Shown here: positions 1 through 64,000 of the stretch, piece by piece
Position numbering within the stretch: the stretch's first letter is position 1
Layout of the letters: each line of letters starts with the position of its first letter
Assembly: GCF_014636495.1 (NCBI RefSeq)
Contig: NZ_BMEM01000001.1
Coordinates: 1,177,773 to 1,241,772 of the forward strand
Direction of reading: 5' to 3'
Length of the DNA: 64,000 nucleotides
Source: Ornithinimicrobium tianjinense
GTDB lineage: Bacteria > Actinomycetota > Actinomycetes > Actinomycetales > Dermatophilaceae
The notes under the pieces: model-generated
What the model was told of the DNA's origin: nothing
The model's input: only the letters and a program-made list of their open reading frames with translations
Database searches by the model: none
Program-made: the position numbers and the translations under genes

Positions 1-1
1 C

Positions 2-382
2 ACCATCGAGCTGCGGATGAGCGCCGACGACACCGCGCGGGTGCTCAAGAAGGCGGTCACCGACTCCGACCGTCACATCACCTTCGACCCGGTCGGGCGC
101 CCGGAGGTCTCCAACCTGGTCCTCCTCGCCGCCCTCACCAGCGGCCGCGACCCGCACGACATCGCCGCGGAGATCGGCGACGGCGGGTCCGGCGCGCTGA
201 AGAAGCTCGTCACGGAGTCGGTCAACGACTACTTCGCCCCCTTCCGCGCCCGCCGCGCCGAGCTTGAGGCCGACCCGGCGGAGCTGCGGCGGATCCTCGC
301 CGCCGGCAACTCCCGCGCGAACGAGGTCGCCGAGGCGACCCTCGCCGAGGTGCGCGAGGCCATGCAGATGGTCTACGCCTGA
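2..382 (+). CDS. trpS: Tryptophan--tRNA ligase, C-terminal part (gene cut by window start)
   Basis: Charges tRNA-Trp in the cytoplasm. Only the last ~126 residues are present, and the reading frame is open from base 2. The visible part matches the class Ic synthetase C-terminal helical domain: a KKAVTDSD segment followed by FDP..RPEVSNLVLLAAL, then a GSGALKKLV segment and a terminal helix with RANEVAEATLAEV. The KMSKS loop would lie just upstream, outside the window. The ATG at 17 is an internal Met, not the start. The stop is 11 bases before the glycerate kinase gene, so the two are probably co-transcribed. Recognition rests on the C-terminal domain only, but the pattern is distinctive. Confidence 0.85.
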   Translation, partial: TIELRMSADDTARVLKKAVTDSDRHITFDPVGRPEVSNLVLLAALTSGRDPHDIAAEIGDGGSGALKKLVTESVNDYFAPFRARRAELEADPAELRRILAAGNSRANEVAEATLAEVREAMQMVYA

Positions 383-393
383 CCGGCCCGGGT

Positions 394-1488
394 ATGCCGT
401 CCGCGTCCGGTCCCCGCGTGGTCGTCGTCTCCGACGGCCTCGCGGACCTGCCCGCGCACGAGGCCGCGAAGGCTGTCGCCGAGGGGTGGTCGGCGGCGGC
501 CCCGCACGTGACGGTGGAGACCTTCGCCTCGCACGACGGGGGAGCGGGCTTCGGCGACGTCGTGGCCCGGTCGCTCGGCGCCGTGCGTCACCCGGTCCTC
601 GTCCCCGGCCCGACCGGTGAGGACGTGCCAGCGGAGATCGCCGTGGTCGAGGCGACGGGCACGGCATACCTCGACAGCGCGCAGGCGTGCGGGCGGCACC
701 TGGTCGGCCCGGACCGGCTCGCAGACCCCTCAGGTATGTCGAGCGCCGGCGTGGGCAGGCTGCTGCGCCTCGCGCGCGACCTGGGTGTGCAGCGCATCGT
801 CGTCGGGGTCGGTCCGCTCGCGTGCCACGACGGGGGAGCGGGTCTGCTGGCCGAGCTCGGCGCCGGCGACGACCTGGAGCGCCTGGCCGGGGTGCGGCAG
901 GAGTGGGCCGGCGTGCGCCTGGTGGCCGCCGTCACCGGCGACGGCCCGCTCCTGGGCTTCCACGGGGCGTCCGCCACCCTCACCGAGGAGCACGGCGTCG
1001 CGCCGGAGGTCAGCCAGCGCCTGGAGACCGCCTTCGGCGAGCTGAGCGACCGCGTCAACCGCGTCCTTCCCCCGGTGCGCGACCTGCTCACCGGACTCCC
1101 GCGGCGGCCCGAGCGGGAGCAGGGCTCGGGAGCCGGCGGAGGCGTGGGCTACGCCCTGCAGCTGCTCGGGGCCCGCACCGAGACCGGCGCGCGGCTGCTG
1201 CTGGACGAGCTCGGCATCCGCGCCCGGCTGCCCGGTGCGCTGCTGGTGCTGGCGAGTCCCGCCTACGACGGGCGCACCGTCCACGACGGCGTGCTGGCGG
1301 ACACGGCGCAGGCGGCGCTGGAGACCGCGACACCCACGGTCGTGCTGGCGGACAGCGTGGCGGTCGGCCGGCGTGAGGGGATGTCGCTCGGGGTGAGCGG
1401 GTCCTACGAGCGGCGCGGGGGAGAGACGGCCGGCGAGCTGGCGGCGCGCGTCGCCCGGACCTGGACGCCGGCTCCGCCGTCCGCCTAG
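394..1488 (+). CDS. glxK: Glycerate kinase (type 1, GlxK/GarK family)
   Basis: Predicted to phosphorylate D-glycerate to phosphoglycerate using ATP, feeding glyoxylate and serine breakdown products into glycolysis. The 364-residue length is normal for the family. Visible family features are the YLDSAQACGRHL segment, SSAGVGRLLRLARDLG, the glycine-rich CHDGGAGLLAELG loop, and a C-terminal GGVGYALQLLGA region followed by the hinge strand LLVLASPAYDGRT and PTVVLADSV. The GEGR-like motif usual before the Asp in this last region is replaced by ASPAYDGR, so activity should not be taken for granted. No strong ribosome binding site precedes the ATG at 394. M. tuberculosis has a glycerate kinase (Rv2205c) next to its erpA-like gene, as here. 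Confidence 0.75.
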   Translation: MPSASGPRVVVVSDGLADLPAHEAAKAVAEGWSAAAPHVTVETFASHDGGAGFGDVVARSLGAVRHPVLVPGPTGEDVPAEIAVVEATGTAYLDSAQACGRHLVGPDRLADPSGMSSAGVGRLLRLARDLGVQRIVVGVGPLACHDGGAGLLAELGAGDDLERLAGVRQEWAGVRLVAAVTGDGPLLGFHGASATLTEEHGVAPEVSQRLETAFGELSDRVNRVLPPVRDLLTGLPRRPEREQGSGAGGGVGYALQLLGARTETGARLLLDELGIRARLPGALLVLASPAYDGRTVHDGVLADTAQAALETATPTVVLADSVAVGRREGMSLGVSGSYERRGGETAGELAARVARTWTPAPPSA

Positions 1489-1523
1489 CAGCGGGGCGTC
1501 GTCGAGCAGCAGCGCGGCGGGCG

Positions 1524-1529
1524 TACCCT
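1524..1529 (+). promoter_or_regulatory. Candidate -10 element (TACCCT) of erpA
   Basis: TACCCT fits the actinobacterial TAnnnT -10 pattern. It lies in the gap between the glycerate kinase gene and erpA and would give a leader of about 70 nt ending in the GAGAGGA ribosome binding site before the ATG at 1607. No good -35 is visible, so this is a moderate call. Confidence 0.4.
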
Positions 1530-1606
1530 GGATGAGGCGGGAACAACGCCAGCCCCTGCGGAGTTGCCCACCCGTGACGACTTCCCTCACCCGAGAGGAC
1601 ACCGCG

Positions 1607-1954
1607 ATGAGCGAGACCACCACCCAGACCCACGGCGTCCAGCTGACCGACGTCGCCGCGACCAAGGTCAAGAGCCTGCTGGAGCAGGAGGGCCGAGACG
1701 ACCTGCGCCTGCGCATCGGCGTGCAGCCAGGTGGCTGCTCCGGCCTCATCTACCAGCTCTACTTCGACGAGCGCAGCCTGGACGGCGACCTGTTCCGTGA
1801 CTTCGACGGTGTCGAGGTCGTCGTGGACCGGATGAGCGCTCCCTACCTCGACGGCGCGACGATCGACTTCGCCGACACCATCGAGAAGCAGGGCTTCACG
1901 ATCGACAACCCCAACGCGGGCAGCTCCTGCGCCTGCGGCGACAGCTTCAGCTGA
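1607..1954 (+). CDS. erpA: Iron-sulfur cluster insertion protein ErpA (HesB/IscA family)
   Basis: A-type carrier that hands Fe-S clusters to apoproteins in the cytoplasm; plausible local clients are the Rieske protein and the UvrC-like protein. It has 115 residues, normal for the family. All three cluster cysteines are present: one in GGCSG near residue 45 and the Cys-Ala-Cys pair in SSCACGDSFS at the C-terminus. The IxFxDxIEKQGFTIDNPNA stretch before the pair is typical. I chose the ATG at 1607 because GAGAGGA lies 7 nt upstream and the family alignment begins there; the frame stays open a further 25 codons upstream. Confidence 0.93.
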   Translation: MSETTTQTHGVQLTDVAATKVKSLLEQEGRDDLRLRIGVQPGGCSGLIYQLYFDERSLDGDLFRDFDGVEVVVDRMSAPYLDGATIDFADTIEKQGFTIDNPNAGSSCACGDSFS

Positions 1955-1971
1955 TCCCAGCGGCCCACCGC

Positions 1972-2703
1972 GTGCCCGTCGAGCCCCCGCCGTCCCGGTG
2001 GGGGCTCGACGCGTCCGGGGCCGAGCCGGGGGAGGACCTCGTCGGGGTGGGAGCCGACCTCGAGCCGGGCACGATCCTGCAGGCCTACCGGCACGGGCTG
2101 TTCCCCATGGGCCTCGGTCCCCAGGGCGGACCGCCGCTCGGCTGGTGGTCGCCGGACCCGCGCGGGGTGCTGCTGCCCGGTGACCTGCACGTCAGTCGCT
2201 CGCTGCGTCGGTCCCTGCGCGGCTTCGAGATCCGCTACGACACGGCGTTCGCCGACGTCGTGGCCGGCTGCGCGGACCCCGAGCGGGACGGCAGATGGAT
2301 CACTCCCCGCATCGTGCGCGCCTACACGAGCCTCCACGAGCTGGGCTGGGCCCACAGCGTCGAGACGTGGCGTGACGGGGAGCTGGTCGGCGGTCTGTAC
2401 GGCCTGGCCATCGGCCGCCTCTTCGCGGCGGAGTCGAAGTTCCACCGCGTCACCGACGCGTCGAAGGCGGCCGTCGTCGGGCTGGTGAGGGCCATGGAGG
2501 AGGACGGGGAGCCGTGGCTGGTGGACGTCCAGTGGCGGACCGATCACCTCGGCACGCTCGGCGTACGGGAGGTGAGCCGCGCGGCATACCTCCAGGGCGT
2601 CGCGGAGGCGGTCCGGGGGGAGCTTCCGGTGCGCTGGCGGGCGACACCTGTCGCACGTGTCGCCCGCGTGACAGAATGCGGCAGAGGTGACGGTATGGTT
2701 TGA
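1972..2703 (+). CDS. aat: Leucyl/phenylalanyl-tRNA--protein transferase
   Basis: Transfers Leu or Phe from aminoacyl-tRNA onto N-terminal Lys or Arg of proteins, marking them for ClpS/ClpAP-type degradation (N-end rule). At 243 residues it is full length. Diagnostic segments are GTILQAYRHGLFPM near the start, WWSPDPRGVL, the GRWITPRIVRAY helix, the EGGLYG-type motif (here VGGLYGLAIGRLFAAESKF) and the HRVTDASKAAVVGLV helix; the usual MFSR is KFHR here. The GTG at 1972 is 17 nt after the erpA stop, suggesting co-transcription. The last codons form a strong inverted repeat just before ctaC. Confidence 0.92.
   Translation: MPVEPPPSRWGLDASGAEPGEDLVGVGADLEPGTILQAYRHGLFPMGLGPQGGPPLGWWSPDPRGVLLPGDLHVSRSLRRSLRGFEIRYDTAFADVVAGCADPERDGRWITPRIVRAYTSLHELGWAHSVETWRDGELVGGLYGLAIGRLFAAESKFHRVTDASKAAVVGLVRAMEEDGEPWLVDVQWRTDHLGTLGVREVSRAAYLQGVAEAVRGELPVRWRATPVARVARVTECGRGDGMV
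2637..2667. promoter_or_regulatory. Perfect 11-bp inverted repeat at the aat/ctaC junction
   Basis: GCGGGCGACAC at 2637-2647 is the exact reverse complement of GTGTCGCCCGC at 2657-2667, with a 9-nt loop. It sits inside the last codons of aat and about 77 nt before the preferred ctaC start. It could attenuate read-through from aat as an intrinsic hairpin without a U-tract, or serve as an operator for the oxidase operon. The sequence alone does not separate these. Confidence 0.5.
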
Positions 2704-2743
2704 CCCTGTCATGGCGGGTAGTCGGAAAGTGCGAGGTGTCCCA

Positions 2744-3625
2744 GTGCAACGGCGTCAGGATTCCCGGCCCACGGCCGGAAAGCGGGTGGGGCTGGTCGCC
2801 GTCGCGGCGACGACGGCCCTCGTGCTGAGCGGTTGCGGTGAGGCCTTCACGCGGGGCTACCTTCCCGAGCCGGTCACCGAGGCCGGCACGGACGTCGTCC
2901 ACTTCTGGAACGCCGTGTGGATCGCCGCGCTCGCGGTCGGCATCCTCGTGTGGGGCCTGATCCTGTGGAGCCTGTTCGCCTACCGGCGTCGCAGCGACTC
3001 CGACTTCCCGACGCAGTTCCGCTACCACGTGCCGCTGGAGATCCTCTACACGGTCGTGCCGGTGCTGATGGTCGCTGCCATCTTCGGCAAGACGGTCGAG
3101 GTGCAGAACACCCTGCTCGAGCGCCAGGAGAACCCGGACGTCGTGGTCAACGTCGTCGGGAAGAAGTGGAGCTGGGACTTCAACTACGTCAACGAGGACG
3201 TCTACGAGTCGGGGGTCCAGGCCCAGGACCTCAACGACGGTGAGCCCGGGTTGCGCGAGACGCTCCCGACGATGGTGCTCCCCGTGGACAGCCGCGTCGA
3301 GTTCGTGCTGACCTCGCGTGACGTCATCCACTCCTTCTGGGTGCCCCAGTTCCTCCAGAAGCTGGACATGGTGCCCGGGCGCGTCAACATCTTCCAGGTG
3401 ACGACGACCGAGGAGGGCACCTTCGACGGCAAGTGCGCCGAGCTGTGCGGTGCCTACCACTCCGAGATGCTCTTCAACGTCAAGGTCGTGCCCCAGGCGG
3501 AGTACGACGCCTACATCCAGAGCCTGCGCGACGAGGGTCAGACGGGCCAGCTCGGCCCGGAGTTCGACCAGTACGAGCTGCAGCAGGACCAGCAGGACAA
3601 GCTCGTCCAGCCGAACGGCCGATGA
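2744..3625 (+). CDS. ctaC: Cytochrome c oxidase subunit II (CuA lipoprotein)
   Basis: Membrane-anchored subunit of the aa3-type terminal oxidase; its CuA centre takes electrons from the bc1 cytochrome c. The preferred GTG at 2744 has GAGG 7 nt upstream and gives a classical lipoprotein signal: a basic n-region, a hydrophobic core and the lipobox LSGC with Cys near residue 31. An in-frame ATG at 2711 and GTG at 2687 (overlapping aat) are alternatives. Two transmembrane helices follow (around [20 protein letters not shown] and IPYTVVP-like [17 protein letters not shown]). The periplasmic cupredoxin domain carries the ligands in VIHSFWVP and [12 protein letters not shown]. It leads the ctaC-ctaD-ctaF operon. 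Confidence 0.93.
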
Positions 3626-3644
3626 GGATAGGGGAACGAGACTG

Positions 3645-5414
3645 ATGGCGATTGCAACCAGGCCGCGTCACGAGGCCCGCACACTCCGGCCCGTCCAGGA
3701 GCGCAGCTCCTTCGTCCGCCAGCTGGTCAGCGTGCTGACCACGACCGACCACAAGGTCATCGGCAACCTCTACTTCGCCACCACCATGGCGTGGTTCATC
3801 GTCGGTGGCCTCATGGCGCTGATCATCCGCTCCGAGCTGTTCCTGCCCGGGCTGCAGGTCGTGATGAACCCCGAGCAGTTCAACCAGCTGTTCACCATGC
3901 ACGGCACGATCATGCTGCTGATGTTCGCGACGCCGCTGTTCGCCGGCTTCGCCAACGCTCTGGTGCCGCTGCAGATCGGCGCGCCCGACGTGGCGTTCCC
4001 GCGGCTGAACATGCTCGCCTACTGGATGTACTTCTTCGGCAGCCTGATCGCCGTCGGCGGCTTCCTCACCCCCGAGGGCGCGGCGAGTTTCGGCTGGTTC
4101 GCCTACCAGCCGCTCGCAGGTCCGACTCACAGCCCCGGCCTCGGTGGTGACCTGTGGGTGCTGGGCCTGGCGCTGACCGGTTTCGCGACGATCTTCGGCG
4201 CGGTCAACTTCATCACCACGATCGTCTGCATGCGTGCTCCCGGCATGACGATGTTCCGGATGCCGGTGTTCACCTGGAACATCCTGGTGACCTCGATCCT
4301 GGTCCTCATGGTCTTCCCGGTCCTGGCCGCCGCCTTCTTCGGCATGGCCGTCGACCGCATCTTCGGCTGGCACATCTACGACCCGGCGCACGGCGGTGCC
4401 ATGCTCTGGCAGCACCTGTTCTGGTTCTTCGGCCACCCCGAGGTCTACATCATCGCGCTGCCGTTCTTCGGCATCATCACCGAGATCCTGCCGGTGTTCA
4501 GCCGCAAGCCGGTCTTCGGCTACAAGACCCTGGTGATGGCGACCGTCGCGATCGCGGCCCTGTCGGTCTCGGTCTGGGCGCACCACATGTTCGCCACGGG
4601 TGCCGTCATGCTCGAGTTCTTCGCCATCATGACGATGCTCATCGCGGTGCCCACCGGCGTGAAGTTCTTCAACTGGACCGGCACCATGTGGCGCGGCTCG
4701 ATCAAGCTGGACACCCCGATGCTGTGGGCCATCGGCTTCCTCGTCACCTTCCTCTTCGGGGGTCTGACGGGTGTCATCCTGGCCAGCCCGGCCCTTGACT
4801 TCCACGTCACCGACTCTTACTTCGTCGTGGCCCACTTCCACTACGTGGTCTTCGGCACCGTGGTCTTCGCGATGTTCGCCGGCTACTACTTCTGGTGGCC
4901 GAAGTTCACCGGGCACATGCTCGACGAGCGCCTGGGCAAGATCCACTTCTGGATGCTCTTCCTCGGCTTCCACGGCACCTTCCTCATCCAGCACTGGCTG
5001 GGTGTCATCGGTATGCCGCGTCGCTACGCCGACTACATGCCGGACGAGGGCTTCACCTGGATGAACCAGCTCTCCACGGTCTCCTCGTTCCTCCTGGCCG
5101 CGTCGATGCTGCCCTTCTTCTACGCGGTGTGGAAGAGCTTCCACACCCCGAAGGTGACCGTCGACGACCCGTGGGGCTGGGGCGGTTCGCTGGAGTGGGC
5201 GACGTCCTGCCCGCCGCCGCGGCACAACTTCAACTCCATCCCGCGCATCCGTTCGGAGCGCCCGGCGTTCGACCTGCACCACCCCTCGGTCGGCACGCTG
5301 GAGTCCCCCGAGCCGGACAAGTCCATCGCCGAGGAGCTGCTGGGCGGACCGGACACCGACCCCCAGGGGCGCATCGGCACCGAGACCGGTGGCGACACCG
5401 GAAAGGAGCACTGA
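3645..5414 (+). CDS. ctaD: Cytochrome c oxidase subunit I
   Basis: Catalytic haem-copper subunit that reduces O2 to water and pumps protons. At 589 residues with 12 predicted membrane helices it is complete. Visible ligands are the haem a His in TMHGTIML, the CuB/Tyr motif WFFGHPEVY, the CuB His pair in WAHHMF, and the haem a3/a His pair in [10 protein letters not shown]. The frame is open upstream into ctaC, but the ATG at 3645 follows an AGGGGAACGAG sequence and begins the family alignment ([12 protein letters not shown]). The C-terminal ~70 residues form a soluble tail typical of actinobacteria. It lies 19 nt after ctaC and 3 nt before ctaF. Confidence 0.97.
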
Positions 5415-5417
5415 CCC

Positions 5418-5819
5418 ATGGGTGTCGAGTCCAAGCTCTTCGGCTTCCTCGTCCCGTTCTTCGTCGTCGTGGCGGTGATCTACGCCTTCGCCACCGACTT
5501 CAACGAGTGGGTCGGGATCGTCGGCCTGAGCCTGACCGCGGCCATGTGCGCCTTCGTCGCCTGGTTCTTCTGGCTCTCGGGCCGCAACGTGGACGCCCGC
5601 CCCGAGGACGACCTCGAGGGTGAGATCGCCGACCAGGCCGGTGACTACGGTCACTTCGCCCCGCACTCCTGGTGGCCGCTGTGGCTCGGCCTGTCGACCT
5701 CGATCCTGGTGCTCGGCGTCGGCGTGGGCTGGTGGCTGGTCGTGGTTGCCCTGCCGTTCGTGCTGATCTCCGTCCTCGGCTGGACCTTCGAGTTCTTCCG
5801 CGGCGAGAAGCCCATCTGA
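5418..5819 (+). CDS. ctaF: Cytochrome c oxidase subunit IV (actinobacterial CtaF)
   Basis: Small integral subunit of the actinobacterial aa3 oxidase, part of the bc1-aa3 supercomplex. It has 133 residues and four hydrophobic segments: about residues 7-25, 31-51, 85-103 and 104-122. The acidic loop around residues 58-75 (DDLEGEIADQ) is characteristic. The gene starts 3 nt after the ctaD stop and is followed by a terminator-like hairpin, so it ends the operon. Confidence 0.92.
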   Translation: MGVESKLFGFLVPFFVVVAVIYAFATDFNEWVGIVGLSLTAAMCAFVAWFFWLSGRNVDARPEDDLEGEIADQAGDYGHFAPHSWWPLWLGLSTSILVLGVGVGWWLVVVALPFVLISVLGWTFEFFRGEKPI

Positions 5820-5838
5820 CTCTTCCTCACCGACAGCA

Positions 5839-5873
5839 CGACCCCCGGTACCGCTTCAGCGGGCCGGGGGTCG
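5839..5873 (+). terminator. Nested stem-loop after ctaF
   Basis: CGACCCCCGG at 5839-5848 pairs perfectly with CCGGGGGTCG at 5864-5873. Inside the loop, CCGC at 5851 pairs with GCGG at 5859 around TTCA, making a two-tier hairpin. It begins 20 nt after the ctaF stop. There is no U-tract, which is usual for actinobacterial terminators. Confidence 0.7.
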
Positions 5874-5904
5874 ACGCATTCAGCCCATATCTACCCCTCT
5901 CAAC

Positions 5905-6335
5905 GACCGGACAGGCGTTAGTGCCGCTCCGGTCGTGGGTGCGAGTGACCGGACAGGCGTTAGTGCCGCTCTCGTCGGGGGGTGCGAGTGACCGGACAGG
6001 CGTTAGTGCCGCTCCGGTCGTGGGTGCGAGTGACCGGACAGGCGTTAGTGCCGCTCTCGTCGGGCGGGCCTAGGGCAGGACCGGGCAAGACGGCCGGTTG
6101 GTCGGGGCATGGAGCGGCACTACGGCCTGTCCGGTCGGGGGTGCCAGCGGCACTACGGCCTGTCCGGTCGTGGGAGGGAGCCGAGGGGTGGCAGTAACGC
6201 CTGTCCGGTCGGGGGGGAGCGAGCCGAGGTGCGGCACTAACGCCTGTCCGGTCGGGGAGGAAGCCGAGGGGTGGCACTAACGCCTGTCCGGTCGGGGGGA
6301 GGGCGCCCAGGGGCGGCACTAACGCCTGTCCGGTC
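5905..6335. repeat. Array of ten 24-bp repeats, four direct then six inverted
   Basis: The gap between convergent ctaF and trpD holds ten copies of a 24-bp unit with core GGACAGGCGTTAGTGCC. Plus-orientation copies start at 5905, 5947, 5990 and 6032, a 42/43/42-bp period. Reverse-complement copies start at 6113, 6146, 6187, 6230, 6270 and 6312. Copies 5 and 6 are a variant subtype with GGCCGTAGTGCC; copy 7 has one further change. Spacers on the left alternate between two sequences, giving an 85-bp higher-order dimer; right-hand spacers are G-rich. Copies 1 and 3 are followed directly by CCGGTC, complementary to their own GACCGG start. No convincing gene lies in this stretch: its short open frames merely echo the repeat. 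Confidence 0.9.
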
Positions 6336-6355
6336 GGAGGGTGGGGTGGGCTCGG

Positions 6356-7459
6356 TCAGGCCTGAGGGAGGGCCTGGCTGCTGGCGACCCAACGCTCGAC
6401 GAGCCGCTGCGCAGAGCCGTCGTCGAGGACTGCCGCGGCACGGTCCATCCCGGCCCGGACCGCGGCGTGCAGCGACGCCTCGTCCGCGGGGTGCTGGCCG
6501 GCCTCGCCGGAGGCCAGGAGCGCCAGCGCGGCGCCGGCGTTGAGCAGGACCGCGTCGCGCACGGCCCCGGTGGAGCCCGCGAAGAGCTGACGGGCCACGT
6601 CGGCGTTGTGCTCGGCGTCGCCGCCGCGCAGCGCGTCGACCGGGTGGAGCTCCAGGCCCAGTCGGCGGGGGTCGAGCGTCCACGCCTGGATCGCGCCCGT
6701 CCCGTCGCCCCACCAGACCTGGCTCGTGGTGGCAGGGGTGATCTCGTCCAGGCCGTCGTCGCCCCGGAAGACCAACGCGCGGGTGCCCCGCGCGGCGAAG
6801 ACGCCGGCGATGAGCGGAGCCATCCGGGCATCGGCCGAGCCGACCACGGCATACCGGGGCTGGGCGGGGTTGGTCAGGGGACCGAGGAAGTTGAACGCCG
6901 TCGCGATGCCGATGTCGCGACGCACGACGGAGGCGTGCCGCATCGAGGGATGGAAGACGTTGGCGAAGGCGAAGGTGATGCCGACCTCGCGGGCGAGCCC
7001 GGCCACTTGCTCCGGCGAGAGGTCCAGCCTGACCCCGAGCGCCTCAAGCATGTCGGCGGACCCGGAGCGGCTGGAGGAGGCGCGGTTGCCGTGCTTGACC
7101 ACGACCGCCCCGGCCGCCGCCATCACGATGGCGGACATCGAGGAGATGTTGACCGTCATCGCGCGGTCACCGCCGGTGCCGACGATGTCGATCGTGGGGC
7201 CGTCCACGGTGAAGCGTCGCGCGTGCTCGAGCATCATGCCCGCGAGCCCGGACATCTCCTCGACCGTCTCTCCCTTGCTGCGCAATGCCGTCAGGAACGA
7301 GGCCAGCTGGGCGGGGCTCGCCTCTCCGGACATCACCCGGTCCATGGCCCATGCGGCCTGGGCCGAGTCCAGGTCCTCGCCCTGGATGAGGGAGGTGATC
7401 AGGTCTGGCCAGGTGTAACCGGCGTCGTTGCCGGGAAGGGGCGTCGGCTCGCCGCTCAC
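6356..7459 (-). CDS. trpD: Anthranilate phosphoribosyltransferase
   Basis: Second step of tryptophan synthesis: joins anthranilate and PRPP to phosphoribosylanthranilate. It has 367 residues. Family signatures are VGTGGDRAMTVNISSMSA, the KHGNRASSSRSGSADMLEALG anthranilate/PRPP loop, FAFANVFHPSMRH, and FNFLGPLTNPA. The GTG start at 7459 overlaps the stop of the upstream receiver gene by four bases (GTGA), indicating translational coupling. The N-terminal ~20 residues before WPDLI are a short variable extension. Its 3' end lies 20 bp from the last copy of the repeat array. It is separate from other trp genes here, as in M. tuberculosis, where trpD also sits by ctaE. Confidence 0.95.
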   Translation of the reverse strand: MSGEPTPLPGNDAGYTWPDLITSLIQGEDLDSAQAAWAMDRVMSGEASPAQLASFLTALRSKGETVEEMSGLAGMMLEHARRFTVDGPTIDIVGTGGDRAMTVNISSMSAIVMAAAGAVVVKHGNRASSSRSGSADMLEALGVRLDLSPEQVAGLAREVGITFAFANVFHPSMRHASVVRRDIGIATAFNFLGPLTNPAQPRYAVVGSADARMAPLIAGVFAARGTRALVFRGDDGLDEITPATTSQVWWGDGTGAIQAWTLDPRRLGLELHPVDALRGGDAEHNADVARQLFAGSTGAVRDAVLLNAGAALALLASGEAGQHPADEASLHAAVRAGMDRAAAVLDDGSAQRLVERWVASSQALPQA

Positions 7460-7902
7460 CGGCGCACGAGGTCGACGACCGCGGCGGAGAGCCGCTGCGG
7501 GTCCAGCGGGCGCGGGACCGCAGCGTCCGCCAGCGACCAGGTCGCCAGCCAGCCGTCGACCGGCCGTCCCGTCAGCAGGACGACGGGCGGGCAGTCGAAG
7601 ATCTCGTTCTTGAGCTCGCGGCACACGCCCATGCCGCCGTAGGGCTGGGCCTCGCCGTCCAGGACGAGGACGTCGAAGTCCTCCTCGCGTACCGCGGACA
7701 GCACCGCGGCCGGGGTGGCGCACTCGTGCCAGCGGGTGACGTGCACGTCCGCCGCGGGCTGGTCGCCCACGCTCAGCCGGACGCTGTCTCGCACTGCGGC
7801 GTCGTTGCTGTACAGCAGGACAGAGATGTCCTGGGCGGCGCGTCCGGCGACGTTCGCGGTCTCGGGCGTGGGGCCGTCGTGGAGGTCCTGGGTCGCGGTC
7901 AT
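7456..7902 (-). CDS. Degenerate response-regulator receiver domain protein
   Basis: A stand-alone ~120-residue receiver fold with no output domain (148 residues in all). The strand ISVLLYSND and the phospho-acceptor-like Asp in DVLVLDGEA are present, followed by a PPVVLLTGR strand with Thr. The conserved Lys of the last loop is replaced: PRPLDPQRL stands where KPxxP is expected. Phosphorylation signalling may therefore be weak or absent. I chose the ATG at 7902 because TACCAT (7915-7910 on this strand) precedes it by 7 nt, fitting a leaderless transcript. The gene is translationally coupled to trpD and divergent from ctaE, so a link to respiration or tryptophan control is possible but unproven. 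Confidence 0.7.
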   Translation of the reverse strand: MTATQDLHDGPTPETANVAGRAAQDISVLLYSNDAAVRDSVRLSVGDQPAADVHVTRWHECATPAAVLSAVREEDFDVLVLDGEAQPYGGMGVCRELKNEIFDCPPVVLLTGRPVDGWLATWSLADAAVPRPLDPQRLSAAVVDLVRR

Positions 7903-7992
7903 GCGCACGATGGTATTCCAGTCGCGGACGCACCAGACGACCGCGTGGCGCGCCGCGTCGGGGAGGGGCGCGCCTCCGGGCTCTCCATGGGC

Positions 7993-7998
7993 CATAAT
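7993..7998 (+). promoter_or_regulatory. -10 element (CATAAT) for leaderless ctaE
   Basis: CATAAT ends 6 nt before the GTG at 8005, so transcription would start at or beside the start codon. No Shine-Dalgarno sequence is present. The same geometry recurs before ten other genes in the window. Confidence 0.6.
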
Positions 7999-8004
7999 GT
8001 GCGG

Positions 8005-8682
8005 GTGGCGACGACTTCAGTGACGACGATGACTGACGCGGAGCGCTTCCATGCGACCGCACACGGGCCGGCGACCAGGCCGAACATGACCGGCGTGGGG
8101 ACGATGGTCTGGCTCTCCAGCGAGATCATGTTCTTCGCCGGACTGTTCGCGATGTACTTCACGATCCGCTCGACGGACCCGGGGATGTGGGCCGAGCGCA
8201 CGGAGTACCTCGATCTGACCTTCGCCTCCATCAACACCCTGATCCTCGTCATCTCCTCGGTGTGGTGCCAGTTCGGCGTCTGGAAGGCCGAGCGCGGCAT
8301 CCCGCACCGGACCGGCAGCCTGTTCCACATCGGCAACCCGCTCGGCGCCACGGGGTGGGGCATGCGCGAGTGGTACGTCCTGACCTATCTGTTCGGTGCG
8401 ACCTTCATCGCCGGCCAGGTGTGGGAGTACGCGACCCTGACGAGCGAGGGGCTCACGCCGACCGCGGACTCCTACGGCTCCGTCTTCTACATCACGACCG
8501 GTTTCCACGGGCTCCACGTCACGGGCGGCCTGATCGCCTTCCTGCTCATCATCGGCCGCAGCTTCACCGCCAAGCGCTACACCCACGCGCAGGCGACGGG
8601 AGCGGTCGTCACCTCCTACTACTGGCACTTCGTCGACGTCGTCTGGATCGCGCTGTTCTTCGTGATCTACGTGCTCCGGTGA
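8005..8682 (+). CDS. ctaE: Cytochrome c oxidase subunit III
   Basis: Integral subunit of the aa3 oxidase that stabilises subunit I and its proton uptake. It has 225 residues and five main hydrophobic helices. Typical segments are GTMVWLSSEIMFFAGLFAMYF, WYVLTYLFGATFIAGQVWEY, FYITTGFHGLHVTGG and SYYWHFVDVVWIALFFVIY. The GTG at 8005 fits family N-termini and has a leaderless promoter; an in-frame ATG lies at 8029. It begins a ctaE-qcrC-qcrA-qcrB cluster, the standard actinobacterial arrangement, separated from ctaCDF by the repeat array and trpD. Confidence 0.95.
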   Translation: MATTSVTTMTDAERFHATAHGPATRPNMTGVGTMVWLSSEIMFFAGLFAMYFTIRSTDPGMWAERTEYLDLTFASINTLILVISSVWCQFGVWKAERGIPHRTGSLFHIGNPLGATGWGMREWYVLTYLFGATFIAGQVWEYATLTSEGLTPTADSYGSVFYITTGFHGLHVTGGLIAFLLIIGRSFTAKRYTHAQATGAVVTSYYWHFVDVVWIALFFVIYVLR

Positions 8683-8740
8683 GCTCGATGACCGACCAGC
8701 CCCTGACCGACTGCCCGACCCGATCCGGAAGGACCGACGA

Positions 8741-9544
8741 GTGAGTTCCCCCGCCGCACTTCGCCGCAGCCCGCTAGCGCTGCTGGTGGTGCTGTTCCTG
8801 GGCCTGTGCTTCACCGGCACCGCCTACGCCGCCCTGCAGCCGAGCGCCGCTCCCGGCACCTCCGCAGCCACGATGTCCGCCGAGGACGTCGCCGCCGGCA
8901 AGAAGCTCTTCCTCGGCAACTGCGCCACGTGCCACGGGACCAACGGTGAGGGTGTGGACCCGATCGGCCCGTCGCTCGTCGGGGCGGGTGCGGCTGCGGT
9001 CGACTTCCAGGTCTCCACCGGGCGTATGCCGCTGCCGGCACCCGGCGTGCAGGCCGACCGCAACGCCTCGCAGGTGAAGTTCTCCGAGGAGGAGATCAGC
9101 CAGCTGGCGGCCTACGTCGACTCCCTGGGTCCCGGCCCGGACGTCCCGGCGGCGGAGTACACCGACCTCCAGGGGGCGGACATCGCCGCCGGCGGTGCGG
9201 CATACCGGACCAACTGCGCGATGTGCCACAACTCCTCCGGCACCGGTGGCGCGCTGACCCGCGGCAAGTACGCGCCCACCCTGATGGGTGTCGAGCCGCA
9301 GCACATCTACGAGGCCATGCTGACGGGCCCGCAGTCCATGCCGGTGTTCAACGACAACAACCTGACGCCGCAGGACAAGGAGAACATCATCGCCTTCCTC
9401 AAGAACATGGAAGAGGGCGGCAACTCCTACGGTGGGGCCGGCATCGGCAGCTACGGCCCGGCGGGCGACGCGCTCTTCGTCTGGACGCTCGGCATCGGCA
9501 CCTTGATCGCTCTGGCGGTCTGGATCGGACGGAAGGCGGCCTGA
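8741..9544 (+). CDS. qcrC: Dihaem cytochrome c subunit of the bc1 complex
   Basis: Carries electrons from the Rieske protein to CuA of the oxidase in the bc1-aa3 supercomplex, replacing a soluble cytochrome c. It has 267 residues: an N-terminal membrane/signal segment (about residues 10-31), two class I haem sites (CATCH near residue 66 and CAMCH near residue 164), and a C-terminal membrane anchor (LFVWTLGIGTLIALAVWIG). The GTG start at 8741 has GGAAGGA 8 nt upstream. The qcrA start follows by one base. Confidence 0.95.
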   Translation: MSSPAALRRSPLALLVVLFLGLCFTGTAYAALQPSAAPGTSAATMSAEDVAAGKKLFLGNCATCHGTNGEGVDPIGPSLVGAGAAAVDFQVSTGRMPLPAPGVQADRNASQVKFSEEEISQLAAYVDSLGPGPDVPAAEYTDLQGADIAAGGAAYRTNCAMCHNSSGTGGALTRGKYAPTLMGVEPQHIYEAMLTGPQSMPVFNDNNLTPQDKENIIAFLKNMEEGGNSYGGAGIGSYGPAGDALFVWTLGIGTLIALAVWIGRKAA

Positions 9545-9545
9545 C

Positions 9546-10619
9546 GTGAGCACGCACCACGACAACCTCCCGGCCACGGCGGAGCCCGCCGAGGACCGGT
9601 TCACCAACCCCGGCTTCCCGCCGCACACCCCGCGTCGCTCGGACGTGGACGAGCGGGCGGCCCGGCGGGCGTCCGTCCAGGTCGTCACCCTCTTCACCAT
9701 CTCGGCGCTCGCGTCGATCGCCTTCCTGGTCGCCTACTACGCGATCGACCCGGAGCTCAAGGGCTCGATCATCGGGATCGGCGAGGTCAACCTCTTCCAT
9801 GTCGTCCTCGGCCTGACCATGGGCCTGTCCCTGCTCGGGATCGGTCTGGGTGCCGTGCACTGGGCCAAGACCCTGATGCCGGACGAGGAGTCGGTGGAGG
9901 AGCGTCACACGATGGCCTCCGCGCAGGAGGACCGCGACGCCGTGGGCCGTCAGCTGTCCCACGGCTGGCGCAGCACCCACCTGAACCGCCGCAGCGCGCT
10001 CCTCGGCTCGGCCGGTGGCGCCCTCGGGCTGTTCGCGCTCCCGCTGGTCGTCCCGGTGCTCGCGGGCCTCGGTCCGCGCCCGCGGGGCGAGCTCTACACG
10101 ACCAACTGGGAAGCCGGTAAGCGTCTGATGATCGATCCCTCCGGCGCGCCGATCCGCGCCGCGGACGTGACGCAGGGCTCGGTCTTCCACGTCATGCCCG
10201 ACGGGTTCGTGGGGGCCGCCGCGCACGAGCTGGACCCGCAGGACATGATGACGTCCAAGGCGAAGGACCAGGTCATCCTGGTCAAGCTGGACCCGGCGAA
10301 AATCAAGAGCCAGAAGCAGCGGGACTGGGGCTACGACGGGATCGTGGCGTACTCCAAGGTGTGCACCCATGTCGGGTGCCCGGTCGCGCTCTACGAGCAG
10401 CAGACCCACCACCTGCTGTGCCCGTGCCACCAGTCGACGTTCGACATGACCGACGACTGCAAGGTCATCTTCGGCCCGGCCAAGCGGCCGCTGCCGCAGC
10501 TGCCCATCACCGTCGACGACGAGGGCTACATCGTCGCGGTCGACGGTTTCCGTGAGCCGATCGGTCCGAGCTTCTGGGAGCGCAAGCGGCCCGGCATCCT
10601 GATGGAGGACGAGGGATGA
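9546..10619 (+). CDS. qcrA: Rieske iron-sulfur subunit of the bc1 complex
   Basis: Accepts electrons from menaquinol via its 2Fe-2S cluster. The 357-residue actinobacterial form has three transmembrane helices (about residues 47-67, 81-100, 149-172) before the soluble domain. Cluster ligands are in CTHVGC and CPCHQS near residues 277-302. A twin-Arg-like RR (NRRSALLGSAGG) precedes the third helix, as in other actinobacterial QcrA proteins inserted by Tat/Sec cooperation. Start is GTG at 9546; the stop overlaps the qcrB start. Confidence 0.95.
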   Translation: MSTHHDNLPATAEPAEDRFTNPGFPPHTPRRSDVDERAARRASVQVVTLFTISALASIAFLVAYYAIDPELKGSIIGIGEVNLFHVVLGLTMGLSLLGIGLGAVHWAKTLMPDEESVEERHTMASAQEDRDAVGRQLSHGWRSTHLNRRSALLGSAGGALGLFALPLVVPVLAGLGPRPRGELYTTNWEAGKRLMIDPSGAPIRAADVTQGSVFHVMPDGFVGAAAHELDPQDMMTSKAKDQVILVKLDPAKIKSQKQRDWGYDGIVAYSKVCTHVGCPVALYEQQTHHLLCPCHQSTFDMTDDCKVIFGPAKRPLPQLPITVDDEGYIVAVDGFREPIGPSFWERKRPGILMEDEG

Positions 10620-12445
10620 GCACCAACCACGTGCCCCAGGGGGCAGGCCACCTGCGCGCCGAGACGGCGACCGCCGGCGCCGCCACCGCGACCGCACCGC
10701 AGCCCGGCTGGTCCCCGGACCAGGGGTCGAAGGACGCCACCTTCCCCAAGGCTCTCGTCGGCGTCGACGAGAGGCTGGGCGCCGCGAAGATGATGCGCTG
10801 GGGTCTGGGCAAGGTCTTCCCCGACCACTGGAGCTTCCTGCTCGGCGAGATCGCCATGTACTCCATGATCATCGCGCTCATCACTGGCACCTTCCTGACC
10901 CTGTGGTTCGTGCCCAGCATGGGCCACGTGGTCTACGACGGCTCCTACGTGCCGCTCAAGGGCGTCGCGATGTCGGAGGCCTACGCGTCCACGCTGGACA
11001 TCAGCTTCGAGGTCAAGGGCGGACTGCTGATCCGTCAGCTCCACCACTGGTCGGCCCTGTTCTTCATCGTCGGCATCGCCGTGCACGCGGCGCGCGTCTT
11101 CTTCACCGGCGCGTTCCGCAAGCCGCGCGAGATCAACTGGGTCATCGGCGTCGTGATGTCCCTGCTGGCCTGCATCGAGGGCTTCGCCGGCTACTCCCTG
11201 CCGGACGACCTGCTGTCGGGCACCGGTATCCGTGCGATGAACGGGTTCATGATGTCGGCCCCGGTCATCGGCACCTGGATGACGTTCTTCGTCTTCGGTG
11301 GCGAGTTCCCGGGCGAGTCGATCATCACTCGCCTCTACATCGCGCACGTGCTCCTCATCCCGGCCATCCTCGTCGGGTTGTTCGTGGCGCACCTCATCCT
11401 GATCGTGCTGCCCAAGCACACCCAGTACCCCGGCCCGGGTCGGACCAACGACAACGTGGCGGGCTTCCCGGTGATGCCGGTGTATGCCGCGAAGGCCGGC
11501 GGTTTCTTCTTCGTCGTGTTCGGCATCACCGCCCTGGTCTCGGCCCTGGTGCAGATCAACCCCGTGTGGGTGTTCGGCCCCTACGACCCGACGCAGGTCA
11601 CCGCGGGCTCGCAGCCGGACTTCTACATGTGGTTCTCCGACGGCGCGCTGCGTCTCCTGCCGGGCTGGCTGGAGTTCGAGCTCTGGGGCACGACGTGGAG
11701 CTTCAACATCTTCCTCGGCTCCCTGCTCCTGCTGCCGCTCGTGTGGCTGATCCTGGGTGTGTACCCGTTCGTGGAGGCGTGGATCACCGGCGACAAGCGT
11801 GAGCACCACCTGCTCCAGCGCCCCCGCAACGCGCCCGTGCGCACGGCGGTCGGCATGGCGGCCATCTCGATGTACCTGGTGCTCGCCCTGGCCTGCATCA
11901 ACGACATCCTGGCGATCAAGCTCCACCTGTCGATCAACGACCTGACCATCCTGTTCCGGGTGCTGTTCTTCGTCCTCCCGGTCGTCGTGTTCTTCGTCGT
12001 CAAGCGTCTGTGCCTCTCGCTGCAGCGGCACGACCGCGAGACCGTGCTGCACGGGTGGGAGACCGGTCGCGTCGTCCGCACCGAGGAGGGTCGCTTCTTC
12101 GAGGTGCACGCTCCTCTCGACGAGTACACCCGGTGGAGCCTGGTGGAGTACGAGACGCCGCGACCGCTGGGTCAGCTCGACGGTGCGCCCACGGACGAGC
12201 ACGGTGTGCGTCGTCCCGCGGGTCCGCTCACCGGGCTCCGCAACGCGCTGTCCTCCTTCTACTACAAGGACTCGATTACTGCCGTCACCCCGTCCGAGCT
12301 CGCTGCCGCGCACCACCACGGCGAGCACGAGGCGCTCGAGACGCCGGAGGAGGCCGCGCGCATCGACCAGCACGGTGCTCCGGTGTCCGAGGCGCCCGGT
12401 GACGACTACTACACGAAGGGTCTGAAGGCTGGTCGCCACAGCTGA
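10616..12445 (+). CDS. qcrB: Cytochrome b subunit of the bc1 complex
   Basis: Membrane core of menaquinol:cytochrome c reductase, holding both b haems and the quinone sites. At 609 residues it includes the usual long actinobacterial soluble tail (about the last 190 residues). Visible are the haem His positions in LIRQLHHWSALFFIVGIAVHAARVFF, the lumen-side PDDLLSGTGIRAMNGF segment, and the second His set in YIAHVLLIPAILVGLFVAHL. It overlaps qcrA by four bases (ATGA), so translation is coupled. In mycobacteria this protein is the target of bc1 inhibitors. Confidence 0.96.
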   Translation: MSTNHVPQGAGHLRAETATAGAATATAPQPGWSPDQGSKDATFPKALVGVDERLGAAKMMRWGLGKVFPDHWSFLLGEIAMYSMIIALITGTFLTLWFVPSMGHVVYDGSYVPLKGVAMSEAYASTLDISFEVKGGLLIRQLHHWSALFFIVGIAVHAARVFFTGAFRKPREINWVIGVVMSLLACIEGFAGYSLPDDLLSGTGIRAMNGFMMSAPVIGTWMTFFVFGGEFPGESIITRLYIAHVLLIPAILVGLFVAHLILIVLPKHTQYPGPGRTNDNVAGFPVMPVYAAKAGGFFFVVFGITALVSALVQINPVWVFGPYDPTQVTAGSQPDFYMWFSDGALRLLPGWLEFELWGTTWSFNIFLGSLLLLPLVWLILGVYPFVEAWITGDKREHHLLQRPRNAPVRTAVGMAAISMYLVLALACINDILAIKLHLSINDLTILFRVLFFVLPVVVFFVVKRLCLSLQRHDRETVLHGWETGRVVRTEEGRFFEVHAPLDEYTRWSLVEYETPRPLGQLDGAPTDEHGVRRPAGPLTGLRNALSSFYYKDSITAVTPSELAAAHHHGEHEALETPEEAARIDQHGAPVSEAPGDDYYTKGLKAGRHS

Positions 12446-12536
12446 CCCGCCGGTCCCGGACGACGAGCGCCCCGTTCCTCCCTCGGAGGACGGGGCGCCG
12501 TCGCTCCATCTGACCCGGGCCGAGTTCGAGGACGCG

Positions 12537-12851
12537 GTGGGCGACGCCCTGGACCTCGTCCCGCCCGAGCTGATGGACCAGCTGGACAACGTGGTCTTCT
12601 TCGTCGAGGACGAGCCGCCGGAGGACGACCCTGAGCTGCTCGGCGTCTACGACGGTGTGCCCCTGACCGAGCGCGACCTCACCTGGGGCGGGCAGCTGCC
12701 CGACCGGATCACCATCTTCTCCGGACCCCTCCAACGGATGTGCTCGGACCGCGAGGAGCTGCTCGAGGAGATCGCCGTGACGGTGGTGCACGAGATCGCT
12801 CACCACTTCGGGATCGACGACGAGGCCCTGCACGAGCTGGGCTGGGGCTGA
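12537..12851 (+). CDS. Small zincin-like metallopeptidase (HExxH family)
   Basis: A small cytosolic protein with the zinc-protease motif: VTVVHEIAHHFGI gives HEIAH, with Asp/Glu residues downstream (DDEALHELGWG). Family members are 110-140 residues with unknown substrates and are sometimes listed as DUF1025-like. The GTG at 12537 gives 104 residues but cuts into the conserved N-terminus: the frame upstream still reads LTRAEFEDA, which belongs to the family. No ATG/GTG/TTG exists in frame before the stop at 12423, so the true start may be a CTG (12510 or 12429). It follows qcrB by 91 nt. Confidence 0.7.
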   Translation: MGDALDLVPPELMDQLDNVVFFVEDEPPEDDPELLGVYDGVPLTERDLTWGGQLPDRITIFSGPLQRMCSDREELLEEIAVTVVHEIAHHFGIDDEALHELGWG

Positions 12852-12876
12852 CCCCCGCGGGTGCGGCTCGCCTCGC

Positions 12877-12882
12877 TAGAGT
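12877..12882 (+). promoter_or_regulatory. -10 element (TAGAGT) for a leaderless Lrp-domain gene
   Basis: TAGAGT lies exactly 6 nt before the GTG at 12889, with no ribosome binding site. Its geometry is identical to the candidates before ctaE and aroG. Confidence 0.6.
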
Positions 12883-12888
12883 GACGGG

Positions 12889-13170
12889 GTGATATCCGCC
12901 ATCGTCCTGATCAAGGCAGAAGTCAGCCGCATTCCCGAGGCAGCCCGAGAGATCGCGCAGATCAAGGGGATCAGCGAGGTCCACTCCGTCACCGGCGACA
13001 CGGACATCATCGCCGTGGCGCGTGTGCCGCGGCACGAGGACTTCCACGACGTGATCGCCGACCAGCTCAACAAGGTCCCCGGCGTGCTGGAGACGAGCAC
13101 GCACATCGCCTTCCGGACCTACAGCGATGCGGAACTGGACGCCGGCTTCGCCCTCGGCCTGGACGACTGA
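12889..13170 (+). CDS. Stand-alone Lrp/AsnC ligand-binding (RAM) domain protein
   Basis: A 93-residue protein consisting only of the effector-binding, oligomerising domain of Lrp/AsnC regulators, with no helix-turn-helix. Features are the AIVLIKAEVSRIPEAAREIA opening, the GISEVHSVTGDTDIIAVARV strand-turn-strand with its conserved G-D-D pattern, and a LNKVPGVLETSTHIAF C-terminal strand. Such SraA-like proteins bind amino acids and may tune full-length Lrp regulators. Its ligand is unknown. It is transcribed alone, apparently without a leader, and converges on the UvrC-like gene. Confidence 0.85.
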   Translation: MISAIVLIKAEVSRIPEAAREIAQIKGISEVHSVTGDTDIIAVARVPRHEDFHDVIADQLNKVPGVLETSTHIAFRTYSDAELDAGFALGLDD

Positions 13171-13212
13171 CCCTACTTCTCGATCGGCCCGCGCGGTGGT
13201 TGCGCGCAGTCG

Positions 13213-14982
13213 CTAGGCCACGCCCTCGTGCAGGGCCCCGGCCGGTCGTTCGAGCGGGGTGGCGACCGACACCTCGCCCGTCGACACCTCGTGCCAGCGG
13301 GCAGCCGCCGGTTCCAGGACCGCGCGGCTGGCGCCGGCGCCGTCGACCGGGCACGTCCAGCGTCCCTGCAGGTCGACGAGCCGCACGCCGGGCGTCTCGA
13401 GCCAGCGCAGGATCAGCTCGGTCTCCTCGGTGAGCACGGGGTTGCCGCCGCTCCCCGGAGGTGGAACCACCTCGGCGGTCTCCCGCAGGGCGTCGATGTA
13501 GGGCAACGGGTCCGCACCTGGTGGCGTCACCGTGGTCCCCGCCAGGCGGCCGTGGCGTACGGTCACGATCTCCCAGCCGCCGCTGTCCCGGCGGCGCGCT
13601 GCCACGAGCTCGGGGGCCTCGGACAGCGGGCGCAGCCGCTGCACGCGCGCGGCGGCCCGGACGAGCGCCATCATCCGGTCGCGCAACGTCGCCGCCTCCT
13701 CGAAGCGCTCCTGCGCCGCGAGGGCGTCCAGCCGCTCCCGCAGTGCCGCCATGACGCTGCGGGAGCTGCCGGTCAGCACCTCGGCGGCCTGCTCAGCGAC
13801 GTGCGCGTAGTCCGCCGCGCTCTGGGCGCCGACGCACGGACCTCCGCACCGGTTCATCTCGAGGAGTGCGCAGGCGGACTTCTTCGTCGCGCTCAGGCTG
13901 AGCCGTGGGGTGCACTGCCGCAGCGGGACGACCTCGTAGAGCGCGATGACAGCCGCCTCGGCGGTGCGGCGGCTGCCGAACGGGCCGGCATAGTGCGCTC
14001 CGTCGTCCTTGACCGACCGCACGATCGAGAGCCTGGGGAAAGGTTCGTCGGTGAGCTTGACCCAGACCGACTTCTCAGGGAAGCGTGAGCGGCGGTTGTA
14101 GCGAGGTTTGTGGGCGGCGATCAGGCGCAGCTCGCGGACCGACGCCTCGAGCGGGGTCGCGCAGACGATCGGCGTGATGGACTCGGCCAGTCCCACCATC
14201 TCCGTCATCCGTCGCCGCGTCTCCGAGGCGGTGAAGTAGGTGCGGGTGCGCCGTCTCAGGTCGGTCGCCGTCCCGACGTAGAGCGGCTCGCCGGACCCGT
14301 CCCGGAAGACGTAGACCCCGGGAGCGGACGGCATGGCGTCAGCGAGGAAGCGCTTGCGACGCTGTGCGGTGCTCACCCGCGAGCTGTAGGACTGCAGCTC
14401 CTCCAGGGTGTGCACGCCGAGGTTGCCGACCCGCTCGATCAGCCCGTGCAGCACGTCGACGGTGGCCCTCGCGTCGTGCAGGGCCCGGTGGTCCGGCGTC
14501 GTCGTCGCGGAGAAGAGGCGCGCCAGGCTGGACAGCTTGTGGTTGGGTGCCTCGTCGCGGTGCACCAGCTGGCGGGCCAGCCGCACCGTGTCGATCACGG
14601 CGAAGCCTGGCCAGACGTGGCCGGTCTCGGCGGCCGCGGCCTTGAGGAAGGAGACGTCGAAGCCCGCGTTGTGGGCGACCAGAACCGATCCTGCCGCGAA
14701 CTCCAGGAACTGCGGCATGACGGTGCGGATGCTCGGAGCGTCGGCCACCATCGCGTTGGTGATCCCGGTCAGCACGGTGATGAACGGCGGGATCGGTGTG
14801 CTCGGCCGCACCAAGGTCTGGAACTCTCCGATAACGGCTCCGCCGCGCACCTTGACGGCGCCGAACTCGGTGATCTGCGACCCGGCGGGGGAGCCGCCGG
14901 TGGTCTCCAGGTCGACGACGACGAAGGTGACGTCGGACAGGGCTGTCCCCAGGTCGTCGAACGTCTCCTGCACCATCTGCAT
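13213..14982 (-). CDS. DEDD exonuclease / GIY-YIG endonuclease / UVR fusion (UvrC-like)
   Basis: Three modules in 589 residues. Residues ~15-180 are a DnaQ-type DEDDh exonuclease (VVVDLETTGG, LVAHNAGFDVSFL, HRALHDARAT). Residues ~215-295 are a GIY-YIG nuclease (PGVYVFRD..GEPLYVGTATDLRRR). Then come four cysteines spaced as in the UvrC 4Fe-4S site (LRQC, SACAL, NRCGGPC) and a UVR helix pair (~residues 410-445). M. tuberculosis has a similar fusion near trpD (Rv2191). It probably acts in nucleotide excision or mismatch processing. I chose the ATG at 14982 because TACGGT precedes it by exactly 6 nt (leaderless) and homology begins there; a GTG at 15054 would read through an inverted repeat. Confidence 0.85.
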   Translation of the reverse strand: MQMVQETFDDLGTALSDVTFVVVDLETTGGSPAGSQITEFGAVKVRGGAVIGEFQTLVRPSTPIPPFITVLTGITNAMVADAPSIRTVMPQFLEFAAGSVLVAHNAGFDVSFLKAAAAETGHVWPGFAVIDTVRLARQLVHRDEAPNHKLSSLARLFSATTTPDHRALHDARATVDVLHGLIERVGNLGVHTLEELQSYSSRVSTAQRRKRFLADAMPSAPGVYVFRDGSGEPLYVGTATDLRRRTRTYFTASETRRRMTEMVGLAESITPIVCATPLEASVRELRLIAAHKPRYNRRSRFPEKSVWVKLTDEPFPRLSIVRSVKDDGAHYAGPFGSRRTAEAAVIALYEVVPLRQCTPRLSLSATKKSACALLEMNRCGGPCVGAQSAADYAHVAEQAAEVLTGSSRSVMAALRERLDALAAQERFEEAATLRDRMMALVRAAARVQRLRPLSEAPELVAARRRDSGGWEIVTVRHGRLAGTTVTPPGADPLPYIDALRETAEVVPPPGSGGNPVLTEETELILRWLETPGVRLVDLQGRWTCPVDGAGASRAVLEPAAARWHEVSTGEVSVATPLERPAGALHEGVA

Positions 14983-15003
14983 GTCCTGACCGTAGGTGCG
15001 AGG

Positions 15004-15048
15004 ACCGACAGACCCCCGCAGGCAGGCCGCACGGGCGGGTCTGTCGGT
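15004..15048. promoter_or_regulatory. 12-bp inverted repeat between two divergent promoters
   Basis: ACCGACAGACCC at 15004-15015 pairs perfectly with GGGTCTGTCGGT at 15037-15048, with 21 nt between the arms. On the left, TACGGT (14994-14989, minus strand) is the -10 of the UvrC-like gene. On the right, TAGCGT at 15059-15064 is a candidate -10 for the Cys-rich gene. The arms thus cover both -35 regions, the position expected for a shared operator. It could instead be a hairpin in an unrecognised transcript. Confidence 0.55.
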
Positions 15049-15085
15049 GCTCACCCCTAGCGTCGCCAGTGAAGGAGGTCAAGAG

Positions 15086-15391
15086 ATGACCACGACCATC
15101 AGTACGACGATCGACTGCGACACCTGCCCGGTCCGTGGCAGGCACTGCGGTGACTGCTTCGTGCCCGTCCTGGGGCGCCTCTGGCTCGGGAACCCAGGAG
15201 ACCCCGGGCGACCTGACACGGCGGCTCAACCGCGAGCCGCAGAGACGCCGCCCGTCTCCACGACGGTCGCGCTCGACAGCGACGAGCTCGCCGCGGTGAG
15301 CGCCTTCGTGCGCGCCGGCCTGGTCGACCCCGAGGAGGCGGGCGGTCTGAGGGCCCGGCTGACCCTGTCGACCGGGTATGCCGTGGGCTGA
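15086..15391 (+). CDS. Small cysteine-rich conserved actinobacterial protein
   Basis: A 101-residue protein of unknown function. Near the N-terminus it has a compact four-cysteine pattern, CDTC then six residues then CGDC, followed by FVPVL; this looks like a zinc or Fe-S knuckle. The middle is Pro/Ala-rich and likely disordered. The C-terminal helix (SDELAAVSAFVRAGLVDPEEAG) is the most regular part. The ATG at 15086 is well supported by GGAGG 8 nt upstream. It is divergent from the UvrC-like nuclease and shares an inverted repeat with it, so a link to DNA repair is possible. It resembles conserved hypothetical proteins of other actinobacteria. Confidence 0.65.
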   Translation: MTTTISTTIDCDTCPVRGRHCGDCFVPVLGRLWLGNPGDPGRPDTAAQPRAAETPPVSTTVALDSDELAAVSAFVRAGLVDPEEAGGLRARLTLSTGYAVG

Positions 15392-15406
15392 CACCCGGAG
15401 TCCCCT

Positions 15407-17200
15407 TCAGGCCCGTGCGTAGAGCCTCTCGATCTCGTCCTGGAGCGCGTCCGTGATCCGCTGGCGCTTCAGCTTCATCGACGGGGTCAGCATGCCGTTG
15501 TCGATGGTGAAGTCCTCCGCGAGCAGGCGGAAGGACCTGATCGACTCGGCCCGGCTGACCGCCGCGTTCGCCTCGTCGACCGCTCGCTGGACCTCGGCGA
15601 GGACCTCCTCGTCGGTCACCGCCTCGGAGACCGTCAGACCCGGCCGTCCGCGCCCGGCCGCCCAGGTCGGGAGCATCTCGGTGTCGAGCGTGACCAGGGC
15701 ACCCACGAACGGGCGACCGTCGCCGACCACGATGCACTGTGAGACGAGCGGATGCGCGCGCAGGCGGTCCTCCAGCGGACCGGGCGAGACGTTCTTGCCG
15801 CCTGCGGTCACCAGGAGCTCCTTGGTCCGGCCGGTGATGGTCAGGAACCCCTCCGGGTCAAGTGCACCGAGGTCGCCGGTGCGCAGCCAGCCGTCCTGCC
15901 GCGCCTGGGCGGTCGCCTCCGCCTGCCCGTGATAGCCGCGGAAGACGTTGATGCCGCGGACCCAGACCTCGCCGTCGTCGTCGACCCGCACCGCCACACC
16001 CGGCAGCGGCCGCCCCACCGTGCCGATCCTGATCATGTCAGGGGTGTTCACGGTGGCCGGGGCCGTGGTCTCCGTCATGCCGTAGCCCTCCAGCACCACG
16101 AGCCCGATCCCGCGGAAGAAGTGACCGAGGCGTTCGCCCAGCGCGGCCCCGCCAGAGATGGCATAGGTCACCCGGCCACCCATCGCGGCCCGCAGCCTGG
16201 CGTACACCAGGCGGTCGGCGATGGAGTGCTGCGCCCGGAGGGCAAGGCCAGGACCGCCGTCGGACAGGGCTTGGCTGTAGTCCCGAGCGACCCGCGCGGC
16301 CCACCGGAAGACCTGGCCGCGCCCCGCCGCCTGCGCCTTCGACTCCGCCCCGTTGTAGATCTTCTCGAAGACCCGGGGCACGGCCAGCAGGAAGGTGGGT
16401 CGGTAGGTCGCGAGGTCCTCCAGCAGGTCCGCGGGGTCGGGGGTGTGGCCCACCCGGAGCCCGGCGTGGACCGCGAGCACCTGCACGAGGCGCGCGAAGA
16501 CGTGGGCGAGGGGGAGGAAGAGCAGGGTGGAGGCGCCGGGAGCCCGTGCGATCTCGGGCAGGCGTTCGGCGGTGTTCTCCGCGAGGGCCATGAAGTTGCC
16601 GTGAGTGAGCTCGCACCCCTTCGGGTCTCCCGTGGTCCCCGAGGTGTAGATGATCGAGGCCAGGTCGGACCGGGACACCGCGGCCCGTCGCGCCTCGACG
16701 AGCGCGAGGTCCACGTCAACGCCGGCGGCGCTGAGCTCGTCCAAGGCGCCGGCCTCGATCTGCCAGACGTCGTGCAGGTCGGGCAGAGCGTCGTGGAGCG
16801 AGGAGACCAGCGCCGTCTGCGCCTGCTCCTCCACGATGGCCGCCACCGCGCGACTGTCGCGCAGGATGTGCTCCACCTGGGACCGCGAGCTGGTCTCGTA
16901 GACGGGCACCGGGACGGCACCGACCATCCACAGGGCGAAGTCGGCCAGCGCCCACTCCATACGCGTGCGGCTCATGATCGCCACCCGGTCACCCGCCTCG
17001 ATCCCGGCGGCGACGAAGCCCCGCGCCAGGCCCACCACCCGCTCGTGCAGCTCGGCCGCCGAGACGTCGGCCCATCCGTCGGCCGTCCTGACGGCCATCA
17101 TCGGTCGACCGGGCTCGCGCTCGGCCCAGCCGACCACGTAGTCCGCGATGTTGCCCTCCGTCCGCGAGGGGACGAGCGGGGGGACGGACGTCTCGGTCAC
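15407..17200 (-). CDS. Long-chain fatty-acid--CoA ligase (FadD15-like)
   Basis: AMP-forming acyl-CoA synthetase that activates fatty acids for lipid synthesis or degradation. It has 597 residues. Signatures are the P-loop IIYTSGTTGDPKGCELTHGN near residue 190, the gate region LPLAHVFARL, YGMTETTAPATVN, the TGDLG and ITGRTKELLVTAGGKNVSPGPLE hinge, and the catalytic Lys region MKLKRQRI at the C-terminus. The GTG at 17200 follows an AGGAG sequence 8 nt upstream. FadD15 occupies a comparable position near aroG and the acyltransferase in M. tuberculosis. Chain-length preference cannot be read from the sequence. Confidence 0.9.
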   Translation of the reverse strand: MTETSVPPLVPSRTEGNIADYVVGWAEREPGRPMMAVRTADGWADVSAAELHERVVGLARGFVAAGIEAGDRVAIMSRTRMEWALADFALWMVGAVPVPVYETSSRSQVEHILRDSRAVAAIVEEQAQTALVSSLHDALPDLHDVWQIEAGALDELSAAGVDVDLALVEARRAAVSRSDLASIIYTSGTTGDPKGCELTHGNFMALAENTAERLPEIARAPGASTLLFLPLAHVFARLVQVLAVHAGLRVGHTPDPADLLEDLATYRPTFLLAVPRVFEKIYNGAESKAQAAGRGQVFRWAARVARDYSQALSDGGPGLALRAQHSIADRLVYARLRAAMGGRVTYAISGGAALGERLGHFFRGIGLVVLEGYGMTETTAPATVNTPDMIRIGTVGRPLPGVAVRVDDDGEVWVRGINVFRGYHGQAEATAQARQDGWLRTGDLGALDPEGFLTITGRTKELLVTAGGKNVSPGPLEDRLRAHPLVSQCIVVGDGRPFVGALVTLDTEMLPTWAAGRGRPGLTVSEAVTDEEVLAEVQRAVDEANAAVSRAESIRSFRLLAEDFTIDNGMLTPSMKLKRQRITDALQDEIERLYARA

Positions 17201-17274
17201 GGACAGCTCCTGGTGAGGACGGGCAGGGCGCCCTCACGATACCCGCGCCCCCGAGGGCGAGCCGCGGAGGACGG

Positions 17275-17280
17275 CATACT
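17275..17280 (+). promoter_or_regulatory. -10 element (CATACT) for leaderless ROK kinase gene
   Basis: CATACT is separated from the GTG at 17287 by exactly 6 nt. No ribosome binding site is present. Confidence 0.5.
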
Positions 17281-17286
17281 GCGTCC

Positions 17287-18333
17287 GTGACGAACACCGC
17301 GCCGCCGGGCGGCGGGACCGCGCCCCGGGAGAACCCCCTGCCCGAACCGCTCACGATCGGGGTCGACGTCGGCGGGACACGGATCAAGGCCGGGCTCGTG
17401 GCGGGCGACGGCAGCCTCCGGGCGACGCGGGTGAGGGACAGCCCGGGCGACTCGGCGGAGGCGGTGGCACAGGCGGTGGTCGACGTGGTGGGGGACCTGC
17501 GGTCCGCAGCGGGCGACACGGAGGTGGCGGGCGTCGGTGTCGCGGCGGCCGGGTTCGTCGACCACGCCGAGGGCGTCGTGCTCTTCGCACCGCATCTGCC
17601 CTGGCGCGAGGAGCCGCTGCGCGACCGGCTCTCCGCGCTGCTGGACCTGCCCGTCGGGGTCGACAACGACGCGAACGCCGCGGCGTGGGCCGAGCATCGC
17701 TTCGGGGCCGGCCGCGGCCAGGACGAGATGGTGATGATCACCCTGGGGACCGGGCTGGGCGGCGCTCACCTCGCCGGCGGCCGACTCCAGCGGGGCCGGC
17801 ACGGCCTGGCGGGGGAGTACGGCCACATGGTGGTGGTGCCCGACGGCCGTGACTGTCCCTGCGGACGGCGTGGCTGCTGGGAGCAGTACGCGTCGGGCAC
17901 CGCCCTGCGGCGCGCAGGTCGGGCGGCGCTCGCGACAGGAGGGGCGTCGGCCGAGGCGCTCCTGGGTGCCTGCGGTGGTATGGCGTCGCGCCTCCAGGGC
18001 GAGCACGTGACGCGTGCCGCGCTGGCCGGCGACCTGCTCTCGGTCGGCCTCCTGGCCGAGACGGGCCGGTGGCTGGGCCTCGGGCTGGCCAACCTGGCCG
18101 CCGCGCTCGACCCGGCATGCGTCGTGGTGGGTGGTGGCGTGATCGAGGGCGGGGAGCTGGTCCTCGGGCCGGCGCGGGAGGCGCTGACGGCCGGGGTCCC
18201 GGGGGCCGGTCGCTGGCCGGTCCCGGAGGTGCGGTCCGCGGCGCTCGGCAACTCCGCGGGCCTGATCGGGGCGGCCGACCTGGTCAGAACGTCAGGTCGA
18301 CCCACACCGGCAGGTGGTCCGACGCCGCCCTGA
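17287..18333 (+). CDS. ROK-family glucokinase
   Basis: Cytoplasmic sugar kinase, most likely ATP-dependent glucokinase. It has 348 residues. Motifs are the phosphate loop IGVDVGGTRIKAGLV, the catalytic Asp region VGVDNDANAAAWAEHRFG, the LGTGLGGAHLAGGRLQRG loop, the zinc-binding CPCGRRGCWEQYASG, and a final VVVGGGVIEGG. A proline/glycine-rich N-terminal tail of about 20 residues precedes the fold. Its 3' end overlaps the convergent nuclease gene by 50 bp. Specificity for glucose is inferred from family; N-acetylglucosamine and other hexoses remain possible. Confidence 0.87.
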   Translation: MTNTAPPGGGTAPRENPLPEPLTIGVDVGGTRIKAGLVAGDGSLRATRVRDSPGDSAEAVAQAVVDVVGDLRSAAGDTEVAGVGVAAAGFVDHAEGVVLFAPHLPWREEPLRDRLSALLDLPVGVDNDANAAAWAEHRFGAGRGQDEMVMITLGTGLGGAHLAGGRLQRGRHGLAGEYGHMVVVPDGRDCPCGRRGCWEQYASGTALRRAGRAALATGGASAEALLGACGGMASRLQGEHVTRAALAGDLLSVGLLAETGRWLGLGLANLAAALDPACVVVGGGVIEGGELVLGPAREALTAGVPGAGRWPVPEVRSAALGNSAGLIGAADLVRTSGRPTPAGGPTPP

Positions 18334-18988
18334 GGTCGAGTCCCTCGAGCAGTGCGGGATCGCCGGGACGTGCCTGGTGATGCCCCCGGCTGAAGAGGGC
18401 GTCCAGACGGTGTTGAGGGCGGCTGGCCGGGAAGGTGAGCCGGTCGTCGCTGACCTCGACCAGCTCGCCGGCGACGATCTTCCAGGCCTCGCCCTCGTGG
18501 TTCTCGTTGAGGTCGCCGCCCACGACGAGGGCGCCGTCGTCGGGCACCCGCGGGTCGTCGGCGAGCTCGGCCAGGACGGTGCGCACGTGGTCCACGCGCT
18601 GTGCCCCGACCAGCGAGAGGTGCACAGAGACCACGGTGACCCACGGGCCGCCCACCTGACGCACCTGCGCGAGGGTGTAGCTGCGGGGGTTCTCCCTCAG
18701 CCCCACCTTCAGGCGTCGATCCTGGGAGTCCGTCGACTCGACCCGCAGGTGGGTCATCAGGCTGGTGCCGCTCACCAGGCGCGTCCGTCCCGACCACAGC
18801 AGGCCGGCCTGCCGGGCGAAGGAGGAGATGGCATAGCTCGAGCCGGGGTAGCGCGGCACCTCCTGGAGCAGGAGGACGTCGGGGTCCAACCGCCGCACCA
18901 CCGCTGCCGCCGCGGCGGGGTCGTCCTTCAGCCCCCGCAGGTTGTAGGTGACGACACGCAGGGTGGAGGGGCTCGCGGTGCGGGACAT
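18284..18988 (-). CDS. Endonuclease/exonuclease/phosphatase (EEP) family protein
   Basis: A 234-residue metal-dependent phosphodiesterase fold of the DNase I/AP endonuclease type. Visible are VVTYNLRGL, LLLQEVPRYPG (catalytic Glu), VSVHLSLVG, VVGGDLNENHEG (GDxN) and the final ASDHLPVWVDL (SDH). It lacks a signal peptide, so a cytoplasmic role in nucleic-acid or phospholipid turnover is open. The ATG at 18988 is preferred; another ATG lies three codons upstream and the frame is open further. Neither has a clear ribosome binding site. It ends inside the glucokinase gene with a 50-bp convergent overlap. Confidence 0.8.
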   Translation of the reverse strand: MSRTASPSTLRVVTYNLRGLKDDPAAAAAVVRRLDPDVLLLQEVPRYPGSSYAISSFARQAGLLWSGRTRLVSGTSLMTHLRVESTDSQDRRLKVGLRENPRSYTLAQVRQVGGPWVTVVSVHLSLVGAQRVDHVRTVLAELADDPRVPDDGALVVGGDLNENHEGEAWKIVAGELVEVSDDRLTFPASRPQHRLDALFSRGHHQARPGDPALLEGLDLRAASDHLPVWVDLTF

Positions 18989-19080
18989 GGGACCCATTTT
19001 CGCCCACGTGCGCAGGTGCTCCTGCACGCTGTCCGGCTCCCGGCCACGCACCGGGTGCGTGCGCGGCATACCGCCCGGGA

Positions 19081-19452
19081 TCAGACCCGCGCGCCCCAGT
19101 CGCCGTCACGACGGCGGGGGAGCCGGAGGACGAGCAGGACGAAGCCCGCGAGCGTGAGCAGCACCCCGACCGTCGTCCACACGCTGCTCAGGAGCGGGAC
19201 CACCGCGGACAGCGCGACCAGGAGCGGACCCAGCACCAGCCCGATGACGATCGCCCAGAAGTGCAGGTCCCCAGCAGGCAGGGGCGGCGGTGGCGGGGGG
19301 ACGAAGTGCTCGTCGTCCTCGTCCTCGGGGGGCTCGTAGGAGCGGTGGTCGGTCGCCATACCCTCGGGCGTGCGGGGCTCCAGCCCGGCCACGATCTCCC
19401 GGAAGCGCCGGTCGATGTCCTCGGGGTCGTGCCGGTCGGGCGGCTGGGTCAC
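19081..19452 (-). CDS. Small two-helix membrane protein
   Basis: 123 residues, unknown function. The N-terminal ~60 residues are acidic and Pro-rich (a PPEDEDDEHF stretch then PPPPPPLP) and presumably cytosolic. Two transmembrane helices follow (about residues 66-88 and 90-110) with a basic tail (LPRRRDGDW). The GTG at 19452 has GAGGA 9 nt upstream. The gene is divergent from the acyltransferase gene, with which it may share a regulatory region. Similar small membrane proteins sit beside plsC-like genes in related actinobacteria, but no role is assigned. Confidence 0.7.
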   Translation of the reverse strand: MTQPPDRHDPEDIDRRFREIVAGLEPRTPEGMATDHRSYEPPEDEDDEHFVPPPPPPLPAGDLHFWAIVIGLVLGPLLVALSAVVPLLSSVWTTVGVLLTLAGFVLLVLRLPRRRDGDWGARV

Positions 19453-19481
19453 GTCTTCATCCTCGCACGCCACACCGCGGG

Positions 19482-19487
19482 TAGAGT
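19482..19487 (+). promoter_or_regulatory. Candidate -10 element (TAGAGT) of the acyltransferase gene
   Basis: TAGAGT lies 55 nt before the GTG at 19543, giving a leader of about 50 nt that contains the GAGAGAAGGA ribosome binding site. No clear -35 is present. Confidence 0.45.
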
Positions 19488-19542
19488 CGGTGCGACCGAG
19501 CCACCCGGGGAGACCGCCCGCGCCGGAGAGAAGGACACCGCC

Positions 19543-20379
19543 GTGATCTACTGGATCCTCAAGCATCTCGTCGTCGGCCCGCCCGTGCGTCTCGTCTTCA
19601 GGCCGAAGGTCGAGGGGTTGCGCCACATCCCCGCGGACGGTCCCGCCATCCTGGCCAGCAACCACCTCAGCTTCTCCGACTCGATCTTCCTTCCGTTGGT
19701 GGTCAAGCGGAGGATCACCTTCCCTGCCAAGTCGGAGTACTTCACCGGCAAGGGCGTCAAGGGATGGCTGACCAAGCAGTTCTTCACCCTGACCGGGCAG
19801 ATCCCGATCGACCGCACGGGGGGCAAGGCCTCGCAGGTCGCGCTGGAGAAGGGCCTGGAGGTGCTGCGCAAGGGTGAGCTCTTCGGCATCTATCCCGAGG
19901 GGACGCGCTCGCCCGACGGTCGTCTCTACCGGGGCAAGACGGGTATGGCGCGCCTCGCCCTGGTGGCGGGCGTCCCGATCATCCCGTGCGCGATGATCGA
20001 CACCGACAAGGCGCAGCCGACGGGGCAGAAGATCCCCAACGTCGTGCGGGTCGGGGTGCGGATCGGCGCCCCGATGTCCTGGCCGCAGTACGCCGGGATG
20101 GAGGACAGGCGCGAGGTCCTGCGCGAGATCACCGACGACGTGATGCGCGAGCTGCAGCGGCTCTCCGGGCAGGAGTACGTCGACGAGTACGCCGCGACCG
20201 TCAAGGAGCGGCTGGCCACGGCGGCGCGCTCGGGGCTGGAGCACGCCAAGGGCGGGCTCACGCAGGTCCGTGAGGGTGCGGCGGAGGGCCTGTCCCACGC
20301 CCGGGAGGGGCTGAGCCACGCACGCGAGGGACTGGGTGCTGCCAAGGACCGGCTGACGCCGCGTCAGAAGGGCGACTGA
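19543..20379 (+). CDS. 1-acyl-sn-glycerol-3-phosphate acyltransferase (PlsC-like)
   Basis: Adds a second acyl chain to lysophosphatidate at the membrane in phospholipid synthesis. It has 278 residues. The family's HxxxxD motif is NHLSFSD near residue 41, and the acceptor-binding motif is YPEGTRSPDGRLYRGKTG near residue 115. IPIDRTGG lies between them. The C-terminal ~60 residues are an amphipathic extension with short repeats (LSHAREG twice, then LGAAKDRL), absent from minimal PlsC proteins and possibly a membrane-association or oligomerisation tail. The GTG at 19543 is chosen from its ribosome binding site and the family start. In M. tuberculosis a homologue (Rv2182c) is also near aroG. Confidence 0.88.
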   Translation: MIYWILKHLVVGPPVRLVFRPKVEGLRHIPADGPAILASNHLSFSDSIFLPLVVKRRITFPAKSEYFTGKGVKGWLTKQFFTLTGQIPIDRTGGKASQVALEKGLEVLRKGELFGIYPEGTRSPDGRLYRGKTGMARLALVAGVPIIPCAMIDTDKAQPTGQKIPNVVRVGVRIGAPMSWPQYAGMEDRREVLREITDDVMRELQRLSGQEYVDEYAATVKERLATAARSGLEHAKGGLTQVREGAAEGLSHAREGLSHAREGLGAAKDRLTPRQKGD

Positions 20380-20387
20380 GCGACAAC

Positions 20388-20393
20388 TACGAT
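20388..20393 (+). promoter_or_regulatory. -10 element (TACGAT) for leaderless aroG
   Basis: TACGAT lies exactly 6 nt before the GTG at 20400, just after the upstream stop codon, with no ribosome binding site. Confidence 0.6.
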
Positions 20394-20399
20394 GGGCGG

Positions 20400-21770
20400 G
20401 TGAGCACCGAAACGACCGGTCTGGCGACCGCCAGCGGCACCGACATCACCTGGCCCGACCTTCCTGCGCAGCAGCAGCCGACCTGGCTCGACCCGGCCGA
20501 GCTGGCGCAGGTCCTCTCCGTGCTCGCCACCTATCCGCCGCTCGTCTTTGCCGGCGAGTGCGACCTGCTCCGCACCCGGATGGCTGCGGTGAGCCAGGGC
20601 CGCGCCTTCACGCTGCAGGGCGGCGACTGCGCCGAGACCCTGGCCGACGTCACCGGCCCCAACATCCGCGACCGGATCAAGACGATCCTGCAGATGGCCG
20701 TGGTCCTGACCTACGGCGCGGGGATGCCGATCGTCAAGGTCGGGCGCGTCGCCGGTCAGTTCGCCAAGCCGCGCAGCTCGGACACCGAGACCCGGGACGG
20801 CGTCACGCTGCCGGCCTACCGCGGTGACATGGTCAACGGCTTCGAGTTCACGCCCGAGGCCAGGCGGCACGACCCGGACCGGCTGCTGCGGGCCTACCAC
20901 GCCAGCTCGGCGACCCTCAACCTCGTCCGCGGCTTCACCAGCGGTGGTTTCGCGGACCTGCGCAGCGTCCACGCCTGGAACAAGGGCTTCATCCAGGGCC
21001 CGGCCCAGGCGCGCTACGAGCAGATGGCCTACCAGATCGACCGCGCGGTGCGGTTCCTCGAGGCGTCCGGCGTGGCCGACGCCGAGGAGATGCGGCGGGT
21101 CGAGTTCTTCTCCGCGCACGAGGCGCTGGTGCTGGACTACGAGCGCCCGATGGTGCGCCGCGACCACCGCACCGGCCTGCTCTACGACACCTCGAGCCAC
21201 TTCGTCTGGGTCGGCGAGCGCACCCGCGACCTCGACGGTGCCCACATCGACTTCGTCTCCCGGGTGCAGAACCCCATCGGCATCAAGCTCGGCCCCACCG
21301 CCGACCGCGACACCGTGCTGCGCCTCATGGACAAGGTCGACCCGGACCGCGAGCCCGGCCGGCTGACGTTCATCACCCGCATGGGCGCGTCGACGATCCG
21401 TGAGGTCCTCCCCGGCCTGCTCACCTCGCTGGGTGACGAGGCCAGCCGCGTGAGCTGGATCTGCGACCCCATGCACGGCAACACCTTCACCTCCCCGTCC
21501 GGCTACAAGACACGCCGCTTCGAGGACGTCGTGGAGGAGGTGCGTGGCTTCTTCGCGGCGCACGAGGAGGCCGGCACCCACCCCGGCGGGCTCCACGTCG
21601 AGCTGACGGGCAACGACGTCACCGAGTGCGTGGGCGGGACCACGGCCGCCATCGACCTGGAGGACCTCGGCCTGCGCTACGAGACGCTGTGCGACCCGCG
21701 GCTCAACCACCAGCAGAGCCTCGAGCTCGCGTTCATCGTCGCGGAGATGCTCGAGCGGAAGGGCCGCTAG
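20400..21770 (+). CDS. aroG: 3-deoxy-7-phosphoheptulonate synthase, class II
   Basis: First step of the shikimate pathway: condenses phosphoenolpyruvate and erythrose-4-phosphate. The 456-residue plant-like class II enzyme is typical of actinobacteria. Markers are the LQGGDCAET motif (metal Cys), KVGRVAGQFAKPRS, the AYRGDMVNGFEF region, SAHEALVLDYE, LGPTADRDTVLRLMDKVDP, WICDPMHGNT (metal His) and LTGNDVTECVGG (metal Glu). In mycobacteria this enzyme is allosterically inhibited by aromatic amino acids and activates chorismate mutase; whether that holds here cannot be read. Threonine aldolase follows by 3 nt. Confidence 0.96.
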   Translation: MSTETTGLATASGTDITWPDLPAQQQPTWLDPAELAQVLSVLATYPPLVFAGECDLLRTRMAAVSQGRAFTLQGGDCAETLADVTGPNIRDRIKTILQMAVVLTYGAGMPIVKVGRVAGQFAKPRSSDTETRDGVTLPAYRGDMVNGFEFTPEARRHDPDRLLRAYHASSATLNLVRGFTSGGFADLRSVHAWNKGFIQGPAQARYEQMAYQIDRAVRFLEASGVADAEEMRRVEFFSAHEALVLDYERPMVRRDHRTGLLYDTSSHFVWVGERTRDLDGAHIDFVSRVQNPIGIKLGPTADRDTVLRLMDKVDPDREPGRLTFITRMGASTIREVLPGLLTSLGDEASRVSWICDPMHGNTFTSPSGYKTRRFEDVVEEVRGFFAAHEEAGTHPGGLHVELTGNDVTECVGGTTAAIDLEDLGLRYETLCDPRLNHQQSLELAFIVAEMLERKGR

Positions 21771-21773
21771 ACG

Positions 21774-22817
<1,044 letters not shown>

Positions 22818-22821
22818 GGCC

Positions 22822-23418
22822 ATGGACACGGGGGAGCAGCACTGGCGCGACAGCGCGCTGCCGCCAGGGCAGCGTCGCGCCGGGCGCTGGCGTCCCTCGA
22901 CCTACGGCCGCGTGCCGCACCTGGACCCGCTGACCTGGACGGTCGCCGTCGGGGGCGCCACCCGCGACGGTGCTCTCCAGCTCCTCGACCGTGACGCCCT
23001 CGAGCGACTGCCCCGCGTCGAGGTGGTCGCGGGTCTGCACTGCGTCGACCGCCACACCGTCCCCGACCTGACCTGGTCCGGCTGGCGGATGGCGGACATC
23101 GTGGCGGCCGCGCCCCCGGCGCCGGACTGTGAGCACGCCCTGCTCGCCGCCGCGCGCGGCTACTCAGCCGCGGTGCTCCTGGAGGACCTGCTGCACCCGC
23201 ACGCGCTGCTCGCCACGCATGTCGACGGCCAGCCCCTCACCGCCGAGCACGGGTGGCCCGGGCGGGTCGTCCTCCCGCACCTCTACGGCTTCAAGGGGCC
23301 CAAGTGGTTCGTGGAGCTGACCTACCACCTCGAACGCCCGAGCGGCTACTGGGAGTCGCACGGCTACCATCCGCGCGGGCGTGTCGACCTCGAGGAGCGC
23401 TGGGCCCACCAGGAGTGA
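22822..23418 (+). CDS. Molybdopterin-dependent oxidoreductase domain protein
   Basis: A 198-residue protein built around the sulfite-oxidase/YedY-type molybdopterin-binding fold. The putative molybdenum-ligand cysteine is in VVAGLHCVDRHTV near residue 73, followed by WSGWRMADIV, the usual GVPL-like loop. Later segments GYSAAVLLEDLL and VVLPHLYGFKGPKWFVEL match the family's C-terminal half. No Tat or Sec signal is visible, unlike periplasmic YedY/MsrP, so it may be cytosolic. The ATG at 22822 is 4 nt after the aldolase stop, and its end nearly abuts the convergent kinase gene. The substrate is unknown. Confidence 0.78.
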   Translation: MDTGEQHWRDSALPPGQRRAGRWRPSTYGRVPHLDPLTWTVAVGGATRDGALQLLDRDALERLPRVEVVAGLHCVDRHTVPDLTWSGWRMADIVAAAPPAPDCEHALLAAARGYSAAVLLEDLLHPHALLATHVDGQPLTAEHGWPGRVVLPHLYGFKGPKWFVELTYHLERPSGYWESHGYHPRGRVDLEERWAHQE

Positions 23419-23422
23419 GTGC

Positions 23423-25417
23423 TCAGACGACCGCGAGCACGATCCGGGTGCCCGGCGGCACCTTCTCCCCGGGCTTGACGGACTGGTCCCGCACGGTGCC
23501 GAAGAAACCGCCCCGCACGTCCTCCCGGACGACCTCCAGGCCGAGCTGCGTCAGCTCCTCCGCCGCACGGTCGAACTGGCGCCCGACCACGTCGGGGACC
23601 TCGACGAGCTCGGGCCCCTTGGAGATGACGATGCGCACCGTCGTCCCGCGCTGGGCCTGACCCGGGCCGGGGTCCTGGCTCACCACCGACCCCTCCGGCA
23701 CCGCGTCGTCGAACACCCGGTCCGGGGCGACCTCCACGGTCAGCTGGGCCTGCTGGAGGGCAGCGGTCGCCTCCTCCTGCGTCCGGCCGCGCACGTCCGG
23801 CACGTCGACCGGAGCGGGGCCGTCGCTGACGACGACGGTCACGGGGGAGCCCGGCGGCAGCGGGGTGCCGGCCTCCGGGTCGCTGCGCACGACCACGTCC
23901 TTGGGCACCGCGTCGCTGAACTCGCGGAGCTGCTCTCCGAGAGTGAGCTGCTCCTCCTCGAGCTCGGCGCGCACCTGGTCGAGCGTCAGACCGTCGAGCC
24001 GCGGCACGGCATACCGCTCCGGGCCGCGCGAGACCGTGAGGGTCACGTCCGTCCCGTGCCTCAGCTCGGTGCCCGGATCCTGGTCCGCCGCCAGCACGAC
24101 ACCGTCCGGCACCGTCTCGGAGTAGGCGCGGCGGACGACCGGATCGAGCTCCTCGCCATCGAGCGCGGTCCGGGCCTCGTCCTCGGTGAGCCCGACGACC
24201 ACGGGCATGGGGGAGTGCACGGCCGGCCCGGAGGTGAGGTACCAGTAGCCGTAGCCGGCGGCCGCCAGCAGGAGCAGGAGCAGCAGACCGAGCACCCATC
24301 CGGCGGCGCGGCCGCCCCGCCGCGGCCGGTCGGGGCGTCGGGAGGGCACCCGGTTGCCCGTCGTGCGGGCGTAGCCCCCGTCACGCCCCGCGTGCACGGG
24401 TCCGCCCGGCCCGGCGGATGCTGGACGGGCGGGAGGTATGCCGTGGGTGCGCGGCAGCTGGCGCGTGTGCGAGGCGCCGGGCCCCCCGACCAGCTGGGTC
24501 AGGTCGTCCGTGGCCGGGACGGTGATCGTCTCCTCGCGCACGGGTGCCGCATCGAGCTCGGCGTCGGACAAGGAGCGCTCGAGCTGGCGCAGCTCGGCCA
24601 GGAGTGCGGTCCCGTCCTCGGGCCGGTCACCGGGGTCGGAGGCGCTCGCGCGGAGGATGAGGCGCTCGACGGCGGCGGGGACGCTCGGCACCAGGTCGCG
24701 GACGTGCGGGACGCCGCCGTGGACGTGCTCGTAGGCGACCCGCACGGGGTCTGCGCCGGGAAAGGCCTTGCGACCGGTGAGCAGCTCGAAGAGCAGCAGA
24801 CCCACGGCATACACGTCGGTGCGGGGGTCCGAGGTCCCGTGCTCGACCTGCTCCGGAGCCAGGTAGGCCACGGTCGCCCAGAGCAGCTCGGTCGTCGCGT
24901 GACCGGCACCCTCCACGCGAGCCAGCCCGAAGTCGGCGACCTTGACCGTGCTCCGGCTGGAGGGCCCGTAGCCGAGCAAGACGTTCTCGGGCTTGACGTC
25001 GCGGTGCACCATGCCGACCGCGTGCGCCGCGGCGAGCGCCTCGGCCACCGGGACGAGCAGCCGCAGGGCGGCCCGGGTCGACAGCGGGGCCCCGTCGCGG
25101 ATGACGTCGCGCAGGGTCCGGCCGTCGACCAGCTCCATGGCCAGGAACACCGTGCCCTCGTCCTCGCCCTGGTCGTAGACGCTGACGATGTGCGGGTGCT
25201 GGAGGCGCGCGGCCGCGCGGGCCTCGTGCACGAACCGGCGCACGAAGGTGTCGTCCCGGGCCAGGTCGCCGCGCATGACCTTCAGCGCGACCGGGCGGTC
25301 CAGGCGCAGGTCGCGCGCCCTGAAGACGGTGGCCATGCCGCCCCGGGCGAGCTCGTCGTCGACGCGGTAGCGCTGGTCGACGACGCGCCCGAGCAGCGGG
25401 TCGACGAAGGAGGTCAC
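23423..25417 (-). CDS. PASTA-domain Ser/Thr protein kinase (PknL/PknB-like)
   Basis: Transmembrane receptor kinase that senses cell-wall fragments. It has 664 residues. An N-terminal kinase domain (~15-275) shows the G-loop ELARGGMATVF, the catalytic VHRDVKPENVL and DFGLAR. A charged juxtamembrane linker (~280-370), one membrane helix (GWVLGLLLLLLLAAAGYGYWYL) and four extracellular PASTA repeats (~395-664) follow; the repeats are separated by GP-x-V/A-x-VP junctions. A TAGAGT hexamer (25429-25424) stands 6 nt before the GTG, so it is probably leaderless. As beside M. tuberculosis pknL, an Rv2175c-like DNA-binding protein gene is nearby, and here a LysM transglycosylase lies between them. Confidence 0.93.
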   Translation of the reverse strand: MTSFVDPLLGRVVDQRYRVDDELARGGMATVFRARDLRLDRPVALKVMRGDLARDDTFVRRFVHEARAAARLQHPHIVSVYDQGEDEGTVFLAMELVDGRTLRDVIRDGAPLSTRAALRLLVPVAEALAAAHAVGMVHRDVKPENVLLGYGPSSRSTVKVADFGLARVEGAGHATTELLWATVAYLAPEQVEHGTSDPRTDVYAVGLLLFELLTGRKAFPGADPVRVAYEHVHGGVPHVRDLVPSVPAAVERLILRASASDPGDRPEDGTALLAELRQLERSLSDAELDAAPVREETITVPATDDLTQLVGGPGASHTRQLPRTHGIPPARPASAGPGGPVHAGRDGGYARTTGNRVPSRRPDRPRRGGRAAGWVLGLLLLLLLAAAGYGYWYLTSGPAVHSPMPVVVGLTEDEARTALDGEELDPVVRRAYSETVPDGVVLAADQDPGTELRHGTDVTLTVSRGPERYAVPRLDGLTLDQVRAELEEEQLTLGEQLREFSDAVPKDVVVRSDPEAGTPLPPGSPVTVVVSDGPAPVDVPDVRGRTQEEATAALQQAQLTVEVAPDRVFDDAVPEGSVVSQDPGPGQAQRGTTVRIVISKGPELVEVPDVVGRQFDRAAEELTQLGLEVVREDVRGGFFGTVRDQSVKPGEKVPPGTRIVLAVV

Positions 25418-25469
25418 CCGGTCACTCTACGGAGCGCCCGGGCTCGATCGTGGGAGGCGACGCGCGGGG

Positions 25470-26735
25470 TCAGACCCACTTCATGTGCGACTTGATGTTG
25501 GCGACGTAGCGCTTGGTGTCGGGGAAGAGTCCGTGCTCGCGGACGCTGCCCAGGCCCTGGTAGTAGCCGCCCACCGCGTGCTCGAACCTGTCCGTCGAGC
25601 GCTGCAGGGCGCGCATGATGGCCACGCCTGCCTCCACGTTGTCCTTGGGGTCGAGCAGGTTGAGCTCGCGACCGACGAGCGCGCTGGCCCACCGGCCCGA
25701 GGAGGGGATGACCTGCATGGCGCCGATGGCGTTGGCCGGGGAGACGGCCCGGTGGTTCCAGCCCGACTCCTGGTAGGACAACGCCAGCATGAGCGTGGGG
25801 TCGACCCCGTGCCGCTTGCTCGCCGCGACGATGAGCTTCTTCATCTGGGCCTTGCTGGGGACGTCGACGGAGGCGAGGTACTCACGGTTGGCGGCCGCGG
25901 AGCGGGCGACGCCGTCGCTGTAGCGGTAGTGGAGGAAGGTGTCGTCTACCTTCTCGCCGGACTTGTAGTCGCCGATGTTGTGCTCGTCGTAGGGCTCGGT
26001 CCGCGGCGTGGTGGCCCGGGAGCCGCCGGGCAGGCGCAGCTTCTGGCCGGGGTAGATGTAGGACCCGGAGGAGATGCCGTTGGCCTTGGCGATGGCCGCG
26101 ACGCTGGTGCCGTGGCGGGCCGCGATGCCGGACAGGGTGTCGCCCGCCCGGACCGTGTATGTCGTGCCGGCGCCGCTCGTGCCGCCCGAGGAACGGCTCG
26201 CCTTGGACGTCGCCTTCGAGCTCCCCGTGGAGGCGGGCGGCTGCGAGCCGCCGGGCAGGGTGAGCCGCTGACCGGGGTAGATGAGGCGGGCGTCCTTGAT
26301 GCCGTTCGCGCGGGCGAGGGCGGACACGCTGGTGCCGTGGCGCAGGGCCAGGTCCGAGAGGGTGTCGCCGGCGCGCACGGTGATGGTGCGACCGGCCGAA
26401 CCCGATCTGCCGCGCGAGCCGGAGCCGGTCGAGGCGTCCCGGGACGTCGCCGTGGAGGGCGGGGCCACCGTGACGGAGCCGCCCTTGGTCCCCGGCATCC
26501 GCAGCACCTGGCCGGGCATGATCCAGCGCCCACCGTCCTTGAGGCGGTTGGCCTTGACCAGCGCCTGGGCGCTCACGCCGTGCTCGGCAGCGATGTCGTA
26601 GACGGTGTCGCCGGACCGCACCGTGTGCGAGTCGGCGCCCCGTGGGGACAGCAACGCGTTGACCTGCGCCGCAAGGGGCGCGTTCACCATCGTCGGCAGG
26701 TCGGCCGGCGGAAGGGCGGCGAAGAGAGGGCTCAC
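25470..26735 (-). CDS. LysM-repeat lytic transglycosylase
   Basis: Peptidoglycan-binding hydrolase of 421 residues. Three LysM domains lie at about 36-82, 117-161 and 190-235 (each TVRAGDTLS..A..HGTS...L..AN.I....IYPGQ.L.LPG), separated by Ser/Thr/Gly linkers. A C-terminal SLT domain (~300-421) carries the catalytic Glu in LALSYQESGW and the AIGAMQVIPSSG motif. The GTG at 26735 has a perfect AGGAGG 6 nt upstream. The N-terminus (MSPLFAALPPADLP) is not an obvious signal peptide, odd for a wall enzyme; non-classical export or a misjudged start are possible. It lies beside the PASTA kinase, which fits cell-wall remodelling. Confidence 0.88.
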   Translation of the reverse strand: MSPLFAALPPADLPTMVNAPLAAQVNALLSPRGADSHTVRSGDTVYDIAAEHGVSAQALVKANRLKDGGRWIMPGQVLRMPGTKGGSVTVAPPSTATSRDASTGSGSRGRSGSAGRTITVRAGDTLSDLALRHGTSVSALARANGIKDARLIYPGQRLTLPGGSQPPASTGSSKATSKASRSSGGTSGAGTTYTVRAGDTLSGIAARHGTSVAAIAKANGISSGSYIYPGQKLRLPGGSRATTPRTEPYDEHNIGDYKSGEKVDDTFLHYRYSDGVARSAAANREYLASVDVPSKAQMKKLIVAASKRHGVDPTLMLALSYQESGWNHRAVSPANAIGAMQVIPSSGRWASALVGRELNLLDPKDNVEAGVAIMRALQRSTDRFEHAVGGYYQGLGSVREHGLFPDTKRYVANIKSHMKWV

Positions 26736-26740
26736 AAGGA

Positions 26741-26752
26741 CCTCCTAGGAGG
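26741..26752. promoter_or_regulatory. 12-bp palindrome holding the transglycosylase ribosome binding site
   Basis: CCTCCTAGGAGG is a perfect palindrome. On the minus strand its AGGAGG half nearest the gene is the Shine-Dalgarno sequence of the LysM transglycosylase. Pairing of the two halves in the mRNA, or of two transcripts, could mask it. The role is inferred. Confidence 0.4.
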
Positions 26753-26913
26753 GACAGCTCGAACGTCCGGGCGCCGGGACGCGCGCCCGCACCTCGTGGC
26801 CGGATGTGACATGTGTGGTGCAGATAGACCTATGAGGCAGGAGGGACGTTACAGCCCCGAGGCAACTTCTGTCACCTGCGTGGCGTGTCGCATTGTGTGA
26901 TTGACTTGATGAT

Positions 26914-27276
26914 GTGCTAAGTGACACCGATGTAATTCCCGAAAACCAGTGGCTCGCCGTGCCGGACATCATGGAGCGGACGGGCGCGCGGCTGACCGAC
27001 GTGCGCCGTTGGCTGCACGACCGAGAGCTCATCGGTCAGCGGCGTGGACCCAACAACGCGGTGATGGTCCCGGCCACCTTCCTCGTGGAGGACGGGCCGC
27101 TCCCGTCACTCCGCGGCACGGTCTCGGTGCTGGCCGACAACGGCCTGACGGACGAGGAGATCATCGGGTGGCTGCATGCCGCCGACGACTCGCTCACCGG
27201 TGGGAGCGCGATCGAGTCGCTCCGCGCCGGTCAGAAGACCGAGGTGCGTCGCCGCGCGCAGGAGCAGGCCTTCTAG
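26914..27276 (+). CDS. Rv2175c-family DNA-binding protein
   Basis: A 120-residue cytoplasmic DNA-binding protein. The N-terminal ~60 residues form a winged-helix/MerR-like reader: WLAVPDIMERTGARLTDVRRW, then HDRELIGQRRGPNNAVMVP. A C-terminal helical part (GTVSVLADNGLTDEEIIGWLHAADDSL) follows. In M. tuberculosis, Rv2175c is a substrate of the neighbouring kinase PknL, and phosphorylation weakens its DNA binding; the same pair lies within 1.5 kb here. The start is GTG at 26914 with no convincing ribosome binding site. Its targets are unknown; the transglycosylase gene divergent from it is one candidate. Confidence 0.82.
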   Translation: MLSDTDVIPENQWLAVPDIMERTGARLTDVRRWLHDRELIGQRRGPNNAVMVPATFLVEDGPLPSLRGTVSVLADNGLTDEEIIGWLHAADDSLTGGSAIESLRAGQKTEVRRRAQEQAF

Positions 27277-27289
27277 CCGGCCAAGGGTC

Positions 27290-28381
27290 TCAGGTCTGCC
27301 GGTCGGTGCAGATGGCGACGAGGGCGTCCAGGGCCTCGCGCCCGGCGTCGGTCAGGGTCGGGGCCGCCGCGAGCGCTCTGCGCGCGCTCGCGGCACCGGC
27401 CTCGATCATGGCCTCGGTGGCGCCGAGCGCTCCCGAGCGGACCAGCACCTCTCGGCAGGCCCGCACCGTCTCGTCGTCGAGGTCGGGGTCGCCGAGGGCG
27501 GCGGAGATCAGCTCCGCCCCCTCCTCGTCGGCCAGCTCCAGGGCGTGGGCGACGAGGGCGGTGTGCTTGCCCTCACGGAGGTCGTCGCCGGCGGGCTTGC
27601 CCGTCTGCTCGGGGTCACCGAACACGCCCAGCACGTCGTCGCGCAGCTGGAAGGCCTCGCCGAGGTGGAGCCCGTAGGTCGTCAGGGCCGCGAGCGTCCC
27701 GGGGTCGGCGCCTGCCGCGCGGGCGCCGATCAGGAGGGGGTGAGACACGGAGTACTGCGCGCTCTTGTAGCGGATGACCGTGCGGCAGCGGTCGAGGCGC
27801 TCGGCATACCCGAGGTCTGCCCAGCCGCGGGCTCCCTCGAGGATGTCGAGGTACTGCCCGCCCATGAGCTGGGTGCGCATCCGGTCGAACTCCGGCCGGG
27901 CCCGCGCCAGGGCCTCGGGTGGCAGGCCGCTGGTGGTGAGCACCTCGTCGGTCCAGTTGAGGCAGAGGTCCCCGGCGAGGATGGCGGCGGCGTGGCCGAA
28001 CCGCTCGGGGTCGCCGTTCCAGCCTCGGTCCGCGTGCAGGGCGGCGAAGGTGCGGTGAGCGGTGGGGCGGCCTCGCCGTAGGTCGCTGTTGTCCATCACG
28101 TCGTCGTGGAGCAGCGCGGACGCCTGGAAGATCTCCATGGCGCTGCCGGCCCGGACCGCAGCGTCATCGTCAGGCCCGCCGCAGGCGCGCCACCCCCAGT
28201 AGAGGAAGGTGGCCCGCAGCCGTTTGCCTCCGGCGAGGAGCTCGGCGATGACGTCCACGAGGGGCGCGACCTCGTCGCCCAGCTCGGCGAGCACCTCGCG
28301 CTGCCGGGCCAGGTGCTCGTCCAGCGCTCGTTGGACCCTGGCGCGCAGGTCGACGCCGTCCAACGGGTGGGTAGGGGGCAC
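27290..28381 (-). CDS. Polyprenyl (geranylgeranyl-type) diphosphate synthase
   Basis: Trans-prenyltransferase that elongates isopentenyl diphosphate for carotenoid, menaquinone or other isoprenoid tails. It has 363 residues from the GTG at 28381, which has AGGAG 5 nt upstream; the frame is open for a further 82 codons without family similarity. The first Asp-rich motif is in LLHDDVMDNSDLRRGRPT and the second in FQLRDDVLGVFGDPEQTGKPAGDD, with KHTALV after it. GGKRLRATFLYWG is the substrate-binding start. M. tuberculosis idsA2 (Rv2173) holds the comparable position beside Rv2175c. Product length cannot be set from the motif alone. Confidence 0.9.
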   Translation of the reverse strand: MPPTHPLDGVDLRARVQRALDEHLARQREVLAELGDEVAPLVDVIAELLAGGKRLRATFLYWGWRACGGPDDDAAVRAGSAMEIFQASALLHDDVMDNSDLRRGRPTAHRTFAALHADRGWNGDPERFGHAAAILAGDLCLNWTDEVLTTSGLPPEALARARPEFDRMRTQLMGGQYLDILEGARGWADLGYAERLDRCRTVIRYKSAQYSVSHPLLIGARAAGADPGTLAALTTYGLHLGEAFQLRDDVLGVFGDPEQTGKPAGDDLREGKHTALVAHALELADEEGAELISAALGDPDLDDETVRACREVLVRSGALGATEAMIEAGAASARRALAAAPTLTDAGREALDALVAICTDRQT

Positions 28382-28608
28382 GGGCGCTCCTGGGGCAGCG
28401 GTCAGCAGGTCTGGGGGCAGACGGTCGGCCGTCTCGGTGAAGCCTATCCCGAGCCGGTCGCGCCCCGGCTCCCCGGTGCGGCCCGGCCCGGGCCATCCCC
28501 GCCATGGCCCGGACCGGTTCTCATCATGGCCGGACCGGCTCGGACGTCCTCCTCGTTGTCCACAGGGAGAGCTCGACGGGTTGAGCCTGTCGGTGCAGGC
28601 TCGTACAG

Positions 28609-28637
28609 TTGTCCGTATCGAACACAAGTTCGATAAA
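28609..28637 (+). promoter_or_regulatory. SOS promoter with a perfect LexA box
   Basis: The palindrome TCGAACACAAGTTCGA at 28618-28633 matches the actinobacterial LexA box TCGAAC-N4-GTTCGA exactly. It lies inside a promoter with -35 TTGTCC (28609-28614), a 17-nt spacer and -10 GATAAA (28632-28637). LexA bound here would block RNA polymerase. The start codon of the first gene is at 28656, after a GGAGGA ribosome binding site. Confidence 0.9.
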
Positions 28638-28655
28638 CGGACGGAGGACGGTCCC

Positions 28656-29033
28656 GTGAGCAGGCGGTACCAGGATCACGTAGAGGTCAGGCTCGGCGAC
28701 CCGGTGGAGCACCGGGTGCGGCTGGAGCCCGGCTGGCGACGCGGGGCCGGCCCGGTCCAGGAGGAGGTGCCGACGACCTTCCTGTGGAAGGGCCGCGTCC
28801 ACCTCGTCCGGGGTGTGCTCGCGCAGTGGACGCAGCGGCTGCCCTGGTGGCAGGAGCTGGGGTCCGGTGGGGGACCGGTCGGTGAGGACGGGGTGGAGCA
28901 CCCGCTCCCCGCCGCGCCACCCCTCGAGCACGAGGTCTGGCGGGTCGAGGCCACCGCCGGCCGGGCGCACGCCACCGGGGTCTACGACCTGGTCCGTGGC
29001 GAGCGCTGGCTCCTCGAGAAGGTCAGCGACTGA
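28656..29033 (+). CDS. DUF6504-like small protein, first gene of the SOS operon
   Basis: A 125-residue protein without a known catalytic motif. It is rich in strands and tryptophans (TTFLWKGRVHLVRGVLAQW, LPWWQELG, HEVWRVEA) and ends in GVYDLVRGERWLLEKVSD. This layout resembles DUF6504, a domain found alone or attached to ImuB-like Y-family proteins in actinobacteria; I rate that match as moderate. Start GTG with GGAGGA 8 nt upstream. It lies 19 nt after the LexA-controlled -10, so it is induced with the polymerases downstream. A role as accessory or clamp-contact factor is inference. Confidence 0.65.
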   Translation: MSRRYQDHVEVRLGDPVEHRVRLEPGWRRGAGPVQEEVPTTFLWKGRVHLVRGVLAQWTQRLPWWQELGSGGGPVGEDGVEHPLPAAPPLEHEVWRVEATAGRAHATGVYDLVRGERWLLEKVSD

Positions 29034-29095
29034 GGCCTCGGCAGAGGTCGATAAGGACACCCCAGCCCACCAGTGCACCAGAAGGGACAGACATC

Positions 29096-29545
29096 ATGAG
29101 CACCATCACCCAGGCCCCCGTAGCGGGACCCGGCGGACCGGTCAGCACAGTCCTCGACCTGCTCGAGCGCTCGCGCGGCGGGCTGCTGCTCGCGTGCCAC
29201 AGCAGCACCGCGCCGGAGCGCTACACCCAGGCGCACCTCGCCGCACTGCGCGCTGGAGCAGCGCTGCTCGCCGCCCGCAGCACCCCCAGCCGGCGCACCA
29301 GGCCGCGGAGCGTCTGGGAGGTGCTGCCCACGGTCGCGCCCGAGCTGACCGAGTGGGCGGTCTTCTTCGCCGAGTCAGGACGCCGACGGCTCTCCCTCGA
29401 GCGGGGGGCCATCTCGGTCACCGCCCGGGACGCCGACGACCTGGTGCGGGCGGGGGAGCGATTCCTGGAGCTGGTGCGGGCAGCGCTGCACCTGCCCTGC
29501 GGGACGCCCCTGCCCACCCAGCTCACCCCGGTGGGGCGCGGCTGA
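29096..29545 (+). CDS. SAV_6107-family HEPN domain protein
   Basis: An all-helical 149-residue protein of the SAV_6107-type HEPN group. Helices run from about residues 16-35, 40-63, 70-96 and 112-133. An R-x4-H pair (Arg42, His47 in ERYTQAH) has the spacing of the HEPN RNase motif, but it is not certain that it is the catalytic one. The ATG has AGAAGGGA 10 nt upstream. Proteins of this group sit beside dnaE2/dinB-type genes in many actinobacteria. Its place in a LexA-controlled operon suggests a damage-response role, which is not experimentally known to me. Confidence 0.75.
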   Translation: MSTITQAPVAGPGGPVSTVLDLLERSRGGLLLACHSSTAPERYTQAHLAALRAGAALLAARSTPSRRTRPRSVWEVLPTVAPELTEWAVFFAESGRRRLSLERGAISVTARDADDLVRAGERFLELVRAALHLPCGTPLPTQLTPVGRG

Positions 29546-29553
29546 GGTCAGTC

Positions 29554-32500
29554 ATGTCCGACGACTTCGTGCACCTGCACGTCGCCTCCAGCGCCTCGAT
29601 GCGCTACGGCGCCTGCCACCCGTCCGAGCTCGTGGAACGGGCGGCGTCGCTGGGGCAGTCCGCGCTGGCCCTCACCGACAGGGACGGTCTCTACGGTGCG
29701 GTCCGCTTCGTGCGGGCGTGCGCCGGCTCCGGGATCGCTCCGGTGCTGGGCGTCGACCTGGCTCTGGGCGGTAGGGACGGTGACCCGGGAGCGGTGCGGG
29801 TGGCGCTGACCGGTGACGCCGCCCTCGGCCGGCTGCCCCAGGAGGACGGGCGCGACCGACCGCACGCGCCCGGCTGGGGCGCCGGAGAGTCTGCCTGGGT
29901 GGCCGAGAGCACGGGAAGGAGCATCGGTACGTCGGCGTGGGGACCGGCCGGCGCGCCGCAGCGGCGGGGGCGCGTCCAGCCCGTCAAGGGCGGCACCCTC
30001 GTCGATGACCAGCGGCCGCGGGTCGTCGTGCTGGCCCGCGGGCAGGGTGCGGGGCTGGAGCCCGGGGTCGGCTGGGCGCGGCTGTGCCGGCTGGTGACCC
30101 AGACCCATCTCGCGGGGGAGCGCGGCAGTCCGCGGACCAGTCCTGCCCTCCTCGCCCGGGCGGCCACGCCCGTCGACGGCCGGGCACCCGTCGTCGTGCT
30201 CCTCGGGCCCGACTCCGACGTGGGTCGGGCGGTGCTGGCCCGCAGGCACGGTCACGCCCGCGCGCTGCTGAGAGCCTGGCAGGAGGCTCTCCCGGACGAC
30301 TCGCTGCGCGTCGAGCTGGTCTGCCACGGCGGTCCCGAGGGCACGCCGGCCAGCCTGGGCCACGCGGCCCGGATGTGGGCCCTGGCGCGCGAGTGCGGCG
30401 TCCCGGCAGTGCTCACCGCCGCGGTGCGTCATGCGGTGCCCGAGCAGGCCCGCGTCGTCGACGTGCTCGACGCCGCCCGGCGGATGGTCGCCCTCGACGA
30501 GCGCCACCTCGACCGGACCAGCACGGCCGGCCACCTCGCCGACACCCCGACCATGCACGCCGTCGCCCGACGCCTCGAGGAGGCGACCGGGAGCCCAGCC
30601 CGCGCGGCGGACCTCCTGGGCGACACCCTCGCGCTCGCCGGCCAGTGCCACCAGGACCTGCGCTCGGACCTGGGCATCGGTGCCGTCCACCTGCCGGAGC
30701 CGGAGATCCTCGGGGTCAGCGGCGTCGGGCAGGCCCATCGCGTCCTCACCGAGCGCTGCACCGCGGCGGTGGGCACCCGCTACCCGGGAGCGGGCACGGC
30801 CTACCTGGAGAAGGTCCGCAGCCGCCTGGACGAGGAGCTGGGGGTGATCGCCGGGCTGGGGTACCCCACCTACTTCCTCACCGTGGCTCAGGTCTGCGAC
30901 CTGATCCGGGACAACGGCGTACGGGTGGCGGCCCGCGGCTCCGGGGCCGGCAGCCTGGTGACCTACCTCCTCGGCATCAGCGGGGTCGACCCGATGGAGC
31001 ACGGGCTGCTCATGGAGCGGTTCTGCTCGCCGTTGCGCGCCCAGCTGCCCGACATCGACGTCGACGTGGAGTCAGCCCGACGCACCGAGATCTACGAGCG
31101 GATCCTCGAGCGGTTCGGTTCGGAGCGGGTGACCTGCGTGTCGATGGCCGAGACCTACCGGGTGCGGCACGCGGTCCGCGACGTCGCCGCCACGCTGGGT
31201 CTGCCACCTGGGGAGATCGACGTGATCGCCAAGGCGTTCCCGCACATCCGTGCACGCGACGCCCGCGCGGCCGTCCGCGACCTTCCCGAGCTGCGCCGAC
31301 AGGGTCTGGACGCACCCCGGATGCAGCTGCTCATGGAGCTGGTCGAGTCTCTCGACGGGCTGCCCAGGCACATCGCCATGCACCCGTGCGGTGTCATCCT
31401 GTCCAACACGGGCCTGCTCGACCGCACCCCGGTCGAGGCCAGCTGGCTGGGCTTCCCGATGAGCCAGTTCGACAAGGACGACGTCGAGGAGCTCGGCCTG
31501 CTCAAGCTCGACGTCCTCGGCATCCGCATGCAGTCGGCGATGGCCCACGCGGTCGAGGAGATCGAGCGGGTCGACGGGGTCAGGATCGACCTCGACGACC
31601 GCGACCAGGTGCCGCTCGACGACTCGGAAACCTTCGCGCTGATCCAGTCCACGCGGACGCTCGGCTGCTTCCAGATCGAGTCGCCGGGCCAGCGCGAGCT
31701 GGTAGGCAAGTTCGCCCCGGAGAACTTCACCGACATCATCATCGACATCTCCCTCTTCCGTCCTGGGCCGGTGAAGTCCGACATGATCCGGCCGTTCCTG
31801 CACGCCCGTCAGGGCTGGGGCGAGCCCGACCACCTCCACCGCAGCCTCGTGCCCTACCTCGAGGAGACCTGCGGGGTCGTCGTCTTCCACGAGCAGGTCC
31901 TGCAGATCGTCGCCGAGACCACCGGCGTCAGCCTCGCGCAGGCCGACGAGGTCCGCCGGGCGATGGGCACGCCACAGGGGCGTGACGAGGTCGAGGTGTG
32001 GTGGCGCCAGGCTGCGGCCGACCGCGGCTACCGGCCGACCGACGTCGAGCGCATCTGGGAGGTGCTGGCCGCCTTCGCCTCCTTCGGTTTCTGCAAGGCG
32101 CACGCAGCGGCGTTCGCGCTGCCCACCTACCAGTCGGCCTGGCTCAAGACCCACCACACGGCGGCCTTCCTCGCCGGGGTCCTCACCCACGACCCCGGGA
32201 TGTACCCCAAGCGGCTCATCCTCGACGAGGCCCGCACGATGGGCGTCCACGTTCTGGGGCTGGACGTCAACGCCTCTCGGGAGGTCTACCGCGTGGAACG
32301 CGTTCACCCCGCGCCCGGGGAGCCGCACGGGATCGTCGCCCCGCTGCCGGCGCGGCCGGGACTGCCCGCCGTCGACCGGGTCGACGAGGTGATGGCCGCC
32401 GTGGAGCGTCGCGCGGGGGAGTACGGCATCCGGCTGTCGCTGGCCGAGGTGCGCGGGATCAGCGACGACGAGGTGACCCGGATCGTGGCCGGACAGCCCT

Positions 32501-33561
32501 ACGCCTCGCTCGCCGACCTGTGGCAGCGGGCCCGGCCCAGCCGGCCGACGGCCGAACGTCTCGTGCTGGCCGGAGGCTTCGACAGCGTGCACCGGGTCGG
32601 ACGGAGCGGACGCGAGGTGCCCGACCGGGGCGGGCTGACCCGGCGCGACCTGCTCCTGCACGTCCGCGAGCTGGACCGGTGGAGCCGACACGCGGCGACC
32701 GGCGCGGGACGCAGCCGGGCTGGTCGTCGCCTGGTCCCCCCGGCGCTCGCGCCGGCAGGCCAGGAGCTCGGCGGAGAGGTGGCGGCCCGCACCCGGGAGC
32801 AGGCGGTGGGCAGACGCACGTGGCACACGCAGCACGCCACCCCGACCCAGCTCACCCTCCAGCTCGGTGACGAGCCGGCCCCGGTGACCGGGAGCGGACT
32901 GCCGGAGATGACCGAGCACGAGCAGCTCCAGGCCGAGCTGGAGGTGCTCGGCCTGGACGTCAGCCAGCACGTGGTGGAGGGCTTCGGTCCGATGCTCGCC
33001 GACCTGGGCGTCACCCGCTCGCGAGACCTGCTGTCCCGGCGCAACGGCTCCGAGGTCCTCATCGCGGGTGCCAAGGTCGCGACGCAGACACCGCCCGTCA
33101 GGTCAGGGCGCCGGGTGGTCTTCCTCACCCTGGACGACGGCAGCGGTCCGGCCGACGCGACCTTCTTCGAGGACGTGCAGGGACCGTTCGCCGCGACCGT
33201 CTTCCACTCCTGGCTGCTTCTTGTGCGTGGTGTGGTCCGGCGCACCGGGCCGCGGGGGCTGTCGGTCCGTGCGACCGGTGCCTGGGAGCTCGGCGGGTTG
33301 CTCCAGGCCTGGGAGCAGGGGGGTGCGCCGCAGGTGCGGGTCGAGATGCTGCGGGTCGAGGAGCAGTCCCGGGCGCTGCTCGAGGAGACCGCGGCACTGC
33401 AGCAGCCCGGTGCGGAGCAGTCCGGCCGCCGGGTCCTGGTGCACGCCTCGGGCTACCGGCAGTCTCCCTACGCCGACGTCCGCCCTGCGGGCGGGGACAC
33501 CCGGGCCGGCGTCCCCGGGAGCAAGCTGTGGCACGCCAGCCCCGGGAGCTCGGGATGGTGA
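29554..33561 (+). CDS. dnaE2: Error-prone DNA polymerase III alpha subunit (DnaE2-type)
   Basis: Replicative-type C-family polymerase used for damage-induced mutagenic synthesis. An N-terminal PHP domain starts HLHVASSASMRYGACHPSEL. The palm has the catalytic aspartates in LPDIDVDVE and a LLKLDVLGIR segment. The finger region carries TLGCFQIESPGQREL and FGFCKAHAAAFA. A helix-hairpin-helix region follows (ISDDEVTRIV), then a C-terminal OB fold (RVVFLTLDDGSGPADATFF). The length, 1335 residues, exceeds the ~1100 usual for DnaE2, mostly because of a long insertion after the first PHP strands (about residues 70-200). The operon context (LexA box, dinB overlap) favours DnaE2 over replicative DnaE1. 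Confidence 0.88.
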   Translation: MSDDFVHLHVASSASMRYGACHPSELVERAASLGQSALALTDRDGLYGAVRFVRACAGSGIAPVLGVDLALGGRDGDPGAVRVALTGDAALGRLPQEDGRDRPHAPGWGAGESAWVAESTGRSIGTSAWGPAGAPQRRGRVQPVKGGTLVDDQRPRVVVLARGQGAGLEPGVGWARLCRLVTQTHLAGERGSPRTSPALLARAATPVDGRAPVVVLLGPDSDVGRAVLARRHGHARALLRAWQEALPDDSLRVELVCHGGPEGTPASLGHAARMWALARECGVPAVLTAAVRHAVPEQARVVDVLDAARRMVALDERHLDRTSTAGHLADTPTMHAVARRLEEATGSPARAADLLGDTLALAGQCHQDLRSDLGIGAVHLPEPEILGVSGVGQAHRVLTERCTAAVGTRYPGAGTAYLEKVRSRLDEELGVIAGLGYPTYFLTVAQVCDLIRDNGVRVAARGSGAGSLVTYLLGISGVDPMEHGLLMERFCSPLRAQLPDIDVDVESARRTEIYERILERFGSERVTCVSMAETYRVRHAVRDVAATLGLPPGEIDVIAKAFPHIRARDARAAVRDLPELRRQGLDAPRMQLLMELVESLDGLPRHIAMHPCGVILSNTGLLDRTPVEASWLGFPMSQFDKDDVEELGLLKLDVLGIRMQSAMAHAVEEIERVDGVRIDLDDRDQVPLDDSETFALIQSTRTLGCFQIESPGQRELVGKFAPENFTDIIIDISLFRPGPVKSDMIRPFLHARQGWGEPDHLHRSLVPYLEETCGVVVFHEQVLQIVAETTGVSLAQADEVRRAMGTPQGRDEVEVWWRQAAADRGYRPTDVERIWEVLAAFASFGFCKAHAAAFALPTYQSAWLKTHHTAAFLAGVLTHDPGMYPKRLILDEARTMGVHVLGLDVNASREVYRVERVHPAPGEPHGIVAPLPARPGLPAVDRVDEVMAAVERRAGEYGIRLSLAEVRGISDDEVTRIVAGQPYASLADLWQRARPSRPTAERLVLAGGFDSVHRVGRSGREVPDRGGLTRRDLLLHVRELDRWSRHAATGAGRSRAGRRLVPPALAPAGQELGGEVAARTREQAVGRRTWHTQHATPTQLTLQLGDEPAPVTGSGLPEMTEHEQLQAELEVLGLDVSQHVVEGFGPMLADLGVTRSRDLLSRRNGSEVLIAGAKVATQTPPVRSGRRVVFLTLDDGSGPADATFFEDVQGPFAATVFHSWLLLVRGVVRRTGPRGLSVRATGAWELGGLLQAWEQGGAPQVRVEMLRVEEQSRALLEETAALQQPGAEQSGRRVLVHASGYRQSPYADVRPAGGDTRAGVPGSKLWHASPGSSGW

Positions 33562-34865
33562 CCCTCACCGAGAGCCGCCCGCACGACCCTGATCAGCTGG
33601 CCCCGGCCGAGGACGACGTCACCGTGCTGCACGTCGACATGGACGCCTTCTACGCCTCGGTCTCGCTCATCCAGCGTCCCGAGCTGCGCGGGCTGCCCGT
33701 GGTCATCGGCGGCGGGTGGCGCAGCGTCGTGCTCTCGGCGACCTACGAGGCCCGGGCCTACGGCATACGCTCCGGGATGCCGATGGCGACGGCGCGCCGC
33801 CTGTGCCCCGCCGTGGTGGTGGTGCGGCCGGACGCGGACAGCTACAGCCGGGTCTCCGAGGCGGTGATGGCGATCTTCGCGGAGGTGACCCCTGTCGTCG
33901 AGCCCGTCTCCCTGGAGGAGGCCTTCCTCGACGTGTCCGCGGCGCGGCGGCAGTGGGGCGGGCCGGCCAGGATCGGTCAGTGGATCCGGGACACCGTCGC
34001 CGACGAGCAGCAGATCACCTGCTCCGTCGGTGGTGCGCCCAGCAAGGCGGTGGCCAAGATGGCCTCGCGAGCCGCCAAGCCGGACGGTATGCGGCTGCTC
34101 ACCCGGGGGGAGGTCGTCCCCTTCCTGCACCCGATGCCTGTCGGGGCGCTGTGGGGTGTGGGCGAGGCGACGGAGGCCGAGCTGAAGCGCCTGGGACTGC
34201 ACACGGTGGCCGACCTGGCCCACCTCCCGGTGGAGACGCTGCGCCGGGCGATGGGTGATCACGCCGCCTCGCACCTGCACGCGCTCGCCTGGGGGCTGGA
34301 CACCGAGCCGGTCACCCCGCCCCGGGTGGAGCGCAGCGTCGGTTCCTCCGAGACCTTCTCCCACGACGTGGACGACCCGGAGCTCGTCCGGCGCCAGCTG
34401 CTCCACCTGGCAGAGCGCACCTGCACGCGGATGCGCCACGGCGGGGTGCTCGGACGCACGGTCGTGATCACCGTCCGTTTCTCCGACTTCACGACCATCA
34501 CCCGCTCGCGGACCATCCCGGTGCCGACCGACGTGACGCGCGAGGTGCACACCGTGGCCGTCAGCCTGTACGAGGCGCTGGGCCTGCAGCGGGCGAGGAT
34601 CAGGATGCTCGGGGTGCGGGTGGAGGGCATCACCGAGGCCGGCCACACCCTCGTCCAGGGGCGGCTCGACGAGCCAGAGCACGGGTGGCGGGAGGCAGAA
34701 CGGGCGATGGACCGGGCGGCCGCCCGGTTCGGCGACCACGTCGTACGGCCGGCCAGCCTGATCCGGCCGAGGCGACACAGGCCGGACCACGCGTCGGGAC
34801 GACCGACCGGAGTCAAGACGACCGGAACTCTGGCTAGTGCTTCGCGCGTTACCGGCATATCCTGA
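33555..34865 (+). CDS. dinB: DNA polymerase IV (Y family)
   Basis: Translesion polymerase of 436 residues. The fold is complete: LHVDMDAFYASV (metal Asp), the VVIGGGWRSVVLSATYEARAYGI segment, CSVGGAPSKAVAKMAS, the helix-hairpin-helix regions, and the little-finger domain to about residue 395. The usual SxDEAFLD motif reads SLEEAFLD here, so the first catalytic acid is Glu instead of Asp. The ATG at 33555 overlaps dnaE2; a GTG at 33558 gives the classical GTGA overlap, and either start implies translational coupling. As the last gene of the SOS operon it would be co-induced with the polymerase upstream. Confidence 0.9.
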   Translation: MVTLTESRPHDPDQLAPAEDDVTVLHVDMDAFYASVSLIQRPELRGLPVVIGGGWRSVVLSATYEARAYGIRSGMPMATARRLCPAVVVVRPDADSYSRVSEAVMAIFAEVTPVVEPVSLEEAFLDVSAARRQWGGPARIGQWIRDTVADEQQITCSVGGAPSKAVAKMASRAAKPDGMRLLTRGEVVPFLHPMPVGALWGVGEATEAELKRLGLHTVADLAHLPVETLRRAMGDHAASHLHALAWGLDTEPVTPPRVERSVGSSETFSHDVDDPELVRRQLLHLAERTCTRMRHGGVLGRTVVITVRFSDFTTITRSRTIPVPTDVTREVHTVAVSLYEALGLQRARIRMLGVRVEGITEAGHTLVQGRLDEPEHGWREAERAMDRAAARFGDHVVRPASLIRPRRHRPDHASGRPTGVKTTGTLASASRVTGIS

Positions 34866-34929
34866 AGTCCTAACGAACGGCGTCCGGCCACCCGGCGCAC
34901 AACGAGTGATGAAACCCCCGGAGGTCACC

Positions 34930-35361
34930 GTGCCGCTCTCCGAACACGAGCAGCGTGTCCTCGAGCAGATGGAGCAGGCGCTCTACGCCGAGGATCCCCG
35001 TCTGGCCAGCACGCTCAAGAGCAACGCGCGCGGTGTGTCGGCGCTGGAGCGTCGCAAGGTCGTCCTCGGGGTGCTCGTGGCCCTCGGTGGGCTCGCCCTC
35101 GTCGTGGTCGGCGTGATGACCCAGCTGATCTGGGTCGGGGCCGTCGGCTTCCTCGCCATGGTGCTGGGCGGAGCCTGGGCGGCCACGCCGAGCCGGCACG
35201 GCAAGGCGCACCTCGGCGTCGTCGGACCTGACGGAAAACCCCGCCGTGGCCCGTCCGGCGGCAGCCGTCCCCACCGCAGTCCCCGCAAGCCGGGCGGCGG
35301 CACCTTCATGCAGCGCATGGAGCAGCAGTGGGACCGGCGCAAGGAGCAGGGCCCCTACTGA
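34930..35361 (+). CDS. DUF3040 membrane protein
   Basis: A 143-residue protein starting with the family signature PLSEHEQRVLEQMEQALYAEDPRLASTL. Two membrane helices follow (about residues 43-64 and 67-85), then a basic, glycine-rich cytosolic tail with several Lys/Arg clusters. The GTG at 34930 is chosen for its GGAGG 5 nt upstream and the family start; the frame is open further upstream. In most actinobacteria DUF3040 genes stand just before mraZ and the dcw cluster, and M. tuberculosis Rv2169c is a member. Here the dcw cluster is absent and an ECF sigma gene follows, overlapping its end by 34 bp. Confidence 0.88.
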   Translation: MPLSEHEQRVLEQMEQALYAEDPRLASTLKSNARGVSALERRKVVLGVLVALGGLALVVVGVMTQLIWVGAVGFLAMVLGGAWAATPSRHGKAHLGVVGPDGKPRRGPSGGSRPHRSPRKPGGGTFMQRMEQQWDRRKEQGPY

Positions 35362-35927
35362 GCCCCACCGACAGCAACGTCGAGCTCTCCCTCCTGCTGC
35401 GCCGTGTCGCAGCGCAGGACCAGAGCGCCTTCGCCGACCTGTACGACCAGGTCTCCCCGCGCATCTACGGTCTGGCTCTCCGGGTGCTCCGCAACCCCTC
35501 GATGGCCGAGGAGGTCACCCAGGAGGTCCTGCTCCAGGTATGGCGTGAGGCCCGCACCTTCGACCCTGCCCGGGGATCAGCACTCGCCTGGCTGATGACG
35601 ATCGCCCACCGACGCGCCGTGGACCGCGTCCGCTCGGAGGAGGCCCAATCCGCCCGGCTGCACCGCTACGAAGCACGTCAGGAAGCCGTGCCCTACGACT
35701 CCACGGCCGAGGAGGGTGAGATGCGGATCGAGGCCTCCCGCGTGCGTCGCGCGATCGACGCCGTCGGCGAGCCCCACCGCACCACGTTGCTGCTGGCCTA
35801 CTTCGAGGGCCTGACCCACCGGGAGGTGGCTGAGCGGACACAGGTCCCGCTCGGGACGGCCAAGACACGGATCCGCGACGGACTTCTCAAGATGCGCACA
35901 GCGATGGCACCAGGAGGTGAGCAGTGA
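35328..35927 (+). CDS. ECF RNA polymerase sigma factor, SigK-like
   Basis: A 199-residue extracytoplasmic-function sigma factor. Region 2 spans about residues 35-100 (FADLYDQVSPRIYGLALRVL, AEEVTQEVLLQVWREA, AWLMTIAHRRAVDRVRS) and region 4 about 140-190 (LLLAYFEGLTHREVAERTQV, GTAKTRIRDGLLKMR). It fits the SigK group, which pairs with RskA anti-sigma factors, and that gene follows with a GTGA overlap. The GTG at 35328 overlaps DUF3040; the first ~15 residues are not conserved, so a CTG at 35358 is another possibility. Its regulon probably includes envelope proteins, and the sortase module next door is a candidate target. Confidence 0.87.
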   Translation: MGPAQGAGPLLSPTDSNVELSLLLRRVAAQDQSAFADLYDQVSPRIYGLALRVLRNPSMAEEVTQEVLLQVWREARTFDPARGSALAWLMTIAHRRAVDRVRSEEAQSARLHRYEARQEAVPYDSTAEEGEMRIEASRVRRAIDAVGEPHRTTLLLAYFEGLTHREVAERTQVPLGTAKTRIRDGLLKMRTAMAPGGEQ

Positions 35928-36616
35928 TGAGTGACGACCACCAGATCCACGAGCTGGCGGCCGCCTACGCGCTGGACGCCGTCGACGACCTGGAGCGGGC
36001 GCGCTTTGAGGCGCACCTGCCCCGCTGCTCCCGCTGCACCGAGCTCGTCGCCGCGCTGAGGGAGGCCGCCGTCGACCTGTCCTCGGGTCTCGAGACAGCG
36101 CCACCGCCCGACCTCCGTCGGCGCGTGCTGGCGGCCGTGGAGACCGAGGCGACCCCGCCGCGCCGGGCACCCCGCCGGGCGCCCCGCCGGGCACCCCGGT
36201 GGATCGCCGCTGCCGCTGCTGCCGCCCTGCTGGCCGGGACGTGGGGGGTGGTCCAGCTGCGCGAGGGGGACCCTGCCCGGCAGATCGTGTCCGCCGACGA
36301 CGCGCGGGAGTTCACCGCGAGCACCGAGGTCGGGACCGTCGAGGTGGTCCTGTCCACCGCGCATGACGCTGCGGTGCTCCGGCTCCCCGACGAGGTGGGG
36401 TCGCCCCCCGAGGGCCAGACCTACCAGGCGTGGTTCGTCTCCGCCGACGGCGCTGCCCGCTCGGCCGGACTCATCGACGCGGGTCTGCTCGACGACGGTG
36501 ACGTCGTGCTCGAGGGGTCTCCGCACGGTGCGGTGGCCGTCGGCGTGACCGTCGAGCCGGCGGGCGGCTCGGCGCAGCCCAGCACCGAGCCGTTCGCCGT
36601 CATCCCCCTGGGCTGA
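35924..36616 (+). CDS. RskA-type membrane anti-sigma factor
   Basis: Holds the SigK-like factor inactive at the membrane until cleaved. It has 230 residues. The N-terminal anti-sigma domain (~1-75) has the zinc-binding HLPRCSRC pattern. A curious RRAPRRAPRRAP triple repeat precedes the single membrane helix (WIAAAAAAALLAGTWGVV, ~residues 88-105). The extracytoplasmic RskA domain (~110-230) shows the typical VVLSTAHDAAVLRL, GQTYQAWFV and VTVEPAGGS segments. Start is GTG 35924, overlapping the sigma stop, with an ATG next codon. Its last 17 bp overlap the convergent sortase gene. Confidence 0.9.
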   Translation: MMSDDHQIHELAAAYALDAVDDLERARFEAHLPRCSRCTELVAALREAAVDLSSGLETAPPPDLRRRVLAAVETEATPPRRAPRRAPRRAPRWIAAAAAAALLAGTWGVVQLREGDPARQIVSADDAREFTASTEVGTVEVVLSTAHDAAVLRLPDEVGSPPEGQTYQAWFVSADGAARSAGLIDAGLLDDGDVVLEGSPHGAVAVGVTVEPAGGSAQPSTEPFAVIPLG

Positions 36617-37334
36617 GCACGCGAGCGAAGACCACCACGTTGTCCACGTGGTGGCCGACCGCCTCGTCGAACGCTCCGCCGCAGGTGATCACCCTGAGCT
36701 CAGGACCCTCCGTGGGTCCGTAGACGGCGACCGTGGGGAAGTCGTCCTTGGCGAAGCGCTCCACGCGGTAGACCTCGTAGGCCACCGTCCGTCCGTCCTC
36801 GCGGTCGACCTCGATCCGGTCGCCCGTGGCGACCTCACCGAGGGCGAAGAACACCGACGGGCGACCACCCGGGCCGGTGACGTGGCCCTCCACCACCGTC
36901 GGGCCCGGCTCACCCGGGGTGGGTGAGCCGGAGTACCACGCGGCCTGGTCGACCAGTGCCCCGGTCGGCACCTGCAGCGTGCCGTCGGGGGAGAGGCCCA
37001 GGGAGTGCAGCCGGCTGGTCACGCCGATGGACGGCAGCCGCACCTCGACGGGCCGCGACGCCTCGAGCTCTGGGTATGCCGTCTGTCCCGCCTCCGTCTC
37101 GGGCAGCGCCTGCGGTGGGCGCACCGACGGTGCCGGCACCGTGTGCGCGGCCGACGACGACCCGTCGGCGCTCGGCGACGGCGCTGGCGTGGCCACCTGT
37201 GGGGCCGGCGGTGCGGGGACCTGGGCGGTGACGCCGCAGGCGGCCATGGCCATGCCGGCCACGAGCAGCACGGACGCCCACGCGCCCGGGAGGGCCGGGA
37301 CCCGGCGGTCCCGACCCTCCTGGTGGTGTGACAT
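36600..37334 (-). CDS. Class F-like sortase
   Basis: Transpeptidase that anchors surface proteins to peptidoglycan. It has 244 residues. A basic N-terminus and hydrophobic segment (ASVLLVAGMAMAACG) could be a signal anchor or lipoprotein signal, followed by a long Pro/Ala/Ser-rich spacer and the sortase beta barrel (~100-244). The catalytic triad is visible: His in VVEGHVTG, Cys in LRVITCGG and Arg in VVVFARVL. The TLxTC motif is reduced to ITC. The start is ATG 37334, 7 nt after the CHRD gene, so the two form a substrate-enzyme operon convergent with sigK-rskA. Confidence 0.85.
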   Translation of the reverse strand: MSHHQEGRDRRVPALPGAWASVLLVAGMAMAACGVTAQVPAPPAPQVATPAPSPSADGSSSAAHTVPAPSVRPPQALPETEAGQTAYPELEASRPVEVRLPSIGVTSRLHSLGLSPDGTLQVPTGALVDQAAWYSGSPTPGEPGPTVVEGHVTGPGGRPSVFFALGEVATGDRIEVDREDGRTVAYEVYRVERFAKDDFPTVAVYGPTEGPELRVITCGGAFDEAVGHHVDNVVVFARVLSPGG

Positions 37335-37341
37335 CTGCCCG

Positions 37342-38094
37342 TCAGTCCCGCGCGCGGCGACGCGCGAGCAGGCCGGCGGCGCCGACGGCCGCCAGCAGGG
37401 CACCGCTGACGAGGAGGGCCGGCTGCTCCAGACCCTCGCTGCTGGCTCCGCCGGTCTGGACGCCACCGCTGGGTGCGGCCATCGGGGCGAGGTCCAGCGT
37501 CCCGCAGAGCGCGGGGTCCGTGGCCTCGGTCGGCAGGCTCGGGTCGAGGTCGGACATCTGGTCGCCGTCGTAGGTGCCACTGCCGTCGTGGTCGACACCG
37601 TGGACGACCACGACACCGTCACCCGCACCGATCTGCGCCGCGACCTCGTCGCTGACCGTGAAGGTCCGCTCGTAGGTGTAGCTCCCGGTGGCCGGGAAGT
37701 TGGCGACGTCGAGCGCGTGGTCCGGGTGCGTCATACCGCCGTCGGTGGTGAGGGAGACGGCGACCGGCCCGTAGGAGTCGACGGCGTCGGTGGTGCGGAT
37801 GGCCCCGCCGGGGCCGGTGCCCTTCTGGGAGGGGTCGGGGCAGCTGTTGGTGCCGCCGATGTGGATGTGCTGCGCGTGGGGCGCGCCGTCGAGCAGGCCC
37901 TCGACCTCCATCGACAGCCAGACCTCGTTGCCGGTCACCTTGGCCCAGACGGTGCCGCTGCCGCCGGAGTCGTTCAGCTCGCCGAGGGTGGCCATGAGCT
38001 CGGTGTGGTCCTCGGCGCTGGAGGCCAGGGCCATCGGCCCGGCCAGCAGCGCGGGCACGGCCAGGGCGGCCAGGGCGGCGGTGAGCTTCTTCAT
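37342..38094 (-). CDS. CHRD-domain surface protein with a sortase-like C-terminus
   Basis: A secreted 250-residue protein. A Sec signal peptide (MKKLTAALAALAVPALLAGPMALAS-type) covers residues 1-25. The body (~30-200) resembles the chordin-like CHRD fold: a VWAKVTGNEVWLSMEV strand pair, HAQHIHIGG, and VVVVHGVDHDGSG. The C-terminus has a VQTGG pentapeptide, a hydrophobic helix (PALLVSGALLAAVGAAGLLA) and an Arg-rich tail, the layout of a cell-wall sorting signal with a non-LPxTG motif. The sortase gene directly downstream supports this. The ribosome binding site is AAGGAGA. The HxH motif could bind metal; function is unknown. Confidence 0.82.
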   Translation of the reverse strand: MKKLTAALAALAVPALLAGPMALASSAEDHTELMATLGELNDSGGSGTVWAKVTGNEVWLSMEVEGLLDGAPHAQHIHIGGTNSCPDPSQKGTGPGGAIRTTDAVDSYGPVAVSLTTDGGMTHPDHALDVANFPATGSYTYERTFTVSDEVAAQIGAGDGVVVVHGVDHDGSGTYDGDQMSDLDPSLPTEATDPALCGTLDLAPMAAPSGGVQTGGASSEGLEQPALLVSGALLAAVGAAGLLARRRARD

Positions 38095-38190
38095 CGCGAT
38101 CTCCTTGTGGGGTGCACCCGGCGGACGGGTTGTCCGTGCGGTGTCACCGGGGGTTCGCGGCGAGGGCCGGGCTGGATGGCTGGATGTGAC

Positions 38191-38679
38191 CTAGTTCACA
38201 TCGAGGAAGATCACGGTCACCGCATACGCGGCGATGATGCTGAAGGCGGTCGCCAGCTCGATGAGGATGTTGGCGCCCACGGCGCGCAGCGCGTGCTTCG
38301 TCGCGCTCCAGGCCTGGCCACCGTCTCGGGTGCGGGCGAGCGAGACGAGGAAGATCCCCAGGGGGAAGCCGAGGAAGAGCCCGACGACGGGGATGACGAA
38401 CGCCGCGGCGATCGCGGTCGCCACGCCGGCCAGCAGCGTGGTCGTCCTGACGCCGGCGCGCTTCATGCGCCGGCCGGGGACGAGCCACTGCAGGACCGTC
38501 CCCGCCAGGTAGAGCGTCACCGTCACCGCCAGCAGCACCCAGCCGAGGGTCGACTGCTCGGTCAGCGCCCAGACCACCACGGCGGCGACCACCAGCAGCA
38601 GACCCGGGAGCACCGGGATCACGATGCCGAGGACGCCGACGACCATCAGCAGGGCGAGGATGATCTCGATCGCGCTCAC
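38191..38679 (-). CDS. DUF456 membrane protein
   Basis: A 162-residue membrane protein with four to five hydrophobic helices. The DUF456 signature is present: GIVIPVLPGLLLVVAAVVVWAL near the start and the glycine-rich VIPVVGLFLGFPLGIFLVSLA in the middle, followed by AWSATKHALRAVG. Function in bacteria is unknown; a role in osmoprotection has been suggested for some members. The GTG at 38679 matches family N-termini; an ATG 15 codons upstream is possible. It stands alone between two short spacers, ending close to the CHRD gene's leader. Confidence 0.85.
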   Translation of the reverse strand: MSAIEIILALLMVVGVLGIVIPVLPGLLLVVAAVVVWALTEQSTLGWVLLAVTVTLYLAGTVLQWLVPGRRMKRAGVRTTTLLAGVATAIAAAFVIPVVGLFLGFPLGIFLVSLARTRDGGQAWSATKHALRAVGANILIELATAFSIIAAYAVTVIFLDVN

Positions 38680-38728
38680 GGGCGTCCAGTCTGCCAGCAC
38701 GCGGCCGCCCACCTGCCCATCCATGCAC

Positions 38729-38764
38729 GGACGCCCGCCTCCGCTCGTGCGGGGGCGGGCGTCC
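38729..38764 (-). terminator. Hairpin between the DUF7455 and DUF456 genes
   Basis: GGACGCCCGCC at 38729-38739 pairs perfectly with GGCGGGCGTCC at 38754-38764 around a 14-nt loop. It lies 18 bp past the stop of the DUF7455 gene in its direction of transcription. There is no U-tract. Confidence 0.65.
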
Positions 38765-38782
38765 TTCGGGTCGGCGGGGCCG

Positions 38783-38998
38783 TCAGAGAGCGGGCGTCTC
38801 CTCGGCGTGGAGGCGGTGGGTCTCGTCGAGGATGTCGACGTCGTCCAGCCCGCGCAGCTTGTCGAGGTGCTCGCGGCCGTGGTGCGCGCAGAAGTGGAGC
38901 GACAGTCCGTCGGCGAGACGGGCGCGGATGTAGGCCTGGGCGCCGCAGCGGTCGCAGCGGTCGGCCGCGGTCAGCTCGGGGGTGAGGGTTGCGTTCAC
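38783..38998 (-). CDS. Small zinc-binding DUF7455 protein
   Basis: 71 residues with a treble-clef-like metal site: CDRCG near residue 15 and CAHHG near residue 37, likely binding one zinc. The conserved AAYIRARLADG-type strand lies between them. Such proteins are encoded divergently from the gyrB/parE-like gene in many actinobacteria, as here. The GTG start has GAGGAG upstream. No function is established; nucleic-acid contact is plausible. Confidence 0.8.
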   Translation of the reverse strand: MNATLTPELTAADRCDRCGAQAYIRARLADGLSLHFCAHHGREHLDKLRGLDDVDILDETHRLHAEETPAL

Positions 38999-39181
38999 GG
39001 TCCGGTCTCCTCTCGTGCTCCAGGTGGTCCGGTCAGGGTGACCGCCACCCGGTGCGACTCAGTCAAGCACGACAACTTCCTGACCCCCTTCTTTTGTGCC
39101 CGGTGCGCCTCCCGTTTCGCTCACCGCGTAAGTCCTGGCCGTCCGCGGGCGAGCCTGAGGGGAGGTGTGGGTGCGCGGCAT

Positions 39182-39187
39182 TACCCT
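39182..39187 (+). promoter_or_regulatory. Candidate -10 element (TACCCT) of the topoisomerase gene
   Basis: TACCCT is 32 nt before the GTG at 39220, giving a leader of about 25 nt with AAGGAG. The rest of the 221-bp divergent gap to the DUF7455 gene shows no other clear element. Confidence 0.45.
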
Positions 39188-39219
39188 GCCTGTGTCCCCC
39201 AGAGAAGGAGCTCTACCCC

Positions 39220-41319
39220 GTGGCACAGGACTACTCGGCCAGGCACCTGCAGGTCCTCGAGGGCCTGGAGGCAGTGCGCAAGCGTCCGGGTATGTACATC
39301 GGCTCCACCGACTCGCGGGGCCTCATGCACTGCCTCTGGGAGATCATCGACAACGCGGTGGACGAGGCACTCGGGGGGCACGGCGACCGGATCGAGGTCA
39401 TCCTCCACGAGGACTCCTCGGTCGAGGTGCGGGACGTGGCGCGCGGCATACCGGTCGACATCGAGCCGCGCACCGGGCTCAGCGGCGTCGAGGTGGTCTT
39501 CACCAAGCTGCACGCCGGCGGCAAGTTCGGTGGCGGCTCCTACGCCGCCTCCGGCGGCCTGCACGGGGTCGGCGCCTCCGTCGTCAACGCGCTCTCGGCG
39601 CGCCTGGACGTCGAGGTGGACCGCGGCGGCAAGACCTACGGCATGAGCTTCCGGCGGGGTGAGCCCGGCACCTTCGGTGACGGCCGGTCCGCGCCCTCTC
39701 CCGAGTCCCCCTTCACCCCGTTCGAGCGCAGCAGCGAGCTCGCCGTCGTCGGGAAGGCGAGGCGGGGCGTGACCGGCACCCGCATCCGCTACTGGGCCGA
39801 CCCGCAGATCTTCATCAAGAACGCCCGCTTCGAGTACGACGAGCTGATCGCCCGTGCCCGGCAGACCGCCTTCCTCGTGCCGGGGCTGACGATGGTCATC
39901 CGCGACGAGCGCCGACTCCCGGACACCCCCGGCGCGGACGGCCCCCACGAGGAGGTCTTCGCCTACTCGGGCGGGATCACGGAGTATGCCGAGTACCTCG
40001 CCCCGGACGCGGCCGTCACCGATGTGTGGCGGCTGCAGGGCACGGGCAGCTTCACCGAGACGGTGCCGGTGCTCGACGAGCGTGGGCACATGGTAAGCCG
40101 TGAGGTGCAGCGCGAGTGCGAGGTCGACGTGGCGGTGCGGTGGGGGACCGGTTACGACACGACCCTGCGCAGCTTCGTCAACATCATCACCACGCCCAAG
40201 GGTGGCACCCACGTCGCCGGCTTCGACCAGGCGCTGATGAAAGTGTTCCGCAAGCAGCTCGAGGTCAACGCCCGACGCCTGAAGGTCGGCAACGACAAGG
40301 TCGACAAGGACGACATCACCGCCGGCATGACCGCGGTGGTCACGGTGCGGCTGGCCGAACCGCAGTTCGAGGGGCAGACCAAGGAGGTGCTCGGCACCAG
40401 CGCGGTGCGCGCGATCGTGTCGCGGGTCGTGGAGACCGAGCTGAGCGCCCGCCTGACGTCGACGCACCGCGGGGACAAGGCGCAGGCCTCCCTCCTGCTG
40501 GAGAAGGTCGTCTCGGAGATGAAGTCGCGCATCTCGGCCCGGCAGCACAAGGAGACCCAGCGTCGCAAGAACGCCCTCGAGTCCTCCTCCCTGCCGGCCA
40601 AGCTGGCGGACTGCCGCAGCAACGACACGGAGCGCAGCGAGCTGTTCATCGTCGAGGGTGACAGCGCGCTCGGCACCGCCAAGCTGGCCCGCTCGAGCGA
40701 CTACCAGGCGCTGCTGCCGATCCGCGGCAAGATCCTCAACGTCCAGAAGGCCTCGGTCTCGGACATGCTCTCCAACGCCGAGTGCGCCTCGATCATCCAG
40801 GTGATCGGCGCGGGCTCGGGACGCACCTTCGATGTCGACATCGCCCGCTACGGCAAGGTCATCATCATGACCGACGCCGACGTCGACGGCGCTCACATCC
40901 GCACCCTGCTCCTCACCCTCTTCTTCCGCTACATGCGGCCCCTGGTGCAGGCGGGGAGGGTGTATGCCGCGATGCCGCCGCTGCACCGGATCGAGGTCGC
41001 GGGCGGACGGGGCGGCAAGGAGTACATCTACACCTACACCGAGGCGGAGATGCGCCGGACGGTCGCAGCCCTCCAGAAGAAGGGACGCACCGTCAAGCAG
41101 CCGCTCCAGCGCTACAAGGGCCTCGGCGAGATGGACGCCGACCAGCTCGCGGAGACCACGATGGACCCCCGTCACCGGACCCTGCGTCGGATCACGCTCG
41201 CCGACGCGGCGCGCGCCGACGAGGTCTTCGAGCTGCTCATGGGCACCAACGTCGCCCCGCGCAAGGACTTCATCGTCGACTCGGCGCACGAGCTGGACCG
41301 CGAGCGCATCGACGCCTGA
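39220..41319 (+). CDS. parE: Type IIA DNA topoisomerase subunit B (ParE/GyrB paralogue)
   Basis: ATPase subunit that relaxes or decatenates DNA with a partner A subunit. It has 699 residues. The GHKL ATPase has EAVRKRPGMYIGSTDSRG, the EIIDNAVDEAL catalytic Glu/Asn region, and the ATP-lid GGKFGGGSYAASGGLHGVGASVVNALS. The TOPRIM part shows ELFIVEGDSALG and the metal motif MTDADVDGAHIRTLLLTL; the C-terminal QRYKGLGEMDADQL is universal. It is likely the parE-type paralogue because the usual gyrB neighbours (recF, gyrA) are absent. The GTG at 39220 fits the family start and an AAGGAG site. Confidence 0.9.
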   Translation: MAQDYSARHLQVLEGLEAVRKRPGMYIGSTDSRGLMHCLWEIIDNAVDEALGGHGDRIEVILHEDSSVEVRDVARGIPVDIEPRTGLSGVEVVFTKLHAGGKFGGGSYAASGGLHGVGASVVNALSARLDVEVDRGGKTYGMSFRRGEPGTFGDGRSAPSPESPFTPFERSSELAVVGKARRGVTGTRIRYWADPQIFIKNARFEYDELIARARQTAFLVPGLTMVIRDERRLPDTPGADGPHEEVFAYSGGITEYAEYLAPDAAVTDVWRLQGTGSFTETVPVLDERGHMVSREVQRECEVDVAVRWGTGYDTTLRSFVNIITTPKGGTHVAGFDQALMKVFRKQLEVNARRLKVGNDKVDKDDITAGMTAVVTVRLAEPQFEGQTKEVLGTSAVRAIVSRVVETELSARLTSTHRGDKAQASLLLEKVVSEMKSRISARQHKETQRRKNALESSSLPAKLADCRSNDTERSELFIVEGDSALGTAKLARSSDYQALLPIRGKILNVQKASVSDMLSNAECASIIQVIGAGSGRTFDVDIARYGKVIIMTDADVDGAHIRTLLLTLFFRYMRPLVQAGRVYAAMPPLHRIEVAGGRGGKEYIYTYTEAEMRRTVAALQKKGRTVKQPLQRYKGLGEMDADQLAETTMDPRHRTLRRITLADAARADEVFELLMGTNVAPRKDFIVDSAHELDRERIDA

Positions 41320-41342
41320 GCTGTCGTCGCCTGAGCTGTCGT
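41313..41342. repeat. Perfect 15-bp tandem duplication at the topoisomerase 3' end
   Basis: CGCCTGAGCTGTCGT occurs twice in tandem (41313-41327 and 41328-41342). The first copy contains the topoisomerase stop codon, so a second in-register stop follows. It fills the 30-bp gap to the convergent permease gene and looks like a recent slippage duplication. Confidence 0.7.
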
Positions 41343-41349
41343 CGCCGTC

Positions 41350-42261
41350 TCAGCCCTTGGTGCCGCCGGTGGCGATGCCGGCGACGAAGTGGCGCTGCCC
41401 CAGGAAGAAGAGGACGATCATCGGCACGGTCGTGATCACGCTCGCGGTCACGATGATCTCCCAACGGAACTCCCCGCCAGAGCCGAACTGATCCACGAGC
41501 GCCTTGAGGCCACGAGGGATGGTGAAGTGCGAGGAGTCCCTCAGGTAGATCAGCGGGCGCATCAGATCGGTCCAGGCCGCCTGGAACTCGAACAGCAGGG
41601 TGACGACGAGGGCCGGCCGGCACAGGGGTAGGGCGATCCGCCAGAACATCGCCCAGTGGCCCGCACCGTCGATCTTGGCCGCCTCGAAGAGCTCCCGCGG
41701 CAGTCCCAGGAAGAACTGCCGCAGCAGGAAGATGTAGAACGCGCTGCCGAAGAGGTTGCCGGCCCACAGCGGGGTCAGCGTGTCGACCTGGCCGAGGGAG
41801 TTCCAGATGAGGAAGACGGGGATCATCGTCACGGCACCGGGGAGCATCATCGACCCCAGCACCAGGGCGAAGAGCAGCGTGCGCCCGCGGAAGCGGTAGT
41901 AGGCGAACCCCCAGGCCACCATGGCGCTCGAGAGGGTCACCGCCAGCGCCGCGAGCACCGTGACCAGGAGCGTGTTCCCGAGCCACAGCAGCATCGGCGC
42001 CTCCTGCCAGACGGTCACGTAGTTGCGGAACGTGACCGTCTCGGGGATCAGCCGGTTGTCGAAGACGTCCGAGCGCGGCTTGAGCGAGGCGCTGACCAGC
42101 CACACGAAGGGGTAGAGGAAGACGATGCTGAAGCCGATCAGCAGCGCGACCACCACGCCCCGGCCGACCCGACTGCGCAGGGGACGACGGGCAGCGGGTG
42201 CGGCGGTCTCAGCGGCGAGCCCTCCGGGCAGGGTGGGCGCGGAGGAGGTCGGGACGGTCAC
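41350..42261 (-). CDS. Sugar ABC transporter permease (MalG type)
   Basis: Inner-membrane permease of a CUT1 carbohydrate importer, 303 residues with six helices. The EAA loop that contacts the ATPase reads ELFEAAKIDGAGHWAMFWRIALPLCRPAL. The N-terminus is a cytosolic Pro/Ala-rich stretch before the first helix (VVVALLIGFSIVFLYPFVW). GTG 42261 overlaps the stop of the upstream permease by four bases. It is the last gene of the binding protein-permease-permease operon; no ATPase gene is present, as is common where a shared MsiK-type ATPase serves several importers. Confidence 0.9.
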   Translation of the reverse strand: MTVPTSSAPTLPGGLAAETAAPAARRPLRSRVGRGVVVALLIGFSIVFLYPFVWLVSASLKPRSDVFDNRLIPETVTFRNYVTVWQEAPMLLWLGNTLLVTVLAALAVTLSSAMVAWGFAYYRFRGRTLLFALVLGSMMLPGAVTMIPVFLIWNSLGQVDTLTPLWAGNLFGSAFYIFLLRQFFLGLPRELFEAAKIDGAGHWAMFWRIALPLCRPALVVTLLFEFQAAWTDLMRPLIYLRDSSHFTIPRGLKALVDQFGSGGEFRWEIIVTASVITTVPMIVLFFLGQRHFVAGIATGGTKG

Positions 42262-43259
42262 TGGTCCCCCTGGTAGAACACGAGCCGTCGAGAGACGAGC
42301 AGCTGGAATGCCGTGATGATCATGATGACGACGAAGAGCACCCACGCCAGGGCGGAGGCGTATCCCATCTGCAGGAACTCGAACGCCTGCCGGAAGACGT
42401 GGATGACGTAGAACTCGGCCGCATCGTTGCGGTAGGTGGTGTTGCCGACGCCGAAGAAGGCGGTGTAGGCCTCGGTGAAGGACTGGAGCGCGGCGATGGT
42501 GTTGACGATGAAGACGAACAGGAGCGACCCGGAGATCATCGGGACCGTCACGCTCCAGGTCCGACGAAGGAAGCCGGCCCCGTCCACGCGAGCCGCGTCA
42601 TACAGCTCCTCGGGGACGTTGCGCAGCGCGGCCAGCAGGATGATCACGGACCCGCCCACGCTGAGCAGGCTCATGAGGATCAGTCCGGGTTTGACCCACC
42701 TGGGGTCACTGGTCCAGTTGGGCCCGTCGATGCCGACCCAACCGAGCGCCTCGTTGACCAGGCCGTTCTGCCCGTAGAAGAGGAAGAGCAGCAGGACGCC
42801 GGTCGCCACGGGGGGCGTCATATTGGGCAGGAAGAAGACCGTCCGGAAGAACCCGGACGCCCGGCCCGCCTGGTTGAGCAGCATCGCCAGCCCGAGGGAG
42901 ACCAGGACGTAGAGCGGCACCTGGATCACCGTGTAGTAGAGCGTGTTCGACATCGCCCGTCGCGCTGCCGAGTCCTGCGCCACCTGCCGGTAGTTGTCCA
43001 GCCCGACGAAGGCCGGGTCGTTGATCACGTCGTAGTCCGTCAGGGACAGGTAGAAGGTGTAGACGACCGGCCAGGCGGTGAAGACGAGGAACCCGATCAA
43101 CCAGGGAAGCAGGAAGAGCATCGCGGGCGCGAGGTCGCCGCGCCTCACCGGCTCCGATACCCCTCGCCGCCGCCTCCTCCGCCCGGTGGGTCCGAGAGGC
43201 TCCTGCGCCACTGCCCAGGGCGGGACAGCGGCACCCGGCCGCCCTTCGAGCGCAGCCAT
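42258..43259 (-). CDS. Sugar ABC transporter permease (MalF type)
   Basis: Partner permease, 333 residues with six helices plus a basic N-terminal segment (GRRRRRRG). The EAA loop is EELYDAARVDGAGFLRRTWSVTVPMISG. Other family marks are LPWLIGFLVFTAWPVVYTFYLSLTDYD and FFLPNMTPPVATGV. The ATG at 43259 overlaps the binding-protein stop by one base. The transported sugar cannot be read from the permeases and no glycosidase gene is nearby. Confidence 0.9.
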   Translation of the reverse strand: MAALEGRPGAAVPPWAVAQEPLGPTGRRRRRRGVSEPVRRGDLAPAMLFLLPWLIGFLVFTAWPVVYTFYLSLTDYDVINDPAFVGLDNYRQVAQDSAARRAMSNTLYYTVIQVPLYVLVSLGLAMLLNQAGRASGFFRTVFFLPNMTPPVATGVLLLFLFYGQNGLVNEALGWVGIDGPNWTSDPRWVKPGLILMSLLSVGGSVIILLAALRNVPEELYDAARVDGAGFLRRTWSVTVPMISGSLLFVFIVNTIAALQSFTEAYTAFFGVGNTTYRNDAAEFYVIHVFRQAFEFLQMGYASALAWVLFVVIMIITAFQLLVSRRLVFYQGDQ

Positions 43260-44654
43260 CAGCGTCCCTGCTCGTCGTCCCAGGCCTTCCACGCCTTGTC
43301 CAGGGCCGCCTGAGCCTCTTCCTGGGCCTGCGCCATCGCCTTGTCGGCCTTCTGCTGGCCGTTGAGCACCCGGTTGACGGCGTCCTGCCACGCCTGCTTG
43401 AACTCGGCGTCGGCGGGGTTGGCCGGGAAGGCCACCGTGTTGTCGTTGGCCTCGTAGAGCACCTCGACGGCGTGGTCCCAGTTCTCCTCCCCGCTGGGCT
43501 CGACGAGCTCGTCGTGGATGCGCTGGTCAGCCTCCGTGTTGCCTGTCAGCAGGCCCGTGAACTGCTGACCTGCCTCCTCCCGGGCCGCGACCCGGGCCTG
43601 CGCCGCCTCCATCCAGCTCTCCGTCTCCACCATGGTCGTGGCAAACGTGCAGGCGGCCGCGGGGTTGTCGCTGCCCACCGGGATCGCCCAGGCCGCTCCG
43701 TTGGCGAAGGCGATGGTGCTGCCCTCGCGGTCCCGCACGGTGTCGAAGGCCAGCGGCGCGTCGGGCGACACCTCGTTGAGGACGTTGACGTACCACTGCT
43801 CCATCGGCATGGCGCCCAGCACATCGGTGGCGAACTGGTTGGTGTCTCCGAAGAAGTCGGGGATCTCCCGGGCCGCCTTGACGTCACCGAAGCCGCCCTG
43901 GGCGTCGTAGATGGACACCGCCCACTCGAGAGCCTCGATCACCTCGGGGCTGTCCATGGGTCGCGGTGCGTCCGTCCTCGGAGATCATCGAGCCACCGTT
44001 GGCGCGCACCCACAGCGGCAGGAACTCGGGCAGCTTGCTGTCGTACCCGATGACCTTGATCTTCCCGCCCTCACTCTTGGCGAGCTTCTCGTTCGCCGCG
44101 GACAGGTCCTCCCAGCTGGAGCCGTTGACGTCCTCGATGGTCAGGCCCGCCTCCTCCAGCAGGCTGCTGTTGGCCATGGTCAGCTGCACGGTGTTGAACT
44201 CCGGTATGCCGTAGACCTCGTCCGCGAAGGTGACCTGCCCCAGTGCCGACTCGACGAACTGGGAGGTGTCGACGCCGCGCTGGTCCAGGCAGCCGGTGAG
44301 CGGCATGATCGCGCCTCGAGAGGCCAGCGTGCCGATCTGCGCGCGGTCGGCGTTGATGATCCCCGGCACGTCGCCGGAGGCCACCGAGGAGAGGAACTGC
44401 TGCATGTCCAGCTCGCCCTCGACGAGCTTGACCTCCGTGCCCTCCAACGCGGCCTTGGCCCGGTCGAGCCGGGTCTGGGCGATCTCGTCGTCAGCGGTGC
44501 CGAAACCCATGACCGTGAGCGGGCCCTCGGACGTGGCGGTCTGGGCGAACTCGTCCGACGACAGGGGCCCGGCGTCCCCGCCGCCGGAGCCGGAGGCGCA
44601 GCCCGCCAGGCCCAGGAGGGAGGTCGAGACGATGACGATCAGTGTGGGGCGCAT
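43259..44654 (-). pseudogene. Frameshifted sugar ABC transporter substrate-binding lipoprotein
   Basis: Extracellular sugar-binding protein of the CUT1 importer, broken into two frames. The N-terminal part (from ATG 44654) has a lipoprotein signal with lipobox LAGC and runs to about ANGGSMISEDGRTAT. The frame then leaves the family, and similarity resumes in another frame at MDSPEVIEALEW (ATG 43957), continuing to the stop at 43259. The break lies at a GGG run (43958-43960); removing one base restores a continuous ~464-residue protein of normal length. Both halves look intact, so this is either a recent mutation, which would disable import, or a sequencing error. Confidence 0.8.
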
Positions 44655-44685
44655 CAGGCTCACATCTTTGTTGGTGATGACCTCT

Positions 44686-44700
44686 TCTCCTGTGAGGAGA
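44686..44700 (-). promoter_or_regulatory. Short hairpin in the binding-protein leader
   Basis: On the minus strand, TCTCCT and AGGAGA flank a CAC loop (44700-44686), about 31 nt before the binding-protein ATG. The second arm looks like a ribosome binding site but is too far from that start, so it may be a small operator or an mRNA hairpin. The call is weak. Confidence 0.3.
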
Positions 44701-44760
44701 GCACCGCCTCTCGGCACCTGCAAGCCAGAACGGCCTGCGCGTCGCCGGCTCCACATCCGG

Positions 44761-44927
44761 TAGACTAGAAAAGTTGCGCCCCGGGACAGGGGCGGCACAG
44801 CCCCGGGACAACCCGCTCCCGGAGGCCCATGCGGGTGCCACGAGGTGCACCTGGAGGTAGTTCCGGTCACGCTCAGGAAGCGTCGAGGCGAGAACGCACC
44901 TCGACCAACTGAAATGAGTGAGCCGCT
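44761..44927 (+). promoter_or_regulatory. Promoter and ~155-nt leader of the DEAD-box helicase gene
   Basis: TAGACT at 44761-44766 is a good -10, predicting transcription from about 44773. The leader to the GTG at 44928 is long and structured: GCCCC..GGGGC pairing near 44776, a CCCGG-rich stem, and later GAGGTGCACCT and GAGGCGAGAACGCACCTC segments able to pair. No clear Shine-Dalgarno directly precedes the start. Long structured leaders often mediate cold-shock or autoregulation of RNA helicase genes; that role is inferred. The 273-bp gap also holds the divergent binding-protein promoter region. Confidence 0.5.
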
Positions 44928-47246
44928 GTGGCTACCCCTGGAAAGAAGCCCCGACACACCGCCGACCAGAAGAAGGCCGCCCGACAGGCCCGGGAGAAGG
45001 CCGCGCGCGCTCAGCTGAAGGGTCGGCGCAACGACCCGCGCGGCGACCGCCGTCCGGAGTTCCCCCGCGAGGGGGAGCGCGGCGAGAAGAACCGCTGGCG
45101 TGACCGCGACGCCGCGGACCCCCGTGGCCGTGGTGAGCGCGCCGAGCGTCGTGAGTTCTCCCGCGGTGAGGACCGTGGTGGTTTCCAGCGCCGTGATGAC
45201 CGCGACCGTGGCGGTTTTCAGCGTCGCGACGACCGCGACCGCGGTGGTTTCCAGCGTCGCGACGACCGCGACGGTGGCTACCAGCGTCGTGATGACCGTG
45301 ACCGCGGTGGTTTCCAGCGTCGTGACGACCGGGACCGTGGTGGTTTCCAGCGTCGTGACGACCGGGACCGTGGTGGTTTCCAGCGTCGCGACGACCGGGA
45401 CCGTGGTGGTTTCCAGCGTCGCGACGACCGCGACGGTGGTTTCCAGCGTCGTGACGACCGCGACGGTGGCTACCGTCGCCGCGACGACGAGCGCGGCGGC
45501 TTCCAGCGGCGCGAGCACACGTGGCGGACGCACCGGGAGGACCGCGAGGGGCGCCCGGGGGAGCGGGGCCGCCACGAGGGCCGCAGCTGGTCCGAGGACC
45601 GCCGTCGTGATGGCCGTCGTTTCGACGACGACCGCCGGGGACGTCGCGACTGGGACCGCCAGCCGGCCGTCGACCCGCAGGACGCCTTCGTCGAGGCCGA
45701 GGCCGAGCGCGAGGCGGCGGACGCGGCATACCAGAACCGCCAGGTGACCGGCCGCGCCGAGAACGAGGCCGCCACGGTCGAGGCCGACAACGGCTTCGCC
45801 GCGCTCGGGCTCGACCCCAAGCTCGTCGAGACGCTGGCGCGCGTCGGCATCACCCAGCCGTTCCCGATCCAGGCCGCGACCATCCCGGACGCGCTGGCGG
45901 GCAAGGATCTGCTCGGTCGCGGCCAGACCGGCTCCGGCAAGACGATGGCCTTCGGGCTGCCGACGCTGCACCGGCTCGCGCAGCGGCCCCGCGCCGTGCC
46001 GCACCGCCCCCGCGCGCTCATCCTGACCCCGACCCGCGAGCTCGCCATGCAGATCGTCGACGCCCTCGCGCCGCTCATGCGGGCCGTCGACCGGCGCTTC
46101 CTGCTCGTTGCTGGCGGTATGTCGTACACGCCCCAGCTGGCGGCGCTGGAGAAGGGCGTCGACGTGCTCGTCGCGACCCCCGGCCGGCTCATCGACCTCA
46201 TCGACCGCTCCGCGGCGGACCTCTCCGAGGCCGAGGTGGTCATCCTCGACGAGGCCGACCACATGGCGGAGATGGGCTTCGTCGAGGCGATCAGCCAGGT
46301 CCTCGACCTCGCGCCGGCCGACGGGCAGAAGCTGCTCTTCTCGGCCACGCTCGACCACGGTGTCGACCAGGTCGCCAAGACCTACCTCAAGGACCCGGTC
46401 ACGCACTCGACCGACGACGCGACCGCGAGCGTCGCGACGATGGAGCACCACGTCTTCCTCGTGCACCCGCACGACAAGAAGCCGATCACCGCGGCGATCG
46501 CCAACCGTCCGGGGCGCACCGTCGTCTTCTGCCGGACCAAGCTCGGCGCCGACCGCATCGCCACCCAGCTGCGGGAGTCCGGCGTCTTCGCGGCGGCCCT
46601 GCACGGAGGTCTCAACCAGGCCCAGCGGACCCGCGTCCTCGACGCGTTCAAGAACGGCACCCTGCCCGTGTTGGTCGCGACCGACGTGGCCGCCCGCGGC
46701 ATCCACGTCGACGACGTGTCCCTGGTGCTCCAGGTCGACCCGCCGGCCGACCACAAGGACTACCTGCACCGCTCGGGCCGCACGGCGCGCGCCGGCGAGG
46801 ACGGCGTCGTCGTGACCCTCGCGCTGCCGCACCAGAAGCGCCAGCTCTCGCGTCTGCTCGACGCGGCGGGGGTCGAGACCGAGCCGCAGCAGGTCGGTCC
46901 GGAGGACGTCGCGGTGATCGAGACCGCCGGCGGCTCCGTGCCGACCGGTGGCCCGATCCTGCAGGAGCAGCTCGACGAGATCCTGCGCCCCCGCCGGCCG
47001 CAGGGACGCGGACGGCGTCCTGGTGGCTACGACCGCGACCGCGGTCGCGGCGGTGACCGGGGCGGCTACCGGGGTCGTGGCGGTGACCGTGGTGGCTACG
47101 GCGACCGGGACCGCGGCGGCGACCGGGGCCGTGGTGGCTACGGCGACCGCGACCGTGGTGGCTACGGCGACCGGGACCGCGGGGGCGACCGGGACCGTGG
47201 TGGCTACCGCAAGGACTCGCGGCCGGACTGGCGTCCGCGCGGCTGA
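44928..47246 (+). CDS. DEAD-box RNA helicase with R/G/D-rich tails
   Basis: ATP-dependent RNA helicase, probably in ribosome assembly, mRNA turnover or cold adaptation. It has 772 residues. The N-terminal ~285 residues are low complexity: KKPRHTADQKKAARQAREKAAR, then eleven tandem DDRDRGGFQRR-type units. The core shows the Q motif, Walker A GQTGSGKT (~331), PTRELA, TPGRL, DEAD in ILDEADHMAEMGF (~440), SAT, VATDVAARGIHVDD and HRSGRTARAG. The ~75-residue C-tail is RGG-rich (repeated GGYGDRDRGG). Both tails should bind RNA and may drive condensate formation. The GTG start lacks a strong ribosome binding site. Confidence 0.9.
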   Translation: MATPGKKPRHTADQKKAARQAREKAARAQLKGRRNDPRGDRRPEFPREGERGEKNRWRDRDAADPRGRGERAERREFSRGEDRGGFQRRDDRDRGGFQRRDDRDRGGFQRRDDRDGGYQRRDDRDRGGFQRRDDRDRGGFQRRDDRDRGGFQRRDDRDRGGFQRRDDRDGGFQRRDDRDGGYRRRDDERGGFQRREHTWRTHREDREGRPGERGRHEGRSWSEDRRRDGRRFDDDRRGRRDWDRQPAVDPQDAFVEAEAEREAADAAYQNRQVTGRAENEAATVEADNGFAALGLDPKLVETLARVGITQPFPIQAATIPDALAGKDLLGRGQTGSGKTMAFGLPTLHRLAQRPRAVPHRPRALILTPTRELAMQIVDALAPLMRAVDRRFLLVAGGMSYTPQLAALEKGVDVLVATPGRLIDLIDRSAADLSEAEVVILDEADHMAEMGFVEAISQVLDLAPADGQKLLFSATLDHGVDQVAKTYLKDPVTHSTDDATASVATMEHHVFLVHPHDKKPITAAIANRPGRTVVFCRTKLGADRIATQLRESGVFAAALHGGLNQAQRTRVLDAFKNGTLPVLVATDVAARGIHVDDVSLVLQVDPPADHKDYLHRSGRTARAGEDGVVVTLALPHQKRQLSRLLDAAGVETEPQQVGPEDVAVIETAGGSVPTGGPILQEQLDEILRPRRPQGRGRRPGGYDRDRGRGGDRGGYRGRGGDRGGYGDRDRGGDRGRGGYGDRDRGGYGDRDRGGDRDRGGYRKDSRPDWRPRG
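45177..45513. repeat. In-frame 30/33-bp tandem repeats in the helicase N-terminus
   Basis: Eleven units encode (DDRD-R)-GG-F/Y-QRR. Most are 33 bp; those lacking the Arg before GG are 30 bp. Several neighbouring 33-bp units near 45300-45420 are almost identical in DNA, so the array has probably expanded by slippage or unequal exchange and may vary between strains. A second, looser RGG repeat run lies at about 47020-47210. Confidence 0.85.
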
Positions 47247-47269
47247 TGCCTCGGGCCGGCGCCAGCTCG

Positions 47270-48821
<1,552 letters not shown>

Positions 48822-48836
48822 CCGTCCCGGTCGACC

Positions 48837-48939
48837 GCGTGCGCGACCCACTCATGGGAGTGGCGCGCGCACGCCATACCGGCAGATCGCGTGCCCGACC
48901 CACTCACAGGAGCGGCGCGAGCACGCCATACCTGCAGAG
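48837..48939. repeat. Two direct copies of a ~52-bp intergenic repeat
   Basis: Units at 48837-48888 and 48889-48939 agree at about 43 of 52 positions. The first holds CCACTCATGGGAGTGG, a palindrome with a 4-nt loop; in the second one arm is altered (CCACTCACAGGAGCGG). Each unit ends with a CACGCCATACC element containing the CATACC motif over-used in this genome. The pair fills most of the 159-bp gap before the flavoprotein gene. Short minus-strand frames across it are not convincing proteins. Confidence 0.75.
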
Positions 48940-48967
48940 TGTGAGCGGGCAGGACGCAGGGGCGCCC

Positions 48968-48973
48968 TAGGAT
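48968..48973 (+). promoter_or_regulatory. -10 element (TAGGAT) for a leaderless flavoprotein gene
   Basis: TAGGAT is 7 nt before the ATG at 48981. No ribosome binding site is present. Confidence 0.5.
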
Positions 48974-48980
48974 CGCGAGC

Positions 48981-50534
48981 ATGTCGACCAGTCACGACGT
49001 CGTGATCGTGGGCGGTGGCCACAACGGTCTGGCCGCCGCCGCCTACCTCGCGCGGGAGGGGCTGTCGGTCCTGCTCCTCGAGCGGCAGGACGAGCTGGGC
49101 GGGGCCACCGTGAGCGCGGACGCCTTCGACGGGATGGGGGCGCGGCTGTCGCGCTACAGCTATCTGGTCAGCCTGCTGCCGCAGCGCATCGTCGAGGATC
49201 TCGGGCTGCGCCTGCGGCTCGCGCGGCGACGCTACTCCTCCTACACCCCGGTGCCCGGCGGCGACGTGGGTCTGCTCGTCGACCGCGGGGACGCCGGCGC
49301 CACGTCCCGGTCCTTCGCGGCTGTCGGGGCGGCGGGCGACCTCGAGCCGTGGACGCGTTACTACGGGCGGACCGGGCGGCTGGCGCGCGCGGTGTGGCCG
49401 ACCATGACCGAGCCGCTCCTGCGCCGCAGCGAGATCGTCGCACGGCTCGGTGACCCCATCCTTGCGGAGGACTTCCTCGAGCGGCCGCTGGGCGAGGTCG
49501 TCGAGGGCACGTTCGAGCACGACCTGGTGCGCGGGGTGGTGCTGACGGACGCGCTGATCTCGACCTTCGCCAGTGCTCACGAGGCGGACCTGCGCCAGAA
49601 CGTCTGCTTCCTCTACCACGTGGTGGGCGGCGGGACCGGGGACTGGGACGTCCCGGTCGGCGGCATGGGCGAGGTGTCCGGCCAGCTGGCCGCCGTGGCC
49701 CGGCGGGCAGGAGCCGAGCTGCGCACGGGCGCCACCGTCGTCGGTGTGGAGCAGGGGGGCGTGACCTGGACGGACGACGCGGGTATGTCGCACCGCGCCA
49801 CCGCGCGCGACGTCCTGTGGGCGGCGGCGCCGGCGGTGCTCGACGGCCTCATGGGGCGGGAGGGGGAGCGGGTCGAGGGCGCCCAGGTCAAGGTCAACCT
49901 GCTGCTGTCCCGGCTGCCTCGGCTGCGCGAGCAGGGCGTGGCGCCGGAAGCGGCCTTCGGCGGCACCTTCCACATCAACGAGACCTACAGCCAGCTGGAG
50001 ACGGCCTACGGGGAGGCGCTCGCCGGTCGGGTGCCGGCACCGATGCCCGCCGAGATCTACTGCCACTCCATCAGCGACGCCAGCATCTTGTCGCCGGGTC
50101 TGCGCGAGCGAGGGGCGCACACGCTCACGGTCTTCACGCTGCAGACACCCGACCGGCTCCTCGACGGTGCGGAGTCGCTCGACGGAGCCCGGGCCGACCT
50201 GGAGCGGGCCGTGCTCGACTCGCTGAGCTCGGTCCTGGCCGAGCCGATCGAGGACGTCGTCCTGCGCCGTCCCGACGGGAGCCTGTGCGTGGAGACGAGG
50301 ACGACCCGCGACCTGCAGGACGCCCTCGCCATGCCCGGCGGCAACATCTTCCACGCGCCACTGACCTGGCCCTGGGCCGAGGACGACGACCCGCTCGACA
50401 CCGCCGCGCGCAGGTGGGGCGTGGACACGGCATACCCGGGTGTCCTGCTCGCCGGAGCCGGGTCGCGCCGCGGCGGGGGTGTGAGCGCGCTCGGCGGCTA
50501 CCACGCCGCACGGGCTGTCCTGGAGAGCCGCTGA
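48981..50534 (+). CDS. Phytoene-dehydrogenase-like FAD-dependent oxidoreductase
   Basis: A 517-residue two-dinucleotide-binding flavoprotein. The FAD motif VVIVGGGHNGLAAAAYLAREG opens the protein, followed by LLERQDELGGATVSADAF. The middle has GGGTGDWDVPVGGMGEVSGQLA, and the C-terminus has the second FAD contact GVLLAGAGSRRGGGVSALGGYHAARAV. It belongs to the PYROXD2/CrtI-like superfamily, but no carotenoid gene is adjacent, so it should not be called a carotenoid desaturase. The substrate is unknown. It is probably expressed from its own leaderless promoter. Confidence 0.82.
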   Translation: MSTSHDVVIVGGGHNGLAAAAYLAREGLSVLLLERQDELGGATVSADAFDGMGARLSRYSYLVSLLPQRIVEDLGLRLRLARRRYSSYTPVPGGDVGLLVDRGDAGATSRSFAAVGAAGDLEPWTRYYGRTGRLARAVWPTMTEPLLRRSEIVARLGDPILAEDFLERPLGEVVEGTFEHDLVRGVVLTDALISTFASAHEADLRQNVCFLYHVVGGGTGDWDVPVGGMGEVSGQLAAVARRAGAELRTGATVVGVEQGGVTWTDDAGMSHRATARDVLWAAAPAVLDGLMGREGERVEGAQVKVNLLLSRLPRLREQGVAPEAAFGGTFHINETYSQLETAYGEALAGRVPAPMPAEIYCHSISDASILSPGLRERGAHTLTVFTLQTPDRLLDGAESLDGARADLERAVLDSLSSVLAEPIEDVVLRRPDGSLCVETRTTRDLQDALAMPGGNIFHAPLTWPWAEDDDPLDTAARRWGVDTAYPGVLLAGAGSRRGGGVSALGGYHAARAVLESR

Positions 50535-50547
50535 GCCCTGGGACGCG

Positions 50548-50587
50548 GACGGGCCCGGACCTCCGCGAGGGGAGACCCGGGCCCGTC
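50548..50587. terminator. Bidirectional hairpin between the flavoprotein and MetS genes
   Basis: GACGGGCCCGG at 50548-50558 pairs perfectly with CCGGGCCCGTC at 50577-50587 around an 18-nt loop. It separates two convergent genes and could end transcription from both sides. There is no U-tract. Confidence 0.75.
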
Positions 50588-50603
50588 GTGAGGCGACGAC
50601 CGA

Positions 50604-50786
50604 TCAGGTGTCGCGGGTGGGGTGCGCCTGGTGGGCGCGCTGCTCGTCGTCGAGGACGAGGTCGGGGTCCTCGTGCGGCCCCCCGACGACCTCGGGGTTG
50701 CGGCGCAGGAAGAGGATGCTGGCGATCAGCCCTCCCCAGACGATGATCATCGCGACGATCATCATGGCGATCGAGATGCCGGTCAT
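50604..50786 (-). CDS. metS: Methionine/alanine importer small subunit (MetS-like)
   Basis: A 60-residue protein with one N-terminal membrane helix (ISIAMMIVAMIIVWGGLIASILFL) and a short acidic/His tail. In Corynebacterium, MetS is an essential small partner of the Na+-coupled methionine/alanine importer MetP. Its start overlaps the transporter stop by four bases (ATGA), supporting the pairing. Short length and context are the main evidence. Confidence 0.82.
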   Translation of the reverse strand: MTGISIAMMIVAMIIVWGGLIASILFLRRNPEVVGGPHEDPDLVLDDEQRAHQAHPTRDT

Positions 50787-52336
50787 CGGTGCTCCTCCTC
50801 CAGCTCGGGCCACGGCCGGAAGTCCGCCTGGTCGCGTCCCTTCCACGGTATGGCGGTCAGGATGGCCGCCATGACGATCACGAACACGACGGTGCCCCAG
50901 CCGAACAGGCCGACGTACCAGCCGGGGTAGCCCTCGTAGCCCTCGCTGACGAGGCTGACCAGCTTCTGGACCAGCATGATCACCAGGAAGACCGGGCCGA
51001 CGAAGCCGATGAGCACGATCCACCACTTGCCGACCTTGAAGGTGGACACGGCGTTCAGGTGCTGGCGGAGCAGCTCGCCGCGCCGGTAGACCCAGACGAG
51101 CAGCACCGTCATGACGATCGCCGAGAGGACGATGCCGACGTTGTTGGCGAACTGGTCCACGGTGTCGAGCGCGATGAGGCCCGAGGTGGTCGAGAAGAGG
51201 CCGATCGACAGCACGGCGCACACGGCGCTCACGCTGACGGCGGAGGTGCGCCACCCCAGGCCGAACTTCTCACCGACCGATGCGGCCACGCCGAGCAGGA
51301 TGGAGATGATCGAGGTGAAACCGGCCATGATCAGCGAGGCGAAGAAGACGACGCCGAAGATGGTGCCGCCGGGCATCTCGTTGATCACTGCGGGGAAGGT
51401 GACGAACGACAGGATCGGCCCCGTCAGCCCTTCCAGCTCGGACACCTGCGTGGACTGCTGGTGCGCCATGAAGCCCAGCGTCGCGAACACGCCGATGCCG
51501 GCGAGGAGCTCGAAGCTGGAGTTGGCGAAGGCCACCACGAGGCCGGAGCTGGTCATGTTGGCCTTGCGCCGCTGGAACGAGGCGTAGGTGACCATGATGC
51601 CGAAGGCGATGGACAGCGAGAAGAAGATCTGGCTGTAGGCCGCGATCCACACGTCGAGGTCGCCGAGAGCCGCCCAGTCCGGGGTGAAGAACTCGGTCAG
51701 GCCGTCCAGTGCGCCGGGCAGGGTCAGAGCCCGGATGACCAGGCCGATGAAGGCCACGAACAGCAGCGGGATGAAGAGGACGTTGACCTTCTCCACGCCC
51801 TTGGCCACGCCCAGGGCGATCGCGATCAGGACCGCGACCCACGTGATGACCAGCGGTATGGCGATCCCTGGGACGATGGTCGTCGAGATCTCGGGGTCAC
51901 CGACCTGGAGGTAGTCACCGACGAAGAAGGCCAGCGTGTCCTGACCCCAGCTCAGGTCGAAGGCGAACACGAAGTAGCTCATCGCCCAGGCGATGACCGC
52001 GGCGTAGTAGACGGCGATCACGAACGAGAGCAGGATCTGGAACCAGCCCAGCGCCTCGGCGGGCTTGCGGATGCGGCGGTAGGCCAACGGTGCCGCGGCA
52101 CGGTAGCGGTGACCGATCGCGTAGTCGAGGAACAGGATGGGGATGCCCGCGGTGAGGAGGGCGCAGAGGTAGGGGATCATGAAGGCCCCCCCGCCGCTCT
52201 CGTAGGCGACCCCGGGGAACCGCCAGATGTTGCCCAGGCCGACGGCGGACCCGACAGCCGCGAGGATGAACCCGGTGTTGCTCGTCCAGGTCTCGCGGTT
52301 CTCGGTCGCGACCGGGGCGTTGGATGGTGTCGCCAC
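50783..52336 (-). CDS. metP: Sodium:neurotransmitter symporter-family amino-acid importer (MetP-like)
   Basis: Na+-dependent secondary transporter of the NSS/LeuT fold, 517 residues with about 12 helices. The Na+ site region of helix 1 reads AAVGSAVGLGNIWRFPGVAYESGGGAFMIPYL, a hallmark of the family. SLSIAFGIMVTYASF in helix 6 and the helix 8 region FTSIISILLGVAASVGE match as well. The MetS-like gene overlaps its 3' end, so methionine/alanine is the most likely cargo, but other neutral amino acids are possible. The GTG start has AGGAGG-like sequence upstream. Confidence 0.9.
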   Translation of the reverse strand: MATPSNAPVATENRETWTSNTGFILAAVGSAVGLGNIWRFPGVAYESGGGAFMIPYLCALLTAGIPILFLDYAIGHRYRAAAPLAYRRIRKPAEALGWFQILLSFVIAVYYAAVIAWAMSYFVFAFDLSWGQDTLAFFVGDYLQVGDPEISTTIVPGIAIPLVITWVAVLIAIALGVAKGVEKVNVLFIPLLFVAFIGLVIRALTLPGALDGLTEFFTPDWAALGDLDVWIAAYSQIFFSLSIAFGIMVTYASFQRRKANMTSSGLVVAFANSSFELLAGIGVFATLGFMAHQQSTQVSELEGLTGPILSFVTFPAVINEMPGGTIFGVVFFASLIMAGFTSIISILLGVAASVGEKFGLGWRTSAVSVSAVCAVLSIGLFSTTSGLIALDTVDQFANNVGIVLSAIVMTVLLVWVYRRGELLRQHLNAVSTFKVGKWWIVLIGFVGPVFLVIMLVQKLVSLVSEGYEGYPGWYVGLFGWGTVVFVIVMAAILTAIPWKGRDQADFRPWPELEEEHR

Positions 52337-52406
52337 GGCAGGACCTCCTTTGGTGTTGACGAATACAGACGCCCGAGCCTAGCGACAAACCACGAGGTGC
52401 CGCTGG

Positions 52407-52850
52407 TTACGCGTGGCGCGTCGCCAAGAGGTCGACCGCGTAGGCGTAGCCCTGCACGCCCGCCCCGGCGATGACCGCCACCGCTACCGGCGAGAGGTAT
52501 GACGTGTGGCGGAACTCCTCGCGCGCGTGCGGGTTGCTCAGGTGCACCTCGACCACGGCCAGCCGGGTCGCCTTCACCGCGTCGAGGAGGGCGACCGACG
52601 TGTGCGTGTAGGCGGCGGCGTTGAGGACGACCCCGACCACCCCCGGGTCCGCAGCGGCCTCGTGGAGCAGGTCCACCAGCCCACCCTCGTGGTTGCTCTG
52701 GTGGCAGCTCACGCCGAGCCCGTGCTTCGCGGCCGTCTCGGCGCACAGGACCTCCACGTCCGCCAGCGTGGCGGTGCCGTAGATCTCGGGCTCCCTGGTC
52801 CCCAGGAGGTTGAGGTTGGGCCCGTTGAGCACGACGATGCGCGATGTCAT
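52407..52850 (-). CDS. aroQ: 3-dehydroquinate dehydratase, type II
   Basis: Third step of the shikimate pathway, 147 residues assembling as a dodecamer. NGPNLNLLGTREPEIYG holds the catalytic Tyr; SCHQSNHEGGLVDLLHEA, VLNAAAYTHTSVAL and VVEVHLSNPHAREEFRHTSYLS carry the catalytic His and substrate contacts. The ATG at 52850 is the family start, and CACCCT lies 6 nt upstream, a weaker version of the leaderless arrangement. It is separate from aroG in the same window. Confidence 0.96.
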   Translation of the reverse strand: MTSRIVVLNGPNLNLLGTREPEIYGTATLADVEVLCAETAAKHGLGVSCHQSNHEGGLVDLLHEAAADPGVVGVVLNAAAYTHTSVALLDAVKATRLAVVEVHLSNPHAREEFRHTSYLSPVAVAVIAGAGVQGYAYAVDLLATRHA

Positions 52851-52926
52851 GCGGCCAGGGTGGCACATGCCGCCGACCGCCCGGCCGACGACGCTCGTGC
52901 TCCCCACGACCTGGGCGGGGTCGTCC

Positions 52927-52932
52927 TAGAGT
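52927..52932 (+). promoter_or_regulatory. -10 element (TAGAGT) for a leaderless DUF429 gene
   Basis: TAGAGT lies exactly 6 nt before the ATG at 52939. The GGAG immediately before the ATG is too close to act as an ordinary ribosome binding site. Confidence 0.55.
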
Positions 52933-52938
52933 GGAGCC

Positions 52939-53799
52939 ATGAACTCCACGACGTGGTGGCGCAAGCTGACCGGCATCCTCAGTCCCCAGAGCGGGCCGGT
53001 CAAGCGGTCCGGTGGCGGCGGGGGAACGGCCACCAGCAGCGGCGCGAGGGCCAGACGTGAGCGTGCCGCGCACACCCAGCCCACCAGCGGGCCGGGCAGG
53101 CGTGGGACGGTCGATCCGGAGCTGCCCGTGCTGGGCCTCGTCGTGACCCGCCACGGCTGGGTGGGCGCTGTCCTGGACGCCTCGGGCCACGGCACGCCCA
53201 CCATCGTCGAGGGCGCGACGCTGGACGACGTGGTGCAGGCCGCCGGACCGGTCACGGTCGTGGCCGTCGACGTGCCGATCGGGCTGCCCGACGCCGGCCG
53301 CCGCCAGGCCGACACGCTGGCTCGCAAGGAGCTCGGTGAGCACGCCTCGGTCGTGCTCACCACGCCCGTGCGGGAGGCGGTGTATGCCGCGACCTTCGGC
53401 GAGGCCAACGCGCTGAGCCGCGAGAAGGTCGGCGCCGGGCTCTCGCAGCAGGCCTACGACCTGCGTCGTCGCATCATGGAGGTCGACGCCTACCTGCGCC
53501 AGGACCTGCCGTTCGTCCTCGTGGAGGTCGTGCCCGAGCTGGCCTGCGCGCAGCTCGCCGGCGCTCCGCTCTCGACGCGGCGCCGCTCGGCCGAGGGCTC
53601 CCGCGAGCGGCGGGAGGCGCTCGCGAGCGCGGGGGTGCACGCACCCGGCCAGGCCCCGGTCGGCGTGGCCACCGAGCACATGCTCGACGCCTGCGCGGCC
53701 GCGTGGACGGCCCACCGGGTCAAGACCGGGACGGCCCGCACCCTCCCCGACCAGCCCGAGGTCTTCTCCGACGGCATCGGCGCGGCGATCACCGTCTGA
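52939..53799 (+). CDS. DUF429 family protein (predicted RNase H-like fold)
   Basis: 286 residues. An N-terminal ~60-residue basic, Gly/Ser-rich tail precedes the DUF429 domain: LPVLGLVVTRHGWVGAVLD, VVAVDVPIGLPDAGRRQADTLAR with the conserved DxPIGLP, TTPVREAVYAATF, GLSQQAYDLRRRIMEVD and VVEVVPELACAQLAG. The last part has EHMLDACAAAWTAHRV. DUF429 is predicted to be an RNase H-like nuclease; the substrate is unknown. It is apparently leaderless and followed by a small membrane protein gene. Confidence 0.85.
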   Translation: MNSTTWWRKLTGILSPQSGPVKRSGGGGGTATSSGARARRERAAHTQPTSGPGRRGTVDPELPVLGLVVTRHGWVGAVLDASGHGTPTIVEGATLDDVVQAAGPVTVVAVDVPIGLPDAGRRQADTLARKELGEHASVVLTTPVREAVYAATFGEANALSREKVGAGLSQQAYDLRRRIMEVDAYLRQDLPFVLVEVVPELACAQLAGAPLSTRRRSAEGSRERREALASAGVHAPGQAPVGVATEHMLDACAAAWTAHRVKTGTARTLPDQPEVFSDGIGAAITV

Positions 53800-53876
53800 G
53801 CGACGGGACGGCCATCTTCGGCCGCGCGGTCAGGTCGATCGCCGAGCCGCTGCTCAGGTCTGGGAGACTGGGCGCC

Positions 53877-54278
53877 ATGAAGAACTCTGCCGTGTCCCTC
53901 ACCGTCGTCCAGATCTCCGCCGTCGTCGCCTCGCTGCTGGCGATCCTGCAGGCGCTGCTGGGCTTCGGCGTCGTGCAGGTGCGCGGGCTGCACGGCACGC
54001 TCGGCAACGCCCTCTTCGTCGTCATGCTCATCGCGGCCGTGGCCGCCTTCCTGTGGTCGCGGACGAGCGGCAACAAGGGCCTGTTCATGCACGCTGCCGG
54101 CATGGCCGTGCTGGCGATCGTGCAGATCGGCCTGGGCGAGATGGGGCAGCGCAGCGTGCACATCGCCGTGGGCATGCTCTTCCTCCTGGGTGTCCTCGCG
54201 CTCGCCACCCTCTCCTTCCGCAAGCCGGGCACCGCGCTCGACACCGCGCCGGTGGACCGGTCCCGCCTTCGCGGCTGA
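53877..54278 (+). CDS. Small four-helix membrane protein
   Basis: 133 residues with four hydrophobic helices (about 8-28, 42-62, 70-90 and 95-113) and a short polar C-terminus. Conserved-looking His residues occur in LHGTLGNALF, FMHAAGM and VHIAVGM, a pattern that recalls small haem- or quinone-interacting membrane families and DUF6220-like proteins. I would not assign a function. The frame is open upstream, but the ATG at 53877 begins the first helix and no family-like sequence precedes it. Confidence 0.7.
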   Translation: MKNSAVSLTVVQISAVVASLLAILQALLGFGVVQVRGLHGTLGNALFVVMLIAAVAAFLWSRTSGNKGLFMHAAGMAVLAIVQIGLGEMGQRSVHIAVGMLFLLGVLALATLSFRKPGTALDTAPVDRSRLRG

Positions 54279-54284
54279 CCCCCC

Positions 54285-55058
54285 TCAGCGCGCGAGCGCG
54301 TCCAGGCTGGCCCGGGCCTCGACCATGGCCGGGCCGTACCAGGTCAGGAGCCGGCCGCTCACGAGCGCCGTGCGCGTCCGTGCGAAGGCCTCCGGACCGT
54401 CCTGCGGGGTGAACACGTAGGGCTCGTCCGGCAGCAGCACCACGTCCGCACCCGCCCCGTCGATCTCCTCGATATCGACGTGCGGGTAGCGCTCGCGGTG
54501 GTCGCCGAAGACGTTGACCAGCCCGGCACGGGCCAGGAGGTCGGCCGTGAAGGTGCTCGAGCCGACCACCATCCACGGGTCCCGCCAGATCGGCACCGCG
54601 ACACGTGCGCGCGCCGGAGCGGCCGGGCCGGCCCAGAGCCGCTCGACCTCGAGCAGCCAGGCGGGCTCCGCCCACGCCAGCACCTCGACGATCAGGGTGC
54701 GCAGCACCCGGAGGGCGTCGTCCACCGACTCGACCCGCCCCACCCAGACCGGCACCCCGGCCTCGCGGAGCCTGCGCACGTCGAGCTCGCGGTTCTCCTC
54801 CTGGACGCAGACGACGAGCTCGGGGCGCAGGTCGGCGACGGCGGCGCGGTCGGGGTTCTTCGTCCCCCTCACCCGCGGTATGTCGAGCCCCTCCGGCCGG
54901 GTGCACCAGTCGGTCGCTCCCACGAGAGCCTCAGGACGCGTCGCGGCGAGCGCCTCGGTGAGCGAGGGCACGAGCGACACGACCCTCGTCACCGCCCCCG
55001 CCGGGAGCGGGACCTCGGCGCCGAGGTCGTCGCGGACCAGACGCCGGTCGGGCGTCAC
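54285..55058 (-). CDS. BtuF-like helical-backbone metal-receptor protein
   Basis: A 257-residue class III periplasmic-binding-like fold. VVSLVPSLTEALAAT opens the first lobe, followed by LVGATDWCTRPEG, VRGTKNPDRAAVADLRPELVV and, after a long backbone helix, VPIWRDPWMVVGSSTF and ADVVLLPDEPYVFTPQDG. It resembles cobalamin/haem/iron receptors, but it has no signal peptide and no ABC partner nearby, so it may be cytosolic. Its GTG overlaps the stop of UDP-glucose pyrophosphorylase by four bases. The B12-dependent mutase gene just upstream makes a corrinoid link tempting but unproven. Confidence 0.75.
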   Translation of the reverse strand: MTPDRRLVRDDLGAEVPLPAGAVTRVVSLVPSLTEALAATRPEALVGATDWCTRPEGLDIPRVRGTKNPDRAAVADLRPELVVCVQEENRELDVRRLREAGVPVWVGRVESVDDALRVLRTLIVEVLAWAEPAWLLEVERLWAGPAAPARARVAVPIWRDPWMVVGSSTFTADLLARAGLVNVFGDHRERYPHVDIEEIDGAGADVVLLPDEPYVFTPQDGPEAFARTRTALVSGRLLTWYGPAMVEARASLDALAR

Positions 55059-56431
55059 GGGAGGGTGGCCCCGTCGGGGACCTGCCCGCCCTGCTCGTCG
55101 AGGACCGCCTCGCCGCGGACGCGGACGTCCGCGCCGAAGGTCCAGTCACCCTCGACCTGCAGGCGCGTCGCGTCGACCAGGGAGGGGGCGCCGGCGGGGA
55201 ACCGGGCGTCGAAGTCGCTGATCATCGCGTAGTGGTCCTTGACCAGGTCGACCACGGGGGAGGGCTCGACCGTGCGGGTCAACCGGTAGGTCTGCGGGTC
55301 GAGGCGGTAGGCGTCGGAGCGCAGCAGCAGGAGCTCGTTGGTCGTCTTGACCGGGGCGAAGCGCTCGCGGCTCACGCCCACGGACACGGCGTCCTCGAAG
55401 AGCTCCACCGCCCCTCCCATCGCGCTCTCGATCTGGATCACGGGGGTCGAGGCCTTGTCCGTGGGGTCGACCGTCTTGGCGTTGCGGATCAGCGGGAGGT
55501 CCATGACACCGCCCCGCTCCTCGAGCATCGCGCGCAGCCGCTCGAGGTCGAACCAGAGGTTGTTGGTGTTGACGTAGGGGTGCTTCTCGCCGTCCATGAA
55601 GTGCACCAGCTCCTCGGGAGCGGTCTGGGCGGTGTCGCGCAGCACCAGCCGCCCGTCGGCGCGGCGGCGGACGAGGTGTCCGCCCTTCTTGTCCATCTCG
55701 GTGCGGCGGCAGACCTCCGCGGCATACCCCGCGCCGCTGCCCGCGAACCACGCCGCGAGGGCGGGGTCCGGCACGGCGCCGAGGTTGTCGACGTTGGAGA
55801 CGAAGGCGTAGCGGTAGCCGTCGGCGAGGAGCCGGTCGAGCAGGCCGCTGGCCAGCAGGGAAGGGTAGAGGTCGCCGTGCCCGGGCGGGCACCACTCCAG
55901 CCGCGGGTCGGCCGGCCAGTCGACCGGCGTCAGGTCGTCGGCGCGCAGCTTGGGCTCCTGGCTCTGCAGGAAGTCCAGGGGCAGGTCGCCGACCGGCAGG
56001 TCGGGGTAGCCGGCGAGGACCTCGAGCGTCGCGTCCTGGGTCGAGAAGCTGTCCATCAGGAGGAGGGGGAGGCGCACGCCATACCGCGCGCGCAGCGCCA
56101 GGACCTGGCGGACCGTGATGTCGAGGAAGGTCAGTCCGTCGTGGACCGGCAGGAGGGACTTGGGGCCGGCCAGGCCCATCGACGTGCCGAGGCCGCCGTT
56201 GAGGGTGATGACCACCGTCCGGTCCAGCGCCTCCCGGGCGGCCGCCTCGTCCCGCGGCAGGTCCTCCTGCAGCACGGCCGGCAGCGCCGGCTCGACGTCC
56301 GCCTCGGCGATGAGTCCGGTCGCCCCCTCCGCGAGCTTGTCGTAGTGCGTCACGAACGTGTCGATGGCAGGCCTGCTGACCCCTGCCGAACGCATCCGCT
56401 CGACCGCCTGCTCGCGCCCTTGAGTGCTCAT
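55055..56431 (-). CDS. UTP--glucose-1-phosphate uridylyltransferase (UGP2 type)
   Basis: Makes UDP-glucose for polysaccharides and glycolipids. It has 458 residues of the eukaryote-like UGP/UDPGP family rather than bacterial GalU. Motifs are VVITLNGGLGTSMGLAGPKSLLPV, LLLMDSFSTQD, WCPPGHGDLYPSL, FVSNVDNLGAVPD and the Lys region VDPTDKASTPVIQIESAMGGAVELF. A left-handed beta-helix-like C-terminus follows (VEGDWTFGADVRVRGEA). TAGGTT (56443-56438) lies exactly 6 nt before the ATG, so it is probably leaderless. It is translationally coupled to the BtuF-like gene. Confidence 0.92.
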   Translation of the reverse strand: MSTQGREQAVERMRSAGVSRPAIDTFVTHYDKLAEGATGLIAEADVEPALPAVLQEDLPRDEAAAREALDRTVVITLNGGLGTSMGLAGPKSLLPVHDGLTFLDITVRQVLALRARYGVRLPLLLMDSFSTQDATLEVLAGYPDLPVGDLPLDFLQSQEPKLRADDLTPVDWPADPRLEWCPPGHGDLYPSLLASGLLDRLLADGYRYAFVSNVDNLGAVPDPALAAWFAGSGAGYAAEVCRRTEMDKKGGHLVRRRADGRLVLRDTAQTAPEELVHFMDGEKHPYVNTNNLWFDLERLRAMLEERGGVMDLPLIRNAKTVDPTDKASTPVIQIESAMGGAVELFEDAVSVGVSRERFAPVKTTNELLLLRSDAYRLDPQTYRLTRTVEPSPVVDLVKDHYAMISDFDARFPAGAPSLVDATRLQVEGDWTFGADVRVRGEAVLDEQGGQVPDGATLP

Positions 56432-56512
56432 GCGCCAAACCTACAGACCGCCCGCGCGCGACCGTGCGCGCCGTGGGTTGACCTTCACGTCAAGCCGTTG
56501 CGCCCGGTCCAC

Positions 56513-56518
56513 TACGAT
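56513..56518 (+). promoter_or_regulatory. Candidate -10 element (TACGAT) of icmF
   Basis: TACGAT lies 34 nt before the icmF GTG, predicting a ~28-nt leader with GAGGAGA. No good -35 is visible at the right spacing. Confidence 0.45.
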
Positions 56519-56552
56519 CGACGGAGGACCCGACTCGACGAGGAGACCTCAG

Positions 56553-59500
56553 GTGAAGAACGACCAGTCGACCGCGCCCGCGGCCAGCGGTGAGCGCCCC
56601 GCGATGCACACGCCCACCAACCCGGTGCGGATCGTGACGGCGGCGAGCCTGTTCGACGGTCACGACGCGTCCATCAACATCATGCGGCGGATCATGCAGT
56701 CGCAGGGCGCCGAGGTGATCCACCTGGGGCACAACCGTTCGGTCCAGGAGGTCGTGCAGGCCGTCCTCGACGAGGACGCCAACGGGGTGGCCGTCTCCTC
56801 CTACCAGGGCGGTCACGTCGAGTACTTCGAGTACCTCGTCCAGCAGCTGGCCGCGGCGGGCGCCGGCCACGTCCGGGTCGTCGGCGGCGGCGGCGGTGTG
56901 ATCGTTCCCGAGGAGATCGCCCGGCTGCGCAGCTCCGGCGTGACGATCTTCAGCCCCGAGGACGGTCAGCGCCTGGGCCTGCCGGGCATGATCAACAGCG
57001 TCATCTCCGACTGCGACTACGACCTGTGGGAGGTGGGCGCGGCCGACGTCGACGCGGTGCTGCGCGGCGACCGCACGGCGGTCGCGCGCGCGATCACCGG
57101 TGCCGAGCTCGGCCGCCTCTCCGCCTCGGACCGGGACAGGTATGCCGAGGCCGCCGCCGCTCGGTCCGTGCCGGTCCTCGGGATCACCGGCACGGGCGGG
57201 TCGGGCAAGTCCTCGCTCACCGACGAGCTCGTGCGCCGCTTCCGCCTCGACCAGGGCGACCGGCTCCGGATCGCGGTCGTGGCCATCGACCCGACGCGCC
57301 GTCGCGGGGGTGGTGCGCTGCTGGGTGACCGCATCCGGATGAACTCCATCGGGGGCGACCAGACCTACTTCCGCTCCCTCGCCACCCGTGGCGACAAGGA
57401 GGTCCCCGAGGCCCTGCCGGCGACCGTCGACATCCTCAAGGCCGCGGGCTACGACCTCGTCGTCGTCGAGACGCCCGGCATCGGCCAGGGCGACGCCGGG
57501 ATCGTGCCGTTCGTCGACACCTCGCTCTACGTCATGACGCCGGAGTTCGGTGCCGCCTCGCAGCTGGAGAAGATCGACATGCTCGACTTCGCCGACGTCG
57601 TGGCCATCAACAAGTTCGAGCGGCGGGGGGCGATGGACGCGCTGCGCGACGTGGGCCGCCAGCTGGTCCGCAACCGGGAGGCCTTCGGCAAGAAGCCCGA
57701 GGACATGCCGGTCTTCGGCACCTCGGCGGCCACCTTCAACGACGACGGCGTGACCGCTCTCTACCACGAGCTGCGCACGCTCCTCGCCGACAAGGGCCTC
57801 GCGGTCGATGCCGAGGGCGGGGCGCTGCCGAGCACCGGGGTGCGGCACTCCTCGATGATCCGTCAGGTCGTCCCGGCCAAGCGGGTCCGCTACCTGGCCG
57901 AGATCGCCGACACCGTCCGCGGATACCACGACGACACCGAGCGCTACGCGCAGGCCGCGCGCCGGGTGGAGCGCCTGGCGGCCGTCGACGACGAGCTCGC
58001 CGCCGCGGGTCGTGAGGACCACGGCGTGGACGAGCTGCTGGAGGCGGCCCGCCGTGAGGTGCCGACCGAGGTGCAGGAGCAGCTGGAGCGCTGGCCGTCC
58101 GTGGTGGAGTCCTACTCCGGCGACGAGCAGGTGGTCCGGGTCCGCGACCGCGAGCTGCGCACGAGCCTGACGAAGGAGTCGCTGAGCGGCAACCGCATAC
58201 CTCGCGTCGCTCTGCCGACGTATGACGAGGCCGGCGCACTGGTGCGCTACTGGCGCAAGGAGAACCTGCCCGGCTACTTCCCGTTCACCGCGGGGGTCTT
58301 CCCTTTCAAGCGGGACAACGAGGACCCGGCGCGGATGTTCGCGGGTGAGGGTGATCCCTTCCGCACCAACCGACGCTTCAAGCTCCTGTCCGAGGGGCAG
58401 CCCGCCACGCGCCTGTCCACGGCCTTCGACTCCGTCACGCTGTACGGCCAGGACCCCGCCGAACGACCGGACATCTACGGCAAGGTGGGCACCTCGGGCG
58501 TCTCGATCGCGACGCTGGAGGACATGAAGGCCCTCTACGACGGGTTCGACCTCCTCGCGCCGACCACGTCGGTGTCGATGACGATCAACGGTCCGGCTCC
58601 CACCGTGCTGGCCTTCTTCCTCAACACCGCGATCGACCAGCAGCTCGACGCCTTCCGTGAGCGCGAGGGACGAGAGCCGTCCGGTGCCGAGGCGGAGGAG
58701 CTGCGGGCCTACGCCCTGCAGAACGTCCGGGGGACGGTGCAGGCCGACATCCTCAAGGAGGACCAGGGCCAGAACACCTGCCTGTTCACCACGGAGTTCT
58801 CGCTGCGGATGATGGGCGACATCCAGCAGTGGTTCATCGACAACGGGGTGCGCAACTTCTACTCGGTGAGCATCTCCGGCTACCACATCGCCGAGGCGGG
58901 GGCCAACCCCATCAGCCAGCTCGCGTTCACCCTGGCCAACGGGTTCACCTACGTCGAGTCCTACCTGGCCCGCGGGATGGACGTCAACGACTTCGCCCCC
59001 AACCTCAGCTTCTTCTTCTCCAACGGCATGGACCCGGAGTACTCCGTCATCGGCCGGGTGGCGCGGCGGATCTGGGCGGTGGCGATGAAGGAGAAGTACG
59101 GCGCCAACGAGCGCAGCCAGAAGCTGAAGTACCACGTCCAGACGTCGGGACGCTCCCTGCACGCGCAGGAGATGGACTTCAACGACATCCGCACCACCCT
59201 GCAGGCCCTGATCGCGATCTACGACAACGCCAACAGCCTGCACACCAACGCCTACGACGAGGCGATCACGACCCCATCCACCGAGTCGGTCAGGCGTGCG
59301 CTGGCGATCCAGCTCATCATCAACCGCGAGTGGGGCCTGGCGATGAACGAGAACCCCAACCAGGGCTCGTTCATCATCGAGCAGCTCACCGACCTGGTCG
59401 AGGAGGCGGTGCTCACCGAGTTCGACCGGATCTCTGAGCGTGGCGGGGTGCTCGGCGCCATGGAGACCGGCTACCAGCGGGGACGCATCCAGGACGAGTC

Positions 59501-59831
59501 GCTGCTCTACGAGCACCGCAAGCACGACGGCACGCTGCCGATCATCGGCGTCAACACCTTCCGTCGGCCGGCCGAGGAGGGAGCCGAGGAGCACACCGTG
59601 GAGCTCGCACGGGCCACCGAGGAGGAGAAGCGCTCCCAGCTCGAGCGGGTCGCGGACTTCCAGGAACGGCACTCGGCCGAGGCCGAGGAGGCGTTGCAGC
59701 GACTGCGTCAGGCGGCGATGGACGGGGACAACGTCTTCGCCGTCCTCATGGACGCGGCACGGGTGTGCTCCCTGGGCCAGGTCACCGAGGCCTTCTTCGA
59801 GGTCGGCGGGCAGTACCGCCGCAACGTCTGA
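56553..59831 (+). CDS. icmF: Fused isobutyryl-CoA mutase IcmF
   Basis: Adenosylcobalamin-dependent mutase that interconverts isobutyryl-CoA and n-butyryl-CoA, with its G-protein chaperone built in. It has 1092 residues. The B12 domain (~25-150) has ASLFDGHDASINIM (lower-ligand His). The MeaI-type G domain (~205-400) shows GTGGSGKSSLTDELV, DPTRRRGGGALLGDRIRM, VVETPGIGQGDAG and NKFERRGA. The TIM-barrel mutase domain (~560-1085) shows YGKVGTSGVSIATLEDM, NGPAPTVLAFFLNTAIDQQ and SGYHIAEAGANPISQLAFTLANGF. The GTG at 56553 has GAGGAGA upstream; the ATG 17 codons in (near 56604) is an alternative. Confidence 0.95.
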   Translation: MKNDQSTAPAASGERPAMHTPTNPVRIVTAASLFDGHDASINIMRRIMQSQGAEVIHLGHNRSVQEVVQAVLDEDANGVAVSSYQGGHVEYFEYLVQQLAAAGAGHVRVVGGGGGVIVPEEIARLRSSGVTIFSPEDGQRLGLPGMINSVISDCDYDLWEVGAADVDAVLRGDRTAVARAITGAELGRLSASDRDRYAEAAAARSVPVLGITGTGGSGKSSLTDELVRRFRLDQGDRLRIAVVAIDPTRRRGGGALLGDRIRMNSIGGDQTYFRSLATRGDKEVPEALPATVDILKAAGYDLVVVETPGIGQGDAGIVPFVDTSLYVMTPEFGAASQLEKIDMLDFADVVAINKFERRGAMDALRDVGRQLVRNREAFGKKPEDMPVFGTSAATFNDDGVTALYHELRTLLADKGLAVDAEGGALPSTGVRHSSMIRQVVPAKRVRYLAEIADTVRGYHDDTERYAQAARRVERLAAVDDELAAAGREDHGVDELLEAARREVPTEVQEQLERWPSVVESYSGDEQVVRVRDRELRTSLTKESLSGNRIPRVALPTYDEAGALVRYWRKENLPGYFPFTAGVFPFKRDNEDPARMFAGEGDPFRTNRRFKLLSEGQPATRLSTAFDSVTLYGQDPAERPDIYGKVGTSGVSIATLEDMKALYDGFDLLAPTTSVSMTINGPAPTVLAFFLNTAIDQQLDAFREREGREPSGAEAEELRAYALQNVRGTVQADILKEDQGQNTCLFTTEFSLRMMGDIQQWFIDNGVRNFYSVSISGYHIAEAGANPISQLAFTLANGFTYVESYLARGMDVNDFAPNLSFFFSNGMDPEYSVIGRVARRIWAVAMKEKYGANERSQKLKYHVQTSGRSLHAQEMDFNDIRTTLQALIAIYDNANSLHTNAYDEAITTPSTESVRRALAIQLIINREWGLAMNENPNQGSFIIEQLTDLVEEAVLTEFDRISERGGVLGAMETGYQRGRIQDESLLYEHRKHDGTLPIIGVNTFRRPAEEGAEEHTVELARATEEEKRSQLERVADFQERHSAEAEEALQRLRQAAMDGDNVFAVLMDAARVCSLGQVTEAFFEVGGQYRRNV

Positions 59832-59846
59832 GCGGCCCGGCGCCGG

Positions 59847-60617
59847 TCAGGTCGGCGCGTCCTGGCCGACCGGGATGAGGCCGAGCTGCCGGCCCCGGTT
59901 GACCGCGGACAGCCGGTCACCGACCGCCAGCTTGGCGTAGATGTTGGCGAGGTGGTGGTGCACGGTGCGCGGGGAGATCTGCGCGAGGTGCCCGATGCGC
60001 GCCGCGGTGTGGCCCTGGGCCAGCAGGTCCAGCACGGTGGCCTCACGCTCGGTCAGGTGGACCAGCCGTGCCGCCGGCTCCGGGAGCGCGGCGGGGTCAA
60101 GGATCGCGAAGAGGTAGACCAGCACCGGCTGCACCCCCCTCAGCAGGTCCAGCTCGTCGGGGGAGAAGTCCTCGCCCAGGCGGCCGACGAAGACGGTGAC
60201 GAACTCCGGGCCGACCCGCACCGGCACGGAGGCGATCTGGTTGACCCCCCAGACCCGGCGGATCTCCTCGGCCCGTAGGGAGGAGGACCATCCTGGTCCC
60301 ACGGCTCGACCGAGCGTGGTCACGGTGTCGTCCCCCTGCAGGACGGGCCACAGCAGGGGATCCCGCGCGGCGAGCACGCGCAGGACCGGTCGCTCGGGGG
60401 TCGGTGTGCCCTGCCCCACCGAGCTCTCGAGGACGCGCACGTCCCACCCACCGTCGTGCCCGGTGACGAGCATTCCCAGCGTCCCCTGCACCGTCGTGCA
60501 CACGGCGTCCACCGCACCGCCCATCCTGCTGATCGAGGTGCCCTGCCCCGAGGCGACGCGGCGGAGGACCTCGAGGGCGACGTTGTAGGCGTGGCCCTCG
60601 GAAGCCACCACACTCAT
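59847..60617 (-). CDS. LuxR-family transcriptional regulator with GAF-like sensor
   Basis: 256 residues. The N-terminal ~180 residues resemble a GAF sensor (AYNVALEVLRRVASGQG, WSSSLRAEEIRRVWGVNQIASVPVRVG, then the FSPDELDLLRGVQPVLVYLF helix). The C-terminal LuxR helix-turn-helix is clear: LTEREATVLDLLAQGHTAARI, ISPRTVHHHLANIYAKL. The ATG at 60617 is preceded by GGGGAG. It converges with icmF, with only 15 bp between stops, and is divergent from the SNF2 helicase. Ligand and targets are unknown; neighbouring genes are candidates. Confidence 0.85.
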   Translation of the reverse strand: MSVVASEGHAYNVALEVLRRVASGQGTSISRMGGAVDAVCTTVQGTLGMLVTGHDGGWDVRVLESSVGQGTPTPERPVLRVLAARDPLLWPVLQGDDTVTTLGRAVGPGWSSSLRAEEIRRVWGVNQIASVPVRVGPEFVTVFVGRLGEDFSPDELDLLRGVQPVLVYLFAILDPAALPEPAARLVHLTEREATVLDLLAQGHTAARIGHLAQISPRTVHHHLANIYAKLAVGDRLSAVNRGRQLGLIPVGQDAPT

Positions 60618-60757
60618 CTCCCCACTGTCCCACCACGGACGTGCTGAGTAAACCGCTTTGTGGCGCCGATCTGCGCACAGTGGCGCCCTGGGGCTACGCG
60701 TGGGCAAAGACCGGCGCGCGGCTGTGGATAACAGAGGGTGCCGTCGGTGGCACGACC

Positions 60758-60763
60758 TACGCT
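60758..60763 (+). promoter_or_regulatory. -10 element (TACGCT) for the leaderless helicase gene
   Basis: TACGCT is 7 nt before the ATG at 60771. No ribosome binding site is present. Confidence 0.5.
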
Positions 60764-60770
60764 CGTACTC

Positions 60771-63700
60771 ATGCCGACCGACCTGACCGCCGCCACCTGG
60801 GTGCTGTCCCTGAGCCAGCTCGCCCTGCGCGCCCAGGTCGGCGCGGGGGCGCTCGAGCGCGGCCTCGAGTATGCCGAGACCGGTCGGGTCGGGACCCTGG
60901 TCGCCGCACCGTCCGGCACGCCGCTCATCGGCACGGTGGCCGGTTCGGCCCGCCAGAGCTACACCACGATCGTGCACCGCACCGGCGACGGCCCGCGCGA
61001 CTGGCAGAGCCGGTGCACCTGCCCGATGGGCCAGGACTGCAAGCACGTGGTGGCGGTGATCCTCAGCGTGCAGCAGCGGCTGTCCGGTGCTCCCGCAGGG
61101 CACCCGACGGGCCAGCCGTCGTGGGAGAAGGTGCTCGCACCGTTGCTGCGCGTCCCGGCACCGGGCTCGGCTCCGGGCGAGACAGGGGGCGGCGGCCTGA
61201 CCCCTGCGAACGAGGTTCGCCTGGGCCTGCTCGTGGGCCTGGAGCACCTGGCCTGGCAGCGCGACCGCTCCCTGTCCGTGCAGCTGCGCCCGGTCCGACC
61301 CGGTCGGGGCCGCCAGGGCGGATGGGTGCGCAGCGGCGTGGCCTGGCGCGACCTGTCCAGCAGGTGGTCCTCCCCGGACGTGCGCGCCGACCATCGCTCG
61401 GCCCTGTCCCAGCTGCACGCGGTGGCGCGCGGCTCGGACGCCCACGGCTACTGGTCGGCCGAGGAGCTGTCGCTCGGGGAGCTGGGTCCGGTGGCGTGGC
61501 CCTTGCTCCGTCGGTGTCTCGCCCTCGGGATCGAGCTCGTGCCTGGGCAAGGTGTGACGCAGGTCAGCCTGGGTGAGGGAGGGGCCGTGCTCACGCTGGA
61601 CCTGTCACGCGAGGAGGACGGCGACCTGGTGCTGCGCCAGCGGCTGCTCGCCGAGCCGCTGCCCGGTCCTGGACAGGTCCTGCCGCTCGGCCGCCCCGCG
61701 CACGGCGTCGCGCACCTGTCCGAGGAGGGCGCGCTCACCCTGTGGCCGCTGGACCACGCGCCGTCGGACACCGTCCTGTCGGTGCTGGAGGGGCACGGGT
61801 CGCTCCGGGTGCCGGCCCACGAGGTGGGCCGCTTCCTGGCTCTCTACTACCCGGTCGTCGCCCGGCACGTCGCTCTCAGCTCGGCCGACGGCAGCGTGCC
61901 CGCCGCCGCGGGCACGCGCCCCGTCCTCCACCTGCGCCTCACCCCGGAGCCGGGCCACGGTCTGGGCCTGGCCTGGTCGTTCCGGTATGCCGTGCCCGAC
62001 AGCTCCGGTCGCGGCGCCGACCACGTCCTGGTGGCCCTCGACGACCGCACGCAGCCCCGCGACACCGCGGCCGAGCAGGAGACGCTGGACCGGGTCGTGC
62101 CGCTGCTCGAGCACCTCCCGGGGCTGGTCGAGCGCCTTCCTGCGGGTCAGACGCGTCCGGCGCCCTACCCGAGGCTCTCGCTGTCGGGCACGCGGACGGC
62201 GCGGTTCGTCGCGGAGGTGCTGCCCGTGCTGCGCGAGGACGAGGAGGTCGAGGTCGAGGTCGTCGGCGAGCTGCCCGACTACGCCGAGGCTGACGAGGCC
62301 CCGGTGGTCCGGCTGAGCACGACGAGAGGAGAGGTGGACGACTGGTTCGACCTCCACGTGCGGGTGACCGTGGGCGACCAGGAGGTGCCTTTCGAGGACC
62401 TCTTCGCCGCGCTGGCCCGCGGGGACGAGGTGCTGCTCCTCGCGTCGGGCACCTGGTTCACCCTCGACCGCCCCGAGCTGCAGGCGCTGCGTGACCTCAT
62501 CGCCGAGGCCCGCGAGCTGCAGGACGCGCCGCCCCGCGACGCGACGGTGCGACTCACGCCATACCAGGCCGGGCTCTGGGGTGAGCTGGTGCGCCTCGGC
62601 GTGGTGGACGCGCAGGACGCACGCTGGCAGGACTCGGTGGAGGCGTTGCTCAGCCTCGGTGACGCGGACCACGGGCTGGTCCGCCAGCCCGAGAGCCTGC
62701 GGGCCGACCTGCGGCCCTACCAGCTCGAGGGCTACCGCTGGCTGAGCGCGCTGTGGGACGCGGGGCTGGGTGGGGTGCTCGCGGACGACATGGGTCTGGG
62801 CAAGACCTTGCAGGTGCTCGCGACGGTGGTGCGGGCGGAGGACCGGGGGGACCTCGCCGACGGGCCCGTGCTCGTGGTGGCACCGACCAGCGTGGTGTCG
62901 GGCTGGGTGGAGCAGGCGCAGCGGTTCGCACCGCACCTGCGGATCGCCGCCGTGGCCGCGACCCGCCGACGCCGCGGGCTGGACCTTGCGGAGGCGGTGG
63001 GTGCGGCCGACGTCGTCGTGACCTCCTACACCCTGCTGAGGCTGGAGGCCGACGACTATGCGCGGCTGCCCTGGGGCGGGCTCGTCCTGGACGAGGCGCA
63101 GTTCGTCAAGAACCACCGGTCCGCCACCTACCAGGCGGTGCGCCGGCTCGCCGGACCCAGGAGCTTCGTCGTCACCGGCACCCCGCTGGAGAACAACCTC
63201 ATGGAGCTGTGGTCGATGACCTCGTTGGCTGCACCGGGGCTCTTCCCCCGCCCCGAGCTCTTCGCCCAGCGGTACCGCCGCCCCATCGAGGCCGGTGGGG
63301 CCCCGGAGCTGCTCGACCGGCTCCGCCGTCGGCTGCGACCGTTCATGCTGCGGCGCACCAAGTCAGAGGTGGCCTCCGAGCTGCCCCCGAAGACCGAGCA
63401 GACCGTGCACGTCGCGCTGCACCCGGCGCACCAGCGGGTCTACGACAAGCATCTCCAGCGCGAGCGTCAGCGGGTGCTGGGTCTGCTGGCGGACCTGGAC
63501 AAGAACCGTGTCGCGATCTTCCGGTCGCTCACGGTGCTCCGGCAGCTCGCGCTGGACCCCTCGCTCGTCTCGGACGAGCACCACGGCCTCGCGACGTCGG
63601 CGAAGGTGACCGCCCTGATGGAGCAGATCGTCGAGCTGGCCGCGGAGGGGCACCGAGCCTTGGTGTTCTCCAGCTTCACCGGGTTCCTGTCCCGGGTGCG

Positions 63701-64000
63701 CGCGGCGCTCGAGGCCGCCGGAGTGGGCTACAGCTACCTCGACGGCAGCACCCCGGGGGAGCAGCGCGCACAGCGGATCGCGGCCTTCCGGGAGGGGCAG
63801 GACCCGGTCTTCCTCATCAGCCTCAAGGCGGGTGGTGTGGGGCTGACGCTCACCGAGGCCGACTACGTCTTCGTCCTGGACCCGTGGTGGAACCCGGCCG
63901 CCGAGGCCCAGGCCGTGGACCGCACGCACCGGATCGGCCAGACCCGACCGGTCAACGTCTACCGGATGGTCTCCACGGGCACCATCGAGGAGAAGGTCGT
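60771..64000 (+). CDS. SNF2-family helicase with SWIM zinc finger (cut by window end)
   Basis: Double-strand DNA translocase of the bacterial SWI2/SNF2 class, at least 1076 residues and still open at the window end. The N-terminal SWIM finger is complete: Cys82, Cys84, Cys90 and His92 in CTCPMGQDCKH. A long divergent middle domain follows. Helicase lobe 1 starts near residue 655 (LRPYQLEGYRWL) with Walker A DDMGLGKT (~675) and DEAQ in VLDEAQFVKN (~773), TGTPLENN; lobe 2 has LVFSSFTGFL, SLKAGGVGLTLT, DPWWNPAAEAQAVDRTHRIGQ. It probably remodels DNA-protein complexes or acts in repair. Confidence 0.92.
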   Translation, partial: MPTDLTAATWVLSLSQLALRAQVGAGALERGLEYAETGRVGTLVAAPSGTPLIGTVAGSARQSYTTIVHRTGDGPRDWQSRCTCPMGQDCKHVVAVILSVQQRLSGAPAGHPTGQPSWEKVLAPLLRVPAPGSAPGETGGGGLTPANEVRLGLLVGLEHLAWQRDRSLSVQLRPVRPGRGRQGGWVRSGVAWRDLSSRWSSPDVRADHRSALSQLHAVARGSDAHGYWSAEELSLGELGPVAWPLLRRCLALGIELVPGQGVTQVSLGEGGAVLTLDLSREEDGDLVLRQRLLAEPLPGPGQVLPLGRPAHGVAHLSEEGALTLWPLDHAPSDTVLSVLEGHGSLRVPAHEVGRFLALYYPVVARHVALSSADGSVPAAAGTRPVLHLRLTPEPGHGLGLAWSFRYAVPDSSGRGADHVLVALDDRTQPRDTAAEQETLDRVVPLLEHLPGLVERLPAGQTRPAPYPRLSLSGTRTARFVAEVLPVLREDEEVEVEVVGELPDYAEADEAPVVRLSTTRGEVDDWFDLHVRVTVGDQEVPFEDLFAALARGDEVLLLASGTWFTLDRPELQALRDLIAEARELQDAPPRDATVRLTPYQAGLWGELVRLGVVDAQDARWQDSVEALLSLGDADHGLVRQPESLRADLRPYQLEGYRWLSALWDAGLGGVLADDMGLGKTLQVLATVVRAEDRGDLADGPVLVVAPTSVVSGWVEQAQRFAPHLRIAAVAATRRRRGLDLAEAVGAADVVVTSYTLLRLEADDYARLPWGGLVLDEAQFVKNHRSATYQAVRRLAGPRSFVVTGTPLENNLMELWSMTSLAAPGLFPRPELFAQRYRRPIEAGGAPELLDRLRRRLRPFMLRRTKSEVASELPPKTEQTVHVALHPAHQRVYDKHLQRERQRVLGLLADLDKNRVAIFRSLTVLRQLALDPSLVSDEHHGLATSAKVTALMEQIVELAAEGHRALVFSSFTGFLSRVRAALEAAGVGYSYLDGSTPGEQRAQRIAAFREGQDPVFLISLKAGGVGLTLTEADYVFVLDPWWNPAAEAQAVDRTHRIGQTRPVNVYRMVSTGTIEEKV

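Follow-up and report, generated by a model that had tools for sequence, protein, structure and literature searches.

Gene-end arrays of a 22-bp repeat in Ornithinimicrobium look like a fast-evolving set of putative protein-binding sites

An inverted repeat array between ctaF and a trpD-like gene

The window analyzed here is a 64,000-nucleotide stretch of the Ornithinimicrobium tianjinense genome, in which the convergent genes ctaF and a trpD-like gene are separated by an array of short repeats (Table 1). Within 5909-6331 the array holds ten copies of GGACAGGCGTTAGTGCC with at most two mismatches, four on the plus strand and six on the minus strand, whereas shuffled versions of the window yielded a mean of 0.23 matches and a maximum of 2. 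A preliminary description of the locus had reported a ten-copy inverted array with regular spacings in its left half and a duplicated 85-bp dimer, and all three features were recovered; the two parts of the dimer, 5905-5982 and 5990-6067, are 99% identical. The description had also distinguished two sequence subtypes, but the core has three, carrying GTTAGT, GTTACT, or CGTAGT at six variable bases. The array does lie between the 3′ ends of the two genes, as proposed, but not exactly in the center: the gap between ctaF and the first copy measures 86 bp and contains a strong hairpin, compared with a gap of 21 bp between the trpD-like gene and the last copy.

Table 1 Features of the window around the array
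Feature	Position	Strand	Remarks
ctaF, cytochrome c oxidase subunit IV	5418..5819	+	Cyt_c_ox_IV, PF12270; 3′ end towards array
Hairpin between ctaF stop and array	about 5836-5877	+	z -5.55
Left half-array, four direct units of ACCGGACAGGCGTTAGTGCC	5905..6060	+	42/43/42 bp apart; sense to ctaF
GGACAGGCGTTAGTGCC plus-strand copies	5909, 5951, 5994, 6036	+	
Right half-array, six units	6112..6336	-	33/41/43/40/42 bp apart; sense to trpD
GGACAGGCGTTAGTGCC minus-strand copies	6116, 6149, 6190, 6233, 6273, 6315	-	
trpD-like gene	6356..7459	-	Glycos_transf_3; stop 21 bp from array

In O. cerasi and O. pekingense, whose CtaF proteins are 81% and 74% identical to that of O. tianjinense, ctaF is followed by a symmetric hairpin and by no array. 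The array between ctaF and trpD therefore looks like an addition specific to its lineage.

The repeat forms a genome-wide family of arrays

Across the O. tianjinense genome, the true repeat unit is ACCGGACAGGC-N6-GCC, most often repeated head to tail every 22 bp; the 42-bp spacing of the window is a minority form. In a logo of 264 units, ACCGGACAGGC is nearly constant and is followed mostly by G-T-T-M-S-T-GCC, with a variable center. Allowing up to three mismatches, the pattern matched 129 + 129 times on the two strands of the 3.31-Mb genome, against 9 + 10 matches for a reversed control, and exact copies numbered 120 + 103 = 223, against none for the reversed control. The preliminary description had pictured a chromosomal element and had named a single occurrence as the outcome that would speak against it; copies are many across the genome, so that this outcome did not arise and a genome-wide element is supported.

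We examined the arrangement of the copies in 34 stretches around copies among the matches listed, together with the window, which cover 203 of the 223 exact copies; isolated one-mismatch copies within genes were left out of the array counts. Six of these 203 copies fall within called coding sequence, some perhaps through over-long gene calls. The sample contains at least 38 sites, 35 with two or more copies and three with a single copy. Plus-strand copies are followed by minus-strand copies at 22 of the 35 multi-copy sites, and the remaining 13 run in one orientation only, so the inverted layout, previously taken as the essence of the element, is not general. Neighboring copies were oriented ++ in 104 cases, -- in 82, +- in 25, and -+ in 7. 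Same-strand neighbors less than 100 bp apart were spaced by 22 bp in 107 of 193 pairs, and 22 bp was the modal spacing in 30 of 53 half-arrays; in the remaining 23 the mode ranged from 21 to 42. The suggestion of strict helical phasing was dropped, as its statistics were marginal (p about 0.04-0.06).

No Rfam family scored above its gathering threshold (best hit 19.5 bits, cut-off 59.5), and the element matched no plasmids, phages, or viral contigs. No earlier description was found in the literature searched, a search with most subscription papers outside its reach. Several contigs of the O. tianjinense assembly (G000) end in or near arrays (C1:72-223, C3:379562-379624, and C5:217878-217922; loci L031, L055, and L060), and runs of N lie inside the arrays of L033 and L061. 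Arrays thus seem to break the assembly, and the true number of units may be higher.

Half-arrays follow genes and mostly point with them

Gene positions were taken from a simple gene finder rather than a curated annotation. Where it missed a gene, as with the receiver gene at 7456-7995, a sense half-array may be wrongly counted as an exception, or an exception as sense. On these calls, convergent junctions hold 16 of the sampled sites, tandem ones 17, and divergent ones three; the other two sites are at contig edges. As had been anticipated, arrays are enriched at convergent junctions, which account for 16 of 36 classed sites but for 63 of all 379 junctions in those stretches (odds ratio 5.0, p 3e-5). 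The expectation that arrays would lie mostly between convergent genes did not hold.

Most half-arrays are oriented in the sense direction of the nearest upstream gene, in O. tianjinense as well as in two congeners with related arrays, G113 and G132 (introduced below), and sense half-arrays tend to begin close to the gene end (Table 2). In some cases the stop codon itself merges with the first unit, TGA running into GACCGG. The orientation exceptions are in part real. In O. tianjinense, 16 of 67 half-arrays, or 58 of 251 classed copies, are directed at a 5′ end, and tandem junctions often keep a two-sided pair, one half of which points towards the 5′ end of the next gene. Most genes have no array.

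Table 2 Half-arrays in three species, relative to called genes
Measure	O. tianjinense	G113	G132
Sense to nearest upstream gene, of those classed	51/67 (3/70 unclassed)	32/40	22/30 (2/32 unclassed)
Sense halves starting at most 35 bp from a gene boundary	39/51	21/32	14/22
Antisense halves starting at most 35 bp from a gene boundary	5/16	2/8	1/8
Median distance from gene end to first unit, sense halves (bp)	12	13	-1
Median distance, halves not classed as sense (bp)	76	42	308
Halves at distance -1 (TGA running into GACCGG)	8	3	13
Halves with called frame ending inside a unit	2	4	
Sense halves more than 100 bp from gene end	5/51	8/32	8/22
Candidate DnaA-box cap	2/70	24/40	0/32
Median RNA fold z (halves folded)	-1.44 (37)	-1.50 (15)	-0.13 (5)

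Congeners carry dialects of the same word

The exact O. tianjinense word occurs 0-2 times in each of 185 other genomes of the family, and its exact 22-bp tandem had no match in broad collections of genome and viral contigs, from which the O. tianjinense genome itself may be excluded. The view of the repeat as a species-restricted curiosity was nevertheless overturned by a three-mismatch search and by a comparison of pepN ends. At least nine congeners carry dialects of the word (ACCGGACGCGC, ACCGGACGGTC, ACAGGACACGC), likewise in 22-bp arrays. With three mismatches allowed, the search gave 115 matches in G113, where the word reads ACCGGACGCGCGTTCSTGMC, and 26 in G132, where it reads ACCGGACGGTCG; none of the other 183 family genomes had more than 16.

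Tandems of MGGACRSGC at 22 bp reached at least seven matches in nine of the 31 genomes of the genus (O. tianjinense, G108, G109, G113, G124, G126, G133, G134, and G135), and adding G132 brings the genomes with arrays of this type to 10 of 31; among 155 other family genomes, 19 had one to three matches. The reversed control for this pattern also fits units of the CGGACAGGC and CGCACAGGA types, so it is not valid for O. tianjinense (64 + 38) and is doubtful for G126 (16 + 11), G108 (4 + 3), G134 (7 + 1), and G109 (0 + 3). Across 396 genomes of the order, a sample with one other member of the genus, O. tianjinense alone stood out for ACCGGAC tandems (60 + 56), followed by G193 with four matches in an 11-bp simple repeat. 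Tandem Repeats Finder (TRF) found no recurrent family in 200 kb each of G116 and G124, a weak negative given that G124 proved to have a sparse dialect. In G124 a small form consists of inverted units between convergent genes (L175, 5904-5964; L180, 18481-18517), whose distances to the two stops are 0/0 bp and 4/18 bp; it is nearly palindromic and may represent an early stage.

The 3′ region of pepN (Peptidase_M1) was compared in 28 of the 31 genomes of the genus, O. tianjinense included; G122 and G129 (paralog or fragments) and G130 (fragments) were dropped. Direct 9-mer repeats within 200 bp of the pepN stop exceeded all 200 two-base-block shuffles in 14 of the 28, and G133 had an excess of inverted 9-mer repeats only. 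Units of the GGAC type stand at the pepN end in O. tianjinense, G113, G132, G135, G124, G126, G134, G108, and G109, and other words do so in G119, G123, G127, G110, and G112. In a separate branch of the genus (G112, G110, and G111; L216, L218, and L219), a AGGGAGGTTTCGTACACCC-like repeat recurs about 33 bp apart soon after the stop. Direct repeats of still other words lie 3′ of the stop in G123, G119, and G127 (L195, L197, and L212), which suggests that gene-end arrays extend beyond the GGAC type.

A tree of pepN, a single gene with 16 of 25 inner branches well supported, placed O. tianjinense and G132 as sisters (95/90), G113 with G135 and G124 (99/97), and G126, G108, G133, G109, and G134 in one group (98/91); species poor in the GGAC type fall between these array-bearing groups. 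Some array positions are shared between species, in counts that are biased upward because the stretches of all three genomes were picked for holding copies. Of 11 O. tianjinense array genes with an ortholog in the sampled G132 stretches, five have a G132-dialect array at the same stop there; of six with an ortholog in those of G113, two do in the G113 dialect, pepN and a NUDIX gene; the remaining orthologs (six of 11 and four of six) have no array within 60 bp. In the G113 NUDIX gene, the called frame passes through one unit and stops at its internal TGA, after which a DnaA box follows. At another O. tianjinense site (L058, 585-749), an upstream NUDIX gene ends in TAG, and the bases directly after it, GCGCAACGGCC, agree with the 3′ portion of the units that come next, which have the unusual center GCAACG; these bases resemble a first unit cut short at the stop.

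The core is constant, and candidate DnaA boxes stand in register in G113

Conservation within arrays was assessed in 28 O. tianjinense chains, each with three or more 22-bp units in register (145 units in all, 12 of them recognized by register alone). Per-site differences between adjacent units, decayed ones included, came to 0.13 in the 11-bp core, 0.26 in the six bases after it, 0.15 in GCC, and 0.33 in the two-base linker. Between the consensus sequences of the chains, the corresponding values are 0.00, 0.25, 0.02, and 0.58, a constancy that is partly built in because the chains were found by their core. In 13 G113 chains (52 units, four by register), adjacent units differ by 0.05, 0.10, 0.08, and 0.27. 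The lower variability of the core relative to its neighboring bases argues for the core as the part that is recognized.

G113 offers a further regularity. Of 45 matches to T[TC]NTCCACA in its stretches, 36 lie near a core, and of the 35 with a core upstream on the same strand, 34 are exactly 22 bp from it and the remaining one 44 bp, so that they occupy the position of a further unit. More than half of the G113 half-arrays end in such a candidate DnaA box, its distance from the start of the final unit being exactly 22 bp; few or none do so in the other two species (Table 2). The E. coli consensus DnaA box is given as TTATCCACA, and DnaA has been described as a roadblock to RNA polymerase (PMC11317965).

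Transcripts of single half-arrays fold weakly

The preliminary description had offered, as an alternative, that complementary halves would let read-through RNA fold into long hairpins. Within halves this failed: sense RNA of the window halves, in 150-nt pieces, folded no better than shuffles (z -0.59 and +2.06), and medians were weak in all three species (Table 2), compared with z -6.0 to -7.3 for the ctaF hairpins of relatives. In O. tianjinense, 10 of 37 half-arrays did fall below -2, down to -6.5. For the joined halves of a two-sided array the idea held (z -19), which concerns two-sided arrays only. No T-tract terminator lies in 5700-6500 of the window, and membership among intrinsic terminators fails for want of a stable hairpin with a T-tract in the window halves. 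Given the weak half-array folds, an RNA hairpin per unit is not favored as the main agent. G108-type units contain a possible hairpin, and the inner GGC/GCC pairing of the O. tianjinense unit is not kept in the G113 dialect.

A proposed polar protein roadblock and its rivals

Overall, the arrays look like a fast-evolving set of putative protein-binding sites that stop transcription at gene ends, and the earlier suggestion of many sites bound by a protein is probably right, with the sites acting at those ends. Each half-array would be a row of asymmetric recognition sites (ACCGGACAGGC in O. tianjinense, and ACCGGACGCGC, ACCGGACGGTC, or ACAGGACACGC in congeners) placed after a stop codon and pointing in the direction of the gene. 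These sites would be coated by a sequence-specific DNA-binding protein, sometimes together with DnaA at an in-register box, and would then halt or slow RNA polymerase coming from that gene; two convergent genes would thus each have a one-way barrier of their own. The species dialects would have arisen as site and protein co-evolved. The asymmetric core, its direction towards the oncoming polymerase, the tandem copies, the weak RNA folds, and the in-register DnaA boxes together point to such a polar barrier; we infer the binding protein, the blocking of polymerase, and the co-evolution from these patterns. That half-arrays serve as a stoperator-like polar roadblock at gene 3′ ends is a reading we hold tentatively, as a real possibility that falls somewhat short of probable. 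Its fuller version, in which roadblock terminators built of tandem 22-bp sites have a co-evolving binder, are coupled to DnaA in at least one species, and have had their word rewritten between species at some orthologous gene ends, is more doubtful.

Several observations count against a roadblock. Nearly a quarter of O. tianjinense half-arrays (16 of 67) face a 5′ end, a share of the sense halves in all three species starts more than 100 bp from the gene end, most genes and many orthologs lack an array, DnaA-box caps are rare outside G113, some half-arrays fold below z -2, G108-type units may form a hairpin, and the constancy of the core is affected by the core-based search. Moreover, ctaF retains its hairpin, which would make its half-array redundant. 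Short intergenic repeats are common but usually come without a rule that hints at function; here several rules coincide, namely a strong direction bias, arrays that begin at the stop codon, a register of 22 bp common to the species, a core that switches by species at some orthologous sites, and, in one species, an in-register DnaA box. Two questions thereby become directly testable: can a protein roadblock, rather than Rho or an RNA hairpin, mark the end of a bacterial gene, and how does an entire family of binding sites come to change its word in concert?

The main rival is a functionless intergenic repeat that spreads by itself or expands by slippage, is best tolerated after stop codons, and is homogenized by recombination. 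Local expansion with near-identical units, the frequent absence of arrays at orthologous gene ends (including that of the ctaF/trpD array from O. cerasi and O. pekingense), and the occurrence of antisense halves all fit it. However, neutral drift would not be expected to spare the core while the next six bases and the linker change (the core-search bias applies here too), nor to produce a gene-direction bias of 51:16, 32:8, and 22:8 in three species, and self-spreading finds neither a REP-type Y1 transposase in O. tianjinense nor a phage or plasmid match; we consider this account somewhat unlikely. An element acting at the RNA level, in which the sense transcript is bound by Rho or another RNA-binding protein or folds as a terminator or exonuclease block, would explain the sense orientation and the start at the stop codon. 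It gains from the C-rich flanks of the unit, the very long hairpins of two-sided arrays, the well-folding minority of halves, the G108-type hairpin, and the inverted units between convergent stops in G124, but the low half-array medians, the missing T-tract terminator, and the loss of the inner GGC/GCC pairing in G113 make it unlikely.

Two further possibilities draw on other chromosomal functions. The word might serve in DNA uptake or self-recognition, as in Neisseriaceae, gathered in permissive 3′ regions: its dialects follow the tree and share a sub-core, and inverted pairs at gene ends are also described for the DNA uptake sequences (DUS) of that family, which likewise form species dialects of one short word (PMC3630211). 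The same source puts DUS at about 2,200-5,900 copies per genome, with intragenic ones common (PMC3630211), whereas our repeat numbers a few hundred, clustered and almost all intergenic (223 exact copies, six of the 203 sampled in called coding sequence). It thus fails to match DUS in copy number, and we regard this function as very improbable. The arrays could also be linked to replication, titrating an initiator or DnaA. Plasmid iteron arrays look like 22-bp direct repeats with DnaA boxes, which is what G113 shows in 24 of its 40 half-arrays. This reading does not explain why dozens of arrays should follow stop codons and the direction of genes, and with the caps so scarce in O. tianjinense and G132 it is the most remote of those considered.

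Likeness to known repeat systems

MIRU of mycobacteria are direct repeats at stop codons, oriented with transcription, with longer units and inside operons; the present arrays share the position, repetition, and orientation. REP and BIME are small extragenic repeats at gene 3′ ends, arranged in inverted pairs; REPs are palindromic with a tetranucleotide tag and, where known, come with a Y1 transposase. The arrays resemble them in size, location, and inverted pairing, but a REP/RAYT assignment was rejected: the core is asymmetric, the bases where GTAG sometimes occurs vary in the 264-unit logo, and no Y1 transposase (Y1_Tnp, PF01797) was found in the O. tianjinense genome, in a search whose positive control detected it in five of 14 named genomes.

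The stoperators of cluster A mycobacteriophages are described as 13-bp asymmetric sites in short intergenic spaces, bound by a known repressor; they run in the direction of transcription and do not work when turned around (PMC9283540). Our unit is likewise asymmetric and oriented with transcription, as a bias with exceptions (51/67, 32/40, and 22/30), but it forms chromosomal tandem arrays with a putative binder, unlike the phage sites.

Its form places the element among the interspersed intergenic direct repeats, of which STAR is an example. STAR elements of staphylococci are described as direct repeats, short and GC-rich, that form small arrays between genes at many loci, varying in number and location between species and having no known function, with a 14-bp motif, T(G/A/T)TGTTG(G/T)GGCCC(C/A), and 40-44 bp spacers (PMC3532100). 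The present element is similarly made of short GC-rich direct repeats with a conserved motif, in many small intergenic arrays that differ between species. It is not STAR proper, whose 14-bp consensus does not fit the logo of the O. tianjinense units, and it differs in its mostly 22-bp units and in a core that changes by species. Whereas the STAR description in PMC3532100 mentions neither orientation nor stop codons, the arrays here are mostly sense, start near the stop, and in one species are capped by DnaA boxes.
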